Of a DNA stretch of 53,490 nt, positions 1 through 53,490 are shown in pieces; the stretch's first letter is position 1; every line of letters begins with the position of its first letter. The stretch covers positions 1-53,490 of the forward strand of contig JAAVFI010000038.1 of assembly GCA_014800815.1 (NCBI GenBank), read 5' to 3'. The DNA comes from Bacteroidales bacterium (lineage in GTDB: Bacteria > Bacteroidota > Bacteroidia > Bacteroidales > Muribaculaceae). A program made the position numbers and the translations under genes. Below the pieces are notes generated by a model. That model searched no databases, had not been told where the DNA came from, and saw only the letters and a list, made by a program, of their open reading frames with translations.

Positions 1-477
1 GCCCACGCCTTGGAGTACAAGTTCGTCAGGAGACCGCTCGCCATAGCGTCGCAGCGTAGACCCAATGCCCTCCGAGGCACGAATTTCAACATTCTCTACG
101 CTCACGACCTCAACCGCAAGAAAGCACAGGAACTGTTTCGGTATGCGCACCCTGTCTTTCTCGACCTGCCGTGCTATATCATAATCTACCACAGCTGCGC
201 GGGCACTCGCAATCCCGACTTTCCGCCCTGCGTAGAGCGCGACATCTCTATCAGCGCATACCGTGCTTATCGTCGAAAGGCCATGGAAGACCTGCCTGCG
301 AAGGCCACTCCCATGACCACCTATTTCCTCATCCCTGTCTCTTCGCCGCCGAAGCCGCCACCCAAGGCGCGAGGTTCGGGCCCGACTATGGAGGGCCTGG
401 ACTTCTACACCTTAGCGGCAGCTGCCCCGCACCCGATGAGCCTCACTGCTCACGCCTCGCAGCGAAGAGGAGCTTGA
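1..477 (+). CDS. hypothetical protein, 3' part only
   Basis: An open frame enters from the left edge and stops with TGA at 475-477. I do not recognise the family. The visible 158 residues are basic at first and rich in aromatic residues in the middle. After that comes a proline-rich stretch (around PPKPPPKARG), and the tail is rich in alanine and histidine. Codon choice (CTC, GAC, CGC, ATC) resembles the plus-strand genes of the window, which argues for a real gene, as does the bidirectional terminator about 20 bases after its stop. No start can be given because it lies outside the window. A chance open frame cannot be excluded. Confidence 0.4.
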   Translation, partial: AHALEYKFVRRPLAIASQRRPNALRGTNFNILYAHDLNRKKAQELFRYAHPVFLDLPCYIIIYHSCAGTRNPDFPPCVERDISISAYRAYRRKAMEDLPAKATPMTTYFLIPVSSPPKPPPKARGSGPTMEGLDFYTLAAAAPHPMSLTAHASQRRGA

Positions 478-497
478 CATTTTGAATAGGGACACAC

Positions 498-530
498 AAA
501 AAAAGTCACCCCGTGGCGGAGTGACTTTTT
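498..530 (-). terminator. terminator of the thrS-infC-rpmI-rplT operon
   Basis: On the minus strand GTCACTCCG (525-517) pairs with CGGGGTGAC (513-505) around a three-base loop, with one G-U pair. A run of T follows. A/T tracts flank the stem on both sides, so it may also terminate the plus-strand gene that ends at 477. Confidence 0.85.
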
Positions 531-553
531 AAGAGTTGTGAGTGTGGGAAAGC

Positions 554-904
554 TTATGCGTTCTTCACTTTCTCAACGATAGCAGCGAAAGCTGCGGGGT
601 TGTTGAGGGCGAGATCGGCGAGGACCTTGCGGTTCATTTCGATACCGCTCTTGTGGATAAGGCCCATGAGCTTAGAGTAGCTGAGGTCGTGCATACGGGC
701 TGCAGCGTTGATACGCTGAATCCAGAGGGCACGGAAGTTGCCTTTGTTGTCCTTGCGGTCACGATAGGCGTATGTAAGACCCTTTTCCCAGGTGTTTTTT
801 GCTACTGTCCATACATTACGGCGGCATCCGTAGTAGCCTCTTGTAAGTTTGAGGATTTTTTTGCGGCGTGCACGCGATGCAACGTGGTTGACTGATCTTG
901 GCAT
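554..904 (-). CDS. rplT: 50S ribosomal protein L20
   Basis: This is the 116-residue large-subunit protein L20, which binds 23S rRNA early in 50S assembly. The N-terminus [19 protein letters not shown] and the following motif KGYYG-type segment (RGYYGCRR) are typical, and the C-terminal globular part carries [17 protein letters not shown]. Length is normal for the family. It is the last gene of thrS-infC-rpmI-rplT and is followed by a clear terminator. A 120-base gap separates it from rpmI. In other bacteria L20 represses its own operon through a leader RNA structure, and the gap here contains a possible hairpin. Confidence 0.97.
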
Positions 905-924
905 ATTTCAGAAGATTTTGAATG

Positions 925-960
925 TTAGCGGCAGCGCCATTTTGCTGCTCTTTGGGCTAA
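925..960 (-). promoter_or_regulatory. two-tier hairpin upstream of rplT (possible L20 control or processing site)
   Basis: In the rpmI-rplT gap, TTAGC (925-929) can pair with GCTAA (956-960), and inside it GCAGC (931-935) pairs with GCTGC (944-948). The structure ends about 20 bases before the rplT start. Autoregulation by L20 is known in E. coli and Bacillus. A role here is inference from position only. Confidence 0.35.
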
Positions 961-1024
961 ACACTCGGTTAATAATGAAATTATAGAATCACGAATTAAA
1001 CTTGATGCGTCTTTCCCGTATGAA

Positions 1025-1222
1025 TTACTTCATGCCGAGGAGAGCCTTGACGTTAGCTGCGTCTACGCGTGCTACGAGACCTGCGTGGGTCAGGTTGCGT
1101 TTCTGCTTTTTGGTCTTTTTGGTCAAGATGTGGCTCTTGAACGCGTGTTTTCTTTTGATCTTTCCTGATCCGGTAAGGGCGAACCTCTTTTTGGCACCGG
1201 AGTTAGTTTTAATCTTTGGCAT
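1025..1222 (-). CDS. rpmI: 50S ribosomal protein L35
   Basis: This 65-residue, strongly basic protein begins [25 protein letters not shown], the family signature of L35 (written here as positions 1-25 of the protein). Length is standard. It sits 58 bases after infC and 120 bases before rplT, which is the conserved infC-rpmI-rplT order of most bacteria. No separate promoter or terminator is evident between infC and rpmI, so cotranscription is likely. L35 is a structural protein of the large ribosomal subunit. Confidence 0.96.
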
Positions 1223-1280
1223 TGTTTTGTTTGTTAAATGTTAATTCGAGTTGTATAATCGATGGCCATCTCGTGGCTGA

Positions 1281-1880
1281 TTACTTCTTTTTGGGGGAGA
1301 GCATTATTATCATGCGTTTTCCTTCGAGGAGCGGCATCTGCTCAACTTTGCCATATTCTTCGAGGTCGTTCGCGAAGCGGAGAAGGAGAACCTCTCCCTG
1401 CTCTTTGAAGAGGATTGAGCGTCCTTTGAAGAATACGTAAGCTTTCACTTTGGCGCCTTCCTGAAGGAAGCCGATAGCGTGCTTCAGCTTGAAGTTGTAG
1501 TCGTGGTCATCGGTCTGGGGTCCGAAACGAATCTCCTTCACTACGACCTTGGTCGACTTGGCCTTGATTTCCTTAGCCTTTTTCTTCTGCTGATAAAGGT
1601 ACTTCTGATAGTCGAGTATCTTGCATACGGGCGGCTCGGCGTTGGGTGAGATTTCAACCAGGTCAAGCTCCATTTCCTCGGCTATCTTCCGTGCTTCGTG
1701 AATGGAGTATATGCCGGGGGTGACATTCTCGCCGACGAGTCGTACCTCACGAGCGCGGATGTGCTCGTTGATATTGTTGGGCGCCTGCTTCTGCTGGCGC
1801 GGATCGCGGCGCATGGCCGGACGGGGACCGTTGTTGGCGGGGCGTGGAGCTCCGGGGTTATAGGGCGGTTTTTTATCCAT
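1281..1880 (-). CDS. infC: translation initiation factor IF-3
   Basis: IF-3 binds the 30S subunit, prevents premature 50S joining and checks the initiator tRNA. Residues 1-40 are a basic, proline- and asparagine-rich extension. The N-domain follows ([39 protein letters not shown]), and then the C-domain ([34 protein letters not shown]). At 199 residues it is longer than the E. coli protein because of the N-terminal extension. It starts with ATG, unlike the rare AUU start used for autoregulation in enterobacteria, so that particular control does not apply here. It lies 40 bases after thrS. Confidence 0.96.
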
Positions 1881-1920
1881 TCAGGGTGCTTGGTAGCCTT
1901 TTATTAGTGTATATTTATAC

Positions 1921-3858
1921 TTAGTGATTAATCATGCTGTTGACTTCTTCGGTCAAATGCGCTGCAAAGTTAGCAATTTTCATTGAACCGAGGTCACCTT
2001 CTCCCGTTTTTCTTACAGAAACTTCACCATTTTCTGCTTCTTTTTCACCTACAACGAGCATATAGGGTACTCGTTTGAGCTGATTGTCGCGGATTTTGCG
2101 GCCGAGAGTTTCGTTTCTGTCGTCGATAGTCAGGCGGATTTCCGCTGCTTCAAGTTCTTCTGCAACCTTGCGGGCATAGTCGAGATACTTGTCGCTCACG
2201 GGGATGATTACTGCCTGCTCGGGTGCGAGCCAGAGGGGGAAGCGGCCGGCGGTGTGCTCGAGAAGCACAGCCACGAAGCGTTCCATAGAGCCGAAGGGCG
2301 CGCGGTGAATCATCACGGGACGGTGCTTTGCATTGTCGCTGCCGGTGTATTCGAGCTCGAAACGTTCGGGGAGGTTGTAGTCTACCTGGATAGTACCGAG
2401 CTGCCAGCGGCGGCCGAGAGCGTCCTTAACCATGAAGTCGAGCTTGGGACCGTAGAAAGCTGCTTCGCCGAGCTCTGTGCGGGCTTTGATACCCTTTTCG
2501 GCACATGCCTCGATGATAGCCTGCTCTGCCTTGTGCCAGTTTTCGTCGCTGCCGATATACTTTTCTTTGTGTTCGGGGTCGCGGAGCGAAATCTGAGCTT
2601 CATAGTTGTCAAAGTTGAGGGCCTTGAAGATATAGAGGATGATATCCATTACCTTGAGGAACTCGTCTTTGATCTGCTCGGGAGCGCAGTAGATATGCGC
2701 GTCGTCCTGCGTAAAGCCGCGTACACGGGTCAGACCGTGGAGCTCGCCGCTCTGCTCATAGCGGTACACGGTGCCGAACTCTGCAAGGCGAAGGGGCAGG
2801 TCGCGGTAAGAGCGGGGGAGTGCACGGAATATTTCGCAGTGGTGAGGGCAGTTCATAGGTTTGAGGAGGTATTCCTCGCCTTCCTCGGGAGTGTGGATAG
2901 GCTGGAACGAGTCCTTGCCGTACTTGGCGTAGTGGCCGGAAGTAACGTAGAGCTGCTTGTTACCGATATGCGGGGTGATTACCTGGAGGTAACCGTATTT
3001 CTTCTGAATCTTGCGGAGGAACTGCTCGAGACGGTCGCGGAGAGCTGCGCCTTTGGGGAGCCAGAGGGGCAGACCTGCACCTACCTTCTGAGAGAAGGCG
3101 AAGAGTTCCATTTCCTTACCAAGCTTGCGGTGGTCGCGCTTCTTGGCTTCTTCGAGGAGTGCGAGATACTCGTCAAGCATCGCTTTCTTGGGGAAAGAGA
3201 TACCGTAGACGCGCACGAGCTGATTGCGTTTCTCGTCGCCGCGCCAGTATGCGCCGGCGAGGCTTGTGATTTTTACAGCCTTGATAGGAGCTGTAGAGGG
3301 GATGTGCGGGCCGCGGCAGAGGTCGGTGAAAGCGCCCTGTGTATAGGTGCTGATAGTGCCGTCGGCGAGCTCTGATATAAGTTCACACTTGTATTCCTCG
3401 TTGCGGTCACCGAACATCTTGAGGGCGTCAGCCTTTGAGATGTCAGCGCGGACGATCTGCTGGTCCTGCTTTGCAAGCTCGAGCATCTTGGCTTCGATTT
3501 TTGCGAAGTCGTCAGATGTGAGTTTGTGCTCTCCGAGGTCGATGTCATAGTAGAAACCGTTCTCGATAGCCGGACCGATACCGAATTTCACACCGGGATA
3601 AAGTTCCTGAAGTGCTTCGGCGAGAAGGTGTGCCGAGCTGTGCCAGAAAGCGTGCTTGCCTTCTGCATCTTCCCACTTGAAGAGTTTGAGGCTTGCGTCG
3701 GAGTCGATAGGACGGGAGAGGTCCCACTCGGCACCGTTGACAGAAGCTGCGAGAACTTCGCGGGCAAGACGGGGTGATATGGATTGAGCAATCTGAAGGG
3801 GAGTTACGCCTGCTTCAAATTCCTTGACTGAATTGTCGGGAAATGTGATTTTAATCAT
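1921..3858 (-). CDS. thrS: threonyl-tRNA synthetase
   Basis: This enzyme attaches threonine to tRNA(Thr). The 645 residues show the full bacterial layout: a TGS domain (about 1-61), an editing domain with HSSAH (H73, H77) for removal of mischarged serine, a class II catalytic core with motif 2 around [18 protein letters not shown], and a C-terminal anticodon-binding domain ([19 protein letters not shown] onward). It is the first gene of the operon with infC, rpmI and rplT and has a Bacteroidetes-type -7 box upstream. No key residue appears to be missing. Confidence 0.97.
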
Positions 3859-3922
3859 ATCTAAATCGTTAATAATCAGTCCAATGGCTGTTTGTTGGCG
3901 TCATTGGGCTCAAAATCAGGGG

Positions 3923-3930
3923 CAAAGATA
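3923..3930 (-). promoter_or_regulatory. -7 box of the thrS operon promoter
   Basis: Minus-strand TATCTTTG matches the Bacteroidetes TAnnTTTG -7 element, about 65 bases before thrS. The -33 TTTG is not well conserved. The leader between it and thrS is AT-rich, and I saw no T-box. Confidence 0.6.
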
Positions 3931-3979
3931 CGAATTTATTTTGAATTGACGATGATTTCTTTAGATAATTTATGTATAA

Positions 3980-4015
3980 AAAAGCACCGGGGTCTCAAAA
4001 CTATTGAGGCCCCGG
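3980..4015 (-). terminator. terminator of the PepSY-like gene
   Basis: Twelve base pairs form between 3987-3998 and 4004-4015 (CCGGGGTCTCAA with TTGAGGCCCCGG, one G-U pair) around a five-base loop. On the minus strand a T-rich tract follows. It lies about 20 bases after the stop of the gene at 4037-4474. Confidence 0.85.
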
Positions 4016-4036
4016 CGTAGATATTGTTTGAATTCG

Positions 4037-4474
4037 TCAATCGAACTTAACGAAATTGCCTTGGGTGTCGAACTTCATGTCGATGCCGTTGGAGAGTTCT
4101 ACTTCGTATCCTTTGCGTTCTTTTTCGATGCCGATTATTCTTGCACCTTTCTGATTCTTAGCGGTGTATTCGCTGATTTTGGCGGGAACCATAGCCGAAG
4201 GCACGCTCTTGCTCTTGGCTGTCTCGACGCTCTTCCAGTTGCCGCTCTTGTCGAACTTCACTTCGGTGCCGTCGGCGAGAATCACTTCGTATTCGCTCAC
4301 ACGGCCAAAATCTTTATCGGTCTTTACAAGAGTCACCGATGCCTTGAAGTTGGACGCAAGCACCGATTTGGCGGCCTGCGGAAGCACTGAGTCGTCGTGT
4401 GAATAGCTGTCGCGCGCCTGTGCACCTGTTGCAATGGCGGCGATGAGGGCGATGATAAATAGTAATCGTTTCAT
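4037..4474 (-). CDS. exported PepSY-like (BLIP-type) protein
   Basis: The 145 residues begin with a signal peptide (MKRLLFIIALIAAIATGAQA). Two similar halves follow, each with a strand pattern that ends in a short motif: EVILADGTEVKFDKSGNWKSV, and YEVELSNGIDMKFDTQGNFVKF. This is the pattern of the PepSY-like family (formerly DUF2874, PF11396), common as small periplasmic proteins in Bacteroidetes. The molecular function is unknown; binding to envelope peptides or inhibition of peptidases is only suggested by the fold. It is transcribed alone, divergently from dxr, and ends at a strong terminator. Confidence 0.8.
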   Translation of the reverse strand: MKRLLFIIALIAAIATGAQARDSYSHDDSVLPQAAKSVLASNFKASVTLVKTDKDFGRVSEYEVILADGTEVKFDKSGNWKSVETAKSKSVPSAMVPAKISEYTAKNQKGARIIGIEKERKGYEVELSNGIDMKFDTQGNFVKFD

Positions 4475-4583
4475 ATTTGGTAAGTGTTTGTTTAGTCTGT
4501 TAACAATCAGTGTGATAAAATTGTTCGCGCGCCACTTCCCCTCTTTCCCCGCTGCGAAAAATATATAAAAGGAGTAGAGCCGG

Positions 4584-4616
4584 TTTGGCTGTTCGGTCTA
4601 AAATCGCTATTTTTGC
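4584..4616 (+). promoter_or_regulatory. promoter of the dxr operon
   Basis: TTTG at 4584-4587, a 21-base spacer, then TATTTTTG at 4609-4616 match the Bacteroidetes sigma-ABfr consensus. The start codon of dxr lies 27 bases downstream. Confidence 0.75.
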
Positions 4617-4643
4617 ACGTTATAAACCAAAAAGCTTGCAATA

Positions 4644-5807
4644 GTGAATACTCCAAGACGAATAGCAGTGCTCGGTGCGACCGGTTCTATCGGACGCCAG
4701 GCTCTTGATATAATATACCGTCACCCGGAGCTATACAAGGCAACTGTACTCTCGGCCGGTCGACGCGTCGACGATTTGATAGAACTTGCTGTCATTCATC
4801 GCCCCCGTCTCGCAGTTATTGCAGATGAAAGTCTTTTGCCACGTCTCCGCGAAGCTCTCGAACCCTATGGAATCGCCACTGCGGCAGGACCCGACGCTCT
4901 TGCTGAATGTGTCGAAGCCGATGATATCGACACCGTACTGACCGCAACTGTCGGTTACAGCGGTCTCGCACCCACCGTTCATGCCATTAAGGCCGGTAAG
5001 GACATCGCGCTGGCAAACAAGGAGACGCTCGTTGTAGCCGGCGAATTTGTAAACCGCCTCCTCAAGGATTCCACTTCCCGTATATTTCCCGTTGATTCAG
5101 AGCATTCAGCAGTAGCTCAGTGCCTTGTAGGTGAAGACCCCGAACGAGTTGCCCGTCTGCTGATAACGGCTTCGGGAGGCCCGTTCAGAACATGGCCCTC
5201 CGAAAAAATCGAGAAAGCGACTGCTGCCGAGGCTCTCAAGCATCCCAACTGGAGTATGGGTGCAAAGATTACCATAGACTCGGCTTCGATGATGAACAAG
5301 GCTTTTGAAATCATTGAGGCCCATCATCTTTTCGGTATCGCGCCCGAACGCATCGAGGCCGTGGTGCATCCTCAGTCGATTATCCACTCAATGGTAGAGT
5401 TTACCGACGGCGCCGTCAAGGCTCAGCTCGGCGTCCCCGACATGCACATCCCCATAGCGTACGCGCTTGGTGAGAACAGCCGTCTGCCTGGTGCATCCCG
5501 CACACTTCGCCTCGAAGATTTCGCCAACCTCACTTTTGAGAAGCCGGATGTAAAGCGTTTCCCTTGTCTGGGTCTCGCTCACACAGTCCTCACTGCCGGA
5601 GGTACTTCAGCCTGCACTATCAATGCGGCAAACGAGATAGCGGTTGCCGCATTCCTCAACAATCGCATACCTTTTGGCGAGATTTTCCGCACTATAGAGT
5701 CGGCTCTCTACAAAACTAATTTTATAGCCAATCCCTGCTACGACGACTATGTTGCCATAAACGATGAAGCCAGGGCCAAGGCTCAGGAATACATAGATAA
5801 ATTCTGA
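4644..5807 (+). CDS. dxr: 1-deoxy-D-xylulose 5-phosphate reductoisomerase
   Basis: Dxr converts 1-deoxy-D-xylulose 5-phosphate to 2-C-methyl-D-erythritol 4-phosphate with NADPH, the committed step of the non-mevalonate isoprenoid pathway. Visible are the nucleotide loop GATGSIG near the N-terminus, the metal-site segment VDSEHSA, the flexible-loop region ending WSMGAKITIDSASMMNKAFE, and the C-terminal helical domain. The 387 residues are normal for the family. The start codon is GTG at 4644; this gives the expected N-terminus and fits the promoter just upstream. It is the first gene of a run with the site-2 protease, 4 bases apart. Confidence 0.96.
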   Translation: MNTPRRIAVLGATGSIGRQALDIIYRHPELYKATVLSAGRRVDDLIELAVIHRPRLAVIADESLLPRLREALEPYGIATAAGPDALAECVEADDIDTVLTATVGYSGLAPTVHAIKAGKDIALANKETLVVAGEFVNRLLKDSTSRIFPVDSEHSAVAQCLVGEDPERVARLLITASGGPFRTWPSEKIEKATAAEALKHPNWSMGAKITIDSASMMNKAFEIIEAHHLFGIAPERIEAVVHPQSIIHSMVEFTDGAVKAQLGVPDMHIPIAYALGENSRLPGASRTLRLEDFANLTFEKPDVKRFPCLGLAHTVLTAGGTSACTINAANEIAVAAFLNNRIPFGEIFRTIESALYKTNFIANPCYDDYVAINDEARAKAQEYIDKF

Positions 5808-5811
5808 TTAA

Positions 5812-7242
5812 ATGGATATACTTATTAAAGCTCTGCAGCTTGTGCTCGCTCTGGTGATACTCGTTACCATACACGAGTTCGGGCACTACATCTTCGCTCG
5901 CATGTTCGGAGTGAAGGTCAACCGCTTTTACCTCTTCTTTAATCCGTGGTTCTCATTGCTGCGCTACGACCCTATGAAGGGTACGGTGGATGTCTTTGCC
6001 CGTAACGGCGAGAAAGGACTCTTTACACTTCGTGCAGGCAAACCCGCAACGCCTCGTGCCGACGGCAAATCGACATGGCGCGACACTATCTACGGCCTCG
6101 GCTGGCTTCCTCTCGGCGGCTATTGCGATATTGCCGGTATGGTGGACGAGACCAAGAGTGCCGACCAGCTCGCTTCGGAACCCCAGGATTGGGAGCTCCG
6201 CTCGAAACCCGCATGGCAGCGTCTGTGCGTAATGGTAGCCGGTGTCACACTCAACTTCGTGCTCGCTATCATTATATATATAGGTATAGCGATTCACTGG
6301 GGCGACGACGTGATTCCTTTCCAGGCAATGACCGAAGGTATGGATTTCAGCGAGGAACTTCAAGAAGCCGGATTCCGCAACGGCGATATCCTCGAGAGCC
6401 TCAACGGCAAACCTCTCGACGCTACCGACTACTCACTCGCATGGGACATGATTCAGCCCGGAGCCCGTGTAGGTGTGCTCCGCGACGGCAGGCCCGAGAC
6501 TGTCGAAATCTCCGAATCTCTTATCCGCACCGTGGCTACCAAGGGTAAAGACTACACACCCATGGCAATGCGTATTCCCGTATATGTTGCTAAGGTGGTA
6601 AACGGAGACCCTGCTGCAGCTGCGGGCATCCAACCTGGCGACCGCATCCTCACAGTAGGAGCGGACACAGTGCCCTCTATCACAGAGTTCCTGCCTTCGT
6701 TAAGCGCTCATGCAGGCCAGACCATTCCGATGCGCCTTGTACGTAAGGGCGGCAAGGAAGAAGTGGTGGATATCACCGTGTCCGACGCGGGCAAAATCGG
6801 CATCCAGATGCTTTCGCCCCTCGAAATCTTTGATCGTCAGACCATACACTACAACTTCTTCCAGGCAATTCCCCGAGGTTGGGAAATAGGTACCGACCGA
6901 CTTTCGAGCTATGTATCGTCGCTCAAACTGGTATTTACCAAAGAAGGCGCTCAGAGCATCGGCGGTTTCGGCACACTCGGCGACCTCTTCCCAAGTCAAT
7001 GGAACTGGTATTCGTTCTGGCAGATTACCGCTTTCCTCTCTATCATCCTCGCATTTATGAATATCATCCCCATACCGGGACTCGACGGCGGCTACACGCT
7101 CTTCCTCATCGTGGAAATGATAACGGGTCGCAAGCCCTCCGACAAGTTCCTCGAGGTTGTAAATACCTGTGGTTTCGCACTTCTGCTTCTGTTGCTCGTG
7201 TATGCCAACGGGAATGATTTGTACAGATTTTTATTGAAATAA
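5812..7242 (+). CDS. rseP: RIP metalloprotease, RseP-type site-2 protease
   Basis: This inner-membrane zinc protease of family M50B cuts transmembrane segments, typically of anti-sigma factors. HEFGH at residues 21-25 gives the zinc ligands and catalytic glutamate. The third ligand is in PIPGLDGG (D425) near the C-terminus. Between them lie two PDZ regions (about 200-270 and 285-345; GFRNGDILESLNGKPL and GIQPGDRILTVG). At 476 residues it is somewhat longer than E. coli RseP, with the extra length between the first membrane segment and the PDZ region. The dxr-rseP pairing is widely conserved, though the substrate here cannot be read from the sequence. Confidence 0.93.
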   Translation: MDILIKALQLVLALVILVTIHEFGHYIFARMFGVKVNRFYLFFNPWFSLLRYDPMKGTVDVFARNGEKGLFTLRAGKPATPRADGKSTWRDTIYGLGWLPLGGYCDIAGMVDETKSADQLASEPQDWELRSKPAWQRLCVMVAGVTLNFVLAIIIYIGIAIHWGDDVIPFQAMTEGMDFSEELQEAGFRNGDILESLNGKPLDATDYSLAWDMIQPGARVGVLRDGRPETVEISESLIRTVATKGKDYTPMAMRIPVYVAKVVNGDPAAAAGIQPGDRILTVGADTVPSITEFLPSLSAHAGQTIPMRLVRKGGKEEVVDITVSDAGKIGIQMLSPLEIFDRQTIHYNFFQAIPRGWEIGTDRLSSYVSSLKLVFTKEGAQSIGGFGTLGDLFPSQWNWYSFWQITAFLSIILAFMNIIPIPGLDGGYTLFLIVEMITGRKPSDKFLEVVNTCGFALLLLLLVYANGNDLYRFLLK

Positions 7243-7264
7243 TATAATCCGCTACCGGATATTT

Positions 7265-8455
7265 ATGAAGACATTGATTCTAAGGCGTGGCAAAGAAGAA
7301 TCGCTCGACCGCTTTCATCCGTGGGTGTTCTCGGGCGCTTTGACACGTATGCCTCAGGAAGGCGATGGAATAGAGGAGGGCGACCTCGTGAAAGTCGCCG
7401 CTAACGATGGCCGTGTGATCGGCACGGGCCACTTCCAGATAGGAAGTATCGCTGTGCGAATGCTCACTTTTGATGCCGATGAGGAGGTGAACGGCGAGTT
7501 CTACCGCAATCGTCTCGTGCAGGCTTATGAGCTCCGCAATGCTCTCGGACTCCCCTCGGAGTCGACTACTGCGTTCCGTCTCGTACACGGCGAAGGCGAT
7601 TTCATCCCCGGCCTCGTGGTTGATATCTACGGCGCTACTGCTGTCGTACAGGCTCATTCGCCCGGTATTCACTTCGCCCGCAAGGCAATCGCCGAAGCTA
7701 TTGTATCGATAGCAGAACTGGGAGTGAAGAGCGTCTACTATAAGTCGGAGACAACTCTCCCGTACAAGGCGCATCTCGACCCCGAAAACGGCTATCTCAT
7801 AGGCGATTTCATATCGGATACTGCGCTCGAAAACGGACTTAAATTCCGTATCGACTGGCTGCGCGGACAGAAGACAGGCTTCTTCGTGGACCAGCGCGAC
7901 AACCGTGCTCTCGTAGGCCATTTCAGCAAGGGACGCTCCGTGCTCAACATGTTCTGCTACACCGGAGGCTTCTCCGTGTATGCGCTCGCAGGCGGTGCCC
8001 GCGAGGTTGTTTCCGTCGATTCTTCGGCAAAAGCAATCTCTCTTACCGATGCCAATATGGAACTTAATTTCCCCGGCGACACCCGTCATTCGTCGAGAGC
8101 CGAGGACGCATTCAAGTATCTTGACAATATGGAGGCAGGCCGACACGACCTCATCATTCTCGACCCGCCCGCCTTTGCCAAGCATCGCAGCGCACTCCGA
8201 AACGCCCTTCAGGGTTATCGCAGACTCAATGCCAAGGCCTTTGAGAAAATCGCTCCCGGCGGCATCCTCTTCACATTCTCTTGCTCGCAGGCTGTAAACC
8301 GCGAGCAATTCCGCCTGGCAGTGTTCAGCGCGGCTGCACAGAGCCGTCGAAAGGTTCGTATCCTTCACCAGCTTACCCAGCCTGCCGATCATCCGGTGAA
8401 TATCTATCATCCCGAGGGAGAGTATCTCAAGGGACTCGTACTTTATGTAGAATAA
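7265..8455 (+). CDS. class I SAM-dependent rRNA methyltransferase, RlmI family
   Basis: The 396 residues start with a PUA RNA-binding domain (about 1-75, with HPWVFSGAL). They continue with the RlmI/YccW-type catalytic domain: GQKTGFFVDQRDNR, the SAM-binding segment SVLNMFCYTGGFSVYALAGG, and the motif ILDPPAF. E. coli RlmI makes 5-methylcytosine at position 1962 of 23S rRNA. This protein probably modifies 23S rRNA, but the exact target base is not certain. It lies 22 bases after the site-2 protease and 3 bases before the next methyltransferase, so an operon is likely. Confidence 0.88.
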   Translation: MKTLILRRGKEESLDRFHPWVFSGALTRMPQEGDGIEEGDLVKVAANDGRVIGTGHFQIGSIAVRMLTFDADEEVNGEFYRNRLVQAYELRNALGLPSESTTAFRLVHGEGDFIPGLVVDIYGATAVVQAHSPGIHFARKAIAEAIVSIAELGVKSVYYKSETTLPYKAHLDPENGYLIGDFISDTALENGLKFRIDWLRGQKTGFFVDQRDNRALVGHFSKGRSVLNMFCYTGGFSVYALAGGAREVVSVDSSAKAISLTDANMELNFPGDTRHSSRAEDAFKYLDNMEAGRHDLIILDPPAFAKHRSALRNALQGYRRLNAKAFEKIAPGGILFTFSCSQAVNREQFRLAVFSAAAQSRRKVRILHQLTQPADHPVNIYHPEGEYLKGLVLYVE

Positions 8456-8458
8456 ATC

Positions 8459-9895
8459 ATGGCTCGCAAACGCAAAGAACTTCCTGTACTGGAAGATGTT
8501 GAGATACTCGATGTTGCGGCAGAAGGCAATGCTCTTGCCCGTGTCGATGAAATGGTCGTGTTCGTTCCTTTCGGAGCGCCCGGCGACCGAGTGGACATCA
8601 AAATAGAAAAGAAAAAGAAATCGTATGCCCAGGGCCGCATTGAAAAGATGCGCAAGGAGAGCCCTATAAGAGTCGCTCCCAAGTGTGCGCACTTCACAGT
8701 GTGCGGCGGCTGTCGCTGGCAGCACCTTCCCTACGACTTTCAGCTCAAATGCAAGCGTCAGCAGGTGGTGGACGCTCTCGAGCGTATCGCAAAGGTAGAG
8801 CTCCCCGAGATACCTGCCGCCCTCGGCAGCGACAAGATATGGGAGTATCGTAATAAAATGGAATATACCTTCTCCAACCGCTGCTGGCTCACATTCGAGC
8901 AGCTGAGGTCAGGTGAGGAATTCCCCGACCGCGATGCTGCCGGCTTCCATATCCCCGGTTCGTTCGATAAGGTTCTCGATATCGGACGCTGCTATCTTCA
9001 GGATGATATTTCCAACCGCATGCGTCATTTCATCAAGGACTACGGTAAGGCTCACGGCCTGCCGTTCTACGATTTGAAGGCACAGTGCGGCTTCCTCCGC
9101 ACAATGATGGTGCGAGTGGCTTCTACTGGAGAAATCATGGTGGTGCTATCTGTCGGCGAAGACCGAAAAGACGACCTCAACGCACTCCTCGACGCGTTTA
9201 TCAAAGAGTTTCCCCAAGTTACATCGCTCATGTATGTGGTGAACACCAAGGTAAACGATACCATTGGCGACCTCAACATTCAGCTATATGCCGGAAAGGA
9301 ATATATCGAGGAAGAAATGGAGGGTCTGCGTTTCCGCGTAGGTCCGAAGTCGTTCTATCAGACCAATTCACTGCAGGCTTACGAACTCTATAAAGTCGTA
9401 CGCGACTTTGCACAACTCACCGGCTCAGAACTGGTTTACGACCTCTATACAGGTACGGGTACTATTGCAAACTTTGTCAGCCGTAAGGCTCGTAAAGTTG
9501 TAGGCGTTGAGTATGTGGAAGCCGCTATCGAAGATGCGCGTATCAACTCGTCGGTCAATGGTATTGACAATACTATTTTCTTCGCCGGCGATATGAAAGA
9601 TGTACTCACCGACGATTTCATTGCGGAGCATGGGCACCCCGATGTAATGATAGTCGACCCTCCCCGTGCAGGTATGCATGCTAATGTTGTCGACACCATA
9701 CTTCGCGCCGAGCCTCCCGTGATAGTCTATGTGAGCTGCAATCCTGCAACTCAGGCACGCGACCTCGCTTTACTTGATGTCAAATACAAGGTAGAGGCCG
9801 TTCAGCCTGTCGATATGTTCCCCCACACTCAGCACGTGGAGAACGTCGTGCGACTCGTCCGCCGTCCTCAGCCTAAAGAAAGTGTTGAATTATAA
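8459..9895 (+). CDS. rlmD: 23S rRNA (uracil-5-)-methyltransferase, RlmD/TrmA family
   Basis: This is a SAM-dependent RNA m5U methyltransferase. A TRAM domain occupies about residues 1-65. Cysteines C76, C82 and C85 (KCAHFTVCGGC), plus a fourth in GRCYLQ near 180, form the iron-sulfur site of RlmD-like enzymes. The Rossmann domain carries LVYDLYTGTGTIANF, and the catalytic cysteine is in VYVSCNPATQARDL. The 478 residues fit the family. Target position (E. coli U1939) is by homology; some relatives modify two sites. The end overlaps the convergent CYTH gene by 28 bases. Confidence 0.88.
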   Translation: MARKRKELPVLEDVEILDVAAEGNALARVDEMVVFVPFGAPGDRVDIKIEKKKKSYAQGRIEKMRKESPIRVAPKCAHFTVCGGCRWQHLPYDFQLKCKRQQVVDALERIAKVELPEIPAALGSDKIWEYRNKMEYTFSNRCWLTFEQLRSGEEFPDRDAAGFHIPGSFDKVLDIGRCYLQDDISNRMRHFIKDYGKAHGLPFYDLKAQCGFLRTMMVRVASTGEIMVVLSVGEDRKDDLNALLDAFIKEFPQVTSLMYVVNTKVNDTIGDLNIQLYAGKEYIEEEMEGLRFRVGPKSFYQTNSLQAYELYKVVRDFAQLTGSELVYDLYTGTGTIANFVSRKARKVVGVEYVEAAIEDARINSSVNGIDNTIFFAGDMKDVLTDDFIAEHGHPDVMIVDPPRAGMHANVVDTILRAEPPVIVYVSCNPATQARDLALLDVKYKVEAVQPVDMFPHTQHVENVVRLVRRPQPKESVEL

Positions 9896-10323
9896 TACGC
9901 TGCGTCGCCCGTCACCTCTTCTCCAATGAAGGGGGGACGCGCGAACGGAATGTTTTCGGCAGGAAGTTCTATTTCCGCAAGGATGAGGCCGCTGTGTCTG
10001 CCTCCGAATTCGTCAACTTCCCACTTCAGACCGTTTTCGGCAGGTACTATATAGCGTATTTTCTCTATAAGACGCTTGCCGCAGCACGCATGGAGCATTT
10101 CCATAGCATCCTCAACGGGTATTTCGTACTCCCACTCGCCTCGCACCGCACCGATATTGCGGCTCTTGACAGTGATCATGGCTCTGTCGCCGGAAACTCG
10201 CACACGTACGGTCGCGTCTGGGTCGGTGTTCAGATATCCCTGAGCAATAATCTTTTTCGCTACTGCGAGGTTCTTGAAAGAATCGTCCTTAACAAGAAAT
10301 TTCCGTTCTATTTCCTTTGCCAT
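9868..10323 (-). CDS. CYTH domain protein (triphosphate tunnel enzyme)
   Basis: The start MAKEIERKFLVK contains the ExExK signature of the CYTH family. Charged strands follow with TVRVRVSGDRAMITVK, YEIPVEDAMEML, WEVDEFGGRHSGLILAEIEL and a tail ending YYNSTLSL. Single-domain proteins of this type are usually inorganic triphosphatases or related phosphohydrolases that bind the triphosphate inside a beta barrel; the real substrate is not determined. It is 151 residues long and diverges from the DUF5686 gene. A possible -7 box (minus-strand TAACTTTA, 10351-10358) lies upstream. Confidence 0.88.
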   Translation of the reverse strand: MAKEIERKFLVKDDSFKNLAVAKKIIAQGYLNTDPDATVRVRVSGDRAMITVKSRNIGAVRGEWEYEIPVEDAMEMLHACCGKRLIEKIRYIVPAENGLKWEVDEFGGRHSGLILAEIELPAENIPFARPPFIGEEVTGDAAYYNSTLSLG

Positions 10324-10365
10324 ATTTGCGTTGGTGATAAAATACGGGTGTAAAGTTAGTAAAAA

Positions 10366-12912
10366 TTGAGATATAAGAGAATCATATCGGCGGTTTTTGT
10401 CCTGTTGCTGTTCGTAGCATCGGCAGGCGCAGCCGTTGTCTCTGAAACTCTCGTGCAGGGAATCGTCAGAGACTCCATAACACTCGAAGGCATTCCCTAC
10501 GCGTCGGTGAGCGTACGTCCGGGAGGTAAGGCCGTAGTGGCCGACAGCCGTGGTTTATTCTCAGTAGTGCTCGACCCCGGCTCATCGGAGCTCCGAGCCT
10601 CATCGCAGGGCTATGCCCCTAAAGTGGTACCCGTTGTTGAGTCGCGCATCAACCTCTACGATATAATGCTCGTGCCCGAGGCTAAAGAGCTTAAAGAACT
10701 CGTGGTGAAGAAAGCAAGATACTCCAAACGCAATAATCCTGCCGTAGACTTTGCCAGAAAGCTGAAAGAAAAAGGCGCAGAGTCGGACCCGCGAAAGAAA
10801 CCCGACTACTCCTACGACCGATATGAACGTATCGTTTTAGGCCTTCACGATTTCGATACCACATCACAGAATGTGATGATGCGCAAGATGCCTTTCCTTA
10901 TCGAGCATGTGGATACTTCCGAAATTTCCGGCAAGCCGGTATTGGCTTTGTCGCTGAAAGAAACAGCGGGTACTGAATTCTGGCGTAAGAACGAGCACCG
11001 CTCGCTCCTTACCGGGCAGCGCGGCGCCGGCGTCGATGAGTTTATCGACGGTGAGAATATGATGACCATGCTCACCGAGATACTCAGAGAGGTGGATTTA
11101 TATGATTCGCAGATAGTGCTGATGAAAAACAACTTTGTCAGCCCTCTCTCGGCAGCAGCCCCCGATTTCTATCGCTTTTACCTCGTAGACAGTACGGCCG
11201 TGGTGCCGGATACCGAAGGCCCCCACATTGCATTAGCCTTCTATCCCCGAAACAAGTCCTCATTCTGCTTCACCGGGCATGTGTATGTGCCTGCGAATGA
11301 TAAAACAATGCCTATTTCGCGGATAGACATGCACGTCCCCGACGATATAAACCTCAATTTTGTAAAGGACCTGAATATCGTGCAGACGTATAAACGCACT
11401 CCCGGCGGTACCCGCCTCAAAGAGCGCGACGATATGATTATGACTCTGCAGGCCGTGCCCGGAACCCCGGAGGTGTACGTGTCAAGGAAAATTTCCTACG
11501 ACAATCACTCTTTCGAGCACAGCACCATTGCCGACAGCCTTTTCGCCAAGATTGGCGAAAAGCAGGTCGACCGCGAAGCTCTGGACCGCGACGAACTCTT
11601 TTGGGCGAATATGCGCAGCGGTAACGAGCAGGCGGGTGAGAATAACACTGCTTTGCTCATGGAGCGCCTGTGCTCGAAGAAAGTGTTCTATTGGGGCGAG
11701 AAGGTGCTAAAAGTACTCGTCAACGGATATATAACGACAGGTAAGGATAGCAAATTCGATTTCGGCCCCGTCAATACCTTTGCAAGCTATAATTCGTTTG
11801 AAGGCTTCCGCCTCCGTGCAGGCGGTATGACCACTGCAAATCTATCGAAGCACATTTTCGGCCGAGGATATCTCGCCTACGGTTTTGGCGACCATAAATG
11901 GAAGTACAGCGCCGAGGCCGAATATTCATTCAACGAGAAGCGCTATCATGCACGCGAATGGCCGATTCATTCTCTCCGTCTGTCGCACCGATATGATGTG
12001 GATCGACTCGGTTCTCATTACCTCTACACCAACGCCGACAACTTTGTGCTGTCGCTGAGCCGTCTTTCCGACAAGCATTTTTCTTACCGAAGAGATACCG
12101 AACTACGCTATACGCTTGAGCTGAGAAATAATCTCAGTTTCGGGCTTACTGCCGCTCATTCACGGCAGGAGGCGAGCCGTTGGTTGTCGTTTATAAAAGG
12201 CGACGGTCAGGTACTCGACCACTTCGGAGAGACATGGTTTGAGGCCGAGATACGTTATGCTCCCGGCGAAAAATTCTACCAGTCCGGCTCTTACCGCATA
12301 CCCGTGAGTGCCGATGCGCCTGTCTTTACCTTGCGACATCGCTTTGCTGCAAAGGGCTTTGCAGGGACTGCGTTCGGCATCAATCGTACGGAGATAAGTG
12401 CTTCGAAGCGCTTCCGCATGTCTTTCCTCGGCTCTTTGGATCTTGCCGCCGAGGGTGGTCACGTATGGGGCGAAACACCTTTCACCGAGCTGCTGATACC
12501 TAATGCCAACCTTTCGTACACCATACAGCCGCGCAGCTTTGCGCTGATGAATCCGATGGAATTTATCAACTCCTCATACGTGGGCTGGCACGCTACATGG
12601 CAATTACGCGGACTGATTTTTAACCTCATCCCCGGGGTAAAGAAACTCGGACTGCGCGAGGTTGTATCGTTCAACGGTATGTGGGGTCAGTTGTCGAAGC
12701 GCAACAATCCGAAATATAATCCGTCGCTCCTCGTTTTCCCCGAGGAGTGCGGCGATATGAAAATGGATAAACCTTATATGGAACTTTCTGCGGGGCTGGA
12801 CAATATCTTCAGAATCCTGAGAGTTGACTATGTATGGCGCCTCAGCTACCGCAACGTACCGTATTCAATAGATAGAAGCGGTGTGCGTGTAGCCCTGCAT
12901 TTCACTTTCTGA
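10366..12912 (+). CDS. DUF5686 outer-membrane-type protein with carboxypeptidase-like domain
   Basis: The 848-residue product begins with a signal peptide (MRYKRIISAVFVLLLFVASAGA). A carboxypeptidase-regulatory-like beta domain follows (about 32-115; VQGIVRDSITLEGIPYASVSV), and then a long DUF5686 region whose C-terminal half resembles a beta barrel and ends HFTF, as outer-membrane proteins do. Such proteins are common in Bacteroidetes, but their role is unknown. The start is TTG at 10366. No ATG gives as good a signal peptide, but initiation at TTG is not proven. Its last 11 bases overlap the end of the convergent radical SAM gene. Confidence 0.85.
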   Translation: MRYKRIISAVFVLLLFVASAGAAVVSETLVQGIVRDSITLEGIPYASVSVRPGGKAVVADSRGLFSVVLDPGSSELRASSQGYAPKVVPVVESRINLYDIMLVPEAKELKELVVKKARYSKRNNPAVDFARKLKEKGAESDPRKKPDYSYDRYERIVLGLHDFDTTSQNVMMRKMPFLIEHVDTSEISGKPVLALSLKETAGTEFWRKNEHRSLLTGQRGAGVDEFIDGENMMTMLTEILREVDLYDSQIVLMKNNFVSPLSAAAPDFYRFYLVDSTAVVPDTEGPHIALAFYPRNKSSFCFTGHVYVPANDKTMPISRIDMHVPDDINLNFVKDLNIVQTYKRTPGGTRLKERDDMIMTLQAVPGTPEVYVSRKISYDNHSFEHSTIADSLFAKIGEKQVDREALDRDELFWANMRSGNEQAGENNTALLMERLCSKKVFYWGEKVLKVLVNGYITTGKDSKFDFGPVNTFASYNSFEGFRLRAGGMTTANLSKHIFGRGYLAYGFGDHKWKYSAEAEYSFNEKRYHAREWPIHSLRLSHRYDVDRLGSHYLYTNADNFVLSLSRLSDKHFSYRRDTELRYTLELRNNLSFGLTAAHSRQEASRWLSFIKGDGQVLDHFGETWFEAEIRYAPGEKFYQSGSYRIPVSADAPVFTLRHRFAAKGFAGTAFGINRTEISASKRFRMSFLGSLDLAAEGGHVWGETPFTELLIPNANLSYTIQPRSFALMNPMEFINSSYVGWHATWQLRGLIFNLIPGVKKLGLREVVSFNGMWGQLSKRNNPKYNPSLLVFPEECGDMKMDKPYMELSAGLDNIFRILRVDYVWRLSYRNVPYSIDRSGVRVALHFTF

Positions 12913-13810
12913 GCGCTTCTCTTTCTTTGAGTTTGCGGAGAAGTATTTCCCTGAACTCATAGTTTTTCAGTCCCCATTTTGGAGCGATGAGCAGGTGCGC
13001 GGGAGCCTGAGCGACGAAGCGGTCTATAGCGATATCGGGGCGCAGACGGTCAAGCAGTTTTACGCACAGATCGGCATAGGCATTGGGCGTAAAGAGGGCT
13101 ACGGAAAGACCGTCGCGATACATCGAAGCGAGAGGCGTTGCCTCCAGTATCTGCAGCTGATGAAATTTGAGAGTGCTTATAGGCAAACTGTTTACGGCAT
13201 CGACCGTTTCAAAATACATTTGTTCATTCTCGCCCGGTAGCCCGAGAATGAGATGCACGCCCACCGAAAAGCCCGCATGGGCAGTTCGCATTATTGCATC
13301 CCTTGCCTGCGCAGCAGTGTGATGCCGGTTGATAAATTCGAGAGTCTTGTCGTGCATGGTCTCCACCCCGAATTCTATCAGAATCTCTTTCCCGCTTTCC
13401 TGCGCAAGTTTTTTTAATTCACTCAACAGCTCGTCGGGCATACAATCGGGGCGGGTGCCTATCACAATTCCTACAGTATCGGCGTCGGCAAGAGCTTCTG
13501 CATAGGCTTTGAGCAGGCGGGGATGAGCACCGTAGGTACTTGTATAGGACTGAAAGTAGGCAAGATACCTCATAGTAGGGTACTTGCGGGCAAAGAATTG
13601 TTTGCCTCTCTCAATCTGAGCGGCTACGCCGAATGAAGATTTGTCGCTGTCAGGACTGAAAGCTGTATTGTTGCAGTATATACAGCCGCCACGTCCCAGA
13701 GACCCGTCGCGGTTGGGACAGCCGAGGGCGAGGTCGATGGATATTTTCTGGATCTTGCCCGAGAAATGCTCGGCGAGAAAGTCGGAATATTCCTTGAAAT
13801 ACGGATTCAT
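12902..13810 (-). CDS. TIGR01212 family radical SAM protein (YhcC-like)
   Basis: The 302-residue frame from ATG at 13810 begins MNPYFKEYSDFLAEHF. It has the iron-sulfur motif CPNRDGSLGRGGCIYCNN (Cx11-12CxxC, the longer variant of this family) and the conserved block FGVETMHDKTLEFINRHH. The family is related to Elp3-type radical SAM enzymes, with a suggested role in RNA modification that is not established. A frame extending 31 residues upstream exists, but the internal start gives an ATGA overlap with aroC and the usual N-terminus, so I chose it. It is the last gene of the long dedA-rpe operon. Confidence 0.88.
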   Translation of the reverse strand: MNPYFKEYSDFLAEHFSGKIQKISIDLALGCPNRDGSLGRGGCIYCNNTAFSPDSDKSSFGVAAQIERGKQFFARKYPTMRYLAYFQSYTSTYGAHPRLLKAYAEALADADTVGIVIGTRPDCMPDELLSELKKLAQESGKEILIEFGVETMHDKTLEFINRHHTAAQARDAIMRTAHAGFSVGVHLILGLPGENEQMYFETVDAVNSLPISTLKFHQLQILEATPLASMYRDGLSVALFTPNAYADLCVKLLDRLRPDIAIDRFVAQAPAHLLIAPKWGLKNYEFREILLRKLKEREALRK

Positions 13811-14790
13811 AAGTGCGCTGAGGCTTTGGCGATGAGCACCGCGTCCATGATAGTGAGTGCGGCCATAGCCTCGACTACGGGCAGTACCCGAGGTGCAACG
13901 CAAGGGTCGTGCCGACCTCTCACGCTCAATATTTTGGAGCGCCCGTCGGCGTCAATGGTCTCGACAGGGCGGGGCAGTGTCGCTATGGGTTTGAACGCCA
14001 CACGGAAAGAGATATCTTCACCATTTGAAATGCCGCCCTGAATGCCTCCAGAATGATTGGAGCGCATGCGCACTTTCCCTTCGGAATCAACATATGGAGT
14101 ATCGACAGATTCGCTTCCGTGCATATCGGCAGCTCTGAATCCGTCGCCATATTCAAATCCTTTGGCGGCATTTATACTCATCATGGCAAAAGCGAGTCGG
14201 GCCTGTAATTTCCCGAATATCGGTTCGCCGAGACCTGCAGGCACTCCCGCTATCGTACACGATACGAGCGCACCTATAGTATCGGAGCTGCTTTTTGCTG
14301 CCTTGACTTTTTCTTCGAGATTGTCTTCCGCCGCGGCCTTCACAGATATCCCAAACTCTTCAAGATATTGCATGGCAAGAGCCCCTGCCACTACTCTGGC
14401 TGCCGTCTCACGAGCCGACGCACGGCCTCCGCCACGGTGGTCGCGGATACCATATTTTACCGAGTAGGTATAGTCAGCGTGGTTGGGGCGATAGGTGTCG
14501 CGAAGTTCATCGTAGTCAGAACTTCTTGCATCGGTATTTTCGATGATGAAAGCTATAGGCGTACCCGTGGTACGGCCTTCGAATATCCCGGACAGAAATT
14601 TTACGGAGTCTGCTTCACGCCTGGAGGAGGTGAGGGTTGACTGACCCGGACGTCGGCGTGCGAGCATGGCATCTACAGCGTCAAAGTCAATCTTCATCCC
14701 TGCGGGAAAACCGTCGAGGACGCCGCCGATAGCGGGCCCGTGGCTTTCGCCGAAGTCAGTGAAGCGAAGTATCTGTCCGAAAGTGTTCAT
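13807..14790 (-). CDS. aroC: chorismate synthase
   Basis: Chorismate synthase removes phosphate from 5-enolpyruvylshikimate 3-phosphate to form chorismate, the branch point for aromatic amino acids, folate and menaquinone. It needs reduced FMN. Family motifs are present: GESHGPAIGGVLDGFPAG at the start, a GIRDHRGGGRASARETAARV block, and RSNHSGGIQGGISNG. At 327 residues it is slightly shorter than E. coli AroC and ends soon after VVEAMAALTIMDAVL. The start and stop both overlap neighbouring genes by 4 bases (ATGA), so translation is probably coupled to ybaK and the radical SAM gene. Confidence 0.95.
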   Translation of the reverse strand: MNTFGQILRFTDFGESHGPAIGGVLDGFPAGMKIDFDAVDAMLARRRPGQSTLTSSRREADSVKFLSGIFEGRTTGTPIAFIIENTDARSSDYDELRDTYRPNHADYTYSVKYGIRDHRGGGRASARETAARVVAGALAMQYLEEFGISVKAAAEDNLEEKVKAAKSSSDTIGALVSCTIAGVPAGLGEPIFGKLQARLAFAMMSINAAKGFEYGDGFRAADMHGSESVDTPYVDSEGKVRMRSNHSGGIQGGISNGEDISFRVAFKPIATLPRPVETIDADGRSKILSVRGRHDPCVAPRVLPVVEAMAALTIMDAVLIAKASAHL

Positions 14791-15272
14791 TGCACAAGGT
14801 CTGTAGTTTCAGCTCCTACAAATTCGATAAGCTTTTTGGGGTCGATTTTTATCTGCATACCGCGTACGCCTGCACTCACATATATGATATCGTGGTTGAG
14901 GGCCGATGAGTGGAAGAATGTGCGTAGCGGTTTCTTCATGCCGATAGGCGAACAGCCTCCGCGGATGTAGCCCGTAAGCGGCAGTAGCTCTTTTACGGCA
15001 ATCATTTCGGCCTTCTTGTCGCCGGCAGCTTTTGCAGCCTTCTTCAAGTCGACTTCGCAATTGCCCGGAACGACACATACGAATAGCCCTGTGCGCTCAC
15101 CGCGCAGCACAAGAGTCTTGAATACGACGTTGATATCTTCTCCGACGCTTTCGGCCACGTGGCGTGCGTCGAGATTATTTTCATCGACTTCGTATTCTAC
15201 GGTAGAAAAATCAATACCGGCGGCTTCGAGAAGCCGCACGGCATTAGTCTTGTTGAGCTTCGCTTTGGCCAT
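14787..15272 (-). CDS. ybaK: Cys-tRNA(Pro)/Cys-tRNA(Cys) deacylase, YbaK/EbsC type
   Basis: YbaK-type proteins hydrolyse cysteine wrongly attached to tRNA(Pro) and act in trans with prolyl-tRNA synthetase. The 161 residues show KTLVLRGE near residue 50, the conserved GYIRGGCSPIGMKK segment and a C-terminal VSAGVRGMQIKIDP block. I chose ATG at 15272 over an upstream start because it overlaps the trxB stop (TAATG) and gives the normal N-terminus MAKAKLNKTNAVRLL. It is in the middle of the operon, joined to aroC by ATGA. Confidence 0.92.
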   Translation of the reverse strand: MAKAKLNKTNAVRLLEAAGIDFSTVEYEVDENNLDARHVAESVGEDINVVFKTLVLRGERTGLFVCVVPGNCEVDLKKAAKAAGDKKAEMIAVKELLPLTGYIRGGCSPIGMKKPLRTFFHSSALNHDIIYVSAGVRGMQIKIDPKKLIEFVGAETTDLVQ

Positions 15273-16216
15273 TATTCGTTTTCGATGAGGAAACGTTCTG
15301 CATCGAGAGCGGCACGGCAACCCATACCTGCGGCTGATACAGCCTGCTGATATACGGGGTCGGCAACGTCGCCTGCAGCGAATACGCCGGGAAGATTTGT
15401 CTCGGTAGAGTGACCCTTAGTCTTGATATATCCGTTCTCGTCGAGTTCGACAGCACCGCCGAGGAATGCAGTATTGGGAGTATGACCGATTGCGAGGAAG
15501 AAGCCTTCTACAGGAATGTCAAACTCATATTCTTCGTCGGTACCCTTGTGCTTTACAAGGTGAGCGCCTTCGAGAAGGTCGGTGCCGAAGAGCGAGAGAG
15601 TCTGGGTGTTGTAGAGTACTTCGATATTGGGATTTTCCGATACCTTCTGCTGCATATATTTCGACGCACGCAGATAGTCTTTGCGGACAATCATATATAC
15701 CTTGGATGCAAGACCTGCAAGGTAGAGGGCCTCTTCGCAAGCAGTGTCACCGCCACCTACAACGGCCACATTGCGCTTGCGATAGAAGAAACCGTCGCAT
15801 GTAGCACAAGCCGAAACACCCATCCCGAGGTATTTCTGCTCATCGTCGATACCGAGATATTTTGCAGCGGCACCGGTGGCGATAATGATAGTGTCGGCTG
15901 CAATTACATGACCACCGTTGTTGACCTTGACCATGTAGGGTCGGCTTGAGAAGTCGATAGACGAAACTTCGCCGCTAAGCATCATCAAGCCGAAACGCTC
16001 TGCCTGAGCCTTGAAATCTTCCATCATCTTGGGGCCTGTCACGCCTTCGGGATAGCCGGGGAAGTTCTCCACTTCGGTGGTTGTTGTCAGCTGACCGCCG
16101 GGCTGAGAGCCGTCGATGAGAATGGGGTTGAGGTTGGCACGGGAAGTGTAGATGCCGGCGGTATATCCGGCAGGTCCCGAACCTATGATAAGGCATTTTG
16201 TTGCGAGTTCACTCAT
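15272..16216 (-). CDS. trxB: thioredoxin-disulfide reductase
   Basis: TrxB passes electrons from NADPH through FAD to thioredoxin. The 314 residues contain the FAD motif GSGPAGYTAG near residue 13, the redox pair CATC (C137, C140), the NADPH motif VVGGGDTACEEA, and the C-terminal FAD motif GVFAAGDVADP. Length and layout are standard for the low-molecular-weight bacterial enzyme. Its stop overlaps the start of ybaK in TAATG, and lolA lies 33 bases upstream, which places it in the middle of the long minus-strand operon. Confidence 0.96.
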   Translation of the reverse strand: MSELATKCLIIGSGPAGYTAGIYTSRANLNPILIDGSQPGGQLTTTTEVENFPGYPEGVTGPKMMEDFKAQAERFGLMMLSGEVSSIDFSSRPYMVKVNNGGHVIAADTIIIATGAAAKYLGIDDEQKYLGMGVSACATCDGFFYRKRNVAVVGGGDTACEEALYLAGLASKVYMIVRKDYLRASKYMQQKVSENPNIEVLYNTQTLSLFGTDLLEGAHLVKHKGTDEEYEFDIPVEGFFLAIGHTPNTAFLGGAVELDENGYIKTKGHSTETNLPGVFAAGDVADPVYQQAVSAAGMGCRAALDAERFLIENE

Positions 16217-16249
16217 ATTATAAGCTGTTTTCTTTACGTACTTATGTAT

Positions 16250-16867
16250 TTATCTTAAATCAATGATATCCGAGGCAGGGTAGAGAGCCTTGTCGTATCT
16301 GAAAGTCGAGGCATTACGGGTATTTCCCGCAGAGATTTTGTCTATGTTGAGGTCGACGGTACGCTTGTCGGCGAAGGTGACCGTAACGGTTTTCGGCCAG
16401 CCTGTAGAAGGGTTAATACTCACTACGATATTGTCAATCTCAGAATTTTTGTCGCGAGGCGTAAGTCGTACTCTCTGCAGACCGTTCTTATCCGCAATTC
16501 TTAAAGAGGTGTAGTAAGATGAGTTTGAGGTAAGAATTGCAAAAGGATTGGCCGCCATAATCTCATCGGTCTCCGGCTCGGAGATATTTACCTCCTTCGA
16601 CGATTTCATATATGCCCACTGTGTTTTGCCGTCGAACCACACTATCAGTTGCGGTGTGGTGAAGGTGAAAGACGGCCCTGCCATAATGGCGGAGCCCTGC
16701 ATGGGCGAGCCTGCTCCCGAAATGGTGAAGAGGGCTTCGACCGACGGAGCCGACGTGAACCGCGCTCTTACTTTATCGAGTATTGAGGATGCCGATTCAG
16801 CACCCCGTACTGCAAAAGAGCAGAGGAGCAATGAAACTATAAGAAGTGATTTTATTGACTTTACCAT
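16250..16867 (-). CDS. LolA-like outer-membrane lipoprotein carrier
   Basis: The 205-residue protein has a signal peptide (MVKSIKSLLIVSLLLCSFAVRG). An N-terminal helix with SASSILDKVRARFTS follows, then strands typical of the LolA half-barrel (FTFTTPQLIVWFDGKTQWAYM; VSINPSTGWPKTVTVTFADK). LolA carries lipoproteins through the periplasm to the outer membrane. Sequence identity across this family in Bacteroidetes is low, so the name rests on the overall pattern. It follows ftsK by 30 bases, an order often kept in Bacteroidetes. Confidence 0.85.
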   Translation of the reverse strand: MVKSIKSLLIVSLLLCSFAVRGAESASSILDKVRARFTSAPSVEALFTISGAGSPMQGSAIMAGPSFTFTTPQLIVWFDGKTQWAYMKSSKEVNISEPETDEIMAANPFAILTSNSSYYTSLRIADKNGLQRVRLTPRDKNSEIDNIVVSINPSTGWPKTVTVTFADKRTVDLNIDKISAGNTRNASTFRYDKALYPASDIIDLR

Positions 16868-16897
16868 AACAATATAACATTCTTATCTGCCGCCGGT

Positions 16898-19534
16898 TCA
16901 TTCAAAGAGACGTGCAACTTCGTCGGGAGTCATGAGTACTTCGCGCGGTTTGGCGCCCTTGGCAGGTCCTACTATACCCATTTGCTGCATCTGGTCCATG
17001 AATCGTCCTGCTTTGTTGAAGCCGATTTCAAATTTACGCTGCATCATGGTAATGGAGGCCTGTGTCTGCGACGATATGAAAAGTGCGCAACGCTTGAATT
17101 CCTCGGTGACGGGACCGACATCTGCGCTGCTCTGTGTAGATCCGTCCTCGGCAGGAGGTTCGGGCAGCTCGTAGCAGCTTACGAATCCTCGCTGGTTTCC
17201 GATGTGGTCGCATATAGCTTCGACCTCGGGAGTATCGACGAATGCACACTGAACGCGCTCGACGACACCGCCTATCATGGTGAGCATATCGCCTCGGCCG
17301 ATAAGCGACTGTGCACCCGGACGGTCAAGGATAGTCTTACTGTCTACGCCCTGCGACACCTTGAATGCTATACGGGCGGGGAAGTTAGACTTGATTACAC
17401 CTGTGATGATATCGGTAGAGGGGCGCTGTGTGGCGATAATCATGTGAATACCCACCGCGCGGGCTTTCTGCGCGATACGGCAGATAGGATGAGCCACATC
17501 TTTGCCTGCGACCATTACGAGGTCGGCATACTCATCGACTATCACCACTATATAGGGGAGGAATCGGTGTCCGTCTTCGGGGTTGAGCAGACGGCGCGAG
17601 AAGTGGTCGTTGTATTCTTCAAGATTCTTTACGCGGGCGGCGCTGAGGAGCTTGTAGCGGTTGTCCATCTCCACGCAAAGCGATTTGAGAGTGTCGATTA
17701 CCTTTGCGGGGTCGACGATTACGGCGTTTTCCTCTTCAGGAAGTTTGGCCAGGAACTGACGGTTGATAGTCTCGAACAGAGAGAACTCCACCGATTTGGG
17801 GTCGATAAGCACAAATTTCAGTTCATCGGGATGCTTGGCATAGAGCAGCGAGGTGATGATACAGTTAAGACCGACGGACTTACCCTGACCCGTGGCACCT
17901 GCAACGAGGAGGTGGGGGAGCTTGGTGAGGTCGGCCATGTATATATCGTTGGAGATAGTCTTTCCGAGAGCCATAGGCAGGCGCATCTTCGTGTCTTTGA
18001 AAAGGTCTGATTCGATAAGAGCGCGCATCGACACTATCTGAGGTTTGCGGTTAGGTACTTCGATACCCACGGTGCCTTTGCCGGGGATAGGCGCGATGAT
18101 ACGCACGCAGAGCGCCGAAAGGAACATTGCGATATCGTCTTCGAGGCTCTTGATTTTTGCGATACGCGTACCTTGAGCGGGCACTATCTCGTAGAGGGTG
18201 ACGGTCGGGCCGATTGTCGCCTTGATGCTCTGTACCTCAATATTATAGCTGCGGAGGGCGTCAACGATAAGGTTTTTGTTGGCTTCCTGCTCGGCCTGGT
18301 TTACCTCTATAGTCCTCGGGCGCTCTACAAGCAGCGAGGGCGCGGGAAATTCGTAATTGGAATGTGAGGCGCGCGCGTCGTAGGGATGATCAATTGTTAT
18401 GTGGTCGCCGTGACGGATTTCGGGAGTAGGCGATACAATCTCCTCTTTTTTCTCATCCTGATTGGTGATGATGAATTCGGGCTCGGAGCCTGTCGCTGGT
18501 GTCAGGGCAGCGGGCTGGCTCTGTGCCGGTTCGTCAATTTCAGGAATTGAAATTTCATCTTCATCCTTCACATCGAAGTCGTCGAGAGCGACTGCCGGGA
18601 TGAAATCGGCAGCAGGCGCGGGTATGGGAGTTGCGGTAGCTTCAACGAGCTCAGGGTCAACCTCCTCTGTCTGGTCGGAAGGTGTTTCGATAATGGTTTC
18701 CACCTCATCTTCAGCGGGATTGTCGGCAACAGTCTCCTCGAAAGGATTATCGCCGAGATCATCATCGGTCTCCACTTCAACCTCAACACCCGATTCGTCG
18801 GATTTCTTGCGTTTCATCACACCGCCGAGAAGCGTGAAGAAACGCTTGAGCGGGTAGAGGAAGACAGCAACGAGCAAACCTGCAAGCAGGAGACTCGCAC
18901 AATAAGTGCCGAGCGCACCGGCGTAGGTGTCAAGCCAGATATTGATATAGCGGCCATGAGTACCGCCGAGGTTGAAAACGGCGTCGCGGTTGAGGGTAAA
19001 GAGGCCTACAATGATCGACACGGCAGCCGTTGAGAAGAGACAGCGGAATGTGAAGGAGAAAAAGTTGACCTTCTGCACGCGCATCACGGCAAGACCGATA
19101 ACGAAGATGTAGAACGCGAGTATGAATGAGCCGAGGCCAAAAGTATTGACAAGCATCAGTTCGGCAAGTTTGGCTCCGAAAACGCCGCCTACATTTTCTA
19201 CGGTGTCTCCCGCGGAAACCACTTCCTGAATGCTGTGTGCGTGAATTATGCTTTGGTCGGCCGCACTTGTAAATATAAAGGATATACCGCTGACTACCAT
19301 TACGATAGCTGCGAGGCAAAGGAAGATGCCAAAACCGAGGTGCGTACGGTAGTCCCGCAGAAAATCCACGACAGAGTACGACTTCTCGTGATGCACGGCG
19401 CGTGGCCGTTGGCGTGGACCTTTAGGGTCCGGGGTGGGCTTGGGTGTAGCCGATGCAGCTTTGGGGCGTCGGCGTGCGGCAGGACGAGCCTCGCCGCCCA
19501 GGTATTCTTCTGTTTCGGGTATGTTGGGAGACAT
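16898..19534 (-). CDS. ftsK: DNA translocase FtsK/SpoIIIE
   Basis: FtsK pumps DNA at the septum and helps resolve chromosome dimers. The 878 residues have a basic, proline-rich start (1-50) and about four membrane segments (near 67-90, 128-150, 160-180, 205-228). A highly acidic, low-complexity linker (about 245-370) comes next, then the alpha/beta motor with Walker A GATGQGKS (546-553) and Walker B IVVIVDEYADLV. The gamma domain at the end has LFISSQTQASITMMQRKFEIGFNKA (positions about 815-840), which reads KOPS-like sites in other bacteria. Its neighbours rpe and lolA are in the same orientation and closely spaced. Confidence 0.95.
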   Translation of the reverse strand: MSPNIPETEEYLGGEARPAARRRPKAASATPKPTPDPKGPRQRPRAVHHEKSYSVVDFLRDYRTHLGFGIFLCLAAIVMVVSGISFIFTSAADQSIIHAHSIQEVVSAGDTVENVGGVFGAKLAELMLVNTFGLGSFILAFYIFVIGLAVMRVQKVNFFSFTFRCLFSTAAVSIIVGLFTLNRDAVFNLGGTHGRYINIWLDTYAGALGTYCASLLLAGLLVAVFLYPLKRFFTLLGGVMKRKKSDESGVEVEVETDDDLGDNPFEETVADNPAEDEVETIIETPSDQTEEVDPELVEATATPIPAPAADFIPAVALDDFDVKDEDEISIPEIDEPAQSQPAALTPATGSEPEFIITNQDEKKEEIVSPTPEIRHGDHITIDHPYDARASHSNYEFPAPSLLVERPRTIEVNQAEQEANKNLIVDALRSYNIEVQSIKATIGPTVTLYEIVPAQGTRIAKIKSLEDDIAMFLSALCVRIIAPIPGKGTVGIEVPNRKPQIVSMRALIESDLFKDTKMRLPMALGKTISNDIYMADLTKLPHLLVAGATGQGKSVGLNCIITSLLYAKHPDELKFVLIDPKSVEFSLFETINRQFLAKLPEEENAVIVDPAKVIDTLKSLCVEMDNRYKLLSAARVKNLEEYNDHFSRRLLNPEDGHRFLPYIVVIVDEYADLVMVAGKDVAHPICRIAQKARAVGIHMIIATQRPSTDIITGVIKSNFPARIAFKVSQGVDSKTILDRPGAQSLIGRGDMLTMIGGVVERVQCAFVDTPEVEAICDHIGNQRGFVSCYELPEPPAEDGSTQSSADVGPVTEEFKRCALFISSQTQASITMMQRKFEIGFNKAGRFMDQMQQMGIVGPAKGAKPREVLMTPDEVARLFE

Positions 19535-19585
19535 TGCTAAAAAAGTGCGAAGGAGAGTTGTGGTAAGAGAGAGTTATGAAATTAA

Positions 19586-20230
19586 TCAGAGTGAGGCAAG
19601 AGCTTCTATTTCGGCTATCGGGTCCGGTGCTCCGAAGACAGCGCTTCCGGCTACAACACAGTCGGCGCCGGCTTCGGCTACGAGTTTGCCTGTAGTGCGG
19701 TTTATGCCACCGTCAATCTGAATTATTGCTTTAGAACCTGTAGTTGAAATGAGTGCCTTTAACTCCTTGATTTTCTTTACTGAATGTTCGATGAATTTCT
19801 GATTGCCGAAGCCGGGGTTCACACTCATCAGGAGCACCATGTCAAGGTCGCCGATAATGTCGGAGAGCATTGCCACGGGTGTGGCGGGATTGAGCGTTAC
19901 GGCGGGACGCATACCGGCAGCGCGGATGTTCTGCACGGTGCGGTGGAGGTGTGTGCAGGCTTCGTAGTGTACGTTCATGAATGTGGCTCCGCAGTCGCGC
20001 ACAACATTGACGTATCTGTCGGGGTCGACAATCATCAGGTGCACGTCGAGGGGTTTGTCGGTAAGTTTGCTTACGGCTTTGATAATTGGGAAGCCGAAAG
20101 ATATATTGGGGACAAACACACCATCCATCACATCGCAGTGTACCCAATCGGCATTACTGCGGTTGAGCATCTCGATGTCGGACGAAAGGTTGGCGAAGTC
20201 TGCTGAAAGTATAGAGGGGGAAACAATCAT
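19586..20230 (-). CDS. rpe: ribulose-phosphate 3-epimerase
   Basis: Rpe interconverts ribulose 5-phosphate and xylulose 5-phosphate in the pentose phosphate pathway. It is a 214-residue TIM barrel with SPSILSADFANL at the start, the metal-site segments HCDVMDGVFVPN and DVHLMI, the loop MSVNPGFGNQKF, and QIDGGIN near the phosphate site. All expected metal ligands and the two catalytic aspartates are visible. The start overlaps the dedA stop (TAATG). It lies 51 bases before ftsK. Confidence 0.96.
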   Translation of the reverse strand: MIVSPSILSADFANLSSDIEMLNRSNADWVHCDVMDGVFVPNISFGFPIIKAVSKLTDKPLDVHLMIVDPDRYVNVVRDCGATFMNVHYEACTHLHRTVQNIRAAGMRPAVTLNPATPVAMLSDIIGDLDMVLLMSVNPGFGNQKFIEHSVKKIKELKALISTTGSKAIIQIDGGINRTTGKLVAEAGADCVVAGSAVFGAPDPIAEIEALASL

Positions 20231-20901
20231 TATTTCTTCTTTTTGAATGCGTTATACAGGATGTAGAGAATGCAGAAAGCGAGAAGAGCAAGTCCGGCAA
20301 TTGTCAGATAGCCGTTGTATTTCTCTACTGTTTCATAAAGGTCTGAAAGGGCTACGTGCTGTGCCAGCCACCACCCAAGGAGGGCGAGAATACCATTCCA
20401 TACCAGCGCTCCGAGAGCGGTGAAGAGGCAGAACACCCATATGTTCATGCGGGCGATGCCTGCAGGGATGGATATGAGCTGACGTACAGCGGGGATGAGA
20501 CGGCCGATAAATGTGGAGATAGCTCCGTGTTGGTCGAAGTAAACCTCTGCCTTCTCAACCTTTGCACGGTCGATAAGGCATGCATGACCTAAGCGCGAGT
20601 CGGCGAAAGCGTACACTATAGGGCGGCCGATAAGCAGGGCGAGAACGTAGTTGATGAGTGCTCCCGCAAGAGCTCCGGCTGTAGCTACAAGGACTATTAC
20701 AAAGACATTCATATCGCCACGTTGAACTGCGAGATAGGCTGCAGGAGGCACCACCACTTCCGAGGGGAAGGGGATGAATGAACTTTCAATCATCATGAAT
20801 ACGAACACGAAAAGGTAGCTGGCGTTGTTTACGAACCAGTCAAAGAACCATGCCGCATTGAGGTAGTCGGTGAGTGCGCAGGAGACAAACAGATCGATCA
20901 T
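20230..20901 (-). CDS. DedA family membrane protein
   Basis: This 223-residue integral membrane protein has several hydrophobic segments and the DedA/SNARE-associated signature ESSFIPFPSEVVVPPAAYLA near residue 40, followed by GRLIPAVRQLISIPAGIARM around 138-157. DedA proteins are thought to move lipid carriers such as undecaprenyl phosphate or phospholipids across the inner membrane and support membrane homeostasis. The substrate of this member is unknown. It is the first gene of the minus-strand operon, with a -7 box 28 bases upstream. The C-terminus is a lysine-rich tail (AFKKKK). Confidence 0.9.
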   Translation of the reverse strand: MIDLFVSCALTDYLNAAWFFDWFVNNASYLFVFVFMMIESSFIPFPSEVVVPPAAYLAVQRGDMNVFVIVLVATAGALAGALINYVLALLIGRPIVYAFADSRLGHACLIDRAKVEKAEVYFDQHGAISTFIGRLIPAVRQLISIPAGIARMNIWVFCLFTALGALVWNGILALLGWWLAQHVALSDLYETVEKYNGYLTIAGLALLAFCILYILYNAFKKKK

Positions 20902-20928
20902 CTTGGTAAAGTTTCTTGTTTTAATTTA

Positions 20929-20936
20929 CAAAATTA
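20929..20936 (-). promoter_or_regulatory. -7 box of the dedA operon promoter
   Basis: Minus-strand TAATTTTG matches TAnnTTTG. It lies 28 bases before the dedA start, and no clear -33 TTTG is seen. Confidence 0.55.
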
Positions 20937-20967
20937 CTGAAAAAACTTGACTTGTAGACTATCTCTG

Positions 20968-21007
20968 AAAAAAAAGACGCACACCGCTTTTAGGCAATGT
21001 GCGTCTG
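20968..21007 (-). terminator. terminator after the nrdD-nrdG-nitroreductase operon
   Basis: AGACGCACA (20976-20984) pairs perfectly with TGTGCGTCT (20999-21007). On the minus strand a run of T follows. It lies 21 bases after the nitroreductase stop. Confidence 0.88.
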
Positions 21008-21027
21008 TATGCTCGTCTGAGGTATTA

Positions 21028-21642
21028 TTACCACTTCTGAGAGTGTACTTTTTCGGGCATCCACTTGTCTTTGGGCTCGGGAGTGACATCGGGATGTCCC
21101 ATTGTGATAATGTTGAGGGGGATTATTGTGGAGGGAAGGCCAAGCACGCGGCTGACATCGGCTACCCTTGCAGAATCGGGATATACTCCGCACCATACGG
21201 CACCGAGGCCGAAGGCGTGTGTCGCAAGAAGTATATTCTCTGAAGCGGCTGAGCAATCCTGAATCCAATATTCCTGCGCAGGTCCTTCGAGGGCGAGATT
21301 CATGTCGCCGCAAACCACAATCGCAGTGGTAGCGGTAGCAAGACGAGCATAAGGATGATATGCGTTGAGGGTGTCGAGCTGAGCTCTTTCTGTAATGGTC
21401 ACAAAAGCCCACGGCTGTTTGTTGACGGCGGTAGGAGCGGCCATACCTGCCTTGAGAATGGTCTCGAGAGTATCGGCGCCAATCGGTTGGTCGGTAAACT
21501 GTCGTATGCTCGTGCGGGTCATTATGTTGTCGATTACCGCCTGAGTGTTGTCGCATGTGGCGTTGCATGTTTCTTTGCCGCCACATGAGGTGAGGAGCAT
21601 GAGTACGCCGGCTAAAGCTGAAGTGATTCGTGATATTTTCAT
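21028..21642 (-). CDS. nitroreductase family lipoprotein
   Basis: The 204-residue product from ATG at 21642 begins MKISRITSALAGVLMLLTSC, a lipoprotein signal with a lipobox ending in cysteine. The nitroreductase fold follows: RTSIRQFTDQPI, MAAPTAVNKQPWAFV and GLGAVWCGVYPD match FMN-binding regions of the family. The start gives an ATGA overlap with nrdG; a longer upstream frame overlapping nrdG looks artefactual. Flavin nitroreductases are usually cytoplasmic, so a lipid-anchored member is notable, though similar ones occur in Bacteroidetes. The substrate is unknown. Coupling to the anaerobic reductase suggests expression under anaerobic or redox control. Confidence 0.85.
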   Translation of the reverse strand: MKISRITSALAGVLMLLTSCGGKETCNATCDNTQAVIDNIMTRTSIRQFTDQPIGADTLETILKAGMAAPTAVNKQPWAFVTITERAQLDTLNAYHPYARLATATTAIVVCGDMNLALEGPAQEYWIQDCSAASENILLATHAFGLGAVWCGVYPDSARVADVSRVLGLPSTIIPLNIITMGHPDVTPEPKDKWMPEKVHSQKW

Positions 21643-22136
21643 TGCTGATATAGAGTGATTTGTCCTGAACTGAGAGTCGAGGGAATGTCGATGAGCCGTT
21701 GGTTTGCCGAGCCGCGGAAGTGCAGGTTGGTGTCTCGCTCGGACTCTATGAAAGGTCCGTCGACAAGCACGTCGATATACTCGAGCAGGGCGCGGATGTG
21801 AGGGTCTTTCATCTTGGAGAGCTGCTCGAAGGTGTAGCCTGTGTAGCACCAGATACCCAGCTCGTGCTCTTTAATAGCGTGGGCAAGAGGAATGAGTGCT
21901 TCAGCCTGATAGAGAGGGTCGCCGCCGGTGAGAGTCACGTTGAAGCGGTCGTAGAGTACGGTCTCCATGATTTCGTCAACGGTCATGTCAGAGCCTGCAT
22001 CAAACGGCCATGTGGCACGGTTGTGGCACCCCGGGCACTGATGTGCGCATCCGGCAAGATATATCGAAGTGCGAAGGCCCGGCCCGTCGACCGAAGTGCC
22101 TTCGACTATCTTCATTACTCTCAGCGGTTTACTCAT
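21639..22136 (-). CDS. nrdG: anaerobic ribonucleotide reductase activating protein
   Basis: NrdG is the radical SAM enzyme that places the glycyl radical on NrdD. The 165 residues include GPGLRTSIYLAGC and the iron-sulfur cluster motif CAHQCPGC (Cx3CxxC), followed by the SAM-binding TGGDPLYQ. Length is typical. Its start overlaps the nrdD stop by 8 bases, and its stop overlaps the nitroreductase start by 4, so the three genes are probably translated from one mRNA. Confidence 0.95.
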   Translation of the reverse strand: MSKPLRVMKIVEGTSVDGPGLRTSIYLAGCAHQCPGCHNRATWPFDAGSDMTVDEIMETVLYDRFNVTLTGGDPLYQAEALIPLAHAIKEHELGIWCYTGYTFEQLSKMKDPHIRALLEYIDVLVDGPFIESERDTNLHFRGSANQRLIDIPSTLSSGQITLYQQ

Positions 22137-24336
22137 GCACTACGCGGTCGTTGAGTTCGGAGAGCTTGGCATTGTTCCAGCGGTCGGTCGTACCTACGAG
22201 GTAGCCGGTGATTCGCTGGAGTTTGTCAATAGCTTTGCTGTGACATACGGGGCACTCGTCAAGGTTGGCCGACGCGTCTTCGTAGCCGCAGTTCATGCAG
22301 CGGTTACGGTTGTGGTTTACAGAGCCGTAGCCGATGTTGTACTCGTCCATAAGGTCCACGATAGCTGAGATTGCCTCGGGGTTGTGAGTGGCGTCGCCGT
22401 CGATTTCCACATAGAAGATGTGGCCACCGCCGGTGAGGGGGTGGTAGGGTGCCTCGACTTCAGCCTTATGGCGGGGACTGCAGTGATAGTACACCGGCAC
22501 ATGGTTCGAGTTGGTGTAGTAAATCTTGTCGGTGATGCCGGGGAGGATGCCGAAAGTTTTGCGGTCTTTGGCGGTGAACTTGCCCGAGAGGCCTTCGGCG
22601 GGTGTGGCGAGAACGGAGTAGTTGTGGCCGTACTGCTCGCAGAAATCGTTTACGCGGCTGCGCATGTGGCTTACGATACGCAGGCCAAGTGCCTGTGAAT
22701 CTTTGCTTTCGCCGTGGTGCTTGCCTGTGAGCGCGATAAGACATTCGGCAAGTCCGATGAAACCGATGCCGAGAGTACCCTGATTGATAACGGGTTCGAT
22801 TGTGTCTTCCGGTCCGAGTTTTTCGCCGCCGTTCCACAGTTTTGACATGAGCAGAGGGAACTGCTTGGCAAGTGCTGTTTTCTGGAAGTTGAAGCGGTCG
22901 TTGAGCTGACGTGCTGCAATCTCGAGCACGTTGTCGAGCTTGCGGAAGAAGAGAGCGAGACGCTCTTCACGGTCTTGTACAGGCATACATTCGATAGCCA
23001 GACGCACGAGGTTGACAGTTGTGAAAGAGAGGTTGCCACGGCCTACCGATGTCTTTTCGCCATAGCGGTTTTCAAAGACGCGTGTGCGGCATCCCATGGT
23101 AGCTACTTCGTAGAGGTAGCGTTTGGGGTCGTCGGCATTCCATTTCTCGTGCTGATTGAACGTAGCGTCAAGGTTTACGAAGTTGGGGAAGAAACGACGT
23201 GCAGTCACCTTGCAGGCGAGTTTGTAGAGGTCGTAGTTGGGGTCGTCGGGGAGGTAGCTAACGCCGCGTTTTTTCTTCCATATCTGAATGGGGAAAATTG
23301 CGGTTGCTCCGTTGCCTACGCCCTCATAAGTCGAGTTGAGAAGTTCGCGGATTATGCAGCGACCTTCTGCCGAGGTATCTGTACCGTAGTTTATAGAGCT
23401 GAAAACCACCTGGTTGCCCCCACGGCTGTGAATGGTATTCATGTTGTGGATAAAAGCCTCCATAGCCTGGTGTACACGGCTCACAGTGCAGTTCATAGCG
23501 TGCTGTACGAATCTTTCATCACCTTCAAGACCGTCAAGATCTTTCTTTACATAGTCTTTAAGTTTGATATCCTTAAGGTGGGAGAGATCTTTGCCGGTGA
23601 GGGTTTCAAGAGTCTTGATTTCCTCCTGGAAAGAAGAGCGTACAAAGGGCGCGAGGTAGAAGTCGAAAGCGGGGATTGCCTGACCGCCGTGCATTTCGTT
23701 CTGTGCAGTCTCGAGAGAGATGCAGGCGATGATTGATGCGGTCTCTATACGCTTTGCAGGACGCGACTCTCCGTGACCGGCGATGAATCCTTTGGAAAGG
23801 ATATTGTCGAGAGGATGCTGTACGCAGGTAAGACTTTTTGTGGGGTAGTAGTCTTTGTCGTGGATGTGGATGTAGTTGTGGCGCACGGCATCGCGTGCTT
23901 CTGCTGAGAGGAGGTAATCGTCGACAAAGGGCTTGGTGGTCTCGCTTGCAAACTTCATCATCATACCGGCAGGAGAGTCGGTATTCATGTTTGCGTTCTC
24001 GCGAGTGATATCGTTGTTTTTGGCCTCAATGATTTCGTGGAACATGTCGCGAGTCTTTGCTTTGCGGGCAATGTTTCGCTGGTCGCGGTAGGCAATGTAT
24101 CGTTTTGCCACCTCTTTACGCGGACTGTTCATGAGTTCGAGTTCGACCATGTCCTGAATTTCTTCTACGGTCATACGCTCGGAGCCTCTTGCGCCAATGC
24201 GGTCGGCGATTTTATGAATCAGCGATTCGTCTTCGCCAAGGTCGGTGGTCAACATGGCCTTACGGATTGCGGCCTTGATTTTCTCTTCGTTGTAGCCAAC
24301 GACACGACCGTCGCGCTTTACTACTACCTGTATCAT
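22129..24336 (-). CDS. nrdD: anaerobic ribonucleoside-triphosphate reductase (class III)
   Basis: NrdD reduces ribonucleoside triphosphates to deoxy forms without oxygen. The 735 residues start with an ATP-cone regulatory domain (VVVKRDGRVVGYNEEKIKAAI, about 3-90). The catalytic ten-stranded barrel follows. Near the C-terminus are a zinc site (CMNCGY and CPVCHS) and the glycyl-radical motif RITGYLVG, where the glycine is expected to carry the radical. The ATP cone implies overall activity control by ATP/dATP. A strong promoter lies 55 bases upstream, consistent with the first gene of nrdD-nrdG. Confidence 0.96.
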   Translation of the reverse strand: MIQVVVKRDGRVVGYNEEKIKAAIRKAMLTTDLGEDESLIHKIADRIGARGSERMTVEEIQDMVELELMNSPRKEVAKRYIAYRDQRNIARKAKTRDMFHEIIEAKNNDITRENANMNTDSPAGMMMKFASETTKPFVDDYLLSAEARDAVRHNYIHIHDKDYYPTKSLTCVQHPLDNILSKGFIAGHGESRPAKRIETASIIACISLETAQNEMHGGQAIPAFDFYLAPFVRSSFQEEIKTLETLTGKDLSHLKDIKLKDYVKKDLDGLEGDERFVQHAMNCTVSRVHQAMEAFIHNMNTIHSRGGNQVVFSSINYGTDTSAEGRCIIRELLNSTYEGVGNGATAIFPIQIWKKKRGVSYLPDDPNYDLYKLACKVTARRFFPNFVNLDATFNQHEKWNADDPKRYLYEVATMGCRTRVFENRYGEKTSVGRGNLSFTTVNLVRLAIECMPVQDREERLALFFRKLDNVLEIAARQLNDRFNFQKTALAKQFPLLMSKLWNGGEKLGPEDTIEPVINQGTLGIGFIGLAECLIALTGKHHGESKDSQALGLRIVSHMRSRVNDFCEQYGHNYSVLATPAEGLSGKFTAKDRKTFGILPGITDKIYYTNSNHVPVYYHCSPRHKAEVEAPYHPLTGGGHIFYVEIDGDATHNPEAISAIVDLMDEYNIGYGSVNHNRNRCMNCGYEDASANLDECPVCHSKAIDKLQRITGYLVGTTDRWNNAKLSELNDRVVHE

Positions 24337-24390
24337 GAGGGGATGTGATTTTTCGAGATTTGTCTGTTTGTTGTGTTAATGATTGTGCTG

Positions 24391-24422
24391 CAAAGTTATG
24401 AAAAATTGTCCGATTTGGCAAA
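24391..24422 (-). promoter_or_regulatory. promoter of nrdD
   Basis: On the minus strand TTTG (24422-24419), a 20-base spacer and TAACTTTG (24398-24391) match the Bacteroidetes consensus exactly. The rest of the 298-base gap (24337-24634) is AT-rich and holds only this promoter and the gdhA terminator as far as I can see. Confidence 0.8.
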
Positions 24423-24567
24423 GTATTTACGCGAGAAAATTTCGAAAGTTTATAAAATGGGAAACTTTGAAGAGGTGGTGTATAAGCTAATATGTTGTTG
24501 GTGAGTGATATGGTATTTCGTTTTGGAAAACTTTATTGACGATTGTGTGATTTGTGATGTTTCGGTA

Positions 24568-24607
24568 AAATAAAATCGGCAGACGAGGCTGTCTGCCGAT
24601 TTTATTT
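24568..24607 (-). terminator. terminator of gdhA
   Basis: A perfect 17-base-pair stem forms between 24568-24584 and 24591-24607 around a six-base loop (core ATCGGCAGAC with GTCTGCCGAT). T-rich sequence follows on both strands, so it is probably bidirectional. Confidence 0.9.
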
Positions 24608-24634
24608 GGAGTGTATGTGTTGTGAGTGAAGTTT

Positions 24635-25972
24635 TTAGCAAACTCCGAGACCCATCATAGCGTTTGCCACCTTCATGAAGCCTGCAATGTTTGCGCCCTT
24701 CATGTAGTTGATGTAGCCGTCGGCTTCGACGCCGTATGTGAGGCACTGGGTGTGGATGTCGGTCATGATCTGGTGGAGCTTTTCGTCAACTTCTTCAGCT
24801 GTCCACTGGAGGTGCATAGCGTTCTGGCTCATTTCGAGACCTGAAGTTGCCACGCCGCCTGCGTTCACAGCCTTGCCGGGAGCGTATGTAGTGCGCGATT
24901 CGATGAATGCGTCGATAGCCTCGGGGGTGCAACCCATGTTTGAAACCTCTGCTACCATTTCTACGCCATTTGCAATGAGCGCTTTTGCATCGTCGCCGTT
25001 GAGCTCATTCTGAGTAGCGCAGGGGAGTGCGATGTCCACTTTCTGCTCCCAGGGTTTGCGACCTGCGAAGAAAGTAGAACCGGGGAACTTGTCGGCATAG
25101 GGAGCCACAACGTCGTTGCCGGAAGCGCGGAGCTCGAGCATGTAGTTGATTTTTTCGCTGTCGAGACCTGCGGGGTCGAGGATGTAACCGTCGGGGCCGG
25201 AGATAGTCACAACTTTTGCACCGAGTTCGGTTGCTTTGAGGGCTGCGCCCCAAGCTACGTTACCGAAACCTGAGATTGCAATGGTCTTACCCTTGATTTC
25301 GTCGTTGCGCTGCTTGAGCATGTTCTGTACGAAGTAGAGAGCGCCGAAACCGGTAGCTTCGGGACGGATGCGGCTGCCGCCGAACTCCATGGCCTTGCCG
25401 GTGAATGTGCCGTCGTGCTGGTTGACGAGGCGCTTGTACATGCCGTACATATAGCCTACTTCGCGACCGCCTACGCCGATATCGCCTGCGGGTACATCGC
25501 GGTCAGGACCGAGGTTTTTCCAGAGGCCGAGCATGAATGCCTGGCAGAAACGCATGATTTCGCGATCGCTCTTGCCGCGGGGCGAGAAGTCGCTGCCGCC
25601 TTTTGCACCGCCCATAGGGAGGGTGGTGAGAGCATTTTTGAAAGTCTGCTCGAAACCGAGGAACTTGAGGATAGAGAGGTTTACAGAAGCGTGGAAGCGG
25701 ATGCCGCCTTTGTACGGGCCGATAGCGTTGTTGAACTGCACGCGATAGCCGATGTTGTTCTGTACTTCGCCCTTATCGTCAATCCATGTTACACGGAAGG
25801 TGACGATGCGGTCGGGCTCTACCATTCGCTCGATAATTTTGTTGCGCTCGAACTCGGGGTGCTGATTATATATGTCTTCCACCGACATGAGCACCTCGCG
25901 GACAGCCTGGAGGTATTCCTTTTCGCCCGGGTGCTTTGCCTCAAGGGCGGTCATGATTGAGTTAATTTCCAT
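24635..25972 (-). CDS. gdhA: NADP-specific glutamate dehydrogenase
   Basis: GdhA makes glutamate from 2-oxoglutarate and ammonia with NADPH, the main ammonia-assimilation step in gut Bacteroidales. At 445 residues it matches the hexameric bacterial enzyme. The substrate-site signature includes GYRVQFNNAIGPYKGGIRFH and LPMGGAKGGSDFSP with the catalytic lysine. The nucleotide domain carries ISGFGNVAWGAA. The gene is monocistronic, with a TTTG/TATCTTTG promoter upstream and a 17-base-pair terminator. The Rossmann loop resembles NADP-dependent members, but cofactor choice is inferred from the family. Confidence 0.96.
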   Translation of the reverse strand: MEINSIMTALEAKHPGEKEYLQAVREVLMSVEDIYNQHPEFERNKIIERMVEPDRIVTFRVTWIDDKGEVQNNIGYRVQFNNAIGPYKGGIRFHASVNLSILKFLGFEQTFKNALTTLPMGGAKGGSDFSPRGKSDREIMRFCQAFMLGLWKNLGPDRDVPAGDIGVGGREVGYMYGMYKRLVNQHDGTFTGKAMEFGGSRIRPEATGFGALYFVQNMLKQRNDEIKGKTIAISGFGNVAWGAALKATELGAKVVTISGPDGYILDPAGLDSEKINYMLELRASGNDVVAPYADKFPGSTFFAGRKPWEQKVDIALPCATQNELNGDDAKALIANGVEMVAEVSNMGCTPEAIDAFIESRTTYAPGKAVNAGGVATSGLEMSQNAMHLQWTAEEVDEKLHQIMTDIHTQCLTYGVEADGYINYMKGANIAGFMKVANAMMGLGVC

Positions 25973-26032
25973 AACGGTTGATTTGTATTTCCTCGCCTTA
26001 CCGGCTACGGAGTAGTTTTAGGTTAACAGTGG

Positions 26033-26062
26033 CAAAGATACAAAATAATTATGTAATGCAAA
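26033..26062 (-). promoter_or_regulatory. promoter of gdhA
   Basis: Minus-strand TTTG (26062-26059), an 18-base spacer and TATCTTTG (26040-26033). It lies about 60 bases before the gdhA start. Confidence 0.7.
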
Positions 26063-26158
26063 TTGTTCTGCGAAAATTTTTAGAAAATTTTATTATAGTA
26101 ATGTGTAAGCAGTTTTGCCGGTGACGCGCACTGCCGACTGTCGCCTGCTTGCAAAGTG

Positions 26159-26650
26159 TCAGCGACGCAGCTCTACAATCTCGCAATCACGCATATCTGT
26201 ACCGTCGATAGTCAACAGCACGAGGGTGCGTGTGCGGTGCCAGCCCTGCTGTCCGGCAGCACCCGGATTGATGTGTAGCAGCTGAAGCTCCTTGTCGTAT
26301 ATTACTTTAAGGATATGGGAGTGTCCGTCTACCATAAGGTTGATTTTCTCGTCGCGCAGCATCTTTTTCATGCCCGGGCGCCACTTCCCGGGATAGCCGC
26401 CGATATGCGTCATCAGCACCTTGACTCCTTCGACGTCAAATATCAGCAGCTCCGGGCACTTGCGGCGTACAGTCCCGGAGTCGATATTTCCGCACACGGC
26501 TCTTACGGGACAAATGGCTTCAAGGCGCTGGATTATATCGTAATCCCCGACATCGCCTGCATGCCATATCTCGTCGCAGTTTTCGAAATATTGAGAGTAT
26601 CTGTCGTCCCAGTAACCGTGAGTGTCGCTGAGAATACCGATGCGTTTCAT
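26159..26650 (-). CDS. YfcE/MJ0936-type metallophosphoesterase
   Basis: This is a small calcineurin-like phosphoesterase of 163 residues. Metal ligands are visible in order: SDTHG near residue 8, GDVGDYD near 33, GNIDS near 55, THIGG near 81, and GHSH near 110. Relatives cleave phosphodiesters and some act on cyclic nucleotides or model substrates; the natural substrate is not known. It begins 8 bases after rarA on the same strand and so is probably cotranscribed with it, without an obvious functional link. Confidence 0.9.
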   Translation of the reverse strand: MKRIGILSDTHGYWDDRYSQYFENCDEIWHAGDVGDYDIIQRLEAICPVRAVCGNIDSGTVRRKCPELLIFDVEGVKVLMTHIGGYPGKWRPGMKKMLRDEKINLMVDGHSHILKVIYDKELQLLHINPGAAGQQGWHRTRTLVLLTIDGTDMRDCEIVELRR

Positions 26651-26658
26651 TTCCGTTC

Positions 26659-27936
26659 TTATTTATTATCGCCCCAACGGGATTTATGGCGCTGAACCAT
26701 AACATCCTCCGCGGGATTGGAGCACGGATGCCAGAAAACTTTGTTTGCAATCTTGTCGGGGCGGAATTGCTGCTTTACAAAATTTCCGGGATAGTCGTGT
26801 GCATAGAGGTAGTTCTTGCCATAGCCGAGCTGCTTCATGAGCGAGGTCGGAGCATTGCGCAGATGCAGGGGTACGGGGAGGTTGCCCGACTGCTCGACTT
26901 CTGCAAGTGCGGCATCAATGGCGAGGTAGGCCGAATTGCTCTTTGGAGATTGCGCAAGGTAGATAGCACACTCCGCAAGAGGTATTCTACCCTCAGGCAT
27001 GCCGATTTTCTGAACTACGGAGAAGGTCGTATCGGCTATAAGCATCGCGTTAGGATTGGCAAGGCCGATGTCTTCCGACGCAAGTATCACCATGCGGCGG
27101 GCGATAAATTCGGGGTCTTCGCCTCCGGCAATCATTCTTGCCAACCAATATACGGCGGCGTCGGGGTCGCTGCCCCTTATACTTTTGATAAATGCCGAGA
27201 TGATGTCGTAATGCATTTCCCCGTTTTTATCGTAAGCCTGCGGATTTTCTTGCAGACGTTCGGTGACAACCTTGTCGTTGATGACAATATCCTCGCCAAG
27301 CGGGGTAGACTGTTCGAGGAGGTCAAGTATATTGAGGAGCTTGCGAGCATCTCCACCGGCATAGCGGAAGAGTGCCGAAGTCTGTTCGATTCTTACGTTG
27401 TTGCGGCTCAGGAGCTCATCGTCGGTTACTGCACGATGTAAGAGTTCGTTAAGGTCTTCTTCATCAAGAGGACGGAGGGTGTATATCTGAGCACGGGAGA
27501 GGAGAGGGCGGATAACTTCAAACGAAGGATTTTCGGTCGTAGCACCGATAAGAGTCACGGTGCCGTTTTCAACAGCGCCGAGGAGGCTGTCCTGCTGAGA
27601 TTTGCTGAATCTATGGATTTCGTCGATGAAAAGAATGGGACGGCCTGCGGAGAACATTCCCGAAGCCTCTTTTTGCGCGCGCTCTATCACTTCACGTACA
27701 TCTTTAACGCCCGATGTAACGGCCGAGAGTGTAAAGAATGCGCTTTTTGTGGTGTTGGCTATTATTCTGGCGAGGGTAGTCTTCCCCACTCCGGGAGGGC
27801 CCCAGAGAATAAAAGAGGAGATTTTGCCGGAGTCTATCATGCGTCGGATTATTCCGTTAGGACCGACGAGATGCTTTTGACCTATATATTGATCAAGTGA
27901 CCGCGGACGCAGGCGTTCTGCCAGGGGTTGAGTCAT
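26659..27936 (-). CDS. rarA: replication-associated recombination protein A (RarA/MgsA)
   Basis: RarA is an AAA+ ATPase that acts at stalled replication forks and binds single-stranded DNA ends and SSB. The 425 residues show [13 protein letters not shown] near the start, Walker [10 protein letters not shown] (46-54), Walker [11 protein letters not shown] near 100, the sensor [10 protein letters not shown], and the C-terminal tetramerisation domain ([18 protein letters not shown]). Layout and length match the E. coli and human WRNIP1-like proteins. It is the first gene of a short unit with the phosphoesterase. Confidence 0.95.
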
Positions 27937-27979
27937 AACTGGTTAGGAGTAAGAAAAAAAGAAAAGTGATTAAAGTTTA

Positions 27980-28015
27980 AAGAGGGCTTCACGGCCTTGG
28001 CTGCGAAGCCCTCTT
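27980..28015 (-). terminator. terminator of the pstS-like/TPR operon
   Basis: AAGAGGGCTTC (27980-27990) pairs perfectly with GAAGCCCTCTT (28005-28015). On the minus strand a moderately T-rich stretch follows. It lies 25 bases after the TPR gene stop. Confidence 0.75.
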
Positions 28016-28040
28016 ATATGTGGCTTTGTGGTCGGAGCTC

Positions 28041-29651
28041 TTACTGGAGGAGATCCTTAACTACGTTGTACTTCTCGGTAAAGAGTGCCTGTTTTGCTTT
28101 GTCGATTTCGTAGTTTGCGTAATACATAATCTCGAATGAATATGCTTCGCGATACTGCTTGAGCGCGTTATTGGGGTTTGCAGGGTCCATGTTAGCGGGG
28201 TCGGCGTCGAGAGTCTCGATGAGTTTGTCGTAAGCTGCGATTGCATCAGCATCGGGTTTCTTGCCGTTGCGTGCTACGTGGAGACCGGCCTTGCGCTGAT
28301 AGAAAGCGGGCACTGCTTCGGCAGCCTTGTCGATGAGACCGTTGATATATTCGAGACCGCGGTCGGCGAGCTGAACTGCCTGTACAGAGTCGGTTTCGTT
28401 AAGAGCTGCATTGAGGTAGCGGCCCGACATACCGAAGAGGTCGCTGATTGAAGGATTCTCCTGGAGCTTGAGGTATGCGTCGTAAGCTTCGGCAGACTTT
28501 CCGTACTGCTTGTGCTGAGAGTAGACGGTAGAAAGGTTCTTGAGGAGGTCACCGTTCTGGGGGTCCTTTTCAGCTGCGATTTCGTACTGAACTACTGCGA
28601 GAGAGTCCTGGCCGGTAGCGGCAAGAGCTTCTGCGTAGGTCACGTAGTCGTTGGTGGTAAAGCGTTCGCCCTTATTGTCTGCGAAGAACTTGGCAGCGTT
28701 GTTTACTGCAGCCTGGTTGTCGCCGAGTTTGGCCTGGTTGAGGAATACGAGACGCTGCGACTGGAAGTCGGAAGGATTCTGAGCGAGGATCTCGTTGGCT
28801 ACACGGAGCGATTCGGGATAGTTCTCACCCCAGTAGAGGAGAACGGCATAGCGAGATTTGTCTTCGGGGAAGTGGTTGGGGTTCTGAATATACTGGCCGT
28901 AGAGTTCCGATGCCTTTTTCCAGTGGTCTGCCTTGAAGTATTTCTCGGCAAGTTCGCGCTGTGCCATAGCAGAGTTGGGCTGCTGTGCGAGAAGTTCCTC
29001 GAGCTTCTGGATACTGAAGTTCTTGTTTACGAAGAAGTAAGCGTTGGCATACTTCACGTAACCTTCAGAGTTCGCAGGGTCGTTGAGGATTGCGTTCTCA
29101 TATTTAGCTGCGGCGCTGCCGAAGTCCTTGGAGTCGGCAAGCATATCGCCTTCGAGGATGTAGATCGAAGGCTCCTGATTCTTAGATACCTTGCGAGCTT
29201 CGTCGAGGTACTTCTGGATTTCCTGAGCATACTTCACAGGGTCGGCGTTATAGTATGCGCGGGCGATAGATACGAGTACTTCCGCATCTTTCTTTGCAAA
29301 TTTCTTGGCTGTCTTGAAGTTGCCGTCTGCAGCCGATGCGTTGCCGTTGAGAAGGTCGAGAGCACCGAGGCCTACATAGTTGTAGCCGTTGTCGGCCTGG
29401 AGTTCCATACCTTTGTCGAAATATTTCTTTGCAGCGGCCTTGTCGCCCTGCGCAAGCATTACCTGTCCGAGGTAGTAGTTGGCAAGAGACTGGTCGGTTG
29501 AAGGATCGTTGAGAGTACGCTTGAGGATGGTCTCGGCGTTAGCGTTCTGACCGGCCTTGTAGTATTCGATGCCGTCTTTGTATCCCTGAGTCTGAGCAGA
29601 CATAAGGAGACTTCCGGCAAGGAAAAGAGAAAAGAAGAGTGTTTTCTTCAT
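28041..29651 (-). CDS. exported tetratricopeptide-repeat protein
   Basis: The 536 residues start with a signal peptide (MKKTLFFSLFLAGSLLMSA). Many TPR-like units follow, for example GYKDGIEYYKAGQNANAETI, NYYLGQVMLAQGDKAAAKKYF and YGKSAEAYDAYLKLQENP. Such a superhelix is a protein-protein scaffold in the periplasm. I chose ATG at 29651 rather than a start 21 residues upstream because only this one gives a signal peptide. It follows the PstS-like gene by 55 bases, as in other Bacteroidetes where this pair sits downstream of exbB/exbD/tonB. The partner is unknown. Confidence 0.87.
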   Translation of the reverse strand: MKKTLFFSLFLAGSLLMSAQTQGYKDGIEYYKAGQNANAETILKRTLNDPSTDQSLANYYLGQVMLAQGDKAAAKKYFDKGMELQADNGYNYVGLGALDLLNGNASAADGNFKTAKKFAKKDAEVLVSIARAYYNADPVKYAQEIQKYLDEARKVSKNQEPSIYILEGDMLADSKDFGSAAAKYENAILNDPANSEGYVKYANAYFFVNKNFSIQKLEELLAQQPNSAMAQRELAEKYFKADHWKKASELYGQYIQNPNHFPEDKSRYAVLLYWGENYPESLRVANEILAQNPSDFQSQRLVFLNQAKLGDNQAAVNNAAKFFADNKGERFTTNDYVTYAEALAATGQDSLAVVQYEIAAEKDPQNGDLLKNLSTVYSQHKQYGKSAEAYDAYLKLQENPSISDLFGMSGRYLNAALNETDSVQAVQLADRGLEYINGLIDKAAEAVPAFYQRKAGLHVARNGKKPDADAIAAYDKLIETLDADPANMDPANPNNALKQYREAYSFEIMYYANYEIDKAKQALFTEKYNVVKDLLQ

Positions 29652-29706
29652 CGTTTTCTTGGAATGTTTATATTGGTTTATTATTATATTAGTAATGAGT
29701 AATCTT

Positions 29707-30723
29707 TTATTCACGGTCAGGGAGCTCCACCTGTTGTACGCTTACACGTGCGGGGAGAATACCTGTCTTCATGATTATCTTCTGACCGATAGGACCGGTG
29801 ACGAAGGAGTAGAAGCCGCCTGCCACGTTAGAGGTCGACGCAGTGGTAATCATGTAGATCTGACGGAATAAGGGATATGAACCGTCGAAGATGTATTGCT
29901 GATAGGGCTTGTACGCTCTTACATCGTCGTCGCGGTTTACCTTGAGCACCTTTACGCGCTGAGTGAGGGTGGCACCCATCACGGCACCATCGGCGAGCAC
30001 GCTTTCGGCGAGTTCTTCCTTGCTCATGTCGGCGCTGTCCATGTCAGAGGTAATCCAGCTCACGCCGAGAACACCGATAGCATCGGGATTTTCCTCCACA
30101 ATCTTGAAGATTTCGGGGATTGAACCTGCTGCGTAGACATTCGGGCCGAGAGGCTTGCCATTGAGCAGAGAGTCGGTGATATATGTAGCGAGAGATGAGC
30201 CTTTCTGGTCGAGCACAACCTTGATTTTGCCGAGCTTGGAAGGTTCGAGATCATTCCATTCCGAAGACTCACCCGACATGATGTCGGCGAGCTCGCTCAC
30301 GGTAAGTTTCTCGCAAGTATTTTTCTGATTCACGATAAAGGCTACAGCATCTACTGCAATCTTGGCAGAACGCACATTGATGTTTGCGCCACGTTCTTTT
30401 TTGTACTTGGCCTTGAGAGCGCTCTTCTCCTGAGCAGTGATATCGCGGCTCACCACGATACTTCTGGTATTGAGGCTGAAAAGAGAGTCGAAGGCTTCCG
30501 ACTGAGTGCCGTAGCGCACGAGGATGTGAGCGTCAGGGTATTGATACTCAAATACATCTACTTCCTGATTGAGAATATTCTCGAAAGTATTGTCACACAC
30601 AAGTGTGGCTGTGCCCGAAGTGGAAGAGTGGGGGTCTTTCTCATACTTGAGACACGAAGTAGCGCCCGCGCCGAGAGTGAGGGCGAGGGCGGCTACCGCT
30701 ATGCTGTTGAATTTTATAGCCAT
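29707..30723 (-). CDS. PstS-like substrate-binding lipoprotein
   Basis: The 338-residue product from ATG at 30723 begins with a lipoprotein signal ending ATSC. The body resembles the periplasmic phosphate-binding superfamily (PstS_2/SBP_bac type): SRDITAQEKSALK, VDAVAFIVNQKN, GEIM-like SGESSEWNDL, and a C-terminal GGFYSFVTGPIGQKIIMKTG. No pstC, pstA, pstB or phoU lies nearby, so a role in an ABC importer is doubtful despite the name usually given. In related genomes this gene type is linked to TonB/ExbB systems. A longer frame begins with TTG at 30744 but would start inside the upstream stop. Confidence 0.83.
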   Translation of the reverse strand: MAIKFNSIAVAALALTLGAGATSCLKYEKDPHSSTSGTATLVCDNTFENILNQEVDVFEYQYPDAHILVRYGTQSEAFDSLFSLNTRSIVVSRDITAQEKSALKAKYKKERGANINVRSAKIAVDAVAFIVNQKNTCEKLTVSELADIMSGESSEWNDLEPSKLGKIKVVLDQKGSSLATYITDSLLNGKPLGPNVYAAGSIPEIFKIVEENPDAIGVLGVSWITSDMDSADMSKEELAESVLADGAVMGATLTQRVKVLKVNRDDDVRAYKPYQQYIFDGSYPLFRQIYMITTASTSNVAGGFYSFVTGPIGQKIIMKTGILPARVSVQQVELPDRE

Positions 30724-30740
30724 ATCTTCGTGAATAAATT

Positions 30741-31004
30741 TCAATCAATACCTTTTATCTGACGTATAGCTCTCATGAATCCGTAGATTATGAGGACGAT
30801 ACCTACAACGTAACGAGTCCAGGCCCAGTCACCATCCCAGTTGAAGAAGTTGATGAGCAGGAGTACGCCCATGCCTACATAGATGATAACCATAATGATA
30901 CCGAAAACGGTACGCATAGCTCCGCCCACAACGGGAGTATTCTGACGATCTTCGGCGCGCTGGCGTCTTTTTTCTTCAGGGGTTGGAATGTTGTATTCGC
31001 TCAT
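30741..31004 (-). CDS. small two-helix membrane protein
   Basis: This 87-residue protein has a charged N-terminus (EEKRRQRAEDRQN) followed by two hydrophobic helices (about 31-53 and 64-82). I do not recognise a named family. It is the first gene of a group with the PstS-like and TPR genes, 17 bases before the PstS-like start. A possible -7 box (minus-strand TAACTTTA, about 31140-31147) lies about 135 bases upstream. Its length, two helices and position suggest an accessory membrane protein of the same system; that is inference. Confidence 0.75.
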   Translation of the reverse strand: MSEYNIPTPEEKRRQRAEDRQNTPVVGGAMRTVFGIIMVIIYVGMGVLLLINFFNWDGDWAWTRYVVGIVLIIYGFMRAIRQIKGID

Positions 31005-31210
31005 AATTCTGTCTTTTTTAGTTAAACTATTGATATCGACAGTAATATAGTCTTGCTGTCGCTTTAATTATTTAACAAATCAAGACTGTTAAAGTTCACA
31101 AATTTTATTATTTCAGATTTCAGGTCTCTGTTTTAGCCGTAAAGTTACAAAAAATGGGGCAACTAATAAGGCTCTCGGGAGTCAAATATTTAATAAAGAG
31201 TGTTAATTCT

Positions 31211-32194
31211 TCAGACAAACCAAAGATTCAGGCCTTTTTCTTCGGGTCTCAGACCTCGGATAAAGTCTGCCGCAGGCATGGGGCGCTTGCCCGAAGGTTG
31301 CACTGTGACGAGTTCGAGCGAGGTGCCGTCGCCGGTGCCGCAGTACACTTTCTTGTGTTGCAACACGAGCTTTCCGGCCTCAAGGCCTTTGCATTCGTCG
31401 GCAATCCTTGTTTCGAGTACCTTTACGGAATACTGATGCTCGCCCTCCGGGCCCTCGAACGATATGTCGGTCCAAGCCGCAGGGTAGGGTGCAAGTCCGC
31501 GCACGTGGTTGTGAAGTTGGCTGGCTCCAAGAGTCCAGTCAATGCGACAATCTTCCTTGAAAATCTTGGGAGCGGGCGTAGGAGCCTCGTCGGTAAAACT
31601 GCTCTGAGGACGTGTGGTGAGTGTTCCGTTCAGAATGCTTTCCACAGTCTTCACTGTCAGTTCTGCACCGAGCATCATAAGGCGGTCGTGCACCGAGCCG
31701 GCATTCTCGTTGGGGCCCACTTCGATGCTTACGCGGTCGATGATGTCGCCGGTATCTATCTCATGTTTAAGGAAGAACGTGGTCACGCCGGTCTCCGCGT
31801 CGCCGTTCATAATGGCGCGGTTGATAGGAGCTGCTCCACGGTAGCGGGGCAGGAGAGAGCCGTGAAGATTGAACGTGCCCAGAGGCGGCATAGCCCACAC
31901 CACTTCGGGCAGCATTCTGAATGCAATGACGATAAACAAGTCGGCTGCGACGTCGCGAAGAGCCTGAACGAAAGCCTCGTCCTTCAGCTTCTCGGGCTGA
32001 AGTAAGGGCAGCGAGTGCTCAAGCGCATATTTCTTTACGGCGGAGTAGCTCACCTTCTGTCCGCGACCCGAAGCCTTGTCGGGCATCGTGACTACGGCGG
32101 CTACATTGAATCCGTTTTTGACAAGAGCGTCAAGACTTTCTACGGCGAACTCGGGAGTGCCGAAGAAAACTATTTTGAGATCTTCTTTATTCAT
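31211..32194 (-). CDS. fmt: methionyl-tRNA formyltransferase
   Basis: Fmt formylates Met-tRNA(fMet) using 10-formyltetrahydrofolate so that translation can start with formylmethionine. The 327 residues from ATG at 32194 begin MNKEDLKIVFFGTPEFA. They contain the catalytic-site region FNLHGSLLPRYRGAAPINRAI (given in part) and KHEIDTGDII, with a C-terminal OB-like tRNA-binding domain. The chosen start overlaps the rluA stop by 8 bases (ATGAATAA); a start 8 residues further upstream is less likely. Confidence 0.95.
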   Translation of the reverse strand: MNKEDLKIVFFGTPEFAVESLDALVKNGFNVAAVVTMPDKASGRGQKVSYSAVKKYALEHSLPLLQPEKLKDEAFVQALRDVAADLFIVIAFRMLPEVVWAMPPLGTFNLHGSLLPRYRGAAPINRAIMNGDAETGVTTFFLKHEIDTGDIIDRVSIEVGPNENAGSVHDRLMMLGAELTVKTVESILNGTLTTRPQSSFTDEAPTPAPKIFKEDCRIDWTLGASQLHNHVRGLAPYPAAWTDISFEGPEGEHQYSVKVLETRIADECKGLEAGKLVLQHKKVYCGTGDGTSLELVTVQPSGKRPMPAADFIRGLRPEEKGLNLWFV

Positions 32195-32885
32195 TTGCTG
32201 TCTTATGAGTTGCGGCATCTTCGAGCGCTTTCCACAGATTGTCTCCTTCGGGTACGGGCGCTGTTACGTCGATTTCTTTTTTTGATACCGGGTGAACGAA
32301 TGTGATACGTCTTGCATGGAGCGAAATGCTGCCGTCGGGATTGCTCCGCTTGTCGCCATATTTAAGGTCGCCTTTCACGGGGCAACCAATCGACGAGAGC
32401 TGCACGCGTATCTGGTGCTTTCGTCCGGTCATAAGATTGACTTCAAGCAGATTGTATCGCTCCGACGATGCTATAAGCGAGTATTTGAGGCGTGCTTCTT
32501 TCGCCCCATCTTTTGGTGTGGTGGAGGCGTACGATTTATTGTTCCGTTCGACAGAGCTTATATAGTGAACGAGCGTATCAGAGTCTTTCGGCGGCTTGTT
32601 GCGCGAAACCGCCCAATAAGTCTTGTGCACGTCGCCCGAGGCAAACATCGCGTTGAGCCTCGTAAGAGCCTTAGAAGTTTTGGCGAAAACCACCACTCCG
32701 CTCACGGGGCGGTCGAGGCGATGCACAACTCCGAGAAATACTTGTCCCGGTTTGTTGTCGCGGACCTTTATATAATTCTTGATAGTCTCCGACAGCGGTT
32801 CGTCGCCGGTCTTATCGCCCTGTACGATTTCACCCGAAGCCTTGTTGACTATTATAATATGATTGTCTTCGTAGAGTATTTTCAT
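32187..32885 (-). CDS. RluA family pseudouridine synthase
   Basis: The 232-residue enzyme isomerises uridine to pseudouridine in RNA. The start MKILYEDNHIIIVNKASGEI is typical of RluA-type proteins that lack an S4 domain. The catalytic aspartate is in VHRLDRPVSGVVVFAKT (HRLD motif, near residue 57), and MTGRKHQIRVQLSSIGCPVKGD is the conserved RNA-site block. The target site (23S rRNA or tRNA) cannot be told from the sequence. It precedes fmt with an 8-base overlap and has its own promoter. Confidence 0.92.
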   Translation of the reverse strand: MKILYEDNHIIIVNKASGEIVQGDKTGDEPLSETIKNYIKVRDNKPGQVFLGVVHRLDRPVSGVVVFAKTSKALTRLNAMFASGDVHKTYWAVSRNKPPKDSDTLVHYISSVERNNKSYASTTPKDGAKEARLKYSLIASSERYNLLEVNLMTGRKHQIRVQLSSIGCPVKGDLKYGDKRSNPDGSISLHARRITFVHPVSKKEIDVTAPVPEGDNLWKALEDAATHKTANE

Positions 32886-32910
32886 TTAAAGAATGTATCG
32901 AAACCAAGTG

Positions 32911-32918
32911 CAAAGGTA
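32911..32918 (-). promoter_or_regulatory. -7 box of the rluA-fmt promoter
   Basis: Minus-strand TACCTTTG lies 26 bases before the rluA start and matches TAnnTTTG. Confidence 0.6.
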
Positions 32919-32930
32919 GTGAATCCCTCG

Positions 32931-32994
32931 TAACTTTACAAGCGTTAAGAAATATAAAAACATGGAGGAGGAAGAAGAAATTGACCTAAATTTG
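32931..32994 (+). promoter_or_regulatory. two candidate -7 boxes for menC-menE
   Basis: TAACTTTA (32931-32938) and TAAATTTG (32987-32994) both resemble TAnnTTTG. The second is a full match but would give a leader of only a few bases before ATG 33007. Neither has a convincing -33 element. Their positions bear on the choice of menC start. Confidence 0.4.
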
Positions 32995-33006
32995 CACAAA
33001 AAATTT

Positions 33007-34032
33007 ATGCTGAAGGCTCAATGGTGCCGCTATAGTCTGCAATTTAAGTTCGAAGCCCGAACCTCCCGTCAGACTATGAGCGTCAAAGATACATATTTTA
33101 TCCGCGTTTACCGCACCTCCAACCCCGATGAGACTGTCGGATTTGGAGAGTGTGCCCTTTTCAAAGGACTTTCCGCCGACGACCGCCCCGACTATGAAGC
33201 CATGCTGTCGAAGGCCTGTGAGAATCCCGAGGAGGCGCTTTCGTCGCCGTATTCTTCTATCCGTTTCGGGTTTGAAACGGCGCTTTCCAAGTCTGCGGAC
33301 AGCGCGTGGCTGAGAGGAGAGAAGGGCATAACAACCAACGGCTTGATATGGATGGGCGACCGCGAACTTATGGCGCGAAGAATAGCTGAAAAACTCGATG
33401 CAGGTTTCAAGGTGCTCAAACTGAAAATCGGCGGCATTGATTTTGACGATGAACTCGCACTGCTCGCATCTGTCAGGGAGCGCTTTTGCAAAGAAGATTT
33501 GGAAATTCGACTTGATGCCAACGGCAGTTTCACTCCCGAAAATGCTCTCGAGCGCCTCAGACGCTTGTCGGAATATGACATCCACTCTTTGGAGCAACCG
33601 ATAAAGGCAGGAAATATTGAGGCGATGAGTCGTCTCTGCGAACAGTCGCCTATCGCCATAGCGCTCGACGAAGAGCTTATAGGATTGCGCACGCGCGAGG
33701 AGTCGAGGAGTTTGCTCGAGCAGATTCGTCCGCAATATATCATACTTAAACCTTCGCTTTGCGGCGGTTTCGGTGTGTCGGATATCTATATCGAAGAGGC
33801 CTGCCGACTTGGCATAGGCTGGTGGGCAACTTCCGCCCTCGAATCCAATATCGGCCTCGGCGCGATTGCTTCGTGGGTCGCATCTAAAAATCCTGAGATA
33901 CCCCAGGGACTCGGGACGGGAGCCCTATATTATAATAATGTGGAATCGCCCATGACTATGCGCGGCAGTGAATTGTGGTATAATCCTGCTCAATCTTATA
34001 TTATGCCGGAGGATTTGCAATGGAGACAGTAG
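33007..34032 (+). CDS. menC: o-succinylbenzoate synthase
   Basis: MenC dehydrates SHCHC to o-succinylbenzoate in menaquinone synthesis and belongs to the enolase superfamily. From ATG at 33007 it has 341 residues. Visible are the catalytic KxK in VLKLKIGG, the metal ligands in LDANGSFT, LEQPI and ALDEEL, and the second lysine in ILKPSLCGG. An upstream ATG at 32962 would add a very acidic stretch (MEEEEEID) that is not part of the enolase fold and lies on a promoter-like element, so I prefer the internal start. The neighbour menE supports MenC over a dipeptide epimerase. Confidence 0.88.
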   Translation: MLKAQWCRYSLQFKFEARTSRQTMSVKDTYFIRVYRTSNPDETVGFGECALFKGLSADDRPDYEAMLSKACENPEEALSSPYSSIRFGFETALSKSADSAWLRGEKGITTNGLIWMGDRELMARRIAEKLDAGFKVLKLKIGGIDFDDELALLASVRERFCKEDLEIRLDANGSFTPENALERLRRLSEYDIHSLEQPIKAGNIEAMSRLCEQSPIAIALDEELIGLRTREESRSLLEQIRPQYIILKPSLCGGFGVSDIYIEEACRLGIGWWATSALESNIGLGAIASWVASKNPEIPQGLGTGALYYNNVESPMTMRGSELWYNPAQSYIMPEDLQWRQ

Positions 34033-34979
34033 GCGAGTTTCTTGAAGAGTGGCGCAACGGTGAACCGTTTGTACAGGCGCACACCTCAGGCTCGACAGGC
34101 AAGCCTAAAGACATTCGATTGCTTAAAGCCGATATGTGTGCGTCCGCAAGGGCAACCAACACCTTCTTCTCAATAGGCAAAGAAAGTGTGGTGGGTATGG
34201 CGCTCAGCACGGATTATATCGCGGGGAAGATGATGTGCGTACGCGCTGAACTTGCAGGAGCTGACATCGTGGCGATTAAACCGACCAACAATATCCTATT
34301 AGACGGTGTAGGCCGACCTATAGACCTTTTTGCTATCGTACCCTCGCAGATACAGTCGTTTATAGAGCATCCCGAGTATGCGTTCAAGGTGCGCAATCTC
34401 CTGATAGGCGGCGCGGCTCCGACAGCGGAGCAATGCCATATGCTGACTCTTGCAGGCTATTCGGCATGGATAAGTTATGGTATGACCGAAACGTGCAGTC
34501 ATGTGGCTCTTGCCCGTGCTGACGACCCCTTGAGGGTATTCTCAGCCATGCCGGGTATTAGTTTTGAAACGTCGTCCGACGGCAGACTCTGTATAAATTG
34601 CAGCAATTTCTCGGTCAGACGATTGGAGACGAACGATATAGTAGAACTGCTGTCACCTACAAAATTCCGTTGGCGAGGTAGGGCCGACGGCGTAATAAAC
34701 AGCGGTGGCGTGAAGATGATTCCCGAGGAGCTGGAGGCCCTTTATGCTCCAGCCATGCACGGTTTGCCTTTCTATGTAGTCGGAGTCCCCGATGCCAAAT
34801 GGGGGCAGGCTGTGGCTTTGGTTGCCGAGACCGATGTCGATACACTTTCGAAGATAGAAATTGAGCTGCGGGCAGCGATTCAGGATCACCGCAAGCTCCC
34901 GAAGAAGTATCTGGCGGTAAGCGAGCTCCCGCGAACGTCGAACGGCAAGATTCGCCGATGTATAATTCCTGAAACTTAA
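34020..34979 (+). CDS. menE: o-succinylbenzoate-CoA ligase
   Basis: MenE activates o-succinylbenzoate to its CoA thioester through an acyl-adenylate. The frame has the P-loop-like TSGSTGKPKDIRL near residue 23, SYGMTETCSHVALA in the middle, and the C-terminal lid with LPRTSNGKIRR, where the lysine is catalytic. At 319 residues it is short for the superfamily; the N-terminal subdomain is reduced, as in other Bacteroidetes MenE. It overlaps menC by 13 bases. The other men genes are not in the window, so the pathway is split over at least two loci. Confidence 0.9.
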   Translation: METVGEFLEEWRNGEPFVQAHTSGSTGKPKDIRLLKADMCASARATNTFFSIGKESVVGMALSTDYIAGKMMCVRAELAGADIVAIKPTNNILLDGVGRPIDLFAIVPSQIQSFIEHPEYAFKVRNLLIGGAAPTAEQCHMLTLAGYSAWISYGMTETCSHVALARADDPLRVFSAMPGISFETSSDGRLCINCSNFSVRRLETNDIVELLSPTKFRWRGRADGVINSGGVKMIPEELEALYAPAMHGLPFYVVGVPDAKWGQAVALVAETDVDTLSKIEIELRAAIQDHRKLPKKYLAVSELPRTSNGKIRRCIIPET

Positions 34980-35095
34980 CAAGAATTAGCCGTCGCGCAG
35001 AAACTTTTATACGCTCAGGCCGTTTCTTTTAACGGATAAAGCGAAGTTCGCCCACCCCATTTTAGCTAAAATTACACAAAAATCGCATCAGAGAG

Positions 35096-35126
35096 TTGAT
35101 TCGTATTATTATAAGTAGTAATTTTG
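35096..35126 (+). promoter_or_regulatory. promoter of tig
   Basis: TTG at 35096-35098 and TAATTTTG at 35119-35126 match the Bacteroidetes promoter form with a 20-base spacer. The leader to the start codon is about 55 bases. Confidence 0.65.
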
Positions 35127-35188
35127 CACTTCGGTTATACACCCTGTATACCTTTACAACATGAATTAACTAACAAAATATAAAAATA

Positions 35189-36589
35189 ATGGAAGTAACA
35201 CTCGAAAAAACGGCCGAACTTGAAGGCTTTATCGTAGTTAAAATCGATGAAGCTGACTACGCCGACCGCGTCAAGAAAGAGCTTAAAGAAATAGGTAACA
35301 CCCGTCAGATCCCCGGCTTCCGCAAGGGTCATGTAGATCTGGCTCAGCTTCGCAAGCGTTTCGGCAACGAAGTGAAGGCTCACGTCCTCAACGATGTTGC
35401 AGCTGACGCTGCCCTCAAGTATGTTGAGGAAAACAAACTCGACCTTCTTGGTCAGCCCCTTCCCGCCGACAACGGTGAGATCGACCTCGCAGCCAAAGAT
35501 TACACCTTCCGCTACGAAGTAGGTTTCGCACCCGAACTCAATATCGAGCTTTCTGAAGCAACTCTTCCCTTCTACAACATCGAAGTAACCGACCAGATGA
35601 TCGACGAGCAGGACAAATCGCTCCGTCAGCAGGCCGGCGAACAGGTTCCCGCTCAGGAATACGCTGAGCGTGCACTCGTTAAGGGCAGCATCATGCAGCT
35701 CAACGAAGACGGCACCGTAAAAGAAGACGGCATCCAGGTAACCGACGGTATCCTCGCTCCGTTCCTCTTCAAGTCTGCCGACGAGGCTAAGAAATTCGAA
35801 GGCACAAAGGTTGGCGACAAGGTTGTCTTCAATCCCTTCGCTACTTGCGACGGCAACGAAGCAGAACTCGCTTCTATGCTCCACATCGACCGCGAAAAAG
35901 TAGAAGAAGCTCGTGGCGACTTCGAAATCAATATTGCAGAATTTATCGTAAACAAGCCCGCAGAACTCGGCGAAGAATTCTACAACAAGGTATTCGGTGC
36001 TGACCGCGTACACAACGAAGAAGAATATCGTCAGGCTGTTAAGGATATGATTGCTCAGGCTCTCCAGCCCAACAGCAACCAGCTCTTCACCCGTCAGGCT
36101 GAGGACTACCTCATGGAAACCTACGGCGCAGGCATGGCTCTTCCTCTCGAATTCCTCAAGAAATTCATGGCACGTACCAACAGCGAGCTTAAGGAAGAAG
36201 ACGTTCCCGGCCTCCTCGAACGCAGCATCCCCGGCATCAAGTGGGAAATCATCGAGAACAAGGTGGCTGAGAAACTCGGCGTGAAGGTAACTGAAGACGA
36301 CGTTAAGGCTGCCGCTCGCACCTACGGTATGCAGCAGCTCCAGCAGTACGGTATGGCTCACATGGCCGACCAGATGCTCGACTACTTCACCGAAAACATG
36401 CTTAAGGACGAAAACCAGCGTCGTCAGCTCGTTCGTCTCGCTTTCAACGGCAACCTCTTCCACGCTATCCACAATGTGGTTAAGCTCGACGAGAAGACTA
36501 TCTCTCTCGAAGAGTTCCGCGCTATCGTTGACACCCTCAACAATGCAGGCGGTGCTGAAGTAGCTGCTGAAGAAACTCCCGCAGAATAA
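35189..36589 (+). CDS. tig: trigger factor, ribosome-associated chaperone
   Basis: Trigger factor binds at the ribosome exit tunnel and helps nascent chains fold. The 466 residues have an N-terminal ribosome-binding domain with IPGFRKGHVDL (the signature loop, near residues 39-49). A PPIase-like middle region (about 150-245) has only part of the FKBP pattern, and a long helical C-terminal domain follows. Codon use is strongly biased to CTC, CGT, GCT and AAC, as expected for a highly expressed gene. It has its own promoter and is followed by a weak hairpin. A weakened PPIase domain is usual in Bacteroidetes. Confidence 0.93.
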   Translation: MEVTLEKTAELEGFIVVKIDEADYADRVKKELKEIGNTRQIPGFRKGHVDLAQLRKRFGNEVKAHVLNDVAADAALKYVEENKLDLLGQPLPADNGEIDLAAKDYTFRYEVGFAPELNIELSEATLPFYNIEVTDQMIDEQDKSLRQQAGEQVPAQEYAERALVKGSIMQLNEDGTVKEDGIQVTDGILAPFLFKSADEAKKFEGTKVGDKVVFNPFATCDGNEAELASMLHIDREKVEEARGDFEINIAEFIVNKPAELGEEFYNKVFGADRVHNEEEYRQAVKDMIAQALQPNSNQLFTRQAEDYLMETYGAGMALPLEFLKKFMARTNSELKEEDVPGLLERSIPGIKWEIIENKVAEKLGVKVTEDDVKAAARTYGMQQLQQYGMAHMADQMLDYFTENMLKDENQRRQLVRLAFNGNLFHAIHNVVKLDEKTISLEEFRAIVDTLNNAGGAEVAAEETPAE

Positions 36590-36599
36590 TAAATCTCAA

Positions 36600-36629
36600 A
36601 CAGCCGCAGGGCTGTGGTGAAATAAAAAA
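36600..36629 (+). terminator. short terminator after tig
   Basis: ACAGCC (36600-36605) pairs with GGCTGT (36610-36615) around a four-base loop; an A-rich stretch rather than a T run follows. It is a weak candidate and overlaps the next promoter region. Confidence 0.35.
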
Positions 36630-36633
36630 ATCG

Positions 36634-36641
36634 TATCTTTG
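36634..36641 (+). promoter_or_regulatory. -7 box for the GH10-like/GT2 pair
   Basis: TATCTTTG matches TAnnTTTG, 23 bases before ATG 36665. No good -33 TTTG is present. Confidence 0.6.
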
Positions 36642-36664
36642 CAGGACTTAAACCTCCTGTGAAG

Positions 36665-38098
36665 ATGCGATTTGTTTTTCTATCTATATTTCTACTGCTG
36701 TCCTTGTTGGCGCAGGGGCAGTCAAGAGAATTCCGTGGCGCGTGGCTCCATACTGTTTTTCAGGGGCAATATAAGAGTCAGACCACTGAGCAGAACCGTG
36801 CCTACCTCTGCCGACAGCTCGACAGTCTGAATGCTGCCGGTGTCAACGCGGTAATATTTCAGGTGAGACCGCAGGCCGACGCTTTCTATGCGAGCGAGCT
36901 TGAGCCCTGGAGCACATATCTTACTTCGGGAGGTAAAGCTCCCGTGCCTTTCTGGGACCCTCTGGAATTTATGGTAGAGGAGTGCCATCGCCGTGGTATG
37001 GAACTGCATGCGTGGCTCAACCCCTATCGTGTGACTTCCAATACGAAGCAGTCGGCATCTCTCCCCGCGTCTCATATCGCCCGAAAACATCCCGAGCGCT
37101 TCGTTACCTACAGCGGCAAAATGTATTTCGACCCGGGGCTTCCCGAAAACAGAGAATTTATAGGTAAGGTAGTCGACGATATCGTTGCAAGATACGATAT
37201 TGACGGCATTCACTTCGACGACTATTTCTATCCCTATCCTGTCGCCGGCAAGGATTTTCCCGACAGCAAGTCGTATGCCAAATACGGCGCCGGAATGAAA
37301 CTTGCCGACTGGCGTCGCCACAATGTCGACCTTCTTATCGAGGATATTTCTAAGAGAATCAAGGCTGCCAAACCCTGGGTGCGCTTCGGCGTGAGCCCCT
37401 TCGGTATTTACAGAAATAAGCGCACTCATCCGTCGGGCAGCGAGACCTCGGGCCTCGAAAATTACGATGCTCTCTATGCCGACGTCCTCCTTTGGGATAG
37501 AGAGGGTTGGGTGGACTATCTCATGCCTCAGCTCTATTGGGAACTCGACCATAAGGCGGCATCGTACCGTGTCCTCGTCGACTGGTGGAACGATATTACA
37601 CCCCGCAATCATATTTATATAGGTCAGGATGTTGCCAGGACTATGGATAAGAATGAGTTGAGCGAGAAAATTGCCCTTGTGCGCAATCGCTCAAATATTT
37701 CAGGTAACTGCTGGTGGCCTGGGTATGAAGTGACGCGTAACCGCGGAGGCGTGGCCGACTCTCTTGCCACCGTGCATCAGGCCTGCCGGGCGCTCCCGCC
37801 TGTATATACATGGCTTTCGGCAGAACGTCCCGATCCTGTGTCGGGCCTTCGTCCTGTGGGTATGGATTCATTCTCATGGAAGGCGTCCGAACCTCACGGA
37901 CGGTGCTCCGATGTTGTGAAGTACGCCGTGTACCGTTTTGAGTCACGCTCGGAAATTGATACTTCCATGCCCGGTGCTCTGATTACCGTAACGCCCGATA
38001 ATGAATTTACTGCAACCGTCGGAGGTGTGTATGTAGTCACGGCTATCGACCGGGTAAATAATGAATCGGAGGTGTCGGCTCCTATCGTTCTGCAGTAA
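36665..38098 (+). CDS. exported family 10-like glycosyl hydrolase (GHL10/DUF187)
   Basis: The 477-residue protein has a signal peptide (MRFVFLSIFLLLSLLAQGQ) and the GHL10 pattern: REFRGAWLHTVF, then NAVIFQVRPQADAFY, ELHAWLNPYRV, and the acidic DGIHFDDYFYPYP block near residue 180 that probably holds catalytic residues. A C-terminal region (about 385-477) resembles a fibronectin-type III domain. Relatives act on bacterial wall or exopolysaccharide glycans, but the substrate here is unknown. ATG 36665 is preferred over GTG two codons earlier. The stop overlaps the next gene in TAATG. Confidence 0.87.
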   Translation: MRFVFLSIFLLLSLLAQGQSREFRGAWLHTVFQGQYKSQTTEQNRAYLCRQLDSLNAAGVNAVIFQVRPQADAFYASELEPWSTYLTSGGKAPVPFWDPLEFMVEECHRRGMELHAWLNPYRVTSNTKQSASLPASHIARKHPERFVTYSGKMYFDPGLPENREFIGKVVDDIVARYDIDGIHFDDYFYPYPVAGKDFPDSKSYAKYGAGMKLADWRRHNVDLLIEDISKRIKAAKPWVRFGVSPFGIYRNKRTHPSGSETSGLENYDALYADVLLWDREGWVDYLMPQLYWELDHKAASYRVLVDWWNDITPRNHIYIGQDVARTMDKNELSEKIALVRNRSNISGNCWWPGYEVTRNRGGVADSLATVHQACRALPPVYTWLSAERPDPVSGLRPVGMDSFSWKASEPHGRCSDVVKYAVYRFESRSEIDTSMPGALITVTPDNEFTATVGGVYVVTAIDRVNNESEVSAPIVLQ

Positions 38099-39030
38099 TG
38101 AGTAAGGTAAGCATCATCATTCCGGCCTACAATGCGGAACGCTACCTGTGCGAGTGCGTGGAGAGCGTTCTGAGACAGGATTATCCTGATATTGAAATCA
38201 TTATTGTTAATGACGGTTCGACCGACAGCACTGCCGAGATAGCCGAGAGTTTTGGCGTACAAGTCATCTCTCAGCCTAATGGCGGTATTTCCAAAGCCCG
38301 TAATACAGGCATAGACGCCGCCGGGGGAGAATATATATTTTTCCTTGACTCGGACGATACTGTTTTCGACGGCGCAATATCGCATCTCGTTTCGATACTC
38401 GAAGAAAATCCCGACTGTGATATCGCGGTAGGCTTGATGTCTGACAGTCTTAGTTCGGTAAAATCGAAAAACAGACTGACTGTTATGGAGGCTGTCGACG
38501 CTCTCCGACTCACCATGTATCAAAAAGTAGGAAATGATTTCAGTGCCTGCGGAAAATTGTATCGCAAGAGATTGTTCGTCGGCGCCGATGCTCCGCGGTT
38601 TAGTGTCGGAAGGAGGTATGAAGACCTCGAGTTTACGCCGCGTATGTACCTGCAGGCGAGGAAAATCGCATACACCGATACAGTAGTGTATCACTATCGT
38701 GCTAATGAGGAGAGCTTCATTCATACCTGGAGTCCCTCACGTATCGATGCACTTTGGGCGGTAGATTCCGTATTCGCTTTTTTGTCCGATAAGTGTCCGT
38801 CTTTGACTCGCGCTGCTGTTTCTCGCAGATTCAGCGCATACTACAATATCTTCAATTGTGCCGTGGTCAATGGCGAAAATAAACTCGCCGACAGATGCTT
38901 TGCCGAAGTCAGGAGCATGGCTCCCCGAATTCTTACGGACAGCAACACGAGATTTAAGAATAAGGTAGGGGCTCTCGTGGCCCTCGCAGGCAAAAGATTG
39001 GTGTCAATCTTGGCCAAACGAAGTTTTTGA
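38098..39030 (+). CDS. glycosyltransferase family 2
   Basis: This 310-residue GT-A enzyme begins MSKVSIIIPAYNAERYLCEC. It has the nucleotide-sugar motifs IIVNDGSTDSTAEIAE and NTGIDAAGGEYIFFLDSDD, the last holding the DxD metal site. It probably transfers a sugar in the synthesis of a surface glycan, but donor and acceptor are unknown. Its start overlaps the GH10-like stop, so the two are translationally coupled. No other glycan genes lie nearby, so it is not part of a large polysaccharide locus. Confidence 0.9.
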   Translation: MSKVSIIIPAYNAERYLCECVESVLRQDYPDIEIIIVNDGSTDSTAEIAESFGVQVISQPNGGISKARNTGIDAAGGEYIFFLDSDDTVFDGAISHLVSILEENPDCDIAVGLMSDSLSSVKSKNRLTVMEAVDALRLTMYQKVGNDFSACGKLYRKRLFVGADAPRFSVGRRYEDLEFTPRMYLQARKIAYTDTVVYHYRANEESFIHTWSPSRIDALWAVDSVFAFLSDKCPSLTRAAVSRRFSAYYNIFNCAVVNGENKLADRCFAEVRSMAPRILTDSNTRFKNKVGALVALAGKRLVSILAKRSF

Positions 39031-39054
39031 TGTAATTTTGTAAAAAAGAATATT

Positions 39055-39609
39055 ATGAAACAAGATACCAATAAACAGTTCTCTGACGCTCTCGCCCTGT
39101 GCAGAAAAGTTTTTGTTGCCAAACTCGGCGACTATGGTCCTTCGTGGCGTATTATGCGTCCGGAGGCAATCACCGACCAGCTTTTTATCAAAGCCAAACG
39201 AATCCGCACGCTGCAGGTTAAGGGTTGTTCTGCAGTCGGGGAGGGTATAATGCCCGAGTTTGTGGGTATTGTCAACTACGGTATTATCGGTATCATACAG
39301 CTCCGACTCGGTTATTCTGATACCAAGGATATTTCGACCGAAAAAGCAATCGAACTCTACGACTCAATTGCCAAGGAGGCCATGGAGCTGATGATAAAGA
39401 AGAATACCGACTACGACGAAGCCTGGCGCAGCATGCGTGTGCTCTCGTACGTCGACCTCATCCTTGCCAAGATTGAGCGCACTAAGGAAATCGAAGACCA
39501 TTGTGGTGAGACGAAGGTGTCGGAAGGCATCGACGCCAACTATTTCGATATGATCAACTACTCGGTATTCGGCTTGATTAAGCTCTCTGAGGATGCAACA
39601 ACCCGCTAA
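39055..39609 (+). CDS. DUF1599 domain protein
   Basis: The 184-residue protein matches DUF1599, a family of unknown function. It contains an internal duplication: [13 protein letters not shown] (near residue 22) with [13 protein letters not shown] after it, and [13 protein letters not shown] (near 116) with [13 protein letters not shown] after it. Each half also has a conserved tail with [15 protein letters not shown] or [14 protein letters not shown]. The repeated pattern suggests a helical nucleotide-pyrophosphatase-like (MazG-type) fold, but this is speculation. It overlaps the next gene by 17 bases, in a gene order seen in other Bacteroidales next to tpiA and folE. Confidence 0.87.
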
Positions 39610-41647
39610 AGACCGCCTGCGCATAGTCGCTGTATGGCTCTGCCGTCTGATTGTCGGATTTACTTTTATCATATCAGGCTGGGCAAAAGCTATCGACCCT
39701 TGGGGATTCCTTATTAAGACGGGAGAATACCTCCAGGTGTGGGGCCTGAACTTGCCTCGAGAGCTCGTGCTTACAGGTTGTGTGAGCCTTGCATGCGTGG
39801 AGTTTTGTACAGGCGTACTTATTGCTACGGGTTCGCTTAAGCGCCTCGCTGTATGGGTTGCGGCGGCTATGATGTCGGTGATGTTGCCCTTGACGCTATA
39901 TATAGCCGTCGAGTCGCCGGTCTCCGACTGCGGTTGTTTCGGCGACTTCCTCATCATATCAAATACGGCTACATTTATTAAGAATGTAGTTCTCTCCGCC
40001 CTGATAGTTTATCTTATCATTGCCGGGCGCAAGGTCAAAGGCATCTACGCAGCGCCTATCCAATGGTTGCAGATTGTGGTGACTGTCGCATTCCCCATGA
40101 TACTCGCTTTCGTAGGATATAATATACAGCCTCTTGTAGATTTCAGGCCCTACAAACTCGGAACAAATCTTTTCGGCGACGCAGGTGAATCCTCAACCGA
40201 GGTCTACATATATCGAAAGGGTGGAGTAGAGAAAGAATTTACTCTTGACGAGCTCCCCGACGACAGCTGGGAATTCGTTGATATGAAATCTGTTGGCGAT
40301 GAGACCAACGGCGGTTTTGAGGTTAGGGATGATAGCGGCCTTGAGATGAACGACGAGCTCTCCGATATGGACGGTCAGGTACTTTATCTTATTGTGTCAG
40401 ACCCTGATGTTCAGTTCCTTTCGCGCGTTCATCTCACCAACATGCTCTATCGTCGTGCTGAAAGTCAGGACGTGACAATGATAGGAATAGCAGGTGCTAC
40501 GGGCAGCACGCTCGAGCGCTGGATTTCGATTGCCAAACCTCTCTTCCCCGTGTATTCAGCAGCTCCGACAGCGCTTAAGCAGCTTGTCCGAGGCGATGCC
40601 GCCCTCGTATATACCGACGGCGGAGAGATTAAATGGAAGCGCACGCTCTCATCGATGAACGCCGATTTTGGTGACGGCGAGTGGGCGTCTGATTCGCTTG
40701 AAAATATCCGGCCCGTGGACGATGGAAGGTATCATCTTATCCTGCTCTCAATATATCTCGCGAGCATGATAGTGATATATCTTTTGAGTCTCTCTCCCAA
40801 AATCTTGCGCCTCTTTGTGGGGATACCAAAAAAAATTCGTAACTTTGCACATTCAAAAAACGAACACAACACTATAACACTTTATCATACAATGAGAAAG
40901 AATATCGTAGCCGGCAACTGGAAGATGAACACCACTGTTCCTGAAGGTGTTGCCCTTGCAAAAGAAGTAAACGAAGCCCTCAAAGGTTTCAAAGCCAACT
41001 GTGACGTGATTATCTGCGTTCCCTTCACCCACCTCTGCCCCGTGGCTGCTGAAATCGACGCAAATGTACTCGGTCTTGGTGCTGAGAACTGTGCTGACCA
41101 CACCTCAGGTGCTTACACAGGCGAAATCTCTGCTCCCATGGTAGCTTCTACCGGCGCTAAATATGTTATCCTCGGTCACTCTGAACGTCGCCAGTACTAC
41201 GGCGAAACTTCTGAGACCCTCCGCGAGAAAGTTGCTCTTGCCCTCGCAAACGGCCTTACTCCCATCTTCTGCATCGGCGAAGTTCTCGCTGAACGTGAAG
41301 ACGGCACCTACAATGAAGTTGTTAAGCGTCAGGTAGAAGAAGGTCTCTTCAACCTCAGCGCTGAAGATTTCGGCAAGATCATCCTCGCTTACGAACCCGT
41401 TTGGGCTATCGGTACCGGCAAAACCGCTACTGCAGAACAGGCTCAGGACATGCACGCTCACATCCGCGCTGTCATCGCTGAAAAGTACGGCAAGGAAGTT
41501 GCAGACAACTGCTCAATCCTCTACGGTGGCAGCTGCAAGCCCTCTAACGCTGCTGAGCTCTTCGCTAAGCCCGACGTAGACGGTGGCCTCATCGGTGGTG
41601 CTGCTCTCAAGTGCGCCGACTTCATGGGCATCGTTAAAGCATTCTGA
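39593..41647 (+). CDS. BT_3928-type (MauE/DoxX-like) membrane protein, open in frame into TpiA
   Basis: The first 433 residues form a membrane protein of the DoxX/MauE-like group. They hold several hydrophobic helices (about 13-36, 60-105, 120-142, 155-178), the segment SDCGCFGD that is typical of MauE-like proteins, a thioredoxin-like domain without CxxC (about 200-365), and a last helix near 382-402. MauE-like proteins are linked to electron transfer to exported proteins. No stop separates this part from TpiA, so the frame is 684 codons long. The join contains a run of eight A (40828-40835): one more A gives a stop at about 40841, and one fewer stops at about 40877. A separate gene ending there is therefore plausible. 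Confidence 0.75.
40814..40847 (+). promoter_or_regulatory. promoter of tpiA inside the upstream frame
   Basis: TTTG (40814-40817), a 22-base spacer, then TAACTTTG (40840-40847). It lies 44 bases before the tpiA ATG and overlaps the last part of the membrane-protein frame. Confidence 0.7.
40892..41647 (+). CDS. tpiA: triose-phosphate isomerase
   Basis: TpiA interconverts dihydroxyacetone phosphate and glyceraldehyde 3-phosphate in glycolysis. From ATG at 40892 the 251 residues begin [16 protein letters not shown] and hold the catalytic lysine in GNWKMN, the histidine in [13 protein letters not shown], the glutamate in [11 protein letters not shown], and [11 protein letters not shown] near the phosphate site. 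Codon bias is strong, as for abundant enzymes. The frame is continuous with the upstream membrane protein, but a good promoter and an ordinary start make separate expression likely. A terminator follows. Confidence 0.95.
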
Positions 41648-41667
41648 TAATATTACATTACCACACT

Positions 41668-41707
41668 GGCCGGAGCCGCATAACAAGCGGCGCCGGTCGG
41701 TATTTTA
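41668..41707 (+). terminator. terminator of tpiA
   Basis: GGCCGGAGCCGC (41668-41679) pairs with GCGGCGCCGGTC (41686-41697), with one mismatch and a six-base loop; a short T-rich stretch follows. Confidence 0.65.
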
Positions 41708-41715
41708 TAAAGTCA

Positions 41716-42204
41716 ATGTCACGACCTCTGATAAATACTCTGTTAGTCGCCGCTCTCTGTGTCGTTCCTGCCGGACGCCTTAGGGCAGAAGTTTCGATTG
41801 TCAAGGAAATCGAAGCCTCGGGCAACGTATCTGTAAATCAGCCTGACGCATTGACTCGTTTGCTCGTCTTCACACCCTCGGCAAATCACGGCGAACACTC
41901 CGAAGACTCTTCCACGAGACATACTCAGAGCGAGGTCCGCACGGGATATCGCGTGCAGGTGTTTGACGACAACAACCCGCGCTCTGCCCGCGCCAATGCT
42001 GAATCGGCCGAGCGTCGTATCAGAGCCGAGTTTCCGCATCTTCGTAGCTACCTCTCTTTCAATTCGCCTTACTGGCGTGTGAAAGTCGGCGACTTCCGCA
42101 CCCGTGCCGAAGCCGAAGCTGCTATGGCTGAGATTCGACAGGCCCTGCCGAGTCTCGCACCTTACCTGCGCGTGATGCGCGATAAAATTAACGTAATCGA
42201 CTGA
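41716..42204 (+). CDS. exported SPOR-domain protein
   Basis: The 162-residue product has a signal peptide ([24 protein letters not shown]) and a low-complexity middle. The C-terminal SPOR domain (about 88-158) includes [31 protein letters not shown] and [23 protein letters not shown] domains bind denuded septal peptidoglycan, so a role at division or in wall maintenance is likely. It ends 1 base before folE. The order tpiA-SPOR-folE recurs in Bacteroidales. Confidence 0.9.
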
Positions 42205-42205
42205 T

Positions 42206-42781
42206 ATGGATAATCACGCAGACGATAAGCGAGTAGCTCAGATTGCTGAGCACATTTCCGCTATTATAGGTCTTCTGGGTGAAGATGTTACTCGCGAGGG
42301 ACTCGTCAAGACTCCCGTGCGTGCCGCCAAGGCTCTATGCTATCTCACCTCAGGCTACTCCGACGATGCTGCACCTCTCATGGAGCAAGCACTTTTTGCT
42401 CACGAGGGCTCACAGCTTATTGTGGTGAAAGACATCGAATTCTATTCGATGTGCGAGCATCATATCCTGCCCTTCTTCGGAAAGGTAAGCATCGGCTATA
42501 TACCCGACGGAAAGATTGTAGGATTGAGCAAACTTGCCCGCATAGTAAATGTTTTCGCCCGTCGTCTCCAGGTTCAGGAACGATTCACTTCCCAGATTTG
42601 CGATGCCGTGAGAGAAACCCTTGGAGCAAAGGGTGTTATCGTAACATGCTCCGGCGAGCACCTTTGCATGAAGATGAGAGGAGTCGAGAAGCAACACTCG
42701 GCCACTACCACCATGCACTACAACGGCGTTTTTGGCGATGACGCATCGCTGCGTGCCGAGTTCTTCGCCGCTATAAAATAA
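42206..42781 (+). CDS. folE: GTP cyclohydrolase I
   Basis: FolE opens GTP to 7,8-dihydroneopterin triphosphate, the first step toward tetrahydrofolate. The 191 residues have [18 protein letters not shown] near the N-terminus. The zinc site has [19 protein letters not shown] with cysteine and histidine ligands, and the second zinc cysteine and substrate region lie in [15 protein letters not shown]. Length and motifs fit the type I (zinc) enzyme. It follows the SPOR gene by 1 base and ends at a terminator. Confidence 0.96.
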
Positions 42782-42800
42782 ACAATAAAGATATTCCCGT

Positions 42801-42846
42801 AAAACGTGCGCTGTCTTGATTTTATTGAGACTGTTGCGCGTTTTTT
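42801..42846 (+). terminator. terminator of folE
   Basis: AAAACGTGC (42801-42809) pairs with GCGCGTTTT (42836-42844), with an inner GTCT/AGAC stem; a T run follows. Confidence 0.75.
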
Positions 42847-42896
42847 GTCGTATAGTTCTGAAAAATAGTGAAAACGTCGCACTATGAGATGAAAAA

Positions 42897-42928
42897 TTTG
42901 GGAGTGTGTGAAAAATACGCTATTTTTG
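42897..42928 (+). promoter_or_regulatory. promoter of the murein-peptide cluster
   Basis: TTTG (42897-42900), a 20-base spacer and TATTTTTG (42921-42928) match the consensus. The start codon is 20 bases downstream. Confidence 0.8.
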
Positions 42929-42947
42929 TTATCTCAAATCAGTACCG

Positions 42948-44312
42948 ATGAAGAAATATACGATTATTGCTGCAACTATATTAGTCGCCTTGTCGTCTTG
43001 TAAGCACACGGGCGATACGGCTTCTTATCCCCAATGGCTCGAATCCGACAGCGTTAAGGCTATCGACGACCGTATTGCAGCCGACTTTACGCTCTCAAAA
43101 GACACGCTTGCAATTCTTCTGGCCGAAAGCTATGAGAATTTCAATGCCGCCGATATCGACAGTTTCACCGCTGCCCGGTATCTTGAGTCTCGCGTTATCG
43201 ACGGTCGTGAACTGTTCCACAGAAAATCGGTAAGAAATTTCGGACTCCTTTGTCCCGCTTACAACGGCGGTACCCGTCCGCGTGGCGCGGCTGCTTCCGA
43301 AGCCCGCATCAGTTATGTCGATTCAATGCTCGCATACTCGCGAGGCCAGATGCCCGACGGCGGTGCTCACGAAGTCACCTTCTGTTTCAGCATTGACGTA
43401 CCGTATCATCAGGCTCTTGAGGGAGATACAGTCAGAGTATGGATGCCCTTGCCGCTCGACAGCGACAGAAGCATTCGTCAGAGCGGGGTAGAGATACTCT
43501 CGGCATCGCCCTCGAACTATGTGTTGTCAGGCGACCGCTCGAAGCACAATACCATTTATTTCGAAGCTCCGGCGGCTGCTGAAGGCGATACCGTGCATTT
43601 TGAATACACAGGAAAATTCATTACCTCGGGAGCATATATGTCCGCGGCCGATATCGAAAAGAATATTCGCCCCTACGACCGCACTTCCGATACCTACACC
43701 CGCTATACGGCTCTGCCCGAAGGCCGGCATATCGTCCGCCTCGATTCCCTCGCAAAAGTTATTGTTGGCGACGAAACCGATCCGTTCAAGCAAAGCGAAC
43801 TCGTCTACGACTATATTATAGCACGCTACCCCTGGGCCGGCGCCCGCGAATACAGCACAATAGAGTGTATCCCCGAGTACGTTCTTCGTGAAGGTCATGG
43901 CGATTGCGGCCAGGTATCATTATTATATATCTCGCTCATGCGTACCCTCGGCGTTCCCGCCCGTTGGGAAAGCGGCTGGATGCTGCATCCCGGCGAAAAA
44001 AATCTCCACGACTGGGCTGAGGTATATTTTGAAGGAATCGGTTGGCTTCCTGTCGACGTATCCTTCGGTCGCTACACCGGCGCCTCCGACCCCGAAGCCC
44101 GAGGATTCTATTCTCACGGCATCGATGCGCATCGTTTTGCAACTAACCAGGGTGTAGGCGACGAACTTTATCCCCGTAAAAAATACGTACGTTCGGAGAC
44201 TGTCGACTTCCAGCTCGGCGAGGTAGAGACCTCGAAAGGCAACCTCTACTATCCCGCTTGGAACAGCCATCTTGAACTTATAGATATCAAACCTGTTGAA
44301 CTTAAGAAATGA
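42948..44312 (+). CDS. transglutaminase-like domain lipoprotein
   Basis: The 454-residue product has a lipoprotein signal (MKKYTIIAATILVALSSC). The N-terminal part is of unknown type, and the C-terminal transglutaminase-like fold carries the triad: cysteine in GHGDCGQ (near residue 323), histidine in LHDWAEVYF (near 356) and aspartate in PVDVSFG. Such domains in bacteria usually act as cysteine peptidases or amidases. Its place before an NlpC/P60 peptidase and a dipeptide epimerase suggests work on peptidoglycan peptides; that is inference. It overlaps the next gene by 4 bases (ATGA). Confidence 0.85.
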   Translation: MKKYTIIAATILVALSSCKHTGDTASYPQWLESDSVKAIDDRIAADFTLSKDTLAILLAESYENFNAADIDSFTAARYLESRVIDGRELFHRKSVRNFGLLCPAYNGGTRPRGAAASEARISYVDSMLAYSRGQMPDGGAHEVTFCFSIDVPYHQALEGDTVRVWMPLPLDSDRSIRQSGVEILSASPSNYVLSGDRSKHNTIYFEAPAAAEGDTVHFEYTGKFITSGAYMSAADIEKNIRPYDRTSDTYTRYTALPEGRHIVRLDSLAKVIVGDETDPFKQSELVYDYIIARYPWAGAREYSTIECIPEYVLREGHGDCGQVSLLYISLMRTLGVPARWESGWMLHPGEKNLHDWAEVYFEGIGWLPVDVSFGRYTGASDPEARGFYSHGIDAHRFATNQGVGDELYPRKKYVRSETVDFQLGEVETSKGNLYYPAWNSHLELIDIKPVELKK

Positions 44313-45490
44313 ATAAGATAACTCTTTGTCTTCTCCTCGGGTTAGCCGCATCTGCCGGTGTCAGCGCCCAGTCTTCGCAAGGTCTCCTCGAAAAAGCCCG
44401 TGCGGCAGTCGAGCATGTTCGCTCGACATCGGCTCCCGACAGCCGACAAGTGATATTCGAGATTAAGGCATTCAACGACAACGACGGCAACCTCACTGTT
44501 GGAGGTGCGACCTCCGACAGCATCGCTTTCAGAAATCTCCACACGGCTCTCGCCGAAGTCGGCATAGAATATGCCGACAGCACTATACTTTATCCCTACG
44601 ACACCTGGGCACAGACCCGTATCAGCGCAGCTTCGCATCGCGGTGCCGGCAGGCATGCAGCCGAAATGGTCACACAAAGTGTGCTCGGCACTCCTCTCCG
44701 ACTCCTCGAAAAAGGCAGCGAGTGGTGGCGTGTCCAGACTCCCGACGGCTATATCGCTTATGTTCCGTCGTCCTCGGTAGTAGAGAAAACGGATGAGGAG
44801 ATGCGTCAGTGGCGCGAAGGCAAGCGCTTTACTGTCACCGCCCCTTATCAGGTACGAGCTTATCGCACGCCTGCTGCCAACGGTCCCCGCGATGTTGTGA
44901 CAGACCTCGTCAACGGTTGCATAGTTCTTGCTGCCGGAGGCGCTCCCAAGGTTGAAAACGGACGTCTCAATATCGAGCTGCCCGACGGTCGTACCGCTTA
45001 TGTCGATGCCGAGGCGCTTGCTCCGATAGAGGAGTGGGCTGCCCAGAATTTCGATGCCGACCGAATCCTCGATATTGCATACAGTATGGAGGGAACTCCC
45101 TACCTCTGGGGCGGAATGTCTACCAAGGCTCTCGACTGCAGCGGTCTCGCCAAGGTCAGCTATTTTGCCAACGGTATCATTCTCATGCGCGATGCCTCGC
45201 AGCAGGCTCTCACTGGCACACGAATCAACGCCTCCGACTGGCGTACATGTCGCCCTGGCGACCTCCTTTTCTTCGGCAATGCCAATACAGGCAAGGTCAC
45301 ACACGTGGCTATCTACGACAGAAACGGGAACTACGTGCATTCATCCGGTCGTGTGAAGCGTAACAGCTTAGACCCCGAATCGGAGTCTTACCTCACCACA
45401 CCCTTCCTTCATGCCGTACGAATTGCCGGAAATGAAGAAACTCCGGGCATTATCAGGGCCCGCAATCATCCCTGGTTCTTTAATCTCTAA
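44309..45490 (+). CDS. NlpC/P60 (C40) peptidase with SH3-like domains
   Basis: The 393-residue protein has a signal peptide (MNKITLCLLLGLAASAGVSA), one or two bacterial SH3-like regions (about 120-155 and 172-235), and a C-terminal NlpC/P60 domain. The catalytic cysteine is in LDCSGLAKV and the histidine in THVAIYD. Related enzymes cut the bond between D-glutamate and the diamino acid in murein peptides. It lies between the transglutaminase-like lipoprotein and the epimerase. The start is ATG at 44309, overlapping the preceding stop. Confidence 0.9.
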   Translation: MNKITLCLLLGLAASAGVSAQSSQGLLEKARAAVEHVRSTSAPDSRQVIFEIKAFNDNDGNLTVGGATSDSIAFRNLHTALAEVGIEYADSTILYPYDTWAQTRISAASHRGAGRHAAEMVTQSVLGTPLRLLEKGSEWWRVQTPDGYIAYVPSSSVVEKTDEEMRQWREGKRFTVTAPYQVRAYRTPAANGPRDVVTDLVNGCIVLAAGGAPKVENGRLNIELPDGRTAYVDAEALAPIEEWAAQNFDADRILDIAYSMEGTPYLWGGMSTKALDCSGLAKVSYFANGIILMRDASQQALTGTRINASDWRTCRPGDLLFFGNANTGKVTHVAIYDRNGNYVHSSGRVKRNSLDPESESYLTTPFLHAVRIAGNEETPGIIRARNHPWFFNL

Positions 45491-45512
45491 ACCCCGCACT
45501 CATCTATATACA

Positions 45513-46643
45513 ATGGACAGAAGAAAATTTCTCAAAACAGGTATGCTTGGTGCACTGATAGCCGCTGCCCCGATATCTGTATCAGCACTCGATTCTCCCA
45601 CTCGCAAGACCGGACGCAGCGGCCGTCTCAACCTCTCTTTCGAGCCCTACGAGCTACAGCTGCGCCATGCGTTCAACCTTGCCCGCAACCAGCGCACCAC
45701 CACTCCCGGCGTGCAGGTTCAGATAGAGTACGACGGTATTATAGGATACGGCGAAGCCTCTATGCCCCCGTATCTTGGTGAGTCGGTAGCCTCCGTCACC
45801 GAATTCCTCTCGCGTCTCGACCTCTCTCAGTTCTCCGACCCCTTCCGCATCGAAGATATACACGAGTATATGGAAAGCGTCGCTCCCAACAATCGCGCTG
45901 CAAAAGCTTCTATAGACATCGCTCTCCACGACCTCACCGGCAAAATCATGGGTCAGCCATGGTATAAAATATGGGGCCTGAACCCCGATAATACGCCCAA
46001 TACGTCGTTTACAATCAGCTACGATGCCAACCCCTCTGAGATGAAGAAGAAAATCGAAGAGACGGCACCCTTCAAGGTTGTAAAGGTTAAGATGGGTGTG
46101 GGGCACGACAAAGAGACCGTCGAGGCTCTCCGCCGCGTGTCCGACGTCCCTATTTGCGTTGATGCAAATCAGGGTTGGGCCGACAAAGAAGAAGCGCTTG
46201 AGATGTGCCACTGGCTCGCCGATCGCAACTGTCTCTTCGTTGAGCAACCTATGGATAAGTCTGCAATCGACGATACTGCATGGCTGCGCGAGCGTTCGCC
46301 GCTGCCTATCATCGCCGATGAGTTCATCCAGCGCCTGCCCGATGTAAAGCGTGCCGCTCAGGCCTACGACGGCATCAACATCAAACTCATGAAGAGCACC
46401 GGCATGCACGAAGCCTACCAAATGGCAACAATGGCCCGCTCGCTCGGACTCAAGGTGATGCTCGGCTGTATGACCGAGACTTCTTGCGCCGTTTCTGCCG
46501 CAGCCCAGCTCGCTCCTCTTGCCGATTGGGCCGACCTTGACGGCAACCTCCTTATCTCCAACGATATCTTCGACGGCATGAAGATTGTAGACGGAAAGAT
46601 CACACTTCCCGACCGTCCCGGCATCGGAGTCGTTAAGGTATAA
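45513..46643 (+). CDS. exported dipeptide epimerase (L-Ala-D/L-Glu type), enolase superfamily
   Basis: From ATG at 45513 the 376 residues begin MDRRKFLKTGMLGALIAAAP, a twin-arginine signal. The enolase-superfamily barrel follows: KxK in VVKVKMGVG, aspartate in CVDANQGW, glutamate in VEQPMD, aspartate/glutamate in IADEF, and a lysine in NIKLMKS. This is the arrangement of muconate-lactonizing-type dipeptide epimerases, which convert L-Ala-D-Glu to L-Ala-L-Glu during murein recycling. The Tat signal would put it outside the cytoplasm, folded with its metal. Other dipeptides are possible substrates. A longer frame from 45411 overlaps the peptidase and lacks a signal. Confidence 0.87.
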   Translation: MDRRKFLKTGMLGALIAAAPISVSALDSPTRKTGRSGRLNLSFEPYELQLRHAFNLARNQRTTTPGVQVQIEYDGIIGYGEASMPPYLGESVASVTEFLSRLDLSQFSDPFRIEDIHEYMESVAPNNRAAKASIDIALHDLTGKIMGQPWYKIWGLNPDNTPNTSFTISYDANPSEMKKKIEETAPFKVVKVKMGVGHDKETVEALRRVSDVPICVDANQGWADKEEALEMCHWLADRNCLFVEQPMDKSAIDDTAWLRERSPLPIIADEFIQRLPDVKRAAQAYDGINIKLMKSTGMHEAYQMATMARSLGLKVMLGCMTETSCAVSAAAQLAPLADWADLDGNLLISNDIFDGMKIVDGKITLPDRPGIGVVKV

Positions 46644-46664
46644 GCGATTTTGACACGAAATATA

Positions 46665-46706
46665 CGGGAATTTTCTCCGAAAAGTGGGGGAAATTCCCGC
46701 TTTTTG
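46665..46706 (+). terminator. terminator of the murein-peptide cluster
   Basis: A 14-base-pair stem forms between 46665-46678 and 46687-46700 (CGGGAATTTTCTCC with GGGGGAAATTCCCG, two G-U pairs), followed by CTTTTT. Confidence 0.85.
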
Positions 46707-46760
46707 TACCCAATCGGTAAAAAAGTCGCTTAAACACTTGACAAGAGGGCGCGAATGTGT

Positions 46761-46768
46761 TAAATTTG
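46761..46768 (+). promoter_or_regulatory. -7 box of the ftsX operon promoter
   Basis: TAAATTTG matches TAnnTTTG, about 48 bases before ATG 46816. Confidence 0.6.
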
Positions 46769-46815
46769 CAGGAATTTAGGAAAGTTGTGCGCACGTGTGC
46801 GCGAATAAACTTGCA

Positions 46816-47691
46816 ATGGTAAATCGTAAATCCCGCAGAATATCAACCCTCGGCTCGCGTCTGAGCTCGCTTGCAAGCGTGGCGCTTGTTCTGGTTCTCT
46901 TAGGAGTGGCAGTCCTCTGTGGCGTAGCCGGTCACAATCTCAATGAGGAAGTGCGCCGCAATCTTGGCTTTACCATAAAAATGGAACGTGACTGCGCTCC
47001 TCGCGATATTGACTTGCTCAAAAAGTCACTTCTCGAGTCGGGCGCTGTAGATGTGCTCACATTCAGTTCTGCCGAAGATATCCTCGCTGAAGAAAGCGAA
47101 TATCTCGGCGAAGATATCTCTGCCACTATCGACGAGAATCCCTATAGCGCCGAGCTCGACGTCCGCGTACGTCCGGCCTACTCGTCGCCCGACAGCATCA
47201 CAGCGCTCGCCGACCGCTACGCCAACGCCTCGGGAGTCGAGGAGATTATCACGGAAAGTGCGGTAATAGAAGGTGTCGACTCGACCCTCAGAAGGGTAGG
47301 CCTCATCCTTGTCACTCTGGCCACGATACTGCTCGCCGTCTCCGTAGCACTTATTCACAATACTATCAGCCTTTCGATATACGCCCGACGCTTCGTTATC
47401 CACACCATGAAGCTCGTCGGAGCTACTGCCTCATTTATCCGCCGACCCTTTATCCGCGCCGCAACCCTCGGTGGCTGTGTCTCGGGAGTGGTTGCCGGAG
47501 GAGTGCTTGCGCTTCTGCGTGCCTATGGCAATTCGCTCGACCCTCTGTTCGGCGACGCTCTTCCCTGGACAGTAGTAATTACCGTTGGAGTGTTACTGGT
47601 TATAGTCGGAGGCCTTATATGTATGCTCACAGCCTTCGTGGCCACTAATAAATACTTGAGAGCTTCTTACGATCAGATGTTCCTTGAATAA
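46816..47691 (+). CDS. ftsX: cell division protein FtsX
   Basis: FtsX is the membrane part of the FtsE/FtsX complex that controls wall hydrolases at the septum. From ATG at 46816 it has 291 residues. There is one N-terminal membrane helix (LASVALVLVLLGVAVLCGV), an extracytoplasmic loop of about 130 residues, and three further helices with the FtsX permease pattern (RRFVIHTMKLVGATASFIRRPF). GTG at 46795 is an alternative start with seven more residues. ftsE is not next to it here, as is usual in Bacteroidetes. Confidence 0.92.
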   Translation: MVNRKSRRISTLGSRLSSLASVALVLVLLGVAVLCGVAGHNLNEEVRRNLGFTIKMERDCAPRDIDLLKKSLLESGAVDVLTFSSAEDILAEESEYLGEDISATIDENPYSAELDVRVRPAYSSPDSITALADRYANASGVEEIITESAVIEGVDSTLRRVGLILVTLATILLAVSVALIHNTISLSIYARRFVIHTMKLVGATASFIRRPFIRAATLGGCVSGVVAGGVLALLRAYGNSLDPLFGDALPWTVVITVGVLLVIVGGLICMLTAFVATNKYLRASYDQMFLE

Positions 47692-47718
47692 TTTTGAAAT
47701 AACGAATTACAAAACAAT

Positions 47719-47988
47719 ATGATTGATAATCAAGAAAATCAGTCACCTAAGACTCCCATGCCCCTGCAGCGCGCCAACTTCATAGCTATGGCCGTTGCCG
47801 GAGTTCTCATTGTTGTAGGATTCCTGCTCATGCTCGGTGGCAGTAGCACCGCCGAAGAATTCAACCCCGATATCTTCAGCGCTCGCCGCATAGTGGTAGG
47901 TCCTATCATCGCGTTCATAGGCTTCGTGGTTATGGCAGCCGCAATAATCATCGATCCTCAGCGCCTCAATAAGAAGCGTAAGGCATAA
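47719..47988 (+). CDS. DUF3098 small membrane protein
   Basis: The 89-residue protein has two hydrophobic helices (about 19-38 and 57-77) and the DUF3098 pattern NFIAMAVAGVLIVVGFLLM and FNPDIFSARRIVVGPIIAF. Function is unknown. It sits between ftsX and uppP, 27 and 11 bases apart, an order kept across many Bacteroidetes, which suggests a role in cell-wall or division biology. It is probably part of the same transcript. Confidence 0.88.
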   Translation: MIDNQENQSPKTPMPLQRANFIAMAVAGVLIVVGFLLMLGGSSTAEEFNPDIFSARRIVVGPIIAFIGFVVMAAAIIIDPQRLNKKRKA

Positions 47989-47999
47989 TATCAGTGTAA

Positions 48000-48866
48000 A
48001 TGGATACATTAGACGCCCTCATTCTCGGCATCGTACAGGGTCTTGCCGAGTACCTTCCTATCAGTTCGTCAGGTCATCTCGAAATCTTCCGCGAAATACT
48101 CGGACTCGATTTGTCGGGAGCCGACAGCCTTCAGTTCGATGTGATGCTCCACGTCGCTACGGTCCTCTCTACCATAGTGATTTTGTGGCGTGAGTTTTTG
48201 CCCCTCTGCAAATCGTTCTTCACATTCAAGCGCGACTCCAATTTCTATTATGTGTGCAAGATTCTCGTTTCCTGCATTCCTATAGGAATTGTCGGCGTAT
48301 GTTTCAAAGATACTATAGAGACATTCTTTGGCAAAGAACTCACTCTCGTGGGTGTATGTCTCTGCTTCACGGCACTGCTCCTTTCTTTCTCCTACTACTT
48401 CCGCACACGTCCTCTTGAGACCAATCGCCTCACAGGCAAAGTCTACCAACCCCGCGACATCACTTTCCTGGATGCCTTTGTTATAGGTTGCGCTCAGGCT
48501 GTGGCCGTACTCCCCGGTCTGTCCCGCTCAGGCACCACCATTGCCACAGGTATTCTTATCGGCGACAAGCGCGAGCAGGTGGCTCAGTTCTCATTCTTAA
48601 TGGTCATCATCCCCATTCTCGGCGAAGCTCTGCTCGATGCCAAGAAGATGTTTGCCGTTGATGCTATCGACGCAGCTGCAGGTGTGCAGGATGTCGCTAT
48701 CGGCATCGTGCCTCTCATCGTAGGCTTCCTCGCCGCATTTATCGTAGGCTGTCTTGCCTGCAAGTGGATGCTTGCTATTGTAAAGAAAGGCAAACTAATC
48801 TGGTTTGCTCTCTATTGCCTCATCGTTGGCCTCATTTGCATCGCAAAAGGCTATCACATCTTCTAA
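48000..48866 (+). CDS. uppP: undecaprenyl-diphosphate phosphatase
   Basis: UppP (BacA) recycles the lipid carrier for peptidoglycan by removing one phosphate from undecaprenyl diphosphate. The 288 residues show several membrane helices and the two re-entrant active-site motifs: [13 protein letters not shown] near residue 17 and [14 protein letters not shown] near 170. These provide the glutamate, serine and arginine residues used in catalysis. It lies in the ftsX-DUF3098-uppP-truB-queA run. Confidence 0.95.
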
Positions 48867-48880
48867 ATATCTTTAAGACA

Positions 48881-49591
48881 ATGAATTTCCTTGCCGGAGA
48901 GATACTATATATAGACAAACCCCTCGGGTGGACTTCCTTCGATGCCGTAAAGCGTCTGCGAGGCTCGCTGACACGTCGGCTCGGTCTTAAAAAAATAAAG
49001 GTAGGACACGCCGGAACACTCGACCCTCTCGCTACGGGAGTGATGATATTGTGCACCGGAAAAGCTACCAAGAGAATAGACGAGCTCCAGGCAGGCGTCA
49101 AGGAATATATCGCTACGGTTGCCCTCGGTGCCACCACACCTTCGTTTGACCTCGAGACTGAGATTGATGCCACATACCCCACGGAGCACATCACACGTGA
49201 GCTTGTTGAGTCTGTTCTCCGACAGTTTACCGGCCGTATCGAGCAGATCCCACCAGCCTTCTCGGCATGCAAAGTCGACGGCAAACGTGCCTACGACCTC
49301 GCCCGCAAAGGTCGCGACGTGCAGCTTAAACCCAAGATACTCGTTATCGACGAGATAGAATTGCTTGAGTTCAGCCCGACTTCTATCACTATAAGAGTCG
49401 TGTGCAGCAAGGGCACTTACATCCGCGCCCTCGCCCGCGATATCGGAGCTGCGCTCCAAAGCGGCGGACACCTCACGGCGCTAAGGCGTACGAGGGTAGG
49501 GGACGTCACTATCGACCGTTGCCTCTCTGTGCAGGACGCTGCCGAACTTATCAAGAACACTGAAATAGAAATGCCCGAAGAAAATGCTTGA
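48881..49591 (+). CDS. truB: tRNA pseudouridine(55) synthase
   Basis: TruB makes pseudouridine 55 in the T loop of tRNAs. From ATG at 48881 the 236 residues begin MNFLAGEILYIDKPLGWTSF and contain the catalytic aspartate in GHAGTLDPLATGVMIL, then RIEQIPPAFSACKVDGKRAY and CSKGTYIRALARDIG. A longer frame overlapping uppP was rejected because the family N-terminus starts here. It is shorter than E. coli TruB because the C-terminal extension is reduced. Confidence 0.95.
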   Translation: MNFLAGEILYIDKPLGWTSFDAVKRLRGSLTRRLGLKKIKVGHAGTLDPLATGVMILCTGKATKRIDELQAGVKEYIATVALGATTPSFDLETEIDATYPTEHITRELVESVLRQFTGRIEQIPPAFSACKVDGKRAYDLARKGRDVQLKPKILVIDEIELLEFSPTSITIRVVCSKGTYIRALARDIGAALQSGGHLTALRRTRVGDVTIDRCLSVQDAAELIKNTEIEMPEENA

Positions 49592-49638
49592 AGGCGGGTA
49601 TTACCAATATTAACGAAACACAAACACACATTAAATAG

Positions 49639-50691
49639 ATGAAGCTTTCACAGTTTAAATTCAATCTTCCTGACGAACTAATAGCCTCTCATCCCACTCC
49701 CGAGCGCGACGAGTGTCGCCTTATGGTCGTTGACCGTAAGACAGGAGCTATATCGCATCACATCTTTAAAGACCTGCTCGAATTCTTCGACGACGGCGAC
49801 CTGCTCGTGTTCAACGATACTCAGGTTTTCCCCGCTCTCCTTTATGGCAATAAAGAGAAGACCGGCGCACGCATCGAGGTATTCCTCCTTAGAGAACTCA
49901 ATGCCGACAATAAGTTGTGGGACGTACTCGTTGAGCCTGCCCGTAAGATACGTATCGGAAACAAGCTCTACTTCGGCGAAGACGAGTCTATGGTTGCCGA
50001 AGTAATCGACAACACCACTTCGCGCGGCCGTACTCTCCGCTTCCTCTACGACGGCTCTCACGAGCAGTTCAAGCAGGACCTCTTCGCTCTCGGCATGACA
50101 CCTCTGCCTCCTTATATCACCCGTGAACCCGAAGAGCGCGACGCTACCGACTATCAGTGTATCTTCGCTGAGAAAGAAGGTGCTGTAGTAGCTCCCGCCG
50201 CAGGCCTCCACTTCTCGCGTACGCTCCTAACCCGTCTCGAAATCAAAGGCGTGAAGAAAGCTTTCATCACCGTGCACAACGGTCTCGGCGCATTCCGCGA
50301 AATTGATGTGGAAGACCTCACAAAGCACCGCATGGACTCCGAGCAGATGATTGCTTCACCCGAACTCGTAGACACTGTCAACGCTACCCGTGATGCCGAT
50401 CATCACGTTTGCGCCGTAGGCACCTCGGTGCTCCGCGCAATGGCAACTGCCGAAAGCATGGGCGGCCACATGAAGACCTACGACGGCTGGACAAATAAAT
50501 TTATCTTCCCGCCTTACGACTTCACCGTAGCCACCGATCTTATCACCAACTTCCACATGCCGTACTCGACCATGCTTATGATGGTTGCTGCATTCGGCGG
50601 TTACGACGTGGTGATGAACGCCTACAATGAAGCCGTGAAAGAAGGATATCGCTTCGGCTGCTATGGCGATGCCATGCTCATCCAGGGCTGA
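49639..50691 (+). CDS. queA: S-adenosylmethionine:tRNA ribosyltransferase-isomerase
   Basis: QueA transfers and isomerises the ribosyl part of SAM onto preQ1-modified tRNA to give epoxyqueuosine. The 350 residues begin [20 protein letters not shown], then show [20 protein letters not shown] (given in part) and [17 protein letters not shown] near the C-terminus. All parts of the family are present. Its stop lies one base from the stop of the convergent TIGR02757 gene, and no terminator separates them. Confidence 0.96.
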
Positions 50692-50692
50692 T

Positions 50693-51469
50693 TCAGTCTA
50701 CCTCAGCACCGTTAACACCCGCACCGAATAGTGCGAAATCATATATCGTAGGGTCGTCAGGATTCATCTGCCGGAGATTGCCGGTGAGTTCCTCGACGGC
50801 CCTTCTGTCGTTTTGCTTCCGCTCGAGCAGTCCCAAGGTGCGCGATGTATTGGCCGAGTGCACATCCAGCGGTATATAAAGCTGCGAAGGCTTCAGAGCC
50901 TGCCATACGCCCATGTCGACTATCCCGTCGTTGCGCACGAGCCACCTCAGAGCCATATTGAACCTTTTCAGAGCCGATGCGTCGGCCTTGTCGGGCAGGC
51001 ACCTCGAAGTACCCTCGAGAGGGCAGTACTCATTGCTCATATGCAGCTGTTCGTTGAGTTTGTTGGCGATCACCCATGCAGGAGCATCGTCGGCGCAGGC
51101 ACCGCATGCTACGGCAAAATTCTCAAGCGACCCATATTTCTTATACACGTCGCGCAGTCCTCGCAGGAAGAACCGCAGATGCCGCCCGAAGAATGTGCGG
51201 TGTATATTGGCATCGGATATACCCTCGATATCGCCTTCCATTACAAAGTGATAGGGCTGATTCTCGAGAATCCCGTGAAGTTTCTTTGCGTTATTGAGAA
51301 TCATCGGTCTGCGTCCCCAGGCAATGGTAGAAGTCAGGAGCGAAGAAATCTCGATATCACGCAAGTCTTCAAACCTGCGCGGAAACTGGATAGGGTCGGC
51401 CTGAGCAAATTCAGGCACATTATATTCTTTTACAAAGCCGTCAAGGCGAGCTTTTAGTTCTGTATTCAT
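50693..51469 (-). CDS. TIGR02757 family protein
   Basis: The 258 residues match TIGR02757, a family of unknown function widespread in Bacteroidetes. Recognisable parts are DPIQFPRRFEDLRDIEISSL and TIAWGRRPMILNNA near the N-terminus, a cysteine-containing middle, then the block KRFNMALRWLVRNDGIVDMGVW and PLDVHSANTSRTLGLL. The helical pattern and the late LDVH motif recall HhH-type DNA glycosylases, but a link is not proven. It converges with queA and has a -7 box upstream. It is the last gene of core type before the integrase. Confidence 0.88.
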   Translation of the reverse strand: MNTELKARLDGFVKEYNVPEFAQADPIQFPRRFEDLRDIEISSLLTSTIAWGRRPMILNNAKKLHGILENQPYHFVMEGDIEGISDANIHRTFFGRHLRFFLRGLRDVYKKYGSLENFAVACGACADDAPAWVIANKLNEQLHMSNEYCPLEGTSRCLPDKADASALKRFNMALRWLVRNDGIVDMGVWQALKPSQLYIPLDVHSANTSRTLGLLERKQNDRRAVEELTGNLRQMNPDDPTIYDFALFGAGVNGAEVD

Positions 51470-51492
51470 ATTATCTCTTAAATTTGTATCCC

Positions 51493-51500
51493 CAAAATTA
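51493..51500 (-). promoter_or_regulatory. -7 box for the TIGR02757 gene
   Basis: Minus-strand TAATTTTG matches TAnnTTTG, 24 bases before the start. The rest of the 51470-51705 gap is AT-rich; I saw no gene, tRNA or convincing attachment repeat in it. Confidence 0.5.
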
Positions 51501-51705
51501 CTAAAAATTTTGATACCCCGATAGTTATACCTCCTCCCGAAAAGAATATTAGATTCATGCGTAAAATGTACCTTAAATCGCTAACAGGACTGAATATCAA
51601 TAGGGAATATTAGTAATCATATAGTGATGCAGTCAGTTTCGACAATCCCCGACAACTTAAAAACTGGCTGTTTCGCGTTAAACATTTCCTAAAAATTGTC
51701 CGAAA

Positions 51706-52887
51706 ATGGCTTTACTAAATGCGGTCGTTCTGACCTCTAAAACTAACAAGGGCGGCAGAAACAAAGTCAGAATCTCAGTTGCCCACAACGGTGAAACCCG
51801 TTACATTGTCACTGACATTATTTTGGACTCGAACAAGGAGTTCAAAAACGGCATGGTTGTCAAACGTGCAGATGCGGCCATGCTAAATACAAAAATCAGA
51901 AACTTACTCCAGCGTTATCAGTCTGCCCTCGATGAGTTGGAATATATCAATGGCCTTACTTGCCCGGAATTGGTATTTCAACTCCGCCATGCTGGCAGTG
52001 ACAAGCATCGAACCCTCAAATCTATCTATGAGGAATACGTAACCCATGCGCGTATTAAGCCGGCTACAAAAAAGCGTTACCATGTTCTATGGAATAACAT
52101 CGAGCGCTACTTAGGCGATAAGGTGCTTGCCGAACATATTACCCATGTCACAATCCTGGGATTCGACAAGTTTCTCAGAGACCGAAAACTGACATCTTCA
52201 TCTGTGCGCAACAATGTTGTCTTCCTAATGATTCTGCTTAACTACGCCAAGCGATGTGCCTACGTTCAATTCAGAGTAGACCCATTTTGGGGGTATGACC
52301 TCCCCAAAATGGAGGTACGCCAGTTGTGGCTCTCAGTCGATGAGGTAAAGAAAATACGTGATCTTGAAAGTTCCAAACCAAACATCATGAAGTGCCGGGA
52401 TATATTCATGCTCTCGTACTATCTTGGTGGCATCAATATGATTGACCTACTCGACATTAATTTTAAAGAGCAGACGGATATAATCCGCTATGTCCGCAAA
52501 AAGACTGAACAGCGCCCGAAACTCAACAAGTTCGTAGAGTTCGTCATTCCAGAAGAGGCAAAGGCTATCATCAACCGATATAAAGGAGATGATGGGTATA
52601 TCAAGCTCACGAAGTATCAGAAGATAAACAAATGCCACCAATTTTTCAGGACAAATATGCCTAAACTCGCTGAGGCTACCGGCATAAAACAACTCATCTA
52701 TTATGCTGCCCGAAAGTCTTTCAGCCAGCATGCCTTTGACCTTGGGGTCAGTACAAGTGTCATAGACTATATTCTTGGTCATAGAGTTGACAAAAGTGGT
52801 ACGTCACTCTACGCATACATCACGGTAACGCCTGATATGGCAACAAAAGCAATCAGAAAGGTATTGGATAACCTGAAAGATTCTTAA
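51706..52887 (+). CDS. tyrosine-family site-specific integrase
   Basis: The 393-residue recombinase has an N-terminal arm-type DNA-binding part (about 1-95), a SAM-like core-binding domain (about 105-190) and a C-terminal catalytic domain. Visible catalytic residues are a lysine in RYVRKKTEQR, arginine R336 in YYAARKSFSQH, histidine H359 in LGHR, and the nucleophile at Y369 or Y371 in SLYAYI. The first catalytic arginine is not at its usual place: the segment there reads LSYYLGGINMIDL, a form seen in some Bacteroidetes integrases. The gene is AT-richer than its neighbours and probably belongs to an integrated element to the right. Confidence 0.9.
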   Translation: MALLNAVVLTSKTNKGGRNKVRISVAHNGETRYIVTDIILDSNKEFKNGMVVKRADAAMLNTKIRNLLQRYQSALDELEYINGLTCPELVFQLRHAGSDKHRTLKSIYEEYVTHARIKPATKKRYHVLWNNIERYLGDKVLAEHITHVTILGFDKFLRDRKLTSSSVRNNVVFLMILLNYAKRCAYVQFRVDPFWGYDLPKMEVRQLWLSVDEVKKIRDLESSKPNIMKCRDIFMLSYYLGGINMIDLLDINFKEQTDIIRYVRKKTEQRPKLNKFVEFVIPEEAKAIINRYKGDDGYIKLTKYQKINKCHQFFRTNMPKLAEATGIKQLIYYAARKSFSQHAFDLGVSTSVIDYILGHRVDKSGTSLYAYITVTPDMATKAIRKVLDNLKDS

Positions 52888-52912
52888 AATATAATATTGA
52901 AAGCACTGCTTT

Positions 52913-52946
52913 AATGTTGATAGCTTGGCAGCAATGTTGATAGCTT
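52913..52946. repeat. tandem 14-base direct repeat, 20-base period
   Basis: AATGTTGATAGCTT occurs at 52913-52926 and again, exactly, at 52933-52946. The period of 20 bases is about two helical turns, so both copies face the same side of the DNA. They end 3 bases before the -33 element of the promoter at 52950-52981, the usual place for an activator or a co-operative DNA-binding protein. Confidence 0.85.
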
Positions 52947-52949
52947 AGG

Positions 52950-52981
52950 TTTGGATATTTTAATTATATTGCGTACCTTTG
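52950..52981 (+). promoter_or_regulatory. strong Bacteroidetes-type promoter
   Basis: TTTG (52950-52953), a 20-base spacer and TACCTTTG (52974-52981) match the consensus fully. Transcription would begin near 52988. Confidence 0.85.
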
Positions 52982-52987
52982 CATTAT

Positions 52988-53057
52988 CAGTAGGTTCTGT
53001 TGTTAGGAGCTTATTGGTTTGACTTGGGAGAGGGGGTGGTTCCCCTCTCCATTTTTT
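52988..53057 (+). ncRNA. candidate ~70-base leader or small RNA
   Basis: Between the inferred start of transcription and a strong terminator lie about 70 bases without an ATG start. This could be a stand-alone small RNA, or an attenuated leader of the alpha-CTD-like gene that begins 14 bases after the terminator. I matched it to no known RNA family. The exact 5' end is inferred from the promoter. Confidence 0.45.
53027..53057 (+). terminator. terminator upstream of the alpha-CTD-like gene
   Basis: GGAGAGGGG (53027-53035) pairs perfectly with CCCCTCTCC (53042-53050), extended by a G-U pair with a four-base loop; ATTTTTT follows. It could also end the integrase transcript, since no other terminator lies between. 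Confidence 0.9.
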
Positions 53058-53071
53058 AACGTTAAGTGCTT

Positions 53072-53371
53072 ATGTATTCTCTCCCAAAATCAGAAATTGA
53101 CTTCGACAAATATGATGAAATGAGATTGCACATGGAGGTAGTAATGTCTTCATCAATAGTTGACTTTGATATCCCAATGAGGATTGCTATCCCCCTTGAT
53201 AATGCAGGTATCAGCAGAATCAAAGATTTGGTTGTCTTAACTCGTGAGGACTTGTTGAAGATTAATAGACTTGGGGAAAAAGCAGTATGCGAGATTGAAA
53301 GGATTCTTAATGAATTTGACCTTTCTCTCGGTATGGAATATCCGATTCCCAATAAATACAAATACATATGA
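53072..53371 (+). CDS. orphan protein resembling RNA polymerase alpha C-terminal domain
   Basis: The 99-residue product from ATG 53072 has an N-terminal part with no recognised family (1-35). A region like the C-terminal domain of RNA polymerase alpha follows (about 36-88): IPLDNAGISRIKDLVVLTRE, then DLLKINRLGEKAVCEIERIL, and a final FDLSLGM, as in true alpha. In RpoA this helix-hairpin-helix domain touches upstream DNA and activators. No alpha N-terminal domain is present, so it cannot assemble polymerase. It may bind DNA or regulators. GTG 53066 is a possible alternative start. A terminator follows at once. Confidence 0.8.
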   Translation: MYSLPKSEIDFDKYDEMRLHMEVVMSSSIVDFDIPMRIAIPLDNAGISRIKDLVVLTREDLLKINRLGEKAVCEIERILNEFDLSLGMEYPIPNKYKYI

Positions 53372-53408
53372 AAAGAGGCTGTCTAACAAGTTTAGGCAGT
53401 CTCTTTTT
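53371..53408 (+). terminator. terminator of the alpha-CTD-like gene
   Basis: A 13-base-pair stem (53374-53386 with 53392-53404, two G-U pairs) starts just after the stop codon, followed by a T run. A tracts on the other side make it probably bidirectional. Confidence 0.85.
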
Positions 53409-53430
53409 TCGTTCAGTCAGGCTAAAAAAT

Positions 53431-53465
53431 AAGGCTTTCATGCTGAAATTCAGCGCGAAAGCCTT
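53431..53465 (-). terminator. two-tier hairpin, probable terminator of a gene beyond the right edge
   Basis: AAGGCTTTC (53431-53439) pairs with GAAAGCCTT (53457-53465), and inside it GCTGAA (53442-53447) pairs with TTCAGC (53449-53454). On the minus strand TATTTTTT follows, which suits a minus-strand gene arriving from the right. Confidence 0.65.
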
Positions 53466-53490
53466 TGCTATGTCATAAATTTTCAGTAAA

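Follow-up and report, generated by a model that had tools for sequence, protein, structure and literature searches.

The window, the whole 53,490-nucleotide stretch of DNA analysed here, holds a single plus-strand frame of 684 codons (positions 39593-41647) in which a BT_3928-family membrane protein (MP) runs without an internal stop into triosephosphate isomerase (TpiA, or TIM). We propose, with a probability of roughly two in three, that this frame is a genuine and recent natural fusion that arose through a one-base change and that would give both free TpiA and a membrane-tethered MP-TpiA. Of the three explanations left standing by the initial annotation, namely a real fusion, slippage on a run of eight A and a sequencing indel, fusion is the best supported because other genomes show it again and certain groups retain it; slippage lost ground, since the A run is tied to a promoter box and the reading phase across the junction is not conserved. 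On the best-supported picture the window fusion would be among many such events in the order, of which some have been retained, and would leave the ordinary supply of TpiA intact.

Organization of the fused frame

The MP part (39593-40891, +) comprises predicted helices, a soluble thioredoxin-like domain and a tail, and is followed in the same frame by tpiA (40892-41647, +), which has its own ATG at 40892 and consists of 251 codons plus a stop; the list of open reading frames thus bears out the initial statement that MP has no stop before tpiA. On its way the frame crosses the -7 box and the leader of tpiA itself. The junction carries, all on the plus strand, a possible -33 element TTTG (40814-40817) that follows the published consensus and lies 22 nt 5' of the -7 box, the A8 run (40828-40835) immediately 5' of the box, which doubles as MP codons, the box TAACTTTGC (40840-40848), near which MP stops in many relatives, and the tpiA leader (40849-40891), which in the fused frame serves as an open linker. 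Transcription of tpiA is predicted to start near 40852, judging by where PMC6847099 places the box. Frame arithmetic agrees with two further predictions made at the outset: nine A would bring a stop to 40840-40842, inside the box (MP ending in ...KKNS), and seven A would bring one to 40875-40877. As in the recurrent MP-TpiA fusions described below, the frame is uninterrupted and the tpiA ATG is kept.

The TIM half (residues 438-683) matches PF00121 with 312.4 bits over profile positions 2-244 of 245, above the cut-off, and the MP half (residues 14-353) matches NF045576 (BT_3928_fam) with 270.7 bits against a cut-off of 250. In Pfam the MP half also matches PF07291 (MauE, 52.3 bits) and PF07681 (DoxX, 24.0 bits), both above their cut-offs. 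The window genome gave a single match to the query, so that tpiA looks single-copy. Upstream lies a DUF1599 gene (39055-39609, +), and downstream are a SPOR-domain gene (41716-42204, +), folE for GTP cyclohydrolase I (42206-42781, +) and, further on, transglutaminase-like and NlpC/P60 genes. The MP start shares 17 bases (39593-39609) with the end of the DUF1599 gene, and the MP gene thus overlaps a neighbour or a neighbour's promoter at each end. Scans of the window for Rfam families at gathering scores, tRNAs and tandem repeats found none.

A structure model of the MP half only, built from nine sequences (mean pLDDT 75.8), predicts six helices at residues 5-34, 56-79, 83-107, 124-147, 154-177 and 379-400, with a soluble thioredoxin-like domain within residues 178-378, between the fifth and the sixth. 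MP thus shows the DoxX/MauE-like helices and the thioredoxin-like soluble domain by which we describe the BT_3928 family. In the PDB the model resembles ResA-type thioredoxin folds most closely (E 4.7e-4; TM-score of 0.64 relative to the target; 16% identity); a two-cysteine loop is poorly predicted. The tail (401-433), whose pLDDT falls below 50 from residue 410 on, is basic (six K/R, one D/E). The positive-inside rule would place the cysteine loop, together with the soluble domain, on the outside and the basic tail on the inside, and the fused TIM would therefore sit in the cytoplasm.

The junction in the family of the window

The junction was compared with 20 loci of the same genus, and 49 loci of the same family (f1) were later scored: 45 are separate, two are fused (the window and G127), one overlaps (G072) and in one the two genes lie far apart (G031). 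A TAnnTTTG box is present within 110 nt of the tpiA ATG in 40 of the 45 separate loci, and in 21 of the 45 MP stops no more than 8 nt from the box. In the nearest relative, G045, MP ends in ...AGHAKKNA* after a run of nine A, with the stop at the box; in G020 (...SHTKKND*) and G015 (...LAKKNN*) the run is A8 and the stop is normal. It had been held that relatives with a normal stop and a different A-run length would mean an indel. This describes G045 but not G020 and G015, which combine A8 with a normal stop. All three nonetheless differ from the window by one base in length, and because the spacing from TTTG to the box is 23 bases in each of them versus 22 in the window, a one-base difference somewhere within this stretch appears to have put the MP stop of the window out of frame.

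Among the relatives MP stops at differing distances from the tpiA ATG (-40, -52, -53, -56, -57, -62 and others), and there is therefore no sign of a fused frame being kept in the genus of the window. No second genome of the same species was found, and the nearest species is unfused. Against the fusion reading, fused loci make up just two of the 49 examined in f1. Neutral one-base slips would allow such a count because, in five of the 40 separate loci that have a box, the leader already lacks a stop in the tpiA frame from the ATG back past the box; a single open junction is therefore not improbable. It is the repeated and clustered appearance of the fusion in other parts of the order that exceeds chance, as judged from the sequences compared here.

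The family sample (397 genomes) holds at least one other genome with an uninterrupted MP-TpiA, G127, which belongs to another genus of four genomes. There MP stops in the box in G092 and G111, overlaps tpiA in G072 and is fused in G127. The G072 locus (L110) is intermediate between separate and fused, MP passing through the TAnnTTTG box and ending with a TGA that overlaps the tpiA ATG (ATGA).

Recurrence and persistence of the fusion in the order

Examination of 141 MP-tpiA loci gave 28 fused, 16 overlapping, 96 separate and one far apart; as the loci were selected for adjacency of the two genes or for a long open frame, the ratio of 28 in 141 should not be read as a frequency, and the overlapping class counts one doubtful locus (G465). 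The 28 fused loci are spread over five families. In f28, seven of eight genomes are fused; in f59, 45 of 61 genomes were examined, with 15 fused, five overlapping and 25 separate; in f111, 13 of 15 were examined, with three fused, nine overlapping and one separate; and in f3, one of four genomes is fused. Overlap is the rule in f111 (L249-L257, L124, L125 and L236), where MP ends at, or within, the start of tpiA in nine of 13 loci. A sample of 295 genomes from the order contributed at least seven more verified fusions (G516, G559, G423, G630, G536, G506 and G605), and a sample of the class (149 genomes, of which 144 belong to other orders) gave no fused locus outside the order among the matches listed.

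Several candidates were rejected. The long open frames of G200, G204, G286, G177, G607, G729 and G734 are not fusions, and G818, the sole candidate outside the order among the matches listed, proved separate. In G465 the upstream open frame has just 14 codons, which ruled out a fusion and led to its rescoring as overlapping. The MP of G545 stops 114 nt 5' of tpiA, and the four TGA inside its match are therefore read as a gap and not as recoding. Eleven genomes whose locus gave no MP, or had MP and tpiA apart, were left unscored (G007, G039, G022, G043, G125, G011, G219, G233, G184, G106 and G607), as were loci retrieved with tpiA alone, the MP match being elsewhere or unlisted, and genomes for which no locus was fetched.

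On a tree of MP and TpiA (138 rows, omitting G465, G818 and the truncated G020) the fused label requires 13 changes, 12 of them forced by starred branches, against a mean of 25.8 for shuffled labels; the tree comes from a quick search, its support values are SH-aLRT only, and the changes may be gains or losses. The fusions cluster: seven of the eight f28 loci are fused, and five fused f59 loci form one group (support 94). In several pairs from fused groups the 240 nt that precede tpiA are 41-58% identical (gaps counted), and these diverged linkers remain open and in frame. Differences at codon positions 1, 2 and 3 number 16, 17 and 30 in the linkers of five gap-free fused sister pairs, an excess at position 3 over one third (one-sided p = 0.013) that is due to two of the five pairs; the linkers are close to the MP body (58, 43 and 109). 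Leaders of eight unfused pairs, of which three have no differences and three are overlapping and not separate, give 16, 21 and 21, from which the linkers do not differ significantly (p = 0.27). These counts are at most suggestive of linkers that evolve as coding sequence, and lend the fusion weak support.

Start signals of tpiA and a proposed origin of the fusion

All 28 fused loci keep an ATG at the tpiA start, followed in all 28 by a codon for R, and the preceding codons are variable. An A at -3, which promotes initiation in Flavobacterium johnsoniae according to PMC6847099, is present in 23 of the 28 fused and 74 of the 96 separate loci. The last 18 nt before tpiA average 62% A in fused loci, versus 27% in the MP body, and 53% A in separate loci; at least nine of the 18 are A in 26 of 28 fused and 72 of 96 separate loci. 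The signals being alike in the two classes, fusion has not erased them, and the ATG, the A at -3 and the A-rich leader would show retained signals and not a new device. Because the ATG is kept in every fused locus, we infer that free TpiA starts within the fused frame and is probably still made from fused loci.

A plausible route to the fusion starts from the tight packing of the two genes, through which the MP stop often lies at the tpiA promoter. Loss of one base relative to the nearest relatives, within the stretch that contains the A run, would then put the stop out of frame (the direction of the change is itself presumed), and with the leader open by chance the MP frame would continue into tpiA. 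As the tpiA box and ATG are retained, a short transcript of its own would yield most of the TpiA, unfused; on the longer transcript, ribosomes translating MP would continue into TpiA and give a second product, its TpiA tethered by a flexible tail at the cytoplasmic face of the membrane.

Alternative explanations

Were the open junction a sequencing or assembly indel, the true length would be that of the relatives, MP would stop in the -7 box and the locus would consist of two ordinary genes. The extra A and normal stop of G045 speak for this, as do the error-prone nature of homopolymers and the state of the window genome, which is in 79 contigs. However, of 69 ORFs of at least 100 codons taken from 80 kb of the syntenic contig of G045, 47 have a match in the window and none is split between frames, although the window ORFs contain six other homopolymers (T7, A7 or G6); nine of 86 G015 ORFs also matched, again with none split. 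A8 itself occurs only here within the window ORFs of at least 100 codons. The intact frames lower the chance of an indel error without removing it. In addition, a natural one-base toggle is seen in another family, where the fused G605 and its overlapping sister G703 show a net single-base difference. This is the same kind of toggle as that between the window and G045, whose one-base difference is therefore not shown to be a sequencing error. We regard an indel as unlikely. It is more doubtful still that the frame is open in the DNA and yet only a neutral by-product, rapidly degraded and without a role. The interspersion of fused, overlapping and separate states on the tree would suit such a by-product, as would the 96 of 141 selected loci that are separate and the retention by tpiA of its own signals, but the persistence of the fusion with diverged open linkers in f28 and f59 suggests that it is tolerated or useful there, which bears on the window only indirectly.

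The possibility that slippage on A8 acts as a regulated device, giving both products from one gene, appears very improbable. Slippage at about 15-25% on runs of nine and eleven A is documented in PMC4256274, and an extra A in the RNA would indeed bring the MP stop into frame. Against this, E. coli RNA polymerase gave no detectable slippage below eight A, and hardly any signal with the A runs that were assayed, in PMC6260861. Among the loci compared, the A run also accompanies the promoter box whether or not the MP stop is at the box, and the varying position of the stop relative to the tpiA ATG preserves no frame arrangement. Programmed slippage calls for a long enough run and a conserved frame arrangement; here A8 is at the threshold and the arrangement is unconserved, so that the earlier suggestion of slippage making both products is unsupported. 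Beyond a genuine recent fusion, we entertain tentatively a nested two-product locus, in which selection in several lineages of the order would keep a membrane-tethered TIM, joined to a thioredoxin-like redox membrane protein, beside free TpiA initiated at the internal ATG, and the window would capture the birth of the fusion, the old promoter box still lying inside the new linker. If true, a glycolytic step would be physically tied to a membrane thiol-redox system.

Relation to known fusions

TIM fusions of two other kinds are known. In the PGK-TIM of Thermotoga maritima and T. neapolitana, as in MP-TpiA, TIM is fused to another protein that exists on its own as well, but the partner is a soluble glycolytic enzyme and not a membrane redox protein (PMC7729029). 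The window frame scores 302 bits against NF010569 (bifunctional PGK/TIM; cut-off 883), through its TIM half only. The eukaryotic TPI-GAPDH resembles MP-TpiA in its broad but patchy distribution, for which independent fusion events are discussed, and differs in having TPI at the N-terminus, a glycolytic partner and mitochondrial targeting signals (PMC3527533). Genes that slip on A9 or A11 (PMC4256274) likewise have a poly-A run whose frame would close at a different run length, whereas the run in the window is shorter, stands beside a promoter box and has an unconserved frame arrangement.

The MP half is a member of the BT_3928 family NF045576, whose model spans the MP part alone; the model is of the type 'equivalog_domain', and fused members may have been known to its authors. 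No description of an MP-TpiA fusion was found in the open-access literature searched, as represented by listings and passages. The expectation that a fusion would be new therefore holds for that literature and fails for genomes, in which the fusion recurs; genome databases may already contain MP-TpiA proteins named for either half. TIM is the textbook soluble, cytosolic enzyme, and one would not expect to see it joined repeatedly to one and the same membrane redox protein. The junction states (separate, stop at the promoter, overlap and fusion) form a natural series on how fusions of neighbouring genes start and persist, and bear also on whether internal initiation supplies the free enzyme. 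A frame that continues into a neighbouring gene is not necessarily an error.

Promoter box and A run

That the junction carries the tpiA promoter, as first proposed, agrees with the -7 type box at 40840-40848. An A run of at least five lies within 14 nt 5' of the box in 33 of the 40 separate f1 loci that have a box, and A8 looks like a part of the promoter. In 268 kb of the window genome, G000 (the window and 11 further stretches, L152-L162), 10 of 78 TAnnTTTGC sites have such an A run, compared with 1.1% of 14-mers along the same DNA and none of the 89 sites found for three control motifs of rearranged sequence, which were unmatched for intergenic position, so that base composition may explain part of the excess. 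A runs of at least five are thus enriched about tenfold before TAnnTTTGC over 14-mers of the same DNA (the control not being matched for intergenic position), and the A run is a possible extended promoter element. The pattern of A run and box agrees with the TAHHTTTG box and with an AT-rich motif near -18 given for F. johnsoniae in PMC6847099 and the -33/-7 promoter consensus given for Bacteroides in PMC7366714.

A sigma-70 promoter and terminator scan of 40600-41000 found no terminator and a single promoter-like site, on the minus strand. In f59 none of the 25 separate loci has a TAnnTTTG box within 110 nt of the tpiA ATG, and promoters therefore differ among families. In four loci from the genus of the window (L050, L051, L052 and L053; G007, G039, G022 and G043) in which MP was not found directly upstream of tpiA, a TAANTTTGC box lies a few tens of bases 5' of the tpiA ATG.
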